From Paracoccaceae bacterium (lineage in GTDB: Bacteria > Pseudomonadota > Alphaproteobacteria > Rhodobacterales > Rhodobacteraceae), in the NCBI GenBank assembly GCA_020832445.1, contig JAFIEO010000074.1, positions 1 to 35,578 on the forward strand: a stretch of 35,578 nt of DNA. Direction: 5' to 3'. The translations under genes and the position numbers were made by a program. Below, piece by piece: positions 1 to 35,578 of this stretch. Position 1 is the first letter of the stretch, and each line of letters begins with the position of its first letter. The notes beneath the pieces are model-generated. The model ran no database searches. It worked only from the letters and a program-made list of their open reading frames with translations, and had not been told where the DNA came from.

Positions 1-141
1 GATAACCTGATGGCAGGCCAAGCCTTTGAAGTCAGGATTGTGCAGCTTGCATAAACTGCATTCTTATAATGTCGGATCGGCAGACCCCGGCCCACCGATG
101 GCGCGGGCTTGGTTCCAATGCGAAGGGCAGCTTCAGGCCAA
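1..141 (+). repeat. Interspersed structured repeat, copy A (left part missing)
   Basis: This is the right-hand part of a repeat that also occurs at 14240-14460, 23344-23570 and 35461-35578. Shared blocks in the same order are TGATGGCAGGCCAAGCC, a GCAGC(C/T)TGCATAAA segment, CCCGGCCCACCGATGGCGCG and a terminal arm GGCAGCTTCAGGCC at 126-139. The missing left arm would be expected to be complementary to this terminal arm, as it is in the complete copies. The copy lies about 150 bp beyond the stop codon of the BI-1 gene, past its terminator. Homology between copies is seen directly; any function is unknown. Confidence 0.85.
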
Positions 142-234
142 GAACGGACAAGCGCTTGGGGCTGTTTCGGATATGATCAAAGTATATGGCGGTCCTGTTC
201 GCGCAGTTTGCCTGCCGCTGCCACCGTCGCCGCG

Positions 235-267
235 CAAAACAAAAGGGCCAGTGTTTCCACTGGCCCT
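235..267 (-). terminator. Rho-independent terminator of the BI-1/YccA gene
   Basis: On the minus strand a perfect 10-bp stem AGGGCCAGTG / CACTGGCCCT closes a GAAA tetraloop and is followed by TTTTGTTTT. It starts 26 bases after the stop codon of the BI-1 gene. Stem, stable tetraloop and T-tract together make it the clearest intrinsic terminator in the window. Confidence 0.93.
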
Positions 268-292
268 GTGTCGCATGTGTTATGGTATCGCG

Positions 293-1075
293 TTATTCTT
301 GCTGCCCCATGAACATCAGCAGGAACTGGAACATGTTCAGGAAGCTGATATACAGGCTCAGCGCGCCGTCAATCGCGGCCTTGTCCAGCCATTCCTGATC
401 GCCAGCCATGGCATGCGCGACATAATCGCTTTTGATTTGCTGGGTGTAGAATGCGGTCAGGCCGGCAAAGATCAGAATGCCGATGGCTGAAATCGCGAAC
501 ATCATTGCAGGGCTTGCAAGGAAGATGTTGATAACCATCGCCACGATCAGGCCGATCACACCCATAATCAGGAATGTGCCCATGCCCGACAGGTCTTTCT
601 TGGTGGTGTATCCCCACAGGCTAAGCCCGCCGAAGGCAATTGCGGTCACAAGGAATGTCTGTGTGATCGAATAGCTGGTGAACATCAGAAAGATGGAGCT
701 TAGCGACAGGCCGATCGCACTTGCGAATACGAAAAAGCCAAGCTGCACACCAGCGGCCGACGCACGGCGCATCAGCGCACCCCAGCCAAACAGGATAAAG
801 GCCAGCGGTGCGAACATAATGACCCAGCGCAGCGGCGACAGGTAGATTGCACCACCAAGGCTGTTCAGCAGCGTGCCATTGGGCAGCTGGGCAACTGCGG
901 CGCTGGGGTCAGTGGTGACCGCCAGCCCGGAAATGGCCCATGCAGCGGCAGCCGTTATCAGCATACCCACGGACATGGTGCCGTAAACCTTGTTCATGTG
1001 TGCGCGCAAACCCGCGTCAATCTGTTCAGCGCGAGCACCACTCACCTGAGCGCGCATCGTGTTGAAATTGGCCAT
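293..1075 (-). CDS. Bax inhibitor-1 / YccA family membrane protein
   Basis: A 260-residue inner-membrane protein of the BI-1/YccA (UPF0005) family. After a polar N-terminus of about 30 residues it is almost entirely hydrophobic, with about seven predicted membrane segments, and it ends in a short polar tail. Family members are linked to membrane quality control (YccA interacts with FtsH) and to calcium or proton leak; the precise role in alphaproteobacteria is not settled. The start is the ATG at 1075, because GGAGG sits five bases upstream; a GTG two codons earlier overlaps that ribosome site and is unlikely. The gene is followed by a strong terminator, so it is probably the end of its transcript. 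It appears to be monocistronic, since the next upstream gene ends 148 bases away. Confidence 0.93.
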   Translation of the reverse strand: MANFNTMRAQVSGARAEQIDAGLRAHMNKVYGTMSVGMLITAAAAWAISGLAVTTDPSAAVAQLPNGTLLNSLGGAIYLSPLRWVIMFAPLAFILFGWGALMRRASAAGVQLGFFVFASAIGLSLSSIFLMFTSYSITQTFLVTAIAFGGLSLWGYTTKKDLSGMGTFLIMGVIGLIVAMVINIFLASPAMMFAISAIGILIFAGLTAFYTQQIKSDYVAHAMAGDQEWLDKAAIDGALSLYISFLNMFQFLLMFMGQQE

Positions 1076-1223
1076 TTTCACCTCCGGTCAAAAAAATGCG
1101 CGGAGTCCCCCGCGCGGTCATGCAAGGAATATCGTGCCGAAAGCCGCAGAATTCAAGCATTTCCGTAGTGAAATAGACAGGATTTGATCCGCTTGCCCCT
1201 GCTGCGCGACATTCCTGCGCATT

Positions 1224-2213
1224 CTACTGCATTGATATGACGATCTTGCCGGTTGATTTCCGATTTCGCAACAATTCGAACCCTTCAAAAACCTGATCAA
1301 AGGGCAGCACATGGCTGACATGCGGTTTCAGTCGCCCTTGCGCATACCAGTCAAACACCTCGCGCAAGCTGTCTGTCAGGGGCGTCGGGGCGAAGTTCAG
1401 ATAGCCCCCCCAATACAGCCCGATGACTGTCAGGTTCTTGACCAGCAATATATTGGCGGGAAACTGCGGCACCTTGCCCCCTGCAAAGCCAATGGCCAGA
1501 AAGCGCCCCTCGGGACGCAGGGCGCGCAGGGCTTCGCTGGCCATCGGCTCTCCGACGGCATCATAAACAACATCTACCCCGCCCAGATCCTTCAGGGTGC
1601 GGCGCAAGTCCGTTGTGTCGCTGTCCAGACAAATCGCTGCGCCTGCCTGTTTTGCGACCTGTAACTTCTGTTCTCCGCGGGCCACGGCAAACACGCGCGC
1701 GCCCATCTGCACACCAATTTCAACCGCAGTCAGTCCGACACCGCCAGCAGCCCCCAGAACAACAAGTGTTTCATCGCGCTGCAACCTGGCGCGGTGTCCA
1801 AGTGCCAGATGCGATGTGCCATATGCCACCAGAAAACCCGCAGCATCCGTCATTGACATGTCGTCTGGCAGTACAATGCATCGTTCTGCCGGGCACAGGA
1901 CAACGTCTGCCAGCCCCCCCATCCCGGTGAATGCCGCGACACGCTGCCCCACATGAAACCCGTCCACATCAGGGCCGATTTCGCGTACGACCCCTGAAAT
2001 TTCCATGCCCAAGGTCATCGGCAATGGTGGCCGTTCCTGATATTGCCCCTTCATAGTAAGCAAATCCGCGAAATTCAGGCCGCATGCGGCCACATTCACT
2101 GTGATTTGCCCCCGTTCCGGGCGCGGCGTGGGAACCTGGCTTATGGCTGGCAGTGATTCGAGGTTTTCAAGGCGGAGTGCGCGCATTCGGGTGTTCCAAG
2201 GTTGCTGTTTCAT
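1224..2213 (-). CDS. NADPH:quinone oxidoreductase family protein (zinc-free MDR)
   Basis: A 329-residue medium-chain dehydrogenase/reductase. It has an N-terminal GroES-like domain (about 10-125) and a Rossmann NAD(P)-binding domain with GAAGGVG at residues 154-160. The cysteine cluster of the structural zinc site in alcohol dehydrogenases is not seen, which fits the quinone oxidoreductase (QOR/Qor2-like) branch; these reduce quinones or other activated carbonyls with NADPH in the cytoplasm. The start is uncertain: the ATG at 2213 lacks a good Shine-Dalgarno sequence and the ATG nine codons later (MRALRLEN) begins where family members usually do. The true substrate cannot be read from the sequence. 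Confidence 0.88.
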   Translation of the reverse strand: MKQQPWNTRMRALRLENLESLPAISQVPTPRPERGQITVNVAACGLNFADLLTMKGQYQERPPLPMTLGMEISGVVREIGPDVDGFHVGQRVAAFTGMGGLADVVLCPAERCIVLPDDMSMTDAAGFLVAYGTSHLALGHRARLQRDETLVVLGAAGGVGLTAVEIGVQMGARVFAVARGEQKLQVAKQAGAAICLDSDTTDLRRTLKDLGGVDVVYDAVGEPMASEALRALRPEGRFLAIGFAGGKVPQFPANILLVKNLTVIGLYWGGYLNFAPTPLTDSLREVFDWYAQGRLKPHVSHVLPFDQVFEGFELLRNRKSTGKIVISMQ

Positions 2214-2546
2214 GCAATCTGGCCGAATTACAGGGGGGGGACAAGGGGTGCCCCATCAGCGGTATTTGCAATGCGCTTCATTCAGCCTAGGGTTGTTTGC
2301 AAAACGCAATGCAATTTGCGAATATTTCAAAAATTTATGCCAAGGAAACGTTTGATCAATCTATTCGGGGCAAGTTGCTTTACACCAGTGGTTGAGCTTG
2401 CCGTGTCGGAGTTCTTGTCGTCCATCGAGGGCAGTAGTGTTGCGGCAAGCTTACTTGTTCTAAGTTCTCTAAGTAGTATCAGTGTGTTAATGCCCTCGAT
2501 GACTTCTTGATGAGTGAAAAAATATAATTGTGGACTGGGGAAATTA
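2214..2546. other. Gene-free divergent region between the oxidoreductase and the XRE regulator
   Basis: This 333-base gap is visibly more AT-rich than its surroundings, particularly at 2290-2345. It must hold the promoters for both divergent genes. Within 2393-2501 there are two interleaved inverted repeats, annotated separately. A run of eight or more G lies near 2231. No convincing protein-coding gene is seen. Confidence 0.6.
2393..2501 (+). other. Candidate structured RNA with two interleaved stems
   Basis: Stem 1 pairs AGCTTGCCG (2395-2403) with CGGCAAGCT (2443-2451). It can be lengthened on both sides by T-A and G-T pairs (2393-2405 with 2441-2453). Stem 2 pairs CATCGAGGGCA (2423-2433) with TGCCCTCGATG (2491-2501), 11 bp without mismatch. 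The 5' arm of stem 2 lies in the loop of stem 1 and its partner lies outside, so the two stems form a pseudoknot topology or two alternative folds. The G-T pairs favour a plus-strand RNA. The structure ends 45 bases before the XRE start codon, so it could be part of that leader or a separate small RNA. Conservation is untested. Confidence 0.35.
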
Positions 2547-2900
2547 ATGTCGCATCCTGTTGATATCCATGTAGGGCAGCGTATCAGACAGCGTCGTTGG
2601 GCCATTGGCATGACCCAGCAGCAACTTGCAGAAGTTGTTGGAATAAAATTCCAGCAGATCCAGAAATACGAAACCGGTATGAACCGTGTCTCGGCCTCCA
2701 GGCTGTGGGATATTGCACAGGCGCTGAAGGTGTCGATCACATTTTTCTTTGAGGATGTGAACGCGGATCAGATGAGCCAAAATGACGATATGCTGTCGAA
2801 CAAGGAAACCCTTGATCTTTTGCGGACATATTATGCGATCCCTGAAAACCAGCGCAAACGCCTGTTTGATCTGGCGCGCGCATTGGGTGAAGCGGCCTAG
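2547..2900 (+). CDS. XRE-family helix-turn-helix transcriptional regulator
   Basis: A 117-residue DNA-binding protein. The Cro/C1-type helix-turn-helix covers about residues 10-65, with the typical GMTQQQLAEVVGIKFQQIQKYE core and SASRLWDIAQAL. A C-terminal helical segment of about 45 residues (NKETLDLLRTYYAIPENQRK...) probably mediates dimerisation. The start ATG at 2547 is preceded by GGGGA at a suitable distance; an in-frame GTG at 2514 would add eleven unconvincing residues. Regulators of this length and layout are common in Rhodobacterales, but the target genes are not known from sequence. The hisN-like gene follows on the same strand after 92 bases. Confidence 0.93.
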   Translation: MSHPVDIHVGQRIRQRRWAIGMTQQQLAEVVGIKFQQIQKYETGMNRVSASRLWDIAQALKVSITFFFEDVNADQMSQNDDMLSNKETLDLLRTYYAIPENQRKRLFDLARALGEAA

Positions 2901-2992
2901 CGCGATCATACGCGCGCGCATCTGCGTGGTTGCGGTCCTGTGCCTGACAGGCCAATAAGGGGTTTCCCGAACGCGACACAAGGATTTCCAGA

Positions 2993-3802
2993 GTGAAGAA
3001 CCGCACGAATATTTCCCGCGGGGAACAGGCGCAGATTCTGGAATTGATACATGAATTCGCCGATCTGGCGCGGACAGAAACCCTGCGCCACTTTCGGCAC
3101 CCCAATTTGACCGCCGACAACAAGTCTGGTGACGGGTTTGACCCTGTCACCGTGGCGGACCGTGCTGTTGAACAGCTGATCAGGGACAGGCTTACGCAGT
3201 TGCGCCCCCGTGATGGCATCATCGGCGAAGAATTCGGGCCACTGGCCACATCTTCAGGGCTGACTTGGGTTATTGACCCAATTGATGGCACACGCTCGTT
3301 TCTAAGTGGAAGTCCCTGTTGGGGGGTTCTGATCGCGGTGTCCGACGATCAGGGGCCATTTCTGGGCGTGATCGACCAACCCTATATTGGTGAACGCTTT
3401 ATCGGTGGTCTGGGCGTGGCCCATGGCACAGGGCCGCATGGCTCATCTGACTTGCGATGCCGGGCAACACCCGATCTGGACAAGGCGATCTTGTTTTCCA
3501 CCTTTCCCGAAATCGGCACGAAGCAAGAAATGCACGCGTTTCAGCGCGTATCGGGGGCATGCCAGCTGACACGCTACGGGATGGATTGTTATGCCTATGC
3601 CCTTCTTGCATTGGGCCAGATTGATCTGGTGATCGAAGCGGGGCTGAATATCTATGACATCGCCGCCCCGCTGGCCGTGATCGAAGCGGCAGGGGGGGTG
3701 GTGACTGACTGGCAGGGCGGCGCGGTCGGTTCAGGCGGGCAGGTCATTGCGGCGGCGAACCCGCAGCTTCATGCACAGGCGCTTGCGTTGCTTGGTGCCT
3801 GA
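2993..3802 (+). CDS. hisN: Histidinol-phosphatase, inositol monophosphatase family
   Basis: A 269-residue magnesium-dependent phosphatase of the inositol monophosphatase fold. Metal-binding motifs are visible: GEE at 78-80, DPIDGT at 95-100, and YDIAAP at 221-226, the equivalent of the second family motif (Asp222). The pattern best matches the HisN type that removes phosphate from L-histidinol phosphate in histidine synthesis, but inositol-1-phosphatase or nucleotide phosphatase activity is possible in this family. The start is a GTG at 2993 with AAGGA about eight bases upstream. The gene ends only 12 bases before the convergent hydrolase gene. No other his gene is in the window, so the assignment rests on the protein alone. 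Confidence 0.8.
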   Translation: MKNRTNISRGEQAQILELIHEFADLARTETLRHFRHPNLTADNKSGDGFDPVTVADRAVEQLIRDRLTQLRPRDGIIGEEFGPLATSSGLTWVIDPIDGTRSFLSGSPCWGVLIAVSDDQGPFLGVIDQPYIGERFIGGLGVAHGTGPHGSSDLRCRATPDLDKAILFSTFPEIGTKQEMHAFQRVSGACQLTRYGMDCYAYALLALGQIDLVIEAGLNIYDIAAPLAVIEAAGGVVTDWQGGAVGSGGQVIAAANPQLHAQALALLGA

Positions 3803-3814
3803 ATAGCCGGCAGA

Positions 3815-4606
3815 TCACGCAATGGCAGGGGCGCTGGCGGACACGTCATCAATTGCCGCGGCGATAAGTTGCAAGCAATGCGGTGTTGAAAACCGGTGAT
3901 CCACATCCTTGAGCAGGCGTAATTCCATGTCGGGGCAATCTGCGTGCGCCATCAGGCGCAGCGGCACGGACACATCCACCGCCTCGTCATTTGTGCCCTG
4001 CAACAGGCGCACCCGAAAGGGCAGCGGTAGCGGGTCGCGCAGCACAAGTCTGGTTTTTCCATCCTCGAACAGGCGACGCGTCAGAATATAGGGCTGGTCA
4101 TCATAGTCGTTGGGAAGCGTGGTCTGCCCTGTCTGCAAGACCTGCTGCTGTTGGGCCGGTGTCAGTTGTGGCCACATGCTGTCTTCGGTGAAATCAGGTG
4201 CGGCGGCGACGCCGACAATGCCATGCACGCGCGCAGGTCTGGCGCGGGCGACAAGCAACGCGATCCACCCGCCCATCGACGAGCCAACAAGAACCTGTGG
4301 CCCCGCGGTCAGTTCATCCAGCACCGCCATCGCGTCCTCAGCCCAGTCGCCAATGCAACCGTCCGTGAATGCGCCCGAACTTTTTCCGTGTCCCGAATAG
4401 TCGAAACGCAAGAAGGCGCGCCCGTTGGCTTTGGCCCAGTCTTGCAGAAAAAGAGCCTTGGTTCCTGACATATCCGATTTGAACCCGCCCAGAAAAACGA
4501 TGCCCGGACCATCGCCATCGGTGCGGGCATAGGCCAATGATCGTCCAGCGGGGGATGTCAGAAATTCGTTCAAGGTGGCTCCATACTGATTGGGGCGGGG
4601 CGCCAT
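3815..4606 (-). CDS. Alpha/beta hydrolase
   Basis: A 263-residue serine hydrolase. The nucleophile elbow GSSMGG is at 108-113 (Ser110), the likely acid is Asp207 in QGTNDEAVD and the base is His237 in DVDHRFS, so the catalytic triad is complete. Sequence style resembles the bacterial relatives of ABHD10 / palmitoyl-protein thioesterase-like hydrolases, with FDYSGHGKSSG near residue 70. No signal peptide is seen, so it is probably cytoplasmic; the substrate is unknown. The ATG at 4606 is chosen over a TTG one codon upstream; the ribosome site is weak. It is convergent with the hisN-like gene and lies 99 bases downstream of the regulator-phosphatase gene on the same strand. Confidence 0.88.
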   Translation of the reverse strand: MAPRPNQYGATLNEFLTSPAGRSLAYARTDGDGPGIVFLGGFKSDMSGTKALFLQDWAKANGRAFLRFDYSGHGKSSGAFTDGCIGDWAEDAMAVLDELTAGPQVLVGSSMGGWIALLVARARPARVHGIVGVAAAPDFTEDSMWPQLTPAQQQQVLQTGQTTLPNDYDDQPYILTRRLFEDGKTRLVLRDPLPLPFRVRLLQGTNDEAVDVSVPLRLMAHADCPDMELRLLKDVDHRFSTPHCLQLIAAAIDDVSASAPAIA

Positions 4607-4632
4607 CAAATCTCAGCAGGTGGCCCCGCCCT

Positions 4633-4660
4633 TGCGCCCCGGCATATTTTTGCAACTTCG
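4633..4660 (-). other. Short 3' intergenic motif (TTGC..AAATA..CC type)
   Basis: On the minus strand, TTGCAAAAATATGCC (4655-4641) followed by GGGGCG lies about 50 bases after the stop of the response-regulator/phosphatase gene, in sense orientation. A related motif CTTGCTACAAATACTCC lies after argG (9643-9659). Such strings recur after genes in Rhodobacterales as I remember them; this is recollection, not a search result. Confidence 0.35.
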
Positions 4661-4705
4661 CCAGCCAGTCTTGCTGTAATCAGGGCCGAACGCAAGGCCG
4701 CGCGA

Positions 4706-5968
4706 TCAGGGGTCCGGCATATGCGCGCCAACTGCGTGCTCGGGTGCGTAATCATGAAATTCGAAGATCGCGCCGGAGACATCATCGCTGAACTCGTCCT
4801 TTCCCGACCATCTGCCAAGCTGCCATTTCAGCGAATCCAGAAAACCCAGCCCATATGTGTCAGCAAGGCTTTCCATCATCCGGCCCAGCCTGTCTTGCCC
4901 GAATTCGCGGTCGTTTCCATCGCTGCATTCCGTAATTCCGTCAGAATACAGAAACAGCCTGTCGCCCGGCGCAAGGGTCACGTCAAAACTGGAATAGCTG
5001 GCCTGCGGGATCAACCCGACAGGCAGCCCGCCTGCGCCCACGAATTCCACCTTGCCGCATTTTCGTTGCACTGCCGGATGCGGGTGCCCTGCCTGCACGA
5101 TGGTGGCCTGACCCGTTGCAAGGTTCAGGTCCGCATAGGCAAGGGTCAGATAGGTTTCGGTTTCCATTTCGCTGAGCATAAGTTCGTTCATGCGCGCGGC
5201 GACATGTTCGGGCGCGCAAGCCGTAACCTCGCCATTATTGGGGTCATGGGTCAGGGCGATGTTCTGGCTTTGCGCCCCTTCGGCGAACAAGGCGCTGATG
5301 CGCGCACTTAGCATCGCGGCGGCCACGCCATGGCCTGACACATCGATGGAATAGACGGCAATTCTGTTTGCCGAGATGCGAAATGTGCCGACCAGATCCC
5401 CCCCCACATGCCCCGAGGATTGCAGCAGCAGTGACAGGTGGCTGGTCCCATAATCGCGAAAACGGTCGCGAATCAGGGCATGTTGCAGTTTTCGGGCCTG
5501 TTGCAGGTCGCGTTCAAGCGCGTCATGCACATTCTGCAACTGCTGTAACGTCTTGCGCACTTCGCGTTCCATGTTCAGCAAGCGTTCGCCTGCGCTGATT
5601 CTGGCGCGCAGTTCCATGGTCGACACGGGCTTGCTAAGAAAGTCATCTGCCCCGACATTCAGCCCTTCGGCCACGGCGTTCTTGTCGTTTTTCGACGTCA
5701 GAAGTATGAAATAGCTGTATTTTACATTCCGTAATGCGCGAAACGCACGACAAAACTGCAACCCGTTCATTCCCGGCATCATCCAGTCCGATAGCACAAG
5801 GTCGAAATGTGTGCCGCGACATAATGCCAGCGCGTCCACCCCAGAGGCCGCTTCGGTCGTTTCATAGCCCCAGCCCTGCAAATGCTGTGCGAAAATCTTG
5901 CGTTGCGCGCGGCTGTCATCCACGATCAGCGCATGTTTTCGGGCTGGCAATCCAGCCTCACAATCCAT
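4706..5968 (-). CDS. Response regulator with PP2C-type (SpoIIE/RsbU) phosphatase output
   Basis: A 420-residue two-domain signalling protein. The receiver domain (about 10-125) has the acidic pair Asp17/Asp18, phosphoacceptor Asp61 in LSDWMMPG, Thr91 and Lys113. A helical, coiled-coil-like linker (about 125-170) joins it to a PP2C/SpoIIE phosphatase domain with metal-binding aspartates in HVGGDLVG (Asp191), DVSGHG (Asp209), YSDGITE (Asp343) and DDVSG (395-396). All key residues are present, so it should dephosphorylate a Ser/Thr phosphoprotein, typically an anti-sigma-factor antagonist, in response to phosphorylation of Asp61. The layout resembles RbaY of Rhodobacter capsulatus and HsbR-type regulators. 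The ATG at 5968 is preferred over a TTG eight codons upstream. An Hpt gene is divergent, 190 bases away. Confidence 0.92.
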   Translation of the reverse strand: MDCEAGLPARKHALIVDDSRAQRKIFAQHLQGWGYETTEAASGVDALALCRGTHFDLVLSDWMMPGMNGLQFCRAFRALRNVKYSYFILLTSKNDKNAVAEGLNVGADDFLSKPVSTMELRARISAGERLLNMEREVRKTLQQLQNVHDALERDLQQARKLQHALIRDRFRDYGTSHLSLLLQSSGHVGGDLVGTFRISANRIAVYSIDVSGHGVAAAMLSARISALFAEGAQSQNIALTHDPNNGEVTACAPEHVAARMNELMLSEMETETYLTLAYADLNLATGQATIVQAGHPHPAVQRKCGKVEFVGAGGLPVGLIPQASYSSFDVTLAPGDRLFLYSDGITECSDGNDREFGQDRLGRMMESLADTYGLGFLDSLKWQLGRWSGKDEFSDDVSGAIFEFHDYAPEHAVGAHMPDP

Positions 5969-6055
5969 ACGCTCACTTGTAGCTGTGTCCAAAGGGCACC
6001 CCGGGGTAGCAGTGAATGGCGAAAGTGAAATCCCCGTCAGAATTGCATCCCCGGT

Positions 6056-6070
6056 TTAACAACTTGTAAA
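6056..6070. promoter_or_regulatory. Possible CtrA-like binding site in the divergent rr-PP2C / hpt promoter region
   Basis: TTAA-N7-TAAA occurs at 6056-6070, close to the CtrA consensus TTAA-N7-TTAA (one mismatch in the second half). It lies between the divergent response-regulator and Hpt genes. Matches this short arise by chance, but this gap is the sort of place where CtrA sites occur in Rhodobacterales. No experimental support. Confidence 0.25.
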
Positions 6071-6158
6071 TCTCGCGCTGATTTTATCGTGATGCGGGGT
6101 TACTGCACGTTAAGAAAATGCTCTTATGCTTTGCCAAATCTGTGTGAAAGGTGGGCCT

Positions 6159-6485
6159 GTGATAGATTGGGATCGCGTGCGCGAGTTGCATGGTGAAATC
6201 GGCGAGGAAGCGTTTGAAGAAGTGTTGACCCTTTTTGTCGAAGAAGTGGATGATGCGCTGGCGCGGTTGCGCATGGCGGATGCCGCAGATACGCGCATGG
6301 CAGAGTTTCATTTTCTGAAAGGGGCTGCGCTGAATCTGGGGCTGCGGGAAATGGCCAATGTGTGTGGGCGTGCCGAAGGGATGGCCAGCGAAGATATCCC
6401 GACAGATGAAATTCGCGCAGGTGTTCTGACCGATTTTCCCGAAGCGATTGCCACATTGCGAGAGGTGTGGCGCGACAAGGTTTGA
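6159..6485 (+). CDS. Hpt-domain phosphotransfer protein
   Basis: A 108-residue single-domain histidine phosphotransfer protein. It is a four-helix-bundle-like, acidic sequence with the phospho-accepting His51 in FHFLKGAALNLG, which matches the Hpt signature HxLKGxxxxxG. It should shuttle a phosphoryl group between a hybrid kinase and a receiver domain in the cytoplasm. The start is taken as GTG at 6159 (VIDWDRV), since AAAGGTGG lies just upstream and related proteins begin with MIDW; an ATG at 6126 would add eleven residues. It is divergent from the receiver-PP2C protein, the obvious candidate partner. No kinase is encoded nearby. Confidence 0.9.
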   Translation: MIDWDRVRELHGEIGEEAFEEVLTLFVEEVDDALARLRMADAADTRMAEFHFLKGAALNLGLREMANVCGRAEGMASEDIPTDEIRAGVLTDFPEAIATLREVWRDKV

Positions 6486-6585
6486 CATGCCGCCCCCACG
6501 CATCGTAACGTATAACGCATTGAAACCAAATGCCGTTTTTCATGGTGTGCAGGGGCGCATAAATGCTTGTGAACGTAAGGTCCCG

Positions 6586-7833
6586 TTAGATTACAAAATT
6601 CGCGATCACTTCGTCATTCGTAATATCCGTGAATGTAAATCCATGCTGTTCCATTCGCGCAAAAAGGCTGGCGAAATTCTGTGGCTGCGTGGTTTCAATG
6701 CCCAACAGAACCGTGCCGAAGTTTCTGGCGGTTTTTTTCAGGTATTCAAAACGGGCAATGTCATCTTCGGGGCCAAGGATGCCCAGAAAATCCCTTAATG
6801 CCCCCGGCCGCTGGGGCAGGCGCAAAAGCAGATATTTTTTCGTGCCCGCAAACCGCATTGCGCGTTCCTTCACCTCTGGCAGGCGCTCGAAATCGAAATT
6901 CCCGCCAGATGCCACGCATATGACGGTTTTGCCGCGAATTTCAGCGCTGATATCTTGCAGCGCGTCGATGGACAGCGCGCCCGCCGGTTCCAGAACAATG
7001 CCTTCCTGATTCAGCATATCAAGGATTGTCACACACACCCTGTTTTCCGCAGCAAGCAAAACCTGACTGGGGTGGGTGTCGCGCAATCTGTCAAATGTGC
7101 GCAAGCCAAGCCGCGCCACGGATGCCCCATCCACGAATGTATCCAGACGGGGCAGGGTCACTGGCTGGCCTGCATCCAGCGCGGCGGTGAAGCTTGCGCC
7201 GCCGGTGGGTTCCACATAACGCAGGGCTATATCGCAGGCCGCGCTTTTCAGGTAGGCCGACATGCCCGCGCCCAGCCCGCCACCGCCCACTGGCAGGACC
7301 AGCATGTCAGGGGCGCGGCCCAGTTGCTCCAGCATTTCGACGGCAACGCTTGCCTGCCCTTCGATCACGTCATCATCGTCAAAGGGCGACAGGAAGTATG
7401 CGCCCAACTCGCTGCAAAAACGCTGCGCTGCATCCAGCGCCTGATCAAAAATATCGCCCGTCAGTTTTATGTCGATATGATCGCCGCCAAAGGTGCGGGT
7501 TTTCATGATTTTCTGCTGCGGGGTCGTGACCGGCATGAAAATGGTGCCTTGCACGCCGAAATGACGGCAGGCGAATGCCACGCCCTGTGCGTGGTTGCCC
7601 GCGCTGGCACAGACGAAATGGCGCTGGTCGGGAAATGCCGCCAGCCGTTTGCGCATGGCATTGAACGCGCCGCGCAGCTTGTAGCTGCGCACGGGCGACA
7701 AATCCTCGCGCTTCAGCCAGATGTCGGCATTGTAGCGCTGTGACAGGTAATCATTGCGCACCAGTGGCGTGGGGGGGAATAATTCCCGCAGCGCCTGTGT
7801 GGCTATGGTGGCATTTTGCCTGAATGTTGTCAT
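6586..7833 (-). CDS. ilvA: Threonine ammonia-lyase (threonine dehydratase)
   Basis: A 415-residue PLP enzyme that converts L-threonine to 2-oxobutanoate, the first step of isoleucine synthesis. The PLP lysine is Lys52 in SYKLRGAFN, the phosphate-binding glycine loop is GGGGLG at 183-188, and SAGNHAQG lies at 77-84. The C-terminal 90 residues (from about 325, KKYLLLRLPQRPG...) form a single regulatory ACT-like domain, so this is the short form rather than the two-domain E. coli IlvA. The start codon overlaps the stop of the upstream thioesterase gene (ATGA), which suggests translational coupling. A biosynthetic role is likely, but a catabolic one cannot be excluded. Confidence 0.93.
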   Translation of the reverse strand: MTTFRQNATIATQALRELFPPTPLVRNDYLSQRYNADIWLKREDLSPVRSYKLRGAFNAMRKRLAAFPDQRHFVCASAGNHAQGVAFACRHFGVQGTIFMPVTTPQQKIMKTRTFGGDHIDIKLTGDIFDQALDAAQRFCSELGAYFLSPFDDDDVIEGQASVAVEMLEQLGRAPDMLVLPVGGGGLGAGMSAYLKSAACDIALRYVEPTGGASFTAALDAGQPVTLPRLDTFVDGASVARLGLRTFDRLRDTHPSQVLLAAENRVCVTILDMLNQEGIVLEPAGALSIDALQDISAEIRGKTVICVASGGNFDFERLPEVKERAMRFAGTKKYLLLRLPQRPGALRDFLGILGPEDDIARFEYLKKTARNFGTVLLGIETTQPQNFASLFARMEQHGFTFTDITNDEVIANFVI

Positions 7834-8255
7834 GAGGGCACCAGCCAGTGTTGTAATTTGTCGCGAATATTTTGTGGCATCGGGGCGGATTTGCGGGACT
7901 TGGGGTCGAAAAACACCTCGACCAGATCATAAGTGGCATGCAATGTGCCAGTATCCGCATGCATCATGCGCAAGTGAAACGCGCAGCTTTTTGTGCCGAT
8001 GCGTGACACGATACCATCAATCACAACAAGATCTCCTGCCTGCAATTCCTGAATGAACCGCGTTGTTGCCTGCGCCGAGACCGTGTGCACCCCGTGCTCG
8101 GTCAGCATCCGGCTATAGGGCAGGCCAAGCGCTGTCCACATGTGATAACAGGCATCATCAAAGAAAGGCGCGTAATGGCGCACATTCATATGGCCGAAAT
8201 GGTCGTGGTGCCATGGATGAATGACCCCTCTCAGCAGGTCCAGACGGTTTTGCAT
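7830..8255 (-). CDS. Acyl-CoA thioesterase, 4HBT hotdog-fold family
   Basis: A 141-residue hotdog-fold thioesterase. The motif HHDHFGHMNVRHY near residues 16-28 matches the 4-hydroxybenzoyl-CoA thioesterase signature, with Asp18 the likely catalytic acid. It should hydrolyse an acyl-CoA in the cytoplasm; the chain type is unknown. The ATG at 8255 is chosen because GGAG lies five bases upstream (GGAGATCAC-ATG); a longer frame back to 8372 has no such support and an atypical N-terminus. Its stop overlaps the ilvA start by four bases, so both are probably made from one mRNA. The argG gene is divergent. Confidence 0.88.
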   Translation of the reverse strand: MQNRLDLLRGVIHPWHHDHFGHMNVRHYAPFFDDACYHMWTALGLPYSRMLTEHGVHTVSAQATTRFIQELQAGDLVVIDGIVSRIGTKSCAFHLRMMHADTGTLHATYDLVEVFFDPKSRKSAPMPQNIRDKLQHWLVPS

Positions 8256-8383
8256 GTGATCTCCGACAGCGGGTTTTGTGCAAGCCATATCACATCTGTG
8301 GCGCAGCAGAACCCCTGTGCCCTTGCAGCACTTCGCCAAAGCCAATAGACGAATGAAAACCCCGTCATCCAACCGGAGCCGCC

Positions 8384-9625
8384 ATGATGTCCGCTAAACC
8401 TAATGCCCCGAAAAAAGTCGTGCTTGCCTATTCCGGCGGGCTGGATACGTCGATCATCCTGAAATGGTTGAAAACCGAATATGATTGCGAAGTGGTGACC
8501 TTCACCGCCGATCTTGGTCAGGGCGAGGAACTGGACCCCGCCCGCAAAAAGGCCGAATTGCTGGGGGTCGCGCCTGAAAATATCTTCATCGAGGATTTGC
8601 GCGAAGAATTTGTGCGTGATTTCGTGTTCCCGATGTTTCGCGCCAACGCGCTTTATGAAGGGCAATACCTGCTGGGCACGTCCATCGCGCGGCCGCTGAT
8701 TTCCAAACGTCTGGTGGAAATTGCCGAAGCCACCGGCGCGGATGCCGTGGCCCACGGGGCGACGGGCAAGGGCAATGATCAGGTGCGCTTTGAACTGGCG
8801 GCCTACGCGCTGAACCCTGACATCAAGGTGATTGCACCGTGGCGCGAATGGGACCTGACATCGCGCACCAAGCTGCTGGAATTCGCCGAAGCCAACCAGA
8901 TTCCCATCGCCAAGGACAAACGCGGCGAAGCGCCCTTCAGCGTCGATGCCAATCTGCTGCACACTTCATCCGAAGGCAAGGTTCTGGAAGACCCTGCCGA
9001 AGATGCGCCCGATTATGTCTATCAGCGCAGCGTAAACCCCGAAGATGCGCCCGACACGCCGGAATTTATCGAAATCACCTTCGAGAAAGGTGATGCAACG
9101 GCCATCAATGGCACCGCAATGTCCCCCGCCACCATTCTGACCGCGCTGAACGAATATGGCCGCAAACATGGTATCGGGCGGCTGGATTTCGTGGAAAACC
9201 GCTTTGTGGGTATGAAATCGCGCGGCATTTATGAAACACCGGGCGGCACCATCTTGCTGGAAGCGCATCGCGGGATCGAGCAGATCACGCTGGACAGCGG
9301 CGCGGGCCACCTGAAGGACAGCCTGATGCCGCGCTATGCGGAACTTATCTATAACGGTTTCTGGTTCTCGCCCGAACGTGAAATGCTGCAAGCCGCCATC
9401 GACAAAAGTCAGGAACATGTGACTGGCACGGTCCGGCTGAAACTGTACAAAGGGTCTGTGCGCACTGTCGGGCGCTGGTCCGATCACAGCCTGTATTCCG
9501 AAGCGCATGTCACGTTCGAAGATGATGCAGGCGCCTATGACCAAAAAGATGCAGCAGGCTTCATCCAGTTGAATGCGCTGCGTCTGAAACTGCTTGCGGC
9601 GCGCAACCGGCGACTGAAGGGCTGA
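8384..9625 (+). CDS. argG: Argininosuccinate synthase
   Basis: A 413-residue ligase that joins citrulline and aspartate with ATP in arginine synthesis. The N-terminal P-loop of the N-type ATP pyrophosphatases, AYSGGLDTS, is at residues 15-23. [13 protein letters not shown] and the synthetase domain with [18 protein letters not shown] follow in the expected order, and the length is typical. GGAG lies five bases before the first of two adjacent ATG codons (8384 and 8387); the second is about equally plausible. It appears to be transcribed alone: argH is not adjacent, and a stem-loop lies before the next gene. Confidence 0.97.
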
Positions 9626-9642
9626 TCGCAGGCGTGTTTCAT

Positions 9643-9686
9643 CTTGCTACAAATACTCCAAGGCCGAAGGCTGCATGTCTTCGGCC
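9643..9686 (+). terminator. Stem-loop with upstream 3' motif after argG (possible terminator)
   Basis: The motif CTTGCTACAAATACTCC (9643-9659) begins 18 bases after the argG stop. It is followed by a perfect 8-bp stem GGCCGAAG (9662-9669) / CTTCGGCC (9679-9686) with a nine-base loop. No T-tract follows, so intrinsic termination is uncertain; it may instead stabilise the argG 3' end or leave read-through into gpmI. Confidence 0.45.
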
Positions 9687-9710
9687 CGGTCTGCGAAAAA
9701 AGGAAACGTC

Positions 9711-11228
9711 ATGACCAAACCTGTTGTCTTGTGTATCCTTGATGGCTGGGGCCTGAACCCCGACAGCACCGGCAATGCGGTGGCGCAGGCCAATACGCCG
9801 AATTTTGACCGTGTCATGCGGGAATGCCCGAATGCGACATTGATCACCCACGGGCCGGATGCGGGACTGCCCCGCGGGCAGATGGGCAATTCGGAAGTGG
9901 GCCATACCAATATTGGCGCGGGCCGTGTGGTGGCGATGGATCTGGGGCAGATTGATCTGGCGCTGGAAGATGGCAGTTTCGTGCGCAATGACGCGCTGCT
10001 GGCCTTCATTGACAAGATGCAGGCCAGCAAGGGAACGGCGCATGTGTTTGGCGTTGTGTCCGATGGCGGCGTGCACGGCCATATCACGCATCTGCAAGCC
10101 GCGATTTCGGCACTAGGCGCCGCCGGTGTGCCGGTGGTGGTGCATGCAATCACCGACGGGCGGGATGTGGCGCCCCAATCTGCCGGCCCGTTCCTTGACA
10201 CGTTGCAGGCCAGCCTGCCCGACGGGGCCAGTATCGGCACTGTGATTGGCCGGTATTGGGCCATGGACCGCGACAATCGCTGGGACCGTGTGCAGCGCGC
10301 CCATGACGCGATCATGCGCGCCGAAGGGCTGGAGGCCGCAAGCGCAAGTTCGGCTGTGACCGAAGCCTATGCGCGCGGCGAGAATGATGAATTTATCGCA
10401 CCCACGATTATTGCGGGCTATGCAGGCGCGCGGTCCGGCGACGGGTTGTTCTGTCTGAATTTCCGCGCGGACCGTGCGCGCGAAATTCTGGCGGCCCTTG
10501 CCGCCCCCAGTTTCAGCGGGTTTGAACGGGGCGCTACACCGCAATGGTGCGCGCTTCTGGGCATGGTCGAATATTCCGATGCACATAACGCGTTCATGTC
10601 CACGGTCTTTCCCAAACGCAAGATCGTGAACACGCTGGGGGCGTGGGTTGCGGCCAGGGGCCTGCGGCAGTTCCGTCTGGCCGAAACCGAAAAATACCCC
10701 CATGTCACGTTTTTCCTGAATGGTGGCAAGGAAGATGCGGAAGCGGGCGAAGACCGCTTCATGCCGTCCAGCCCCAAGGTTGCGACCTATGATCTGCAAC
10801 CTGAAATGGCGGCGGGTGACGTGACCGGCAAGCTGGTTCAGGCGATTGGCGCGGGCTATGACCTGATTGTCGTGAATTTCGCCAACCCCGATATGGTGGG
10901 CCATACAGGCGATCTGGATGCCGCCATTCGCGCGGTCGAGGCCGTTGATGCTGGCCTTGGCGCGGCGCTGGATGCATTGGCGGCCGCAGGCGGGGCCATG
11001 GTGCTGACCGCAGATCACGGCAATTGCGAAATGATGATCGACCCGGAAACCGGCGGGCCACATACCGCGCATACCCTGAACCCTGTTCCCGTGGTGCTGA
11101 TTGGCGGGCCTGCGGGGGCGTGCCTGCGCGCGGGTCGGCTGGCCGATGTTGCGCCCACATTGCTGGAATTGATGGGGCTGGACACCCCGCCAGAGATGAC
11201 AGGCAAAAGCCTGATCGCGGTGGAATGA
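9711..11228 (+). CDS. gpmI: 2,3-bisphosphoglycerate-independent phosphoglycerate mutase
   Basis: A 505-residue metal-dependent enzyme of the alkaline-phosphatase superfamily that interconverts 3- and 2-phosphoglycerate in glycolysis and gluconeogenesis. Asp11 in LDGWG and the phospho-serine Ser61 in GNSEVGH are visible, followed by ITDGRD, DRDNRWDR, MVGHTGD and TADHGN, all metal- or substrate-binding motifs of the family in the right order. Length is normal. The ATG at 9711 follows AAGGAAA; an in-frame ATG at 9675 lies inside the upstream stem-loop and is not used. The stop overlaps the envC start (ATGA), the first of several tight junctions in this operon. Confidence 0.97.
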   Translation: MTKPVVLCILDGWGLNPDSTGNAVAQANTPNFDRVMRECPNATLITHGPDAGLPRGQMGNSEVGHTNIGAGRVVAMDLGQIDLALEDGSFVRNDALLAFIDKMQASKGTAHVFGVVSDGGVHGHITHLQAAISALGAAGVPVVVHAITDGRDVAPQSAGPFLDTLQASLPDGASIGTVIGRYWAMDRDNRWDRVQRAHDAIMRAEGLEAASASSAVTEAYARGENDEFIAPTIIAGYAGARSGDGLFCLNFRADRAREILAALAAPSFSGFERGATPQWCALLGMVEYSDAHNAFMSTVFPKRKIVNTLGAWVAARGLRQFRLAETEKYPHVTFFLNGGKEDAEAGEDRFMPSSPKVATYDLQPEMAAGDVTGKLVQAIGAGYDLIVVNFANPDMVGHTGDLDAAIRAVEAVDAGLGAALDALAAAGGAMVLTADHGNCEMMIDPETGGPHTAHTLNPVPVVLIGGPAGACLRAGRLADVAPTLLELMGLDTPPEMTGKSLIAVE

Positions 11229-12349
11229 TCCGCGCGGCCCTGATCGCGGCCCTGATCGCGGGAGGGCTTGCGCTGGCATCTGCGCCTGCGCTGGGTGATG
11301 CGGCGGATCGTGCGATGGCGGCGGCGCGCACGCTGCAAGATGCAGGCGCTGATCTTCAGCAAGCCAGTTCGGGCCGCGACAGGATTGCCGCACTCAGCAC
11401 CACGATTCAGGCCTATGAGGATGGCATGGTCGCCCTGCGCGAAGGGTTGCGTGATGTGCAACTGCGCGAAACATCGCTGTCGCGTGTGTTTTCGGCGCGG
11501 GGCAGCGAGCTGTCGCGCCTGCTGGCGGTGCTGATGGCGACGGAACGGCTTGATGCCAATGCCGCGCTTGTGCACCCGTCCGGTGCGCTGGACGCGGCAC
11601 GCGCGGCCCAGTTGCTGGGGGAGTTGGCACCAGGTCTGGGCGCGGAAGTTGCGGCATTGCGCGACGAGTTGCAGGAATTGCGCGCCCTGCGCCGTGCGCG
11701 GCAATACGGGCTTTTGGCGCTGGAGCAGGGCCTTGGCACCGCGCAAGATGCCCGTATCGCGCTTGCACAGGCGATTTCCGAACGCGGCCCGTTGCCAAAG
11801 CGGCTGTTTGATGATCCCGAACGCCTGCAAATGCTGGCACAGGATGCCGCGACGCTGGACGAATTTGCCGCCGAACTGGCACAGGGGGAATCCGCGCTGG
11901 GCACGACGCCCGTGGCGGGCATTGCCGCGGCGCATGGCACGCTGGAATTGCCGGTGCGCGCCACAATCCTGCGCCGTTTCAATCAGCCAGATGCTGCGGG
12001 CATTGCGCGCGCCGGTCTGGTGCTGGCCACGACGCCGGATGCTTTGGTCACAGCGCCGTGGTCGGGAACCGTGCGCTATGCCGGTTCGCTGGCGGGTCAG
12101 GGGAATGCAGTCATACTGGAACCGGCAGAAAACATGTTGATGGTTTTTGTGGGGCTGGGTGGTTTAATGGTGGAAACCGGCGAAATTTTACCCCGTAATG
12201 CCCCCCTTGGAACCATGCCCGCCGCAGATTCTGCGGGGGCGGGGACTGGAACACGCAATCAAACACTCTATTTTGAGCTAAGACAGGGCCCTAACCCCAT
12301 TGACCCGGAGCCATGGTTCGCATTCACTGTGCGTCAGGAACCAGAATAG
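11225..12349 (+). CDS. envC: EnvC-like murein hydrolase activator with degenerate LytM domain
   Basis: A 374-residue periplasmic protein. It begins with a signal peptide (MIRAALIAALIAGGLALASA), continues with a long alanine- and charge-rich helical region that is probably coiled coil (about 25-225), and ends in a LytM/M23-type domain (about 255-370). The zinc-binding histidines of active M23 peptidases are missing: the usual HxH strand reads YFELRQG and the first His/Asp motif is absent. In EnvC of E. coli such a degenerate domain activates amidases during cell separation, so an activator rather than an enzyme is inferred. The ATG at 11225 overlaps the gpmI stop by four bases. ctpA follows after 10 bases. 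Confidence 0.88.
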   Translation: MIRAALIAALIAGGLALASAPALGDAADRAMAAARTLQDAGADLQQASSGRDRIAALSTTIQAYEDGMVALREGLRDVQLRETSLSRVFSARGSELSRLLAVLMATERLDANAALVHPSGALDAARAAQLLGELAPGLGAEVAALRDELQELRALRRARQYGLLALEQGLGTAQDARIALAQAISERGPLPKRLFDDPERLQMLAQDAATLDEFAAELAQGESALGTTPVAGIAAAHGTLELPVRATILRRFNQPDAAGIARAGLVLATTPDALVTAPWSGTVRYAGSLAGQGNAVILEPAENMLMVFVGLGGLMVETGEILPRNAPLGTMPAADSAGAGTGTRNQTLYFELRQGPNPIDPEPWFAFTVRQEPE

Positions 12350-12359
12350 GATCAAAATC

Positions 12360-13688
12360 ATGAAACGTTACGTTGTGGCAGGATTTGGCGGTGCGCTTGC
12401 GGGTGTGGTGCTGGCCACCCAGGTTGCAGCCCCGTTGCTGGCACAGGAACGTGGTCAGACCAGTTCGGTCTATGAGCAGCTTGACCTGTTCGGTGATGTG
12501 TTTGAACGTATCCGCAACCAGTATGTGGATGATGTGGAAACTGCCAAGCTGATCGAAGCTGCGATAAACGGCATGCTGACATCGCTGGACCCGCATTCAG
12601 GCTATCTGCCACCCGATGATTTTGATGATATGCGCACCCAGACACGCGGGTCATTTGGCGGGCTTGGCATAGAGGTGACGCAGGAAGACGGGTTCATCAA
12701 GGTCGTCACCCCCATGGACGGCACCCCCGCCGACCAAGCAGGCGTGGAACCGGGTGATCTGATTACTCATGTCGATGGCGAGGCGCTGATGGGCCTGAAC
12801 CTGTCGCAAGCCGTTGATCTGATGCGCGGCCCTGTCGGGTCGGAAATTATCATCACCGTCATTCGCGAAGGTGTCAACGAACCGTTCGATCTGTCGATCA
12901 TCCGCGACACCATCCGCCTTCAGGCCGTGCGTGTGCGCACCGAAGGCAATAACGTCATTCTGCGCGTGACAACATTTAACGAGCAAACTTTCCCCAACCT
13001 GCGCGACGGCTTGCAAGAGGCCATTGACGAACTGGGCGGGCTGGACGAACTGGGCGGGGTTGTGCTGGATTTGCGCAACAATCCGGGCGGTCTGCTGACA
13101 CAGGCCATTCGCGTGTCTGATGCCTTTATGGACCGTGGCGAGATTGTCTCGACACGCGGGCGCAATGAAGGCGGCGGCGAGCGTTTTAATGCCCAGTCGG
13201 GTGATTTGATCGAAGGCAAGCCGATGGTCGTGCTGGTCAATGCAGGGTCTGCGTCTGCGTCCGAAATCGTGGCAGGCGCGTTGCAGGACCATCGCCGCGC
13301 CATTGTGGTGGGCACGCGCAGTTTCGGCAAAGGGTCGGTTCAGACCGTGGTGCCCTTGCGCGGTGATGGCGCGATCCGGTTGACGACGTCGCGCTATTAT
13401 ACGCCCTCGGGCCGGTCCATTCAGGCGCTGGGCGTGTCCCCCGACATCGTTGTTGAACAACCCCGCCGCCAACCGATCGAGGAAGATCAGGCCGAAGCGC
13501 CACGCACACGGTCTGAAAACGACCTGCGCGGTCGGTTGGACAACAGCGATATTACGGATGACGAGCGTCGCCAGCTGGAGGATGAACGCAGGCAGGCCGA
13601 AGATGTCGCACGCCTGCGTCAGGATGATTACCAGCTTGCCTATGCGCTGGATATCCTGCGCGGCCTGACTGCGCTGAACGGGCGGTAA
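12360..13688 (+). CDS. ctpA: Carboxy-terminal processing protease, S41 family
   Basis: A 442-residue periplasmic serine protease. A signal or anchor sequence covers about residues 1-28, a PDZ domain about 95-175 (GGLGIEV ... GVEPGDLI), and the S41 catalytic domain about 195-380. The Ser/Lys dyad is present: SASASE at 297-302 and Lys324 in SFGKGSVQ. The family cleaves misfolded or specific envelope proteins near their C-termini and, in several bacteria, controls cell-wall hydrolases, which fits its position after envC. A charged, low-complexity stretch (about 365-425) precedes the C-terminus. The ATG at 12360 follows AGGA by eight bases; a frame extending upstream runs into envC and is not used. 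Confidence 0.95.
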   Translation: MKRYVVAGFGGALAGVVLATQVAAPLLAQERGQTSSVYEQLDLFGDVFERIRNQYVDDVETAKLIEAAINGMLTSLDPHSGYLPPDDFDDMRTQTRGSFGGLGIEVTQEDGFIKVVTPMDGTPADQAGVEPGDLITHVDGEALMGLNLSQAVDLMRGPVGSEIIITVIREGVNEPFDLSIIRDTIRLQAVRVRTEGNNVILRVTTFNEQTFPNLRDGLQEAIDELGGLDELGGVVLDLRNNPGGLLTQAIRVSDAFMDRGEIVSTRGRNEGGGERFNAQSGDLIEGKPMVVLVNAGSASASEIVAGALQDHRRAIVVGTRSFGKGSVQTVVPLRGDGAIRLTTSRYYTPSGRSIQALGVSPDIVVEQPRRQPIEEDQAEAPRTRSENDLRGRLDNSDITDDERRQLEDERRQAEDVARLRQDDYQLAYALDILRGLTALNGR

Positions 13689-13697
13689 ACACCCGCC

Positions 13698-14183
13698 ATG
13701 ACGCCGGACCAGATTGCGCAACTGCCCTATCGTCCTTGTGTGGGGGTGATGCTGATAAATGCAGACGGGCTGATTTTTGCAGCCCAACGCATTGATAGCA
13801 CCATCCCTGCATGGCAAATGCCGCAAGGGGGCATTGATGCAGGCGAAACCCCAAGCACAGCCGCGTTGCGCGAATTGAACGAAGAAATCAGTGTCACCGC
13901 CGATCTGGTGGTGCCGCTGGCCGAAACGCGGGACTGGCTGGCCTATGACTTGCCGCATGACATTGTGCCGCGCATCTGGAAAGGGCGCTATCGTGGCCAG
14001 AAACAGCGCTGGTTTCTGATGCGCTTCACCGGCCGCGACGACCAGATCAACATCCAGACGCAGCACCCCGAATTTTCACAATGGCGCTGGATTACTGCGC
14101 AGGACATGCTGGCCGCTATCGTGCCCTTCAAACGCGACATTTACGCCAGTGTTATCGATGAATTCAGCGAATGGCTCGCCTGA
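13698..14183 (+). CDS. rppH: RNA pyrophosphohydrolase, Nudix family
   Basis: A 161-residue Nudix hydrolase. The Nudix box, GGIDAGE-x7-RELNEE, spans residues 44-66 with all metal-binding glutamates. WQMPQGG before it and the C-terminal PEFSQWRW match RppH/NudH proteins, which remove pyrophosphate from mRNA 5' ends and so start RNase E-dependent decay; the family was earlier called diadenosine polyphosphate hydrolase (IalA in Bartonella). It closes the gpmI-envC-ctpA-rppH operon, nine bases after ctpA. The ribosome site before the ATG at 13698 is weak, which suggests reliance on translation from ctpA. The 3' side is a 418-base gap with two repeats. Confidence 0.94.
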
Positions 14184-14239
14184 CTGCGAATTCCTTGATC
14201 AGGTCGAGGGCTGAAACGGCACGTTTGCGGGTGGTTTCT

Positions 14240-14460
14240 GGTCTGAAGGGGACGCCCAAAGGCGCGGATTCAAAGGCGCAGCTGGCCCACGGCATAGGTC
14301 TGGCGGTCCCGCGACCTGCCGGTTTGGCTGATGGCAGGCCAAGCCTTTGAACGCAGGAATATGCAGCCTGCGTAAAGTGAACTTCACGAATGTCTGACGG
14401 GCTAATTCCGGCCCACCGATGGCGCGGGCTTGGTCCAGGGATCAACGTCTCCTTCAGGCC
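14240..14460 (+). repeat. Interspersed structured repeat, copy B (complete, divergent left half)
   Basis: A 221-base copy. The outer arms are GGTCTGAAGGGGACG (14240-14254) and CGTCTCCTTCAGGCC (14446-14460); all 15 positions pair if two G-T wobbles are allowed. An inner CCTGCC / GGCAGG pair flanks GGTTTGGCTGAT, and ATGCA-GCC-TGCGT forms a small apical hairpin with one wobble. The left half of the middle stem has drifted from the other copies (GCTGGCCCACGG... instead of CGCGCCATCGG...), while the right half keeps CCCACCGATGGCGCG. It starts 57 bases after the rppH stop. Confidence 0.85.
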
Positions 14461-14474
14461 GAATTCTTCCAGCC

Positions 14475-14580
14475 TAGAGCATATCACGTTCATTCGCATT
14501 CACGAAATATGCTCTAACTTATTGATTCCGCGTGTTCGAGAAGCTCAAAACCGGTGCCCACTTTTGAGCAACATGCTCTA
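14475..14580. repeat. Double palindromic element resembling alphaproteobacterial intergenic repeats
   Basis: Two hairpins lie side by side. The first pairs TAGAGCATAT (14475-14484) with ATATGCTCTA (14507-14516), without mismatch. The second pairs GCTCAAAA (14543-14550) with TTTTGAGC (14562-14569) around CCGGTGCCCAC, with an outer CGTGTT / AACATG pairing, and ends in CATGCTCTA, so the CTCTA end recurs. The AAAACCGGTGCCCACTTTT core and the GAGCAT/ATGCTC ends closely resemble palindromic repeats I know from Rhizobiales genomes. The element ends 21 bases from the flavin reductase stop. Confidence 0.75.
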
Positions 14581-14601
14581 GCATTTCCACGCGCCTTGGT
14601 A

Positions 14602-15207
14602 TCACTCTCCGGGGCGTTTCAGACTGAACACCTGTTCAACGACGGCGTAGTCGCGGTAGCCGCAGCGCGCCAGCGGCTTGAAGCTGGTAATGTCGAACAT
14701 GCCGTCGCGCATGCAGTCATCACGCATATGCACGCCGACAACTTCGCCCAGAACCAGAAAATTGGCCTCTCCCGCCAGTCTGATAATCTGGGTCATACGG
14801 CATTCCAGTGCGGCAGGGGCATTTGCCACGCGTGTGGCATCAATCATCTGGCAGGGCTCGCGCGGGATTCCTGCTTTCTGGAATTCATCGACCTGACGCG
14901 GCCACGGGCCGGATGTGGTGTTCATGACATCACGCGCGGCATGTTCCACGATATTGACGCAAAATACCCCGGTTTCATGGATATTGGCCACGCTGTCTTT
15001 GGTGCCGTCGCGGTCGGCCTTGGCGCTGGTGGACGCAAACATCACCTGTGGTGGTTCATAGGCGACAGCGTTGAAAAACGAATACGGTGCCAGATTGTCA
15101 TGACCATCGCGCCCGCGCGTGGAAATCCAACCAATAGGGCGGGGGGTTACGATGGCGTTGAACGGGTTATGCGGCAACCCGTGACCGTTGCGGGGTTCGT
15201 AAAACAA
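14602..15207 (-). CDS. Flavin reductase family protein (FMN-binding split barrel)
   Basis: A 201-residue protein of the flavin reductase-like split-barrel family. It opens with FYEPRNGHGLPHNPF and TPRPIGWIST, the flavin-binding start typical of this subgroup, followed by LAPYSFFNAVAYEPP and FCVNIVEH. Members bind FMN and either reduce it with NAD(P)H or act on small molecules; the specific role is unknown. The start is read as TTG at 15207, because GAGG lies seven bases upstream and the first residues match where relatives begin; there is no upstream ATG in frame. It is divergent from the GNAT gene, with an 80-base gap between them. Confidence 0.85.
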   Translation of the reverse strand: MFYEPRNGHGLPHNPFNAIVTPRPIGWISTRGRDGHDNLAPYSFFNAVAYEPPQVMFASTSAKADRDGTKDSVANIHETGVFCVNIVEHAARDVMNTTSGPWPRQVDEFQKAGIPREPCQMIDATRVANAPAALECRMTQIIRLAGEANFLVLGEVVGVHMRDDCMRDGMFDITSFKPLARCGYRDYAVVEQVFSLKRPGE

Positions 15208-15287
15208 AGTGTGCCTCTTCTATGTTTGCGCCCAGTGTAGCCTCATGCTAGGGCCGCGGCCAGCGCTGATGGCGCAGGGAACAGATC

Positions 15288-15824
15288 ATGCGGTTATTGC
15301 AGGAAACTAATTCGGACTGGTGGGAGGTCGAGGCCCTTTATGACCTGTGCTTCGCACCGGGGCGTGAAGCGCTGTCATCCTACCGTTTGCGCGAAGGTGT
15401 GGCGCCTGTGGCTGGCCTGTGCCTGTTGCTGCGCGATGACAGTGGCGTTGCGGCGGCGATCCGGTTCTGGCCTGTATGTGTCGCAGGCCATGATGTTTTG
15501 CTGCTGGGACCAATCGCGGTTCACCCGACCCATCAGGGTGAAGGGCTTGGCGGCTGGCTGATGCGCGAAAGCCTGACGCGCGCCGCACATCTGGGCTGGG
15601 CGCGGGTGCTTCTGGTGGGCGATGAACCCTATTACCAGCGCTTCGGCTTTCACCGTCTGGACGGGGTCCATATGCCGCCCCCCACAAACCCCGCGCGCAT
15701 TCTGGGGCTGGAACTGGTGCAGGGGGCGTGGGGCGGTGTGCGTGGCACTGTCGTGCAGTATGACCCCGCCCAAGACGCAAGGACTGCGCAAGACAGTATC
15801 GATCAGGGCAGTGCGGCCACATAA
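15288..15824 (+). CDS. GNAT family N-acetyltransferase
   Basis: A 178-residue acetyltransferase. The acetyl-CoA pyrophosphate loop QGEGLGGWLM is at 83-92, preceded by the strand LLGPIAVHP, and DEPYYQRFGFHR lies further on, a pattern typical of the YhbS-like GNAT branch. It should transfer an acetyl group from acetyl-CoA to an amine; the acceptor is unknown. AGGGAA precedes the ATG at 15288. The final 22 bases overlap the 3' end of ptsP on the other strand, so the two transcripts are convergent and complementary at their ends. Confidence 0.87.
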   Translation: MRLLQETNSDWWEVEALYDLCFAPGREALSSYRLREGVAPVAGLCLLLRDDSGVAAAIRFWPVCVAGHDVLLLGPIAVHPTHQGEGLGGWLMRESLTRAAHLGWARVLLVGDEPYYQRFGFHRLDGVHMPPPTNPARILGLELVQGAWGGVRGTVVQYDPAQDARTAQDSIDQGSAAT

Positions 15825-18046
15825 TCCAGCAAGGCAGGGCGCGCACTTTCCGCGCCCTTTACGCGACTACGCGCAATGATTTCAGAAACTTCATTCAGAT
15901 TGGCACGCCGGATCAGCGACTTGACCGGCCCTATGGATGCAGGGCGCATAGACAGTGCCTGAATGCCGATTCCCGCGAAGGCCAGCGCATCAAGCGGACG
16001 CCCCGCATCCTCGCCACAAAAGGACAGGTCGGTTCCCGCAACATGGCACCGGTCCACAATATGCTGAAGGAAGGCCAGAAAGCTAAGGTTCAGTGTGTCA
16101 TACCGGCGCCGCACCAGTTCATTTTCACGGTCAGCGGCAAAAAAGAACTGTTTCAGGTCATTCCCGCCGATCGAGATGAAATCCACGCTTTGGAAGAAAC
16201 TGTCAGGCGCATAAGCCAGTGACGGGGTTTCCAGCATGGTGCCCACTTCGACCTTGGCGGGCAGGATATGGCCAAGCCGGCGTTCGCGGTCCAACTCGCG
16301 CATAAGCACATCGCGGGCACGGTCGAATTCGCTGGCCTGTGCCACCAGCGGGAACATGATACTTAGCGGGCGTCCGGCGGCGGCGCGGATCAGGGCCTGT
16401 AGCTGCATGCGCAGCACACCGGGCTTGTCCAGGCCCACACGCAGCGCCCGCCAGCCCATTGCGGGGTTCGGTTCATCCGGGCGTTTCATATAGGGCATGA
16501 CCTTGTCAGACCCTATATCGAGGGTGCGGAAATACACCTTCTTGTCCTTGGCCGCGTCTAGAACGCGGGTGTAATTCGCAACCAGTTCGGACCGTTTGGG
16601 CATTTTGTCACGGATCAAGAACTGCAATTCGGTGCGAAACAGGCCGACGGCTTCTGCGCCGGAACTGGGCAGGGATGGCAAATCCGCCATCAGGCCCGCA
16701 TTCATTTTCAACCTGATACGCGTTCCGCACAGGGCTGTTGCCGGTTTGTCGCGCAGGCTGGCATAGCGTTCCTGTGCCTTGGCCTGCATCGCCATCTTGT
16801 CACGAAACGCGGAACTTATGGTGTCATCGGGGCGCAGATGCACCACGCCTTCGGTGCCATCGACCAGAATATGATCGCCATTCAGTGCATCGGTGGTGAT
16901 GCGCTGCACATTGATGACCAATGGAATGGCCAGCGCGCGCGCCACAATCGCAGCGTGGCTGCCGACAGATCCTTCTTCCAGTACCACACCGCGCAGTTTG
17001 CGGCCATATTCCAGCAATTCACCCGGCCCGATATTGCGCGCCACCAGAATAGGGCGTTCGGGCATTTCCGCGCCGGTTTCATTGCCCTGACCTGTCAGAA
17101 TGCGCAGAAGCCGGTTCGACAGGTCATCCAGATCATGCAACCGGTCGCGCAGATAGGCGTCGGGCACTGTTTCCAGCCGCGCGCGCGCTTCGGATTGTTC
17201 CTTTTCCACGGCGGCTTCTGCCGACAGGCCAAGGCGGATATCTTCTTCCATCCGCTTCAGCCAGCCGCGGGAATGGGCAAACATCCGGTATGTTTGCAAC
17301 ACTTCCATATGTTCCTTGTCGCGTGAACGTGTCGCGGCCAGCATGTCATCTACGGACACGCGCAGCGCGTTGACCGCGTGTTGCAGGCGCTCCAGTTCGG
17401 CCTCGGAATCATCATTGACCAGATTGGTGATGACCACACGCGGCTGATGCAGCCAGACATTGCCCTCGGCCTCGCCCTCCTGGGCGGTGATCCCGTGCAA
17501 AACAGCCTGACTCATATGTGGGGACGGCATGTCGGCCGACATCCCCACAAACGCGCCCAGTTCGGTCATTTCCGCAAGCACCATCGCGACCACTTCAAGG
17601 CCGTAAATCTCGTCCTCGGAATACAGGCGCGATTCGCGTGACTGGACAACAAGAACGCCAAGGCGTTCGCCCAAACGCTGGATTGGCACCCCCAGAAATG
17701 ATGTGAAAACATCCTCGCCGGTTTCGGGCATGTAGCGAAAGCCCGGCTCTGCGGGGGCGTTGGCGGTATTGATGGGTCGTGCCAGTCGCGCTGATTTGCC
17801 CACCAGCCCTTCGCCCAGCCGCAAACGGGTGTGATGCACTGATTCCGGCTTCAACCCTTCGGTCGCGCACAGTTCCAGCGTGTCTGGGTCGCGGAACAGA
17901 TACACCGAACAGACATCCGTATGCATGGATTCGGCGATGATTGTCGTGATCCTGTCCAGCCGCTCCTGTCCGGGGCTGCCTTGTGCAAGCGTGTCGCGCA
18001 ACCGGCGCAATAGAATGCGGCTGTCAGTTTGTGTTCTGTGGGGCAT
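15803..18046 (-). CDS. ptsP: Phosphoenolpyruvate-protein phosphotransferase of the nitrogen PTS (EI-Ntr)
   Basis: A 747-residue cytoplasmic enzyme. An N-terminal GAF domain (about 20-165) of the NifA type, a helical linker, the phospho-histidine swivel domain with His364 in GSHAAIVAR and the PEP-binding barrel with GGNDLKQFF and CGEDAG near the C-terminus identify enzyme I of the nitrogen phosphotransferase system. It phosphorylates NPr (PtsO) from PEP; the GAF domain senses glutamine in studied members. No NPr or EIIA-Ntr gene is in the window. GGAGG lies just before the ATG at 18046. It follows lysC after 30 bases on the same strand and is probably co-transcribed. Confidence 0.95.
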   Translation of the reverse strand: MPHRTQTDSRILLRRLRDTLAQGSPGQERLDRITTIIAESMHTDVCSVYLFRDPDTLELCATEGLKPESVHHTRLRLGEGLVGKSARLARPINTANAPAEPGFRYMPETGEDVFTSFLGVPIQRLGERLGVLVVQSRESRLYSEDEIYGLEVVAMVLAEMTELGAFVGMSADMPSPHMSQAVLHGITAQEGEAEGNVWLHQPRVVITNLVNDDSEAELERLQHAVNALRVSVDDMLAATRSRDKEHMEVLQTYRMFAHSRGWLKRMEEDIRLGLSAEAAVEKEQSEARARLETVPDAYLRDRLHDLDDLSNRLLRILTGQGNETGAEMPERPILVARNIGPGELLEYGRKLRGVVLEEGSVGSHAAIVARALAIPLVINVQRITTDALNGDHILVDGTEGVVHLRPDDTISSAFRDKMAMQAKAQERYASLRDKPATALCGTRIRLKMNAGLMADLPSLPSSGAEAVGLFRTELQFLIRDKMPKRSELVANYTRVLDAAKDKKVYFRTLDIGSDKVMPYMKRPDEPNPAMGWRALRVGLDKPGVLRMQLQALIRAAAGRPLSIMFPLVAQASEFDRARDVLMRELDRERRLGHILPAKVEVGTMLETPSLAYAPDSFFQSVDFISIGGNDLKQFFFAADRENELVRRRYDTLNLSFLAFLQHIVDRCHVAGTDLSFCGEDAGRPLDALAFAGIGIQALSMRPASIGPVKSLIRRANLNEVSEIIARSRVKGAESARPALLDYVAALP

Positions 18047-18076
18047 GGCCCCTCCAAATTTCTGCAGGCTGGTGGG

Positions 18077-19336
18077 TCAGCCCGCCTTGTCCAGTTCAAA
18101 CGCATCATGAAGCGCCTGAACAGCCAGTTCCATATATTTCCTGTCAATCAGGACTGAAATCTTGATTTCTGATGTCGCAATAACCTTGATGTTGACACCT
18201 TCATCCGCCAATGCGCGGAACATACGCGCGGCAACGCCTGCATGGCTGCGCATGCCGATGCCCACAACCGAAACCTTGGCTGCATCTTCATCTATTTCCA
18301 GCGCATCATAGCTGATGGACCCGGCATCGCGCGCCGCTTCCAGCGCCTTGCGCGCGCGCGTCACCTGATCGACAGGGCAGGAAAATGTCATGTCAGTGAC
18401 AGGCTTTTCGCGGCCCTTGTAGTTTTGTTCGGAAATATTCTGGACGATCATGTCCACATTGACGCCTGCTTCGGACAATGGCCCGAAAATGGCGGCGGCA
18501 ATGCCGGGGCGGTCTTCGACAGTGACAAGGGTCAGCTTGGCTTCTTCGCGGCTATAGGCCACGCCAGACACGACTTTCGATTCCATGATTTCATCCTCAT
18601 CACAGACCAGGGTTCCTGATGTTTCATCCGTATCATCGAAAGATGACAGTACGCGCAGCCGCACCTTGTAGCGCATCGCCAACTCGACTGACCGCGTTTG
18701 CAGCACTTTCGCGCCAAGGCTGGCCAGTTCAAGCATCTCTTCAAAACTGATTTTGTCCAGCTTGCGCGCCTTGGACGTTATGCGCGGGTCTGTTGTATAG
18801 ATGCCGTCCACATCTGTGTAGATATCGCAGCGTTCCGCATCAAACGCGGCAGCAAAGGCCACCGCCGTGGTATCGGACCCGCCGCGCCCCAATGTGGTAA
18901 TGCGCCCTTCAGGGCTGACACCTTGGAAACCCGCGATTACGGCAACCTTGAACCCTTCGGAGAATTTGGCGTCCAGATTGGCGCGCGGAATATCGACAAA
19001 CCGGGCCGCGCCATGGGCGCTGGTGGTCTGAATGGGCACTTGCCAGCCTTGCCAGCTGCGCGCGGGCACATCCATTTCCTGCAACGTCAGCGCCATCAGG
19101 CCCGCGGTCACATTCTCGCCCGAACTGACAACGGCGTCATATTCACGCGCGTCATACAGGGGCGAGGTTTCATTGACCCAGCCCACCAGTTCATTGGTCT
19201 TGCCCGACATCGCCGAGACGATGACGATCACGTCATAGCCGCGCGCAACCTCTGCCTTGACCTTTTGCGCCGCGTTGCGAATCCGTTCCAGATCCGCAAC
19301 CGAGGTGCCGCCGAATTTCATTACCAGAAGCGGCAT
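18077..19336 (-). CDS. lysC: Aspartate kinase
   Basis: A 419-residue enzyme that phosphorylates aspartate, the first step toward lysine, threonine, methionine and isoleucine. The kinase motif KFGGTS is at 7-12, GRGGSDTTA lies mid-protein, and two ACT regulatory domains fill the last 150 residues (from about 265, VSGVAYSREEAKLTLV), so feedback control by lysine and/or threonine is expected. Length fits monofunctional LysC. GGAGGGG lies seven to eight bases before the ATG at 19336; a GTG six codons upstream includes that ribosome site and is rejected. ptsP lies 30 bases downstream and the HDAC-like gene ends 67 bases upstream. Confidence 0.96.
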   Translation of the reverse strand: MPLLVMKFGGTSVADLERIRNAAQKVKAEVARGYDVIVIVSAMSGKTNELVGWVNETSPLYDAREYDAVVSSGENVTAGLMALTLQEMDVPARSWQGWQVPIQTTSAHGAARFVDIPRANLDAKFSEGFKVAVIAGFQGVSPEGRITTLGRGGSDTTAVAFAAAFDAERCDIYTDVDGIYTTDPRITSKARKLDKISFEEMLELASLGAKVLQTRSVELAMRYKVRLRVLSSFDDTDETSGTLVCDEDEIMESKVVSGVAYSREEAKLTLVTVEDRPGIAAAIFGPLSEAGVNVDMIVQNISEQNYKGREKPVTDMTFSCPVDQVTRARKALEAARDAGSISYDALEIDEDAAKVSVVGIGMRSHAGVAARMFRALADEGVNIKVIATSEIKISVLIDRKYMELAVQALHDAFELDKAG

Positions 19337-19403
19337 TGGCCGACCCCTCCACACGGTTTTCGCGCCACTTCATAGGCGTGTGCAGGGGGCGGCGCAAGGT
19401 GGC

Positions 19404-20588
19404 CTATGGACTTGGGGCAGGGCTTTGGGCGGTTTTTTTCCAACCCTGTGGCCCATTGTACCGCGAATGTGGTGACGTGGCGTCAAACCGCGCACGCAGG
19501 CTGGCCACGCCGTCTATGATTTCAGGCCGCACCGGTCCTTCGCGCGCAGGGTCGTTCAGCGTGGTTTTCCAGTGATCAAGGGGCGTGCGCCCCGCGCCCC
19601 GCCGGTTCCAGGCCAGCGCGCGCAAAACATCTTGCGCGGCATCGGGCAGGGGGCCATCCGCGCTGTGGCCGTTCAGCGCGCCCCACACCCGCGTCCAGCA
19701 GCGCGCGACCGACCACGGGTTATAGCCCCCGCCCCCCAGCACGATCAGGCGCGGCGACAGATCGCGCAGCGCCAGCGCGGTTTCCACATGGGCGTTATTG
19801 GACAGCGCCAGCCGCGACAGCGGGTCTTCTTCAATGGCATCCGACCCGCATTGCAACACCACCGCCTGCGGGTCGAACCGTTCCAGCACGGGCATAACAA
19901 GCTGGTGCAGGATGTGGCGCATCTCGGTGTCATTGAAGCCGCGCGGCACCGGCAGGTTCAGCGCCCGCCCGCCTGCGTCATCGCCCAGCGCGCCGGTGAA
20001 GGGCCAGCGGCGGTCTTCATGGACCGATATCATCAGCATATCTGGCGCACCGGCAAGTGCTGCGTCCACCCCGTCGCAATGATGCGCGTCAATATCGACA
20101 TAGGCAATGCGCGTAAGTCCCATATGCCGCAGTGCCAGCAGGCACAGCACAGGATCATTCAGATAACAAAACCCGTTCGCGCGGTCGGCCATGGCATGAT
20201 GTGTGCCGCCACCGGGCACATGCGCCACACCGCCATCGCGCAGCAATTCGGCTGCCAGCATCACCCCGCCTGCGCCTGTGGCGGGTCGGCGGAACATTTC
20301 AGCAAATACCGGATTGGCCGTTGTGCCCAGCCCGTGGCGCGCGCGTGTTGCGTCTGTCACCGTTTGCAGCGCTTCGGCCCGCATCAGGGCGGTGATATAG
20401 TCTGGGGTGTGAAATGCTGTCAGCATCTTGGGCTTGGCGCGCGGGCTGGTGTGGTATTGCGACAGCGGCAGCCAGCCCAATGCACGCGCAAGGTCCATCA
20501 CTGTGGACACGCGCGGAATATGCAGCGGGTGCCATGCGCCATAGCTGGACCCGCGATAAATGCCCGACCCTATGAAAACCGGCGTCAC
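19404..20588 (-). CDS. Histone deacetylase family protein (AcuC/acetylpolyamine amidohydrolase-like)
   Basis: A 394-residue zinc-dependent deacetylase of the arginase/deacetylase fold. The HDAC features are all present: GGGTHHAM with the His130/His131 pair, the zinc site VDIDAHHCDG (163-172), LQCGSDA and the active-site tyrosine loop GGGGYN. The active site appears complete, so it probably removes acetyl groups from lysine or polyamines; AcuC-type proteins deacetylate acetyl-CoA synthetase. The start is GTG at 20588, overlapping the stop of the glutathione peroxidase-like gene by four bases. The C-terminal 80 residues after the catalytic domain are poorly conserved in appearance. Confidence 0.9.
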   Translation of the reverse strand: MTPVFIGSGIYRGSSYGAWHPLHIPRVSTVMDLARALGWLPLSQYHTSPRAKPKMLTAFHTPDYITALMRAEALQTVTDATRARHGLGTTANPVFAEMFRRPATGAGGVMLAAELLRDGGVAHVPGGGTHHAMADRANGFCYLNDPVLCLLALRHMGLTRIAYVDIDAHHCDGVDAALAGAPDMLMISVHEDRRWPFTGALGDDAGGRALNLPVPRGFNDTEMRHILHQLVMPVLERFDPQAVVLQCGSDAIEEDPLSRLALSNNAHVETALALRDLSPRLIVLGGGGYNPWSVARCWTRVWGALNGHSADGPLPDAAQDVLRALAWNRRGAGRTPLDHWKTTLNDPAREGPVRPEIIDGVASLRARFDATSPHSRYNGPQGWKKTAQSPAPSP

Positions 20589-21094
20589 GGAAGCGCTGCG
20601 CGAATTTGCCGTGTGATTGCGCGCGCATTGGGACGCGTGCCTGACCCCCAGAACCCCATGAATTCACCGTCCGGGCCAATCAGGGCCTTGTTGAAATTCC
20701 ATGTCGGCACCGCGCCATGCGTATCCTTCAGCCAGCGATAGAACGGGTGCGCATCCGGACCGCGCACATTGGTGATTTCGGTGATGGGGAATGTCAGGCC
20801 GGTCTGGACGCGGCAGAAATCCTCGACCTCTTCATTGCTGGACAACTCCTGTCGGAAATCATCGGAGGGGACCGCCAGCACCACCAGACCGCGCGGTCCA
20901 TACTCGTCATATATCTGCTGCATGTCCCCGTATTGGCGTGTGAACCCGCACAGCGATGCAGTATTGACCACCAGCACAGGGTGCCCGCGCCAGTCGCCCA
21001 AATCCAGAACTTGCCCGTCCAAGCCCTTGAACTGAAATGCATAGACCGGAAAGCTTACGAATATCGCAATGATCATGGCGAAGATAGCGCGCAT
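20585..21094 (-). CDS. Exported glutathione peroxidase-like thiol peroxidase
   Basis: A 169-residue protein with a clear signal peptide (MRAIFAMIIAIFVSFPVYAF) and a glutathione-peroxidase thioredoxin fold. The peroxidatic cysteine is Cys49 in NTASLCGFT, and Trp132/Asn133 of the catalytic tetrad are in PTWNFNK. The position that normally holds Gln (NQF motif) reads DDF, so the tetrad is altered. It should act in the periplasm on hydroperoxides, probably with thioredoxin-like partners. The ATG at 21094 is preceded by AGGAGGGG; frames extending to 21139 are not supported. Its stop and the HDAC-like start overlap by four bases. Confidence 0.9.
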   Translation of the reverse strand: MRAIFAMIIAIFVSFPVYAFQFKGLDGQVLDLGDWRGHPVLVVNTASLCGFTRQYGDMQQIYDEYGPRGLVVLAVPSDDFRQELSSNEEVEDFCRVQTGLTFPITEITNVRGPDAHPFYRWLKDTHGAVPTWNFNKALIGPDGEFMGFWGSGTRPNARAITRQIRAALP

Positions 21095-21211
21095 CAGCCC
21101 CTCCTGTAGGTGCTTAAATCTAGTGCCGGTCTTTGCCATGGCAAAGGTTTCAGCTTGAATTCATCGCATCAGCGTTTAACTACGCAGCCAAGGGTGCAAG
21201 GGGCCTGGATC

Positions 21212-21652
21212 ATGATCAAATTCTCTCTCAGATGTTCACAAGGGCACGGGTTTGAAAGCTGGTTTCAGTCCGGCGCAGCATTTGACACTCTGCAAACCCG
21301 CAAACTTGTGGCCTGTCCGTCCTGTGGCGACACACAGGTCCAGAAGGCGTTGATGGCGCCCGCTGTGGCGCAAGCACAGTCCCCCGACAAGGCCGCACCA
21401 CCCGACACTCCGCCTGCCCCGCAACACAGCCCCGAACTGGCCGCAAAACTTCGGGAATTGCGCGCCCATATCGAGGCGCATTCCGAATATGTCGGGGATA
21501 ATTTCGCCTCTCAGGCGCGCGCGATGTATCTGGGCGACATACCCGACCGCCCCATCTATGGCGAGGCCCGCCCCGAGGACGCCAAAGCCCTGCTGGATGA
21601 TGGTGTTCCTGTTGTGCCGCTGCCCTTCATGCCCACACGCAAGGCGAATTAA
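21212..21652 (+). CDS. DUF1178 family protein
   Basis: A 146-residue protein of the DUF1178 family, found mainly in proteobacteria and of unknown function. Cys8 in FSLRC and the CPSCGD pair at Cys35/Cys38 suggest a rubredoxin-like zinc site near the N-terminus; the C-terminal half has the conserved YVGDNFASQARAMYLGD and RPIYGEA segments. The middle (about 45-75) is Pro/Ala-rich and probably flexible. AAGGGG precedes the ATG at 21212. It is divergent from the glutathione peroxidase-like gene, and an IS element lies 48 bases after its stop. Confidence 0.9.
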   Translation: MIKFSLRCSQGHGFESWFQSGAAFDTLQTRKLVACPSCGDTQVQKALMAPAVAQAQSPDKAAPPDTPPAPQHSPELAAKLRELRAHIEAHSEYVGDNFASQARAMYLGDIPDRPIYGEARPEDAKALLDDGVPVVPLPFMPTRKAN

Positions 21653-21696
21653 GGTGGAAATTAACTGGCGTCAGAAATGCTGTTCATGACACAAGT

Positions 21697-21700
21697 GGCC
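21697..21700. repeat. Left GGCC target-site duplication of the IS element
   Basis: GGCC at 21697-21700 abuts the left inverted repeat; the same four bases follow the right inverted repeat at 23344-23347. Four-base palindromic duplications fit IS1182-like elements. Because the element ends (GA.. and TA..) differ at the first base, the boundary could shift by a base or two. Confidence 0.65.
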
Positions 21701-23343
21701 GAGGCTGTGTGAAAACTCCAAGATGTGGTATGCTTCCTGCGATACAGGAGTGCATTCATGTCGGGTTTCATTGAAGGGGTAGACCGGGATCAAGTGACCC
21801 TGTTTCCGGATCGGCTTGAGGACTGGATCGATGAGAAGCATCTGGTTCGTGTGGTGGATCTGTTTGTTGATCAGCTTGATCTGGCTGGCCTTGGGTTCAC
21901 GCGCGCGGCGCATGCGCGGACCGGACGCCCCGGATACCATCCCGCCATTCTGCTGAAGCTGTTCATCTATGGCTACCTCAACCGGATCCCGTCCAGCCGC
22001 AGGCTGGAACGTGAAGCCGGGCGCAATGTCGAGGTGATGTGGCTGCTCGGGCGGCTGGTGCCGGATCACAAGACGATTGCCGATTTCAGGCGTGACAACG
22101 GTGGGGCCATTCGCAAGACTTGCGCGCAATTCGTGGAGCTGTGCCGCCGGATCGGCGCCTTGAAGGGCGACTGCGTGGCCATCGACGGGAGCAAATTCAA
22201 GGCGGTCAATAACCGCGACAAGAATTTCACCAAGGGCAAGATCGCCCGCCGCCTCGCGCATCTGGAGGCCGATGTCGAACGCTACATCACCGAGATGGTG
22301 CGCATAGACCGGCAAGAAACAGGCGAGGCGCGGGCCGAGAAGGTCGCCCATCTGGCGCATCGATACGGGCGGCTCAAGCAGGAAATCGAGAAGCTCAAGG
22401 CGATGGACAAGGCCCTAGCCGATGCGCCGGACGGCCAGATTTCCCTGACTGATCCCGATGCCCGCGCCATGGCCACGAGCGCGCGCAACAGCGGGTTGGT
22501 GGGCTACAATGCGCAATGCGCCGTGGACACCGAGACCCATATCATCGTCACGCATGACGTCACCAACAAGGGCTTCGACCGTGACCAACTCAGCCCGATG
22601 GCAATGGCGGCCAAGGATGCACTCGGGCGCGACACGCTGCATGCGCTGGCCGACAAGGGCTATTTCAGCGGTGTCGAGATTGCGGCCTGCGACAAGGCCG
22701 GCATCACTGTGACCATGCCGCGCCCCGAGACCTCGGGCAATCGCAAGAAGGGCATGTATGTGAAGGCTGACTTCAAATATGACCCCGACCGCGACGTCTA
22801 TATCTGCCCGACCGGCGACGCGCTAACCTACCGCTACACGCGCGAGGAAGACGGGCTTCTGGTCAAGCGCTACTGGACCAGTAAATGCGGGAGCTGCCCT
22901 GTCAAATCACGCTGCACCACGGGCAATGAACGCCGGGTCACCCGGTGGGAATACGAGCATCTGGTGGACGAGATGCGCGACCGCCTGCGCAGCGCCGATG
23001 ATCCGATGACCCTGCGCCGCTGCACGGTCGAGCATCCTTTCGGGACGATCAAAGCCTGGATGGGGACCACCCATTTCCTGATGCGCCACCTGAAGAATGT
23101 CCGCACCGAAATGGCGCTGAACGTGCTGGCCTACAATATCAAGCGCATGATTGCTTTGGTCGGGATCAAGGGGCTAATGGCGGCGATGCCCGCCTGAAAG
23201 AGAGGAAATCACTCCCCAAACCCGCTCAAACTGCGCTAATCGGCGCAACTGGTGGGTTGCATGAACGCAAGCAAGTCAAAAGCCCTGCTGTGAACCAATC
23301 ACGTTGCAAGCTGTTGGTGGCGCGATAGTTTCCACACAGCCTA
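21701..23343 (+). mobile_element. IS1182-family insertion sequence, apparently complete
   Basis: About 1.64 kb bounded by imperfect inverted repeats: GGCTGTGTGAAAACT at 21703-21717 and the complement of GGCTGTGTGGAAACT at 23327-23341 (one mismatch in 15). It holds one long transposase gene and about 130 bases of non-coding sequence at its right end. Flanking GGCC on both sides looks like the target duplication. Removing the element joins GGCC directly to the repeat at 23344, so it inserted at the edge of copy C. With intact repeats and reading frame it may still be active. Confidence 0.88.
21758..23197 (+). CDS. IS1182-family DDE transposase
   Basis: A 479-residue transposase. The N-terminal DUF772-like domain has LFPDRLEDWIDEKHLVRVVD and GRPGYHPAILLKLFIYGYL. 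The catalytic DDE triad is visible as the Asp in VAIDGSKFKA, the Asp in LADKGYFSG and the Glu in CTVEHPFGTIKAW. A CxxC-type segment (SKCGSCPVKSRC) lies between the second Asp and the Glu, as in IS1182 relatives, and a charged helical stretch (about 175-225) interrupts the early catalytic domain. The ATG at 21758 follows AGGAG by eight bases. The frame is intact from end to end, so the protein could be functional. Confidence 0.95.
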   Translation: MSGFIEGVDRDQVTLFPDRLEDWIDEKHLVRVVDLFVDQLDLAGLGFTRAAHARTGRPGYHPAILLKLFIYGYLNRIPSSRRLEREAGRNVEVMWLLGRLVPDHKTIADFRRDNGGAIRKTCAQFVELCRRIGALKGDCVAIDGSKFKAVNNRDKNFTKGKIARRLAHLEADVERYITEMVRIDRQETGEARAEKVAHLAHRYGRLKQEIEKLKAMDKALADAPDGQISLTDPDARAMATSARNSGLVGYNAQCAVDTETHIIVTHDVTNKGFDRDQLSPMAMAAKDALGRDTLHALADKGYFSGVEIAACDKAGITVTMPRPETSGNRKKGMYVKADFKYDPDRDVYICPTGDALTYRYTREEDGLLVKRYWTSKCGSCPVKSRCTTGNERRVTRWEYEHLVDEMRDRLRSADDPMTLRRCTVEHPFGTIKAWMGTTHFLMRHLKNVRTEMALNVLAYNIKRMIALVGIKGLMAAMPA

Positions 23344-23570
23344 GGCCTTTTGCTGCCGTTGGACTTTCCCAAGGCGCGGAATCAAGGCCGCAGGCCGCCG
23401 CGCCATCGGTGGGCCGTCCCGCATCCTGCCGATTTCGCTGATGGTGATTCAATCCTTTGAAGTCAGGAGTATGCCGCCTGCATAAAGTGAACTTCACTGG
23501 CGTCGGACCGGCAGGCCCCGGCCCACCGCTGGCGCGGGCTTTGTCCAAGTGTGAAGGGCAGCAAAAGGCC
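23344..23570 (+). repeat. Interspersed structured repeat, copy C (complete, best-defined)
   Basis: A 227-base copy with nested complementary blocks. Outer arms: GGCCTTTTGCTGCC (23344-23357) and GGCAGCAAAAGGCC (23557-23570), 14 of 14. Then TTGGAC and GTCCAA. Middle stem: CGCGCCATCGGTGGGCCG (23399-23416) with CGGCCCACCGCTGGCGCG (23519-23536), 17 of 18. Inner stem: CCTGCCG (23425-23431) with CGGCAGG (23509-23515). The apex has AGTGA-ACT-TCACT (23486-23498). The IS element touches its left end. The copy ends 28 bases from the stop of the ABC ATPase gene. Confidence 0.9.
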
Positions 23571-23597
23571 AAATCCGCCATCGCTTGCAGCTTGCTT

Positions 23598-24251
23598 CTA
23601 TAAGCGCGGGCGTTCGTCTTTGACCGGCTGTCCCATCACCGTGACAACCGGACCTGCGGCGGCACGGGCATCGTCATGATCATGGGTCACAAGGATCACC
23701 GGCAGGCCCCGCGCGCGGGCGCGGTCAAACACGAACCGGCGCATACTGGCGCGCATGTCACTATCCAGACTTGAAAACGGCTCGTCCAGCAAAAGCGCGC
23801 GGGGGGCCGACAGCAGGCTGCGCATCAACGCCACGCGCGCGCGCTGCCCGCCTGACAATGTAGCGGGATCGCGCGCGCCCATGCCGGGCAAACCCGCCTC
23901 AACCAACGCGGTGTCGATCAGGCCCGCGCGGTCGGGCAGGTGTTTGGGCAACCCGAATCCCAGATTGCCCGCAACCGACATATGCGGGAACAGGATGTCA
24001 TTTTGAAACAGAATGCCCATGCGCCGCGCATGGGTGGGTGTCTGCGTTACATTCACGCCATCCAGCCAGATTTGCCCGCGCATGCGGAAGGCGCGCGGCA
24101 AGGCCCCGATCAGGGCTGCAAGGACAGTCGATTTGCCGCAACCCGACGGCCCCATAATGGTCAGAACCTCGCCGCCGGCCACGCTTAGGTCCAGCTTCGC
24201 CAGCACACGACCGGCCAGCGTGATGCTCAGGCTTTCAAGGCGCAGGGTCAT
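23598..24251 (-). CDS. ynjD: ABC transporter ATP-binding protein, YnjD-like
   Basis: A 217-residue importer ATPase. Walker A GPSGCGKST starts at 34, the Q-loop is LFQND (81-85), the signature LSGGQ is at 132-136, Walker B LLLDEP at 153-158 and the switch His190 in VTHD, so it is fully equipped. The length equals that of E. coli YnjD, and the neighbours are the matching permease and binding protein. The ATG at 24251 overlaps the permease stop (ATGA). A longer open frame to 24596 only shadows the permease gene. The gene is last in its operon; repeat copy C lies just beyond the stop. Confidence 0.92.
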   Translation of the reverse strand: MTLRLESLSITLAGRVLAKLDLSVAGGEVLTIMGPSGCGKSTVLAALIGALPRAFRMRGQIWLDGVNVTQTPTHARRMGILFQNDILFPHMSVAGNLGFGLPKHLPDRAGLIDTALVEAGLPGMGARDPATLSGGQRARVALMRSLLSAPRALLLDEPFSSLDSDMRASMRRFVFDRARARGLPVILVTHDHDDARAAAGPVVTVMGQPVKDERPRL

Positions 24252-25936
24252 GATATGCGCATGCCTTGGCGGCGGCGGAAAAGCAAGGCGGGCAGCACAA
24301 GTGCCAGCGCGAAAACAACCATCGGCAGCGCCATCTGGACCACCGCCCACACCCCGATCAGACGGCGGTTGCCCGAACTGGCAAGGGCCACGGCTTCGGT
24401 GGTCACGGTCGTCACGCGCCCCGCGCCGATCAGCAGTGTGGGCAGGTATTGCGCCACCGATGTGGCAAACCCCACGGCAAAGGCAATCAGCAAGGGGCGC
24501 GCCAGCATGGGCAGGCGCACGGCCCAAAGCACACGCCACGGACCAGCCCCAAGCGCTTGTGCCGACAGGCCCGCGCGCGCATCCCATGCGCGCCATGGAT
24601 CAGCCAGCGACAGATAGACATAGGGCAGCACGAACACCAGATGCAGTGCTATGACCGCCCCCCGCGACCCGTCCAGCCCGAGAGTCAGCGCAAAACTGGC
24701 AAGCCCCGGCAAAAACGCGATTTGCGGTGCGATCAGCGGCAGGTAAATCAGTGCGATGGCATGGGTTTTGTGTCCGCGCGCTTCCGCTTCCAGCACCGAC
24801 ACGCTTAGCGCCATGGCGATGGCCGTGGCCCCCAGCGCAATCAGGCCCGTGTCGCGTGTGATGGGACCAAGACTGCCCATCTGGCTTGTCCAGTTGCGCA
24901 AGCCGAAGGCTTGCGGCAGCAGGTCCGGAAAGCGCCACATCGTGGTGAAGGACCACACCACCAGCCCCGCCAGCCCCAGCGCCACGGCCGCCCCGATCAG
25001 CAGCGCCCCCATGGCCGCAAGTGGCCGCAAGCTGTGGTCGGCCAGCACCCCGCGCCCGCCATTTGCCACCCAGACACGCCCCCAGCGCGCCACCCCATGT
25101 TCGCCCAACCGCCACAGGCCTAGCACCCCCAGCACCAGCGCCAGCTGCACCACTGCGCCCGCCGCCGCCTGAAAGCGCATGGACAGGTCGGGGCGTGTCA
25201 TCCAGTCAAGGATCTGCACCGCCAGTGTCGGCGGGCGCGTTGGCCCAAGGATCAGCGCGACATCCACCACCGACATGGAATAGGCCAGCACCGCATAAAC
25301 CGGCATGCGGATTTGCGGATAGATGCGCGGCAGCACGGTTTTCAGCCAGCCCGTGATGCGCCCATACCCCAAAGACCGCGCGACAAGCTGGCTGCGCAGG
25401 CTGTCGGACTGCCCCAGCGCCGCCAGCGTCATCAACAGCAAGAACGGCACTTCTTTAAGCACCAGCCCCGCGACCAGTGCCAGCCCCCACGGGTCATTGA
25501 CGATCAGCAGGTCGGGCGGGCGGTCCCAGCCTGTCAGGGCGGGCGATACCGCCCGTGCCATCCAGCCCGAAGGCGCAATCAGAAAGGCCAGCCCGAACGC
25601 CGCCGCTGCATGCGGCAGCGCCAGCAACGGCGCAAGCGCGCGTGTCATCCAAGTGAAACTGCGCGTGCCTTGCCATGCCGCCACAATAAGAATGGTCAGG
25701 GCCAGCGACAGCGCGGTGGCAGTTACACCCGTGACAACCGACAGGCGCATCGCGGCGGGCAGGCCCGGCCAGCCAAGGGTCGCGCGCCACGCATCAAGCG
25801 TGACAGTATGTCCCCCCAAGGCTGGCATGTAGCCAAAGGCGGGGGCTATAACGCCCGCGAGGCCCGCCAGCACCGGCAGGGCCAGCACCGCAATGCTGAC
25901 CCATGGCACCAGCGACCAGCCGCGCGGTGCGCGCAT
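24248..25936 (-). CDS. ynjC: ABC transporter permease with two fused permease halves, YnjC-like
   Basis: A 562-residue inner-membrane protein with about twelve hydrophobic segments in two similar halves, split by a polar linker near residues 285-310. Each half carries a permease coupling loop (SQLVARSLGYGRITGWLKTVLP and AQALGAGPWRVLWAVRLPM), the site that meets the ATPase. This fused layout is typical of YnjC, ThiP and FbpB-type permeases; the gene order points to YnjC. The substrate is unknown. The ATG at 25936 lies one base after the stop of the binding-protein gene; no strong ribosome site precedes it, so coupled translation is likely. Confidence 0.9.
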   Translation of the reverse strand: MRAPRGWSLVPWVSIAVLALPVLAGLAGVIAPAFGYMPALGGHTVTLDAWRATLGWPGLPAAMRLSVVTGVTATALSLALTILIVAAWQGTRSFTWMTRALAPLLALPHAAAAFGLAFLIAPSGWMARAVSPALTGWDRPPDLLIVNDPWGLALVAGLVLKEVPFLLLMTLAALGQSDSLRSQLVARSLGYGRITGWLKTVLPRIYPQIRMPVYAVLAYSMSVVDVALILGPTRPPTLAVQILDWMTRPDLSMRFQAAAGAVVQLALVLGVLGLWRLGEHGVARWGRVWVANGGRGVLADHSLRPLAAMGALLIGAAVALGLAGLVVWSFTTMWRFPDLLPQAFGLRNWTSQMGSLGPITRDTGLIALGATAIAMALSVSVLEAEARGHKTHAIALIYLPLIAPQIAFLPGLASFALTLGLDGSRGAVIALHLVFVLPYVYLSLADPWRAWDARAGLSAQALGAGPWRVLWAVRLPMLARPLLIAFAVGFATSVAQYLPTLLIGAGRVTTVTTEAVALASSGNRRLIGVWAVVQMALPMVVFALALVLPALLFRRRQGMRIS

Positions 25937-25937
25937 A

Positions 25938-27167
25938 TTACTGCCCTGTTCCGAAGCGTGCCGCCCAATCCTCGGCAATGCGGGTCATCCATGTTGGGTG
26001 CGGCTCCAGCAGGCCCGCGCCCATCTGGTCGGGGGCAAGGGTGGCAATGCCCAGTTCCAGCGCATCGAACCGCGCGCGATCCTGTGGGTCCAGCAAGTGC
26101 AACCCCAGAACCGTCTGAAAGCCCAGCACATCAGGGTCTTGCGCGCGGGCCTGAATTTCGGGGTCAAGGATCATGTTTGCCAGCACCAGCGCGCCTGCCT
26201 TGTTGGCGGCATTATAGGGAATGGACAGATAGGACGAATTCGCAAGTGTCCCTTCGTCAAACACATAGGTGCGCACGCTGTCTTGCAATTCGCCATCTGC
26301 TATGGCCGCCGATGCCCGCCCCGGATTGAAGGCAAACGCGATGTCGGTTTCCCCATCGGCCAGCAACTGCCCAAGTGCGGGTTCATTGGCAGGATAGGCG
26401 CGCCCCTGACGCCACAGATTGGGCGTGATGTCATCCAGAAAGGCCCATAGGGGGGCTGTCACTGCGTCGTAATCCACATCATCTGTGGGGGACAGCAGGA
26501 TGGCGGGATCATCCAGCACGCCATAGAGCGCCTGTTTCAGAAAACTGGTGCCCAGAAAATCGGGCGGTTGCGGATAGGTGAACCGCCCCGGATTTTCCGC
26601 AATCCATGCGCGCAAAGCGTCCAGATTGCGCGGTGGCTCCCGCAGGGTGGCGCTGTCATATTCAAACACCATCTGGAACATGGCCCATGGGCTGCCAAAC
26701 CCTTCGACCGGCAGGGTGAAATCTACTTCAATACTGGGGTTTGCATCTGTATCCACCAGCGCCCAGTTTGGCAGATCCGTGGCAAAGGGGCCAAACAGCA
26801 GGCCCTGTTCCTTCATCGACGCGAAATTGGCCCCGTTTATCCAGATCGCATCGACTGCGCCGCCTTCATCGCGTCCGGCACTGCGTTCGGAAAGGACGCG
26901 GGTGACAGCATCCGCCGTGTCCGCCAGCCGCACATGTTCCAGCGTGACACCGTGCCGGGCCTGCAAATCATCCCCGACCGAGGAAATGAACGCATTGATC
27001 CGCGCATCCCCGCCCCATGCGTGCCAATAGACTGTCTGCCCGCGCGCCTGTTCCAGCACCATGTCCCAGTTTTTCGGGTCAACATCCTGTGCCTGTGCCT
27101 GTGCCAGTGCAGGGGCGTGCAGCAAACCGCCAAGGCCCAGCACCGTTCCCAGTATCAAGGTTTTCAT
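25938..27167 (-). CDS. ynjB: ABC transporter substrate-binding protein, YnjB-like
   Basis: A 409-residue periplasmic binding protein. A signal peptide covers about residues 1-22 (MKTLILGTVLGLGGLLHAPALA). The mature part has the features of the YnjB group of extracellular solute-binding proteins: QTVYWHAWGGDARINAFI near the start, AIWINGANFASMKEQGLLFGP, and FAFNPGRASAAIADG further on. YnjBCD systems have no proven substrate; thiamine, polyamine or metal transport are guesses from related families. AAGGA lies before the ATG at 27167. The first gene of the ynjBCD operon, it is divergent from the phosphatidyltransferase gene, with a 258-base gap between. Confidence 0.9.
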   Translation of the reverse strand: MKTLILGTVLGLGGLLHAPALAQAQAQDVDPKNWDMVLEQARGQTVYWHAWGGDARINAFISSVGDDLQARHGVTLEHVRLADTADAVTRVLSERSAGRDEGGAVDAIWINGANFASMKEQGLLFGPFATDLPNWALVDTDANPSIEVDFTLPVEGFGSPWAMFQMVFEYDSATLREPPRNLDALRAWIAENPGRFTYPQPPDFLGTSFLKQALYGVLDDPAILLSPTDDVDYDAVTAPLWAFLDDITPNLWRQGRAYPANEPALGQLLADGETDIAFAFNPGRASAAIADGELQDSVRTYVFDEGTLANSSYLSIPYNAANKAGALVLANMILDPEIQARAQDPDVLGFQTVLGLHLLDPQDRARFDALELGIATLAPDQMGAGLLEPHPTWMTRIAEDWAARFGTGQ

Positions 27168-27425
27168 ATCATGTCCTTTTTGTCCGGTTCTTTTGTGCAT
27201 ATACGCGCGCCAACGCAAACTGTTTCACGCAAAAAGACTGTGATGCGGGATTTGGATGAATTTTTTTGAAACATTCCGTTTCGGCTGCGCGTATCAATAG
27301 CTAGATAAGGGACGGGCGCCGGATGACTTTCATTGTGATTGAACCACACACGCCATCGCGAATATGCAAAACTGCCTGTGGCAGGGGCAAGTCCTGCAAG
27401 ACCCAGATGGCGAAAGGCCGCAGAC
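27168..27425. promoter_or_regulatory. Divergent promoter region between ynjB and the CDP-alcohol phosphatidyltransferase gene
   Basis: This 258-base gap must hold both promoters. It includes an A/T-rich patch near 27230-27270 and a short inverted repeat GAAAC-ATTCC-GTTTC (27268-27282), a possible but unproven operator. No TPP, cobalamin or other riboswitch pattern was recognised on the ynjB side. Confidence 0.4.
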
Positions 27426-28037
27426 ATGCTTGATCGTCATATCCGCCCGCTGATCGACCCGCCACTGAACAGGATCGGCGGGCAGATCGCAAGATTGGGG
27501 TTCAGTGCGAACACGGTCACCCTTGTCGGGCTTGCGTTTGGAATTGCGGCAGCAGGTGCGATTGTGGCGCAGGCTTATATTCTGGCAGTGTTGCTGATTT
27601 TGGCGTCACGTCTGGCCGACGGGCTGGACGGGGCCGTGGCGCGCGCCCATGGGGTCAGTGATTTTGGCGGGTATCTGGACATCACCTGTGACTATGTTTT
27701 TTATGCGGCCATACCGCTGGCCTTTGTCATTGTGGACCCTGCCGCGCATGGTGTGGCAGGGGCGTTTTTGTTGCTAAGCTTTTATGTCAACGCTGGGTCG
27801 TTTCTGGGCTTTTCGGTGCTGGCAGAACGGCGCAAGATGAACAGTGACACGCATGGTGTGAAATCGCTGTATTTCACTGGCGGGTTGCTGGAAGGCACGG
27901 AAACGATACTGTTCTTTATTGCCTTATGCCTGCTGCCAAACTGGTTTGTGCCGCTGGCATTCGGGTTCGGGGTGTTGTGCCTTGTGACCGCTGTTTCGCG
28001 CATTTTGCTTGCGTGGAAACTGTTTCGCCCGCAATGA
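27426..28037 (+). CDS. CDP-alcohol phosphatidyltransferase family protein
   Basis: A 203-residue integral membrane enzyme with about five to six membrane segments. The family signature is intact: Asp65, Asp68-Gly69 and Ala72-Arg73 (DGLDGAVAR), Gly81, Asp85 and Asp89. These residues bind the CDP-lipid or CDP-alcohol and divalent metal. It joins a phosphatidyl group to an alcohol, but the acceptor cannot be told; the best-known relatives (PgsA, PssA, Pcs) differ in length or flanking motifs. AAGG lies about ten bases before the ATG at 27426. It is convergent with the aminoacyl-tRNA--protein transferase gene, 33 bases apart. Confidence 0.9.
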   Translation: MLDRHIRPLIDPPLNRIGGQIARLGFSANTVTLVGLAFGIAAAGAIVAQAYILAVLLILASRLADGLDGAVARAHGVSDFGGYLDITCDYVFYAAIPLAFVIVDPAAHGVAGAFLLLSFYVNAGSFLGFSVLAERRKMNSDTHGVKSLYFTGGLLEGTETILFFIALCLLPNWFVPLAFGFGVLCLVTAVSRILLAWKLFRPQ

Positions 28038-28070
28038 CCGCATGCGCAGGGTGCGGCAGGGGCAGGGCGG

Positions 28071-28931
28071 TTAGTCCCGTAGCGGTATGCGTTGCGACAG
28101 GCCCACGGGGGCGGACATTTCGCGGGGCATGACGAGTTGGGTCACCTGTTCGGCGATTGGTGGCACTGACAGCGGGTGTGTTGCACTTGTGTAATCTGAC
28201 GGGTCGCCCAGATCGCGCCACTGCCCTTCGTGATACACTTCCAATGCGTTGAAGCCCGCCTTGTAGTTCATTTTCGGGCTGCCGGGCACCCAATAGCCCA
28301 GATACACAAAAGGCAGTCCTGCGGCGCGCGCAAGTTCGATATGGTCCAGAATGATATATTGCCCAAGCGAGTGTTTATCCATCGCCGGATCGAAGAAGGA
28401 ATAAACCAGACTCAGCCCGTCATCCAGCACATCGGTCAGGCAGACAGCGGATAATTCCCTTGTATCGTCCTCTGACGGGCTGCGGTATTCGATCACGCGC
28501 GTGCGCACCGGCGTTTCCTCGACCATGGCAGCAAATTCGAATACATCCATATCGGCCATGCCGCCATCTGCATGGCGCGTGTCCAGATAGCTGCGGAACA
28601 GGTCATATTGTTCTTCTGTTGCCCATGCGCTGTTCACTTCGCGCATCAGCGCGTTATTGCGTTTCCGCGTGCGCCGCTGGCTGCGTGATGGTGTGAAATC
28701 AGCCACTCGAATACGCGCGGACAAACAGGCGCGGCAATCCGAACAGGACGGACGATACAGCACATTCTGGGACCGCCGGAACCCCTGCTTGGACAGGGTG
28801 TCATTCATCGCCTCTGCCTGATCACCTTGCAATGCCGTAAACAGCTTCCGTTCCATGCGTCCCTTTAGGTAGGGGCATGGTTGCGGGGCCGTCACATAAA
28901 ATTGCGGAATTGTTGGTAGACTATGGCGCAT
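28071..28931 (-). CDS. bpt: Aminoacyl-tRNA--protein transferase (arginyl/leucyl, Bpt/ATE family)
   Basis: A 286-residue cytoplasmic enzyme of the N-end rule pathway that adds an amino acid from tRNA to proteins starting with Asp or Glu. The R-transferase N-terminal domain has CPYL (Cys19) and the cysteine cluster [16 protein letters not shown] (Cys63, 66, 69). The C-terminal domain has [20 protein letters not shown] and [18 protein letters not shown]. Length and motifs fit the bacterial Bpt branch, which uses leucine in Vibrio; whether this one uses Leu or Arg is not visible. The ribosome site before the ATG at 28931 is weak. The RDD gene ends 82 bases upstream on the same strand. Confidence 0.93.
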
Positions 28932-29013
28932 GAGTGTAAACTTGTTGGCAATGGGATGGGTGGCACATTAGCAAGGCTTTGCACGCACGCCAAGCCATCA
29001 TTGGCCCCATGCG

Positions 29014-29448
29014 TTATTGTGGGGCGATACGGTGTAGCATTGTGGTATTCAGGACAAAATCGTGCAAGCCCTGCCGATAGGGCGTCAGCAGGATCATGAC
29101 CATGGAGGCCGCCTGAAGCGGGAATACCATCCACATGCCCACATACATGGCGCTGTACCAGAATGCGGTTATCGCGTCAGGTGTGCGCCCGTCAATTCCG
29201 CGCCATTTCAGGGCCGTTGCCATCATGCCCAACGTCGCGCCGTAACGTGCCAGCATCACGGTGCGATACCCGATTGCGACAACGGCAAACAGGGCCGGCA
29301 GGAAAAACACGCTGACAAACAGGGTCAGGACCACCCCGATCAGCGTAAGCAGCAGCGTCACCACCAGATCAATCGCCCAGGCACCGACGCGCTTCAACGG
29401 CACATCGGCGTAAAATTCAGGCTGCATCTCCGGGTCGGGCAGGGTCAT
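29014..29448 (-). CDS. RDD family membrane protein
   Basis: A 144-residue membrane protein with an RDD domain: the conserved Arg and Asp in LKRVGAWAIDLVVTLLL at the first membrane segment, two or three further hydrophobic segments, and the closing YRQGLHDFVLNTTML. The function of RDD proteins is largely unknown; some act in ion or osmotic homeostasis. The ATG at 29448 overlaps the stop of the ybaK-like gene by four bases (ATGA), so they share a transcript. A frame extending 31 codons further upstream lies inside the ybaK-like gene and is not used. Confidence 0.88.
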   Translation of the reverse strand: MTLPDPEMQPEFYADVPLKRVGAWAIDLVVTLLLTLIGVVLTLFVSVFFLPALFAVVAIGYRTVMLARYGATLGMMATALKWRGIDGRTPDAITAFWYSAMYVGMWMVFPLQAASMVMILLTPYRQGLHDFVLNTTMLHRIAPQ

Positions 29449-29912
29449 TCGACAAAATCCGCAAGTGTTGCATTCGACAATGACATAAGCACGCGGGGGG
29501 CAATTGAAAAGACATGGCGTGGTGTTCCTGCCGCGGCCCACACAGTTGCGAATTCAAGCAGGCGGGGATCAACCCATGTGGGTTGCGCCGTCAGATGGCC
29601 TATCGGGGCGACACCGCCAATGGCAAAACCGGTGGTTGCACGCACAAGGCCCACATCCGCGCGCCCCAACTCCTCGCCCGTCAGGCGGGACGCTTTTTGC
29701 GCACAGACGCGGTTGCCGCCTGCCGTCAGGAAAAGCCGCACCGCCCCCGATGAGATCCCGCAAAAGATGATTGATTTTACAATCTGGTCAATCTCGCAGC
29801 CGCATGCGGCTGCGGCCTGTTCGGCGGTGCGGGTTTCACCTGCCTCGATGATTGTGTCAGGCAGGCCCGCATCCGACAGGGCGCGGGCCACACGTTTCAG
29901 CGATTTGCTCAT
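29445..29912 (-). CDS. YbaK/EbsC family aminoacyl-tRNA deacylase
   Basis: A 155-residue editing-domain protein of the YbaK/ProX superfamily. It has the fold's typical blocks: QIVKSIIFCG with Lys46, LTAGGNRV, TGFAIGGVAPIGH and the closing WAAAGTPRHVFSI. Members remove wrongly attached amino acids (Ala or Cys on tRNA-Pro, and others) in trans. The GGVAPIGH loop is found in the freestanding subgroups related to YeaK and PrdX; exact specificity cannot be assigned. The ATG at 29912 lies five bases after the transaminase stop and the gene overlaps the RDD gene, so the three genes form one unit. Confidence 0.9.
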   Translation of the reverse strand: MSKSLKRVARALSDAGLPDTIIEAGETRTAEQAAAACGCEIDQIVKSIIFCGISSGAVRLFLTAGGNRVCAQKASRLTGEELGRADVGLVRATTGFAIGGVAPIGHLTAQPTWVDPRLLEFATVWAAAGTPRHVFSIAPRVLMSLSNATLADFVE

Positions 29913-29917
29913 AAATC

Positions 29918-31240
29918 TTAGTCCAGATTGTCCAGAACGTCCGCAAGGGTGCCGATCAACTGGTCGATATGCGCTTTTTCAATTATCAGCGGGGGCGACA
30001 TGGCAATGATATCGCCGGTTGTGCGAATCAGCACGCCCTTTTCATAAGCTTTCAGGAAGGCGTTAAAGGCGCGTTGCGTGGGCGCGCCTGCGATCGGTTC
30101 CAACTCCACCGCGCCGATAAGGCCCATATTGCGAATGTCGATGACATGGCGGCGGCCCTTCAGCGAATGCACTGCGTCTTCCCAATAGGGGGCCATTTCC
30201 GCCGTGCGTTCAAACAGCGCTTCTTCGCGGTACGTCTCCAGCGTGGCAAGCCCTGCTGCCGATGCAATCGGGCTGCCGGAATAGGTGTAGCCGTGGAACA
30301 ACTCGATCAGGTTTTCGGGGCCGGTCATGAACGCATCATGGATTTCAGCCGTCGTCAGCACCGCCCCCATGGGAATCACACCATTGGTCAGCCCTTTGGC
30401 GCAGGTGATCATGTCGGGCATCACATCGAAATGCTGGGCTGCAAAGGGGCTGCCAAGGCGGCCAAAGCCGGTGATCACTTCGTCAAAAATCAGCAGAATG
30501 CCATGTTTGCGTGTGATCTCGCGCAGGCGCTGCAAATAGCCCTTGGGCGGGATCAGAACGCCCGTGGACCCTGCCACCGGTTCAACAATGACGGCGGCAA
30601 TCGTATCCGCGCCGTGCAGGGCCACGATGCGTTCCAACTCGTCCGCAATATTTGCGCCATGTTCCGGCTGGCCCTTTGACCACTGGTTTTGCGGGATATG
30701 GGTGTGGGGCATATGGTCCACGCCCACCAGCATCGCGCCGAAATGGCGGCGGTTATTCACAATCCCGCCGACCGAAATGCCGCCGAAATTCACGCCGTGA
30801 TAGCCCCGCTCGCGCCCGATCAGGCGGGTGCGGCTGGCGTCGCCCTTGGCACGGTGATAGGCCAGCGCGATTTTCAGCGCGGTTTCCACGCTTTCGGACC
30901 CCGAATTGGTGAAAAACGCATGGTCAATGCCTTCGGGCGCCATGTCCACCAGACGGTTTGCCAATTCAAACGCTTTGGGGTGGCCCATCTGGAATGCAGG
31001 CGCATAGTCCAGTTCTTCGACCTGTTTCTGGATGGCTTCGGTAATTTTCGGGCGCTTGTGGCCTGCGTTGCAACACCAAAGCCCTGCCGTGCCGTCCAGC
31101 ACCTGCCGCCCGTCCGATGTGGTGTAGAACATGCCATCAGCTGCCACCAGCATGCGCGGGGCCTGCTTGAACTGGCGGTTGGCTGTGAACGGCATCCAGA
31201 AGGCACGCAGATCATTGGGTGTGGGGCGGTCAAGGGCCAT
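29918..31240 (-). CDS. Class III omega-amino acid--pyruvate aminotransferase
   Basis: A 440-residue PLP-dependent class III aminotransferase. The Schiff-base lysine is Lys282 in TCAKGLTNGVIPMG, the PLP-pyridine Asp253 lies in IFDEVITGFGR, and NSGSESVETALK (112-123) and GYHG bind the phosphate. WMPFTANRQFK near the N-terminus is characteristic of the beta-alanine:pyruvate transaminase group, so transfer from beta-alanine or a similar omega-amine to pyruvate is the best guess; other amines are possible. GGGAG lies eight bases before the ATG at 31240. It is followed closely by the ybaK-like gene and preceded, after 88 bases, by the LysE-type exporter. Confidence 0.92.
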   Translation of the reverse strand: MALDRPTPNDLRAFWMPFTANRQFKQAPRMLVAADGMFYTTSDGRQVLDGTAGLWCCNAGHKRPKITEAIQKQVEELDYAPAFQMGHPKAFELANRLVDMAPEGIDHAFFTNSGSESVETALKIALAYHRAKGDASRTRLIGRERGYHGVNFGGISVGGIVNNRRHFGAMLVGVDHMPHTHIPQNQWSKGQPEHGANIADELERIVALHGADTIAAVIVEPVAGSTGVLIPPKGYLQRLREITRKHGILLIFDEVITGFGRLGSPFAAQHFDVMPDMITCAKGLTNGVIPMGAVLTTAEIHDAFMTGPENLIELFHGYTYSGSPIASAAGLATLETYREEALFERTAEMAPYWEDAVHSLKGRRHVIDIRNMGLIGAVELEPIAGAPTQRAFNAFLKAYEKGVLIRTTGDIIAMSPPLIIEKAHIDQLIGTLADVLDNLD

Positions 31241-31328
31241 TGCTGTTACTCCCGTGGATTTGATCAAAAGACGCTACCAGATTTGCGCGCCATGACAAGG
31301 GGGCCATTACGAAGCGTCAGACAAGGGA

Positions 31329-31925
31329 TCAGATGAACACCATCAATGCCGACAGCGCAAGCAAGCCCGCCATGACGCGCATGAAAACACGCCAGTGGCG
31401 CGGGTTGCGCAAAAGCGTTGTCAGCAGCGCGCCCGCACTGGTCCAGAACAGACAGACCCCCAGATTGACAGAACTGAACGCCACACCAAGGCGCAGCCCT
31501 TCCAGCGCGGGCGTCATTCCTGCGCCATAGCCCGCCGATGCCGCGAACGCTATTGCCCACACTTTCGGGTTGATCCACTGAAACAGGGCCGCTTGCAGCA
31601 GTGTCATGGGCTGGCCGGTGTCCTGCGTGTCCGATGCCGGACGGCGGGTCGCGTTGAAATAGGACCATGCCATATACAAAATCCAGCTTGCGGCCAGCAC
31701 GCGCAGCACCAACCCAAGCGCGGGATTGGCCAGAATCAACGCGCCCACCCCAAGGCCGGTAACACCCGCGGTGATGCCCACGCCAATGACGACGCCCAAA
31801 AGGTGCGGCATGGTCTGCCTGAACCCGAAACGCGCCCCCGATGCCGTCAACATCACGACATTCGGGCCGGGTGAAAACAGGCCAAGAAAGACAAAACTGT
31901 AAAGCAGCGGATCAAGCAGGGTCAT
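31329..31925 (-). CDS. LysE/RhtB family amino-acid exporter
   Basis: A 198-residue inner-membrane protein of the LysE/RhtB translocator family with about six membrane segments. The conserved SPGPN motif is at residues 18-22, followed by the usual GARFGFRQTMPHLLGVVIGV loop, and the second half begins after a polar linker near residues 85-100 that leads into LLQAALFQWINPKVWAIA. It probably exports an amino acid or related metabolite; the substrate is unknown. The ATG at 31925 starts the family homology; the open frame continues 69 codons further upstream into an unrelated, charged sequence overlapping glnE and is rejected. Confidence 0.9.
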   Translation of the reverse strand: MTLLDPLLYSFVFLGLFSPGPNVVMLTASGARFGFRQTMPHLLGVVIGVGITAGVTGLGVGALILANPALGLVLRVLAASWILYMAWSYFNATRRPASDTQDTGQPMTLLQAALFQWINPKVWAIAFAASAGYGAGMTPALEGLRLGVAFSSVNLGVCLFWTSAGALLTTLLRNPRHWRVFMRVMAGLLALSALMVFI

Positions 31926-32112
31926 GGGCGCATTCAGACAACCTTTGTGCGGCAAAGACAAGCGCCGCAAGTGGCGCGCAAAGGCGCCTGTTTTTGGCTT
32001 CATGCCGAACCCGTCCGCAAACGGGGGTAATTTATATGATGCGTCATGAAATAGCGTCTGTTTCGCCCTTGGCCGAATTGACCTTGCGCGCAACGAAAGG
32101 CACTGTTGCTGC
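31926..32112. promoter_or_regulatory. Divergent promoter region between the LysE-type exporter and glnE
   Basis: The gap of 187 bases holds the promoters of both genes. It has a GCGCC-GCAAGT-GGCGC hairpin near 31960-31975 and an almost perfect palindrome ATGATGCGTCAT (32036-32047), which could be a regulator site. Both are suggestions only. Confidence 0.3.
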
Positions 32113-34932
32113 ATGAATTTCTGGCCAATCACCCGCTCCCCGATTCCCTATGACCGCGCCGCAGGCACGGAGGCGCGCGCACTTTTCCCCGCCCCGACCC
32201 CGCAGCAGGCAGACCTGATTGACGGCGCGGCCGGGTGCAGCCCCTATCTGAAAACGCTGATGACGCGTGAACGCGACTGGATAGAGGGCGCGTTTGTCAC
32301 CGACCCCTGGGACTATCTGCAAACGGAACTGGATGCACTGGACGGTGTTGCGCTGCCGGACATGTCCGCGCGGCTGCGGCAGGCCAAACGCCGCACTGCC
32401 CTGCTGGCGGCGCTGGCCGATCTGGGCGGGGTCTGGTCGCTGGATCAGGTCACCGGCGCCCTTAGCGATCTGGCCGACCGCGCCACCCATGTCGCCCTGA
32501 CAGCCCTTGTTGCTGATGAAATCCGGCGCAAGAAGCTGCCCGGCGCAGTGCCCGAGGATGCAGCGACTGGCGCGGGTATGGTGGTGCTGGCCATGGGCAA
32601 GATGGGCGCGAGAGAGTTGAACTATTCGTCCGACATTGATCTGATCTGCCTGTTTGATGAAACCCGTTTCAGCGCCGATGACTATCTGGATGCGCGCGCC
32701 AGTTTCATTCGTGTGACGCGCAAACTGTGCGGGTTACTGTCCGACTACACCGCCGAAGGGTATGTGTTCCGCACCGATCTGCGCCTGCGCCCCGACCCGT
32801 CGGTGACGCCTGTATGCCTGTCGATGGATGCGGCCGAGCGCTATTACGAAAGCGTTGGGCGGACATGGGAACGCGCGGCCTATATCAAGGCGCGGCCCTG
32901 TGCGGGGGATCTGGCCGCAGGGCGGCGGTTTCTGGATACGCTGCGCCCCTTCGTGTGGCGCAGGCATCTGGATTTCGCGGCCATTCAGGATGCCCATGAC
33001 ATGCGCTTGCGAATCAAGGCGCATAAGGGTCTGGGGGGCGCGCTGTGTCTGGAAGGGCATGACATTAAACTGGGGCAGGGCGGCATCCGCGAAATCGAAT
33101 TTTTCACGCAAACCCGCCAGTTGATTGCGGGCGGGCGCGATCCTGATTTGCGCAGCTCGCGCACGGTTGACGGGCTGGCCGCACTGGCCGCCAAAGGCTG
33201 GATTCCCGCAGATGTGGCTGAAAAACTGACCGCGCATTATGCTGAGCACCGCGAGATCGAGCACCGCCTGCAAATGGTTCAGGACGCCCAGACCCAGAAA
33301 CTGCCGACCAGTGCCGAAGGGCTGGACCGGATTGCGCATTTCGTCGGGCTGGACAACACCGGCACATTCCGCGACCGCCTTTTGCGCAGGTTGCGCGATG
33401 TGGCCGAACTGACCGAAGGGTTTTTCACACCGGATGCGGGCGACAGCGTGGAAGAACCCGACCTGTCCGACACCCAGCAAGATATTATCGAAGGCTGGCG
33501 CAGTTATGCAGCGCTGCGGTCTGATCGTGCCAAGGAATTGTTCAAGCGGGTGCGGCCCGCATTGTTGACACGGCTGCACGATGCGGCAGACCCCGAAGCG
33601 GCACTTGTGCAGTTCGACCGATTTCTGGGGGGGCTGCCTGCCGGTGTGCAGCTGTTCGCCCTGTTCGAGGCCAACCCGCAACTGATCGATCTTATCGTGG
33701 ATATTTGCGCCACATCGCCGCGGCTGGCCAGCTATCTGTCGCGCAACGCGGCAGTGTTCGACGCTGTCATTGGCGGCGGGTTCTTTGCACCATGGCCGGG
33801 AACCGCATCCTTGCAAAACGACCTTGCCGACCGTCTGGCGCAGCTGGATGATTATGAACGCCAGCTGGACGCCGCGCGCGTCTGGGCGCGGGAATGGCAT
33901 TTCAGGGTTGGCGTGCATCACCTGCGCGGGTTGATTGACGCGTTCGAGGCGGGCACAGAATACGCGTCGCTGGCAGAAGCGACACTGGGCGCGTTGTGGC
34001 CTGTTGTGGTGGCGGAATTTGCGCGCAAGCATGGCCCGCCGCCGGGACAGGGGGCTGTGGTTCTGGGCATGGGGTCGCTTGGGGCAGGGCGGCTGAACGC
34101 GGCGTCAGATGTGGATCTGATCGTGATTTATGATGCCGATCCGTCGGAAAACTCTGACGGGCCGCGCCCGCTGGACACACGCAGCTATTTTGCCCGCCTG
34201 ACCAAGGCGTATCTTACGGCCATCAGCGCGCCCACTGCTGAAGGGCGTCTGTATGAGGTGGATATGCGGCTGCGCCCGTCGGGGCGGCAAGGCCCTGTTG
34301 CGACCAGCCTGACCGCGTTTCGCGACTATCAGTTCAACGAGGCATGGACATGGGAACATCTGGCGTTGACGCGTGCGCGGCGGGTTGCAGGCTCGGTGGG
34401 GCTGGGCGAGACGATCGAAGGGGTGCGCCGGTCCCTGTTGCAAGACAAATCCACCGGCGCAAGTATCCGCAAGGACGTGGCCGATATGCGCGCCAGACTG
34501 TCCGAGGCCAAGCCCGCGCATGGGCTGTGGGATGCCAAGGCAGGGCCGGGGCGGTTGATGGATATCGAACTGGCGGCGCAATTTTGCGCGCTTGCGGCGG
34601 GCCATCATGCGCGCCGTGTCGATCAACAATTGCGTGCCGGCGCTAAAGCAAGTGTGATCAGCGCGCAGGACGAGCAGTGCCTGCTGCGCGCCTACCGGCT
34701 GTGCTGGACGATGCAGGCCACGGGGCGGCAACTGGCCGACAAGATTTCGGATGTCGCAGATCTTGGTCATGGCGGGCAGAAGTTCATCCTGAATTCAGTC
34801 GGCTGCGAAAGTGTCAGTATTCTGGCCGACAGGCTGAAAGACATGTGCACAATGTCGGCAACGGTGATAGATTCAATTTTTGCCCCTGATGCGGCGATGC
34901 AGGATGACGCTGAGAATGACACACGCACATGA
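32113..34932 (+). CDS. glnE: Bifunctional glutamine synthetase adenylyltransferase / adenylyl-removing enzyme
   Basis: A 939-residue cytoplasmic enzyme that attaches AMP to and removes it from glutamine synthetase under control of PII proteins. It has the two related nucleotidyltransferase domains of GlnE: the N-terminal adenylyl-removase site MGKMGARELNYSSDIDLI (about 160-177) and the C-terminal adenylyltransferase site GMGSLGAGRLNAASDVDLI (about 651-670), each with its own helical domain. Both carry the catalytic Asp-x-Asp pair. Length is normal for the family. The ribosome site before the ATG at 32113 is poor. The last 17 bases overlap the following small gene. PII and glutamine synthetase are not in the window. 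Confidence 0.96.
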   Translation: MNFWPITRSPIPYDRAAGTEARALFPAPTPQQADLIDGAAGCSPYLKTLMTRERDWIEGAFVTDPWDYLQTELDALDGVALPDMSARLRQAKRRTALLAALADLGGVWSLDQVTGALSDLADRATHVALTALVADEIRRKKLPGAVPEDAATGAGMVVLAMGKMGARELNYSSDIDLICLFDETRFSADDYLDARASFIRVTRKLCGLLSDYTAEGYVFRTDLRLRPDPSVTPVCLSMDAAERYYESVGRTWERAAYIKARPCAGDLAAGRRFLDTLRPFVWRRHLDFAAIQDAHDMRLRIKAHKGLGGALCLEGHDIKLGQGGIREIEFFTQTRQLIAGGRDPDLRSSRTVDGLAALAAKGWIPADVAEKLTAHYAEHREIEHRLQMVQDAQTQKLPTSAEGLDRIAHFVGLDNTGTFRDRLLRRLRDVAELTEGFFTPDAGDSVEEPDLSDTQQDIIEGWRSYAALRSDRAKELFKRVRPALLTRLHDAADPEAALVQFDRFLGGLPAGVQLFALFEANPQLIDLIVDICATSPRLASYLSRNAAVFDAVIGGGFFAPWPGTASLQNDLADRLAQLDDYERQLDAARVWAREWHFRVGVHHLRGLIDAFEAGTEYASLAEATLGALWPVVVAEFARKHGPPPGQGAVVLGMGSLGAGRLNAASDVDLIVIYDADPSENSDGPRPLDTRSYFARLTKAYLTAISAPTAEGRLYEVDMRLRPSGRQGPVATSLTAFRDYQFNEAWTWEHLALTRARRVAGSVGLGETIEGVRRSLLQDKSTGASIRKDVADMRARLSEAKPAHGLWDAKAGPGRLMDIELAAQFCALAAGHHARRVDQQLRAGAKASVISAQDEQCLLRAYRLCWTMQATGRQLADKISDVADLGHGGQKFILNSVGCESVSILADRLKDMCTMSATVIDSIFAPDAAMQDDAENDTRT

Positions 34933-35167
34933 CCCGAAGGGGCTGATCCGCGAAAGCTACCGGATGGATGGAATCAGCATGGATGAATGCCGGTCGATTC
35001 TGATTGACTGGGCGCTGAGTTTGCCTGTCGGGCAAGATCCGTTGCAGGCAATTCGTACCTTGCTGGACCAATACGCCCCCCATGCCCCAGACCACCCCAT
35101 GACTGCGCTGTTGCAAGAAGGGCTGACACCGCGCCCGCCGCGCGCGCGCAAGGGGCGCAGCAAATGA
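34916..35167 (+). CDS. Small hypothetical protein between glnE and tusA
   Basis: An 83-residue protein that I do not recognise. It is acidic in the first half (RMDGISMDECRSILIDWALSLP) with a helical look, and ends in a basic tail rich in Pro and Arg (TPRPPRARKGRSK). No signal peptide or membrane segment. The ATG at 34916 overlaps glnE by 17 bases; ATG at 34904 is also in frame. Its stop overlaps the tusA start by four bases. The tight packing on both sides argues that it is a real gene expressed with glnE and tusA. Function unknown. Confidence 0.75.
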   Translation: MTHAHDPKGLIRESYRMDGISMDECRSILIDWALSLPVGQDPLQAIRTLLDQYAPHAPDHPMTALLQEGLTPRPPRARKGRSK

Positions 35168-35403
35168 CAGGCCAGATTGTCGCCGATCACGAAGTTGATG
35201 CCATTGGCCTGCTATGCCCGCTGCCGGTTCTGAAGGCGCGAAAGCGGTTGCAGCAGATGGCACCCGGACAGGTCTTGCGCGTGCTGGCGTCTGATCCGGC
35301 GGCGGTGATTGATATTCCGCATTTTTGTCAGCAATCCGGCCACCACCTGTTGCATTCAGAAGCCGCCGGTTCGGCAACGGCCTATCTGATTCGCTGCGGC
35401 TGA
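35164..35403 (+). CDS. tusA: TusA/SirA/YedF family sulfur carrier protein
   Basis: A 79-residue TusA-like protein. The active cysteine is Cys18 in the CPLPVLKARKRL motif, followed by a beta-strand (GQVLRVLASDPAAVIDIPHFC) as expected for the small alpha/beta fold. TusA relays sulfur from cysteine desulfurase for tRNA thiolation or sulfur oxidation; the acceptor here is unknown, since no tus/dsr partners are adjacent. The ATG at 35164 overlaps the stop of the small upstream gene (ATGA). The gene ends the run glnE-orf-tusA; repeat copy D starts 58 bases after its stop. Confidence 0.93.
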   Translation: MTGQIVADHEVDAIGLLCPLPVLKARKRLQQMAPGQVLRVLASDPAAVIDIPHFCQQSGHHLLHSEAAGSATAYLIRCG

Positions 35404-35460
35404 TTTGCATTTCGGGCCGAATCTGTGGTGAGAGCGGATCGACATGCTCCTGTTTCGCTT

Positions 35461-35578
35461 TTGGCCTTTTGTAGACCTTGGGGTTGCCCCAAGGCGCTGA
35501 GCAAAGGCCGAAGGCCGCCGCGCCATCGGCCGGGCGTCCCGCGGCCTGCCGATTTTTGTGATGGCAGGGCAAGCCTTT
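35461..35578 (+). repeat. Interspersed structured repeat, copy D (right part missing)
   Basis: The left half of the repeat family, cut by the end of the window. It starts with TTGGCCTTTTGTAGACC, then a perfect hairpin CCTTGGGG-TTG-CCCCAAGG, then GGCC-GAA-GGCC, CGCGCCATCGGCCGGGCG and the inner pair CCTGCC / GGCAGG around GATTTTTGTGAT. The last 20 bases match the first 25 bases of copy A at the window start. Together A and D cover the whole element. Confidence 0.88.

Follow-up and report, generated by a model that had tools for sequence, protein, structure and literature searches.

The window analysed here, a stretch of 35,578 nucleotides that makes up one whole contig (C25) of the source genome (G000; 4.08 Mb in 99 contigs), carries four copies of a palindromic repeat whose sites are more stable than their occupants. 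At all 36 sites that could be compared with a sister species occupancy was kept, about two thirds of the occupants were different, and half of those that differed were flipped. We think it probable, with considerable room for doubt, that this is a new repeat family of the ERIC/YPAL/CIR-like palindromic kind, in which copies use their inverted arms to replace one another in place; the enzymology and cellular role of the family we infer.

It has long been asked how palindromic repeats of the REP and ERIC types spread and persist with no obvious transposase. In the present family, dozens of orthologous sites shared by two closely related species allow occupancy, identity and orientation to be scored each on its own, and gene conversion and transposition thereby become directly testable against one another.

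Anatomy of the repeat

An earlier note on this DNA had described four related copies of about 225 bp that fold as one long nested hairpin and encode no protein. All four places indeed match R1, a covariance model of 167 positions derived from 32 cores (16 from G000, 2 from the related genomes G020 and G017, and 14 from other members of the genus), and both ends of the window fall inside matching copies. The features are these:

1..141, forward strand: copy A, truncated by the contig start so that the right part alone remains (core 1-109; right arm ending near 140)
14240..14460, forward strand: copy B (core 14262-14430)
21701..23343, forward strand: IS1182-like insertion sequence inside the left arm of copy C (transposase ORF 21725-23197)
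23344..23571, forward strand: copy C, the copy under study (core 23374-23540, with arms reaching out to 23344 and 23571)
23374..23403, forward strand: hairpin H1, GCGCGGAATCAAGGCCGCAGGCCGCCGCGC, containing GAATC, a GANTC-type site
23398-23416 with 23519-23537, forward strand: stem P1, up to 18 pairs
23423-23433 with 23507-23517, forward strand: stem P2, enclosing a 73-nt interior with a conserved ATAAA
23398..23537, forward strand: P1 and P2 together, with covariation on 52 cores
35461..35578, forward strand: copy D, left part alone, cut by the contig end (core 35494-35578)

Copies A, B and D scored 76.7 bits (E 6.6e-16, model positions 58-167), 102 bits (E 1.5e-21) and 70.2 bits (E 1.9e-14, model positions 1-85), respectively. 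Copy C, at 172.2 bits (E 3e-37), is one of the 32 training sequences and therefore matches R1 by construction. The long hairpin is real: 237 nt around copy C fold at -116.9 kcal/mol (z -4.5), a value equalled by none of 200 shuffles, and the opposite strand of copy C and the copy at 14240 gave z values of -3.75 and -3.69. Among 83 cores, any one reading frame was free of stops in at most 47, and the ORFs of 111 and 101 aa that cross copies B and C had no Pfam match. Thus, a coding repeat was rejected.

Two details of the earlier description did not hold. In this species group the unit exceeds 225 bp, as judged from gap differences between G020 and G017: where G017 lacks the element, at five sites, the gap in G020 is longer by 203-395 bp. 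Position 23344, taken as the left edge of copy C, is where an insertion sequence ends that we take to be IS1182-like. It matches DUF772 and DDE_Tnp_1_6, and its ends, GAGGCTGTGTGAAA and TTTCCACACAGCCTA, differ from those of the repeat family. The insertion is bordered by GGCC on either side (21697-21700 and 23344-23347), has split off the original left end of copy C (TGGCC, 21696-21700), and is missing from the orthologous site of G020. Pieces related to it were seen on contigs C69 and C53 of G017.

From the outside inwards the element consists of arms, H1, P1, P2 and a variable interior with the conserved ATAAA. Its core measures 166-169 nt in G000 (83 cores) and 164-171 nt across many genomes (52 cores). 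The arms of most of the 30 copies aligned read TGGCC(TTTTGC or TGAAGC) on the left and (GCAAAA or GCTTCA)GGCCA on the right, several ends being mismatched or decayed, so that terminal inverted repeats of the sort expected of a miniature inverted-repeat transposable element (MITE) are present. Arms of this kind occur in this species group and are not perfect in all copies; beyond TGGCC/GGCCA, more variable complementary layers could be discerned by eye. The outer part of P1 shares bases with H1, and a full P1 and a full H1 are therefore mutually exclusive.

In other genomes 66 of 83 copies have a GANTC site at core position 6; in G000 only 20 of 83 do. Core positions 6-12 read GAATCAA in 60 of the 83 copies elsewhere and GAGCAAA in 47 of the 83 from G000, so that the site is mostly absent from the source genome. 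At three loci of two other genus genomes (L041, L043 and L056) the same H1 is followed by a different stem (AGCGCCCGACCGCCCC...), representing a separate subfamily.

Whether the stems are maintained as DNA or as RNA was judged from compensatory changes in the 52 cores, which were aligned with MAFFT and not fitted to the structure. Pairing is possible in 93.0% of cells, a percentage biased towards structure because the rows had been found with R1 or the H1 pattern, and 15 of 32 pairs show double changes, a count that takes in 4 pairs of H1. Double-change cells numbered 113, compared with 26.8 in shuffled alignments (0 of 500 as high) and 5-22 in slid versions. The 32-sequence alignment was weaker in the number of pairs with double changes (7 versus 5.2 shuffled, 29 of 500 as high) and in pair types, which did not exceed the shuffles; its other measures were strong (43 cells versus 16.3 shuffled, 0 of 500). 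RNAalifold, unaided, predicted just 21 pairs, 4 of them with double changes. G-U accounts for 10 of the 1525 cells that pair (0.7%), as against 22 of 286 (7.7%) in tRNA stems, for which the acceptor and T stems of 24 G020 tRNAs ending in CCA served as reference (Fisher p 1.6e-11). Since the covariation is almost wholly Watson-Crick, the stems look as though they are kept complementary as DNA, whether by selection for a DNA hairpin or by template-switch correction. Strong covariation combined with few G-U pairs favours a DNA palindrome over an RNA.

Rfam returned no match in the window and none at the elements of 8 further loci, which leaves no known RNA family at these places. A match to the sRNA SorX (66.7 bits, L098:2856-2930) lies about 1.2 kb from, and outside, the element of that locus.

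Copy number, range and gene context

The covariance-model search that the earlier note had proposed revealed a family that is large and family-wide, well beyond the four copies of the window. In G000, 150 of 4514 candidates were scored with R1, and 147 of them matched at E <= 0.001. A hand count sorted the matches into 114 near-complete copies (scoring at least 92 bits), 10 fragments and 23 that are the reverse strand of copies already counted; for the genome as a whole the numbers of copies and fragments are lower bounds, copy D of the window, for example, being missing from the list. Of the 37 genomes of the genus, 29 (G000 included) contained matches to R1; across the family, with about nine candidates scored per genome, at least 119 of 295 genomes did (118 of 294 genera). 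When 289 genomes were drawn from the whole class, G000 alone was positive; three other family members were negative, as were all 285 same-class genomes outside the family under stricter filters and with at most nine candidates scored per genome. The fear that the repeat might be restricted to a few copies and lack relatives was thus not borne out by the searches of the source genome, the genus and the family. The repeat makes up a large family, apparently unannotated, within a major family of bacteria.

A DNA pattern for the H1 hairpin matched at least 107 stretches in named genomes. Among the matches listed, the titles recognised by name belong to Rhodobacterales (Roseovarius, Sulfitobacter, Leisingera, Pseudaestuariivita, Roseinatronobacter, Natronohydrobacter, Salipiger, Shimia and others); Carideicomes, also listed, was confirmed as Rhodobacterales, and one metagenome-assembled genome is titled Alphaproteobacteria bacterium. 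In the class draw the exact H1 pattern occurred in 1 of 288 other genomes, a single time and without the palindromic inner part. Here "Rhodobacteraceae" is used in a wide, GTDB-like sense; NCBI places Roseinatronobacter in Paracoccaceae. We infer that the source genome belongs to the Roseinatronobacter group. A flank search among the family-level loci, which yielded no additional orthologous pair of use, identified G017 as Roseinatronobacter sp. HJB301, with 1400 of 1400 bases matching on either flank.

The family breaks draft assemblies. Contigs of G000 often begin or end inside copies or within about 60 bases of them, as at the starts of C3, C4, C5, C15, C28, C67, C68, C74, C91 and C95.

With genes called by a simple, purpose-made codon-usage caller, 61 of 83 G000 copies lie in convergent gaps, 18 in same-strand gaps and none in divergent gaps, while 3 remained unclassed and 1 overlapped an ORF call; convergent gaps therefore hold 61 of the 79 classifiable copies. 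The G020 background of 1277 neighbouring gene pairs, element sites included, consists of 201 convergent, 880 tandem and 196 divergent pairs, against which both the convergent excess (Fisher p 7.6e-31) and the divergent shortage (p 4.1e-6) are pronounced. The median distance from the core edge to the neighbouring genes is 74-75 bp. The best 83 of 124 matches in other genomes fell into 39 convergent, 26 tandem and 6 divergent gaps, 7 overlapping an ORF call and 5 lying at edges. The preference for convergent gaps is family-wide, but weaker outside G000.

Occupants of fixed sites in related genomes

The sister species G020 (6 contigs) has flanks about 95% identical to those of G000. We compared 83 of the at least 114 G000 copies with 1.639 Mb of the roughly 4.4-Mb G020 genome, a stretch that holds 61 matches; the comparison ran from G000, and not all 61 were traced back. 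Both flanks were collinear for 36 of the 83 copies, the remainder mostly lying outside the G020 stretch. All 36 sites are occupied in G020, 34 by full copies in both species and 2 by deletion remnants. L254 and L081, which had appeared to be empty in G020, proved on inspection by eye to hold internally deleted copies, one of them flipped.

The 34 sites separate into two groups of core identity that do not overlap (gap 88.1-92.9%). At 12 sites the same copy has been kept: the cores are 92.9-99.4% identical, none is flipped, and the orthologue is among the three best matches. The other 22 sites carry another member of the family, with cores 76.8-88.1% identical and the orthologue ranking 2nd to 80th of 83; random pairs of G000 cores average 82.9% (sd 3.8). 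Orientation was the same at 11 of the replaced sites and opposite at 11, so that flips number 0 of 12 at kept versus 11 of 22 at replaced sites (Fisher p 0.0026). None of the 11 flipped cores exceeds 88.1% identity, and inversion in place of the same copy was rejected as the cause of these flips.

The window itself provides examples. The G020 counterpart of copy A is a shortened copy in the opposite orientation. That of copy B has the same orientation and a core just 79% identical, hence its classification as replaced, and G017 has at this spot a copy in the opposite orientation. Copy C is faced in G020 by a different copy, flipped, with a core of 84% identity.

Breakpoints were located at 21 of the 22 replaced sites, copy C not being in the set. 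At 6 of the 21 (L002, L017, L022, L092, L238 and L245) the break lies exactly beside GGCC; at the others it falls further in or out, at most sites within the arms. L251 and L260 have retained their arms and differ in the interior alone, and for L251, where the orthologue ranks second and the arms are alike, rapid divergence of an orthologue could explain the difference as well as a replacement. L262, at 92.9%, was grouped as replaced in the breakpoint and donor analyses, which used a cut of 93; the final split follows the gap of 88.1-92.9%. The nearest paralogue within G000 has a median identity of 91.6%, reaching 96% or more for only 5 of 83 copies and for 0 of 56 in the G020 sample. Incomplete sampling may explain part of this scarcity of near-identical donors.

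Similar flips are seen in a pair of genomes with few copies, G014 and G018, where 5 of 8 G014 loci could be placed by both flanks, 3 facing the same way and 2 the opposite way. Identity is 81.5 and 77.4% for the two flipped cores and 80-86% for their flanks, and one flipped core is still the best match of its orthologue; with cores about as diverged as flanks, these two flips are also compatible with plain inversion. Six G020 sites could be placed in 0.42 Mb of G017: five are empty there and one is occupied by a copy in the opposite orientation (core 84%). The G017 stretch contains 11 matches, of which 1 could be placed in the G020 stretch. Thus, sites are gained or lost more slowly than their occupants are exchanged. 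No consistent target-site duplication was visible by eye in the 30 aligned copies, and the edges at the empty G017 sites are very diverged; the GGCC at both ends could be either the end of the element or a duplication.

Explanations for the exchange

The earlier note had offered three readings of the repeat, as a miniature transposable element, a BIME-like palindromic repeat or a structured RNA. The second is best supported, the copies being numerous, intergenic, located at gene 3' ends, palindromic as DNA and distributed family-wide. On our reading the element would be a non-coding interspersed DNA palindrome with a core of about 167 bp (H1 plus P1/P2) and, in this group, further inverted arms, and ectopic gene conversion would be the simplest account of the replacement. 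The palindrome would extrude or stall replication and then be cut; SbcCD-type enzymes, which cleave palindromes, are candidates for this step. The broken arms would pair with those of another copy and, as the arms are inverted repeats, the donor could be copied in either direction. The fixed sites, the random orientation of their occupants, the breaks within the arms and the Watson-Crick complementarity would all follow from repair that can draw on any copy, either way. The element may persist as a harmless sequence, or as a mildly useful 3'-end hairpin of both converging transcripts; a hairpin between converging genes is read both ways, and its flipping should presumably be neutral. Differential loss from small arrays could mimic replacement.

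A MITE- or REPIN-like element could instead be moved in trans by a transposase or a hairpin-recognising recombinase, inserting at or beside resident copies (at GGCC or TGGCCA), after which the resident would be lost or small arrays would lose copies differentially. We regard this as doubtful, although the inverted ends, the DNA-hairpin covariation, the sites empty in G017 and the boundaries beside GGCC at 6 of 21 replaced sites all agree with it. Two or three copies stand side by side, in the same or opposite orientation, at L118, L145, L150 and L156 of other genomes, and insertion beside a resident was given more weight on their account. Against it, no target duplication is clear by eye and no mobilising transposase was identified, so the transposable-element reading survives only in part. 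RAYT (Y1_Tnp, PF01797) had no match in G000 or in the copy-rich genomes G007 and G010, and RAYT-driven spread was rejected for G000; the domain is present in 4 of the 25 genomes searched, a set that does not include G017 and G020, and one carrier, G001, has a single element.

It is rather unlikely, in our estimation, that the sites are docking places at which dedicated machinery of the host or the element recognises the folded palindrome and swaps the occupant either way. Repeats would in that case spread in a manner unlike transposition and unlike the RAYT-driven copying of REPINs.

A cis-acting structured RNA at gene 3' ends, stabilising mRNA or terminating transcription from both sides, with each copy under selection, would be in keeping with the nearly constant core length, the convergent-gene positions and the stable folds of both strands. 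Compensatory changes that are nearly all Watson-Crick, with almost no G-U pairs, and the lack of an Rfam family weaken this proposal, as do the G017 sites devoid of the element and a separate terminator-like hairpin seen by eye beside the element at 2 of 5 sites inspected. We therefore judge it improbable.

The small number of near-identical paralogous donors would be explained if copies were replaced by homologous import from other strains, not from within the genome. However, mean flank identity is alike at replaced (95.3%) and kept (95.6%) sites, and import with homologous flanks alone would not flip the element, which makes this source quite unlikely. Misassembly, with repeats filled by the wrong copy in a 99-contig draft that breaks at these very repeats, is scarcely credible, given that G000 copies average 82.9% identity and are distinguishable, that both flanks are collinear, that G020 is in 6 contigs, and that flips are found also against G017 and between G014 and G018.

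REP, BIME and REPIN sequences are palindromic, lie near gene 3' ends, show DNA-hairpin complementarity and are hit by insertion sequences. The present family resembles them in each of these respects; its element is much longer, however, and G000 has no RAYT. ERIC (also IRU or RU-1), a 127-bp repeat of enterobacteria, is described in the parts of two sources consulted as intergenic, a single long stem-loop, present in many copies and non-autonomous (PMC2229807, PMC2267715), with TA ends and a target duplication according to a review table (PMC2229807 or PMC2267715). Our repeat shares the first four properties and differs in host family and length, a comparison made by description, not sequence; in those parts in-place replacement with random orientation is not mentioned for ERIC (PMC2229807, PMC2267715).

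The 168-bp YPAL (RU-2) of Yersinia is described as having internal inverted repeats and a contiguous ORF; it is not A+T-rich, targets sites at or next to dyad symmetry, and duplicates 3-26 bp of its target (PMC2229807). The present family is alike in its similar length, internal inverted repeats, base composition and dyad-symmetry targets but, again by description and not sequence, is without a clear duplication or a consistently open frame. CIR, of Caulobacter and Brucella, is portrayed there as an intergenic repeat of about 110 bp with a conserved GANTC at the hairpin and two arms joined by a linker, with no end-to-end stem (PMC2229807). Both are alphaproteobacterial intergenic repeats with GANTC at a hairpin (core position 6 here). 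On CIR's description rather than its sequence, ours is set apart by its greater length and nested end-to-end stems, and R1 had no match in those 285 class genomes outside the family, at most nine candidates having been scored in each.

The properties common to ERIC-, YPAL- and CIR-like repeats (high copy number, non-coding, intergenic and foldable) are all found in the present family. The possibility raised by the earlier note that the repeat would match an already described family found no support in Rfam or, within a partial coverage, in the literature: titles and abstract openings contained no description of it, which at this coverage is weak evidence of novelty. We class it as a new family among the palindromic intergenic repeats, set apart by an in-place exchange that may itself be new.

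A second palindromic repeat of about 100 bp occupies window positions 14474-14581 (AGAGCATATC...AACCGGT...ACATGCTCT). It has CTAG on either side (14474-14477 and 14578-14581), is missing from G020 at that site, and resembles the RIME-type repeats of rhizobia. Similar pieces adjoin elements in L234, L260 and G020.
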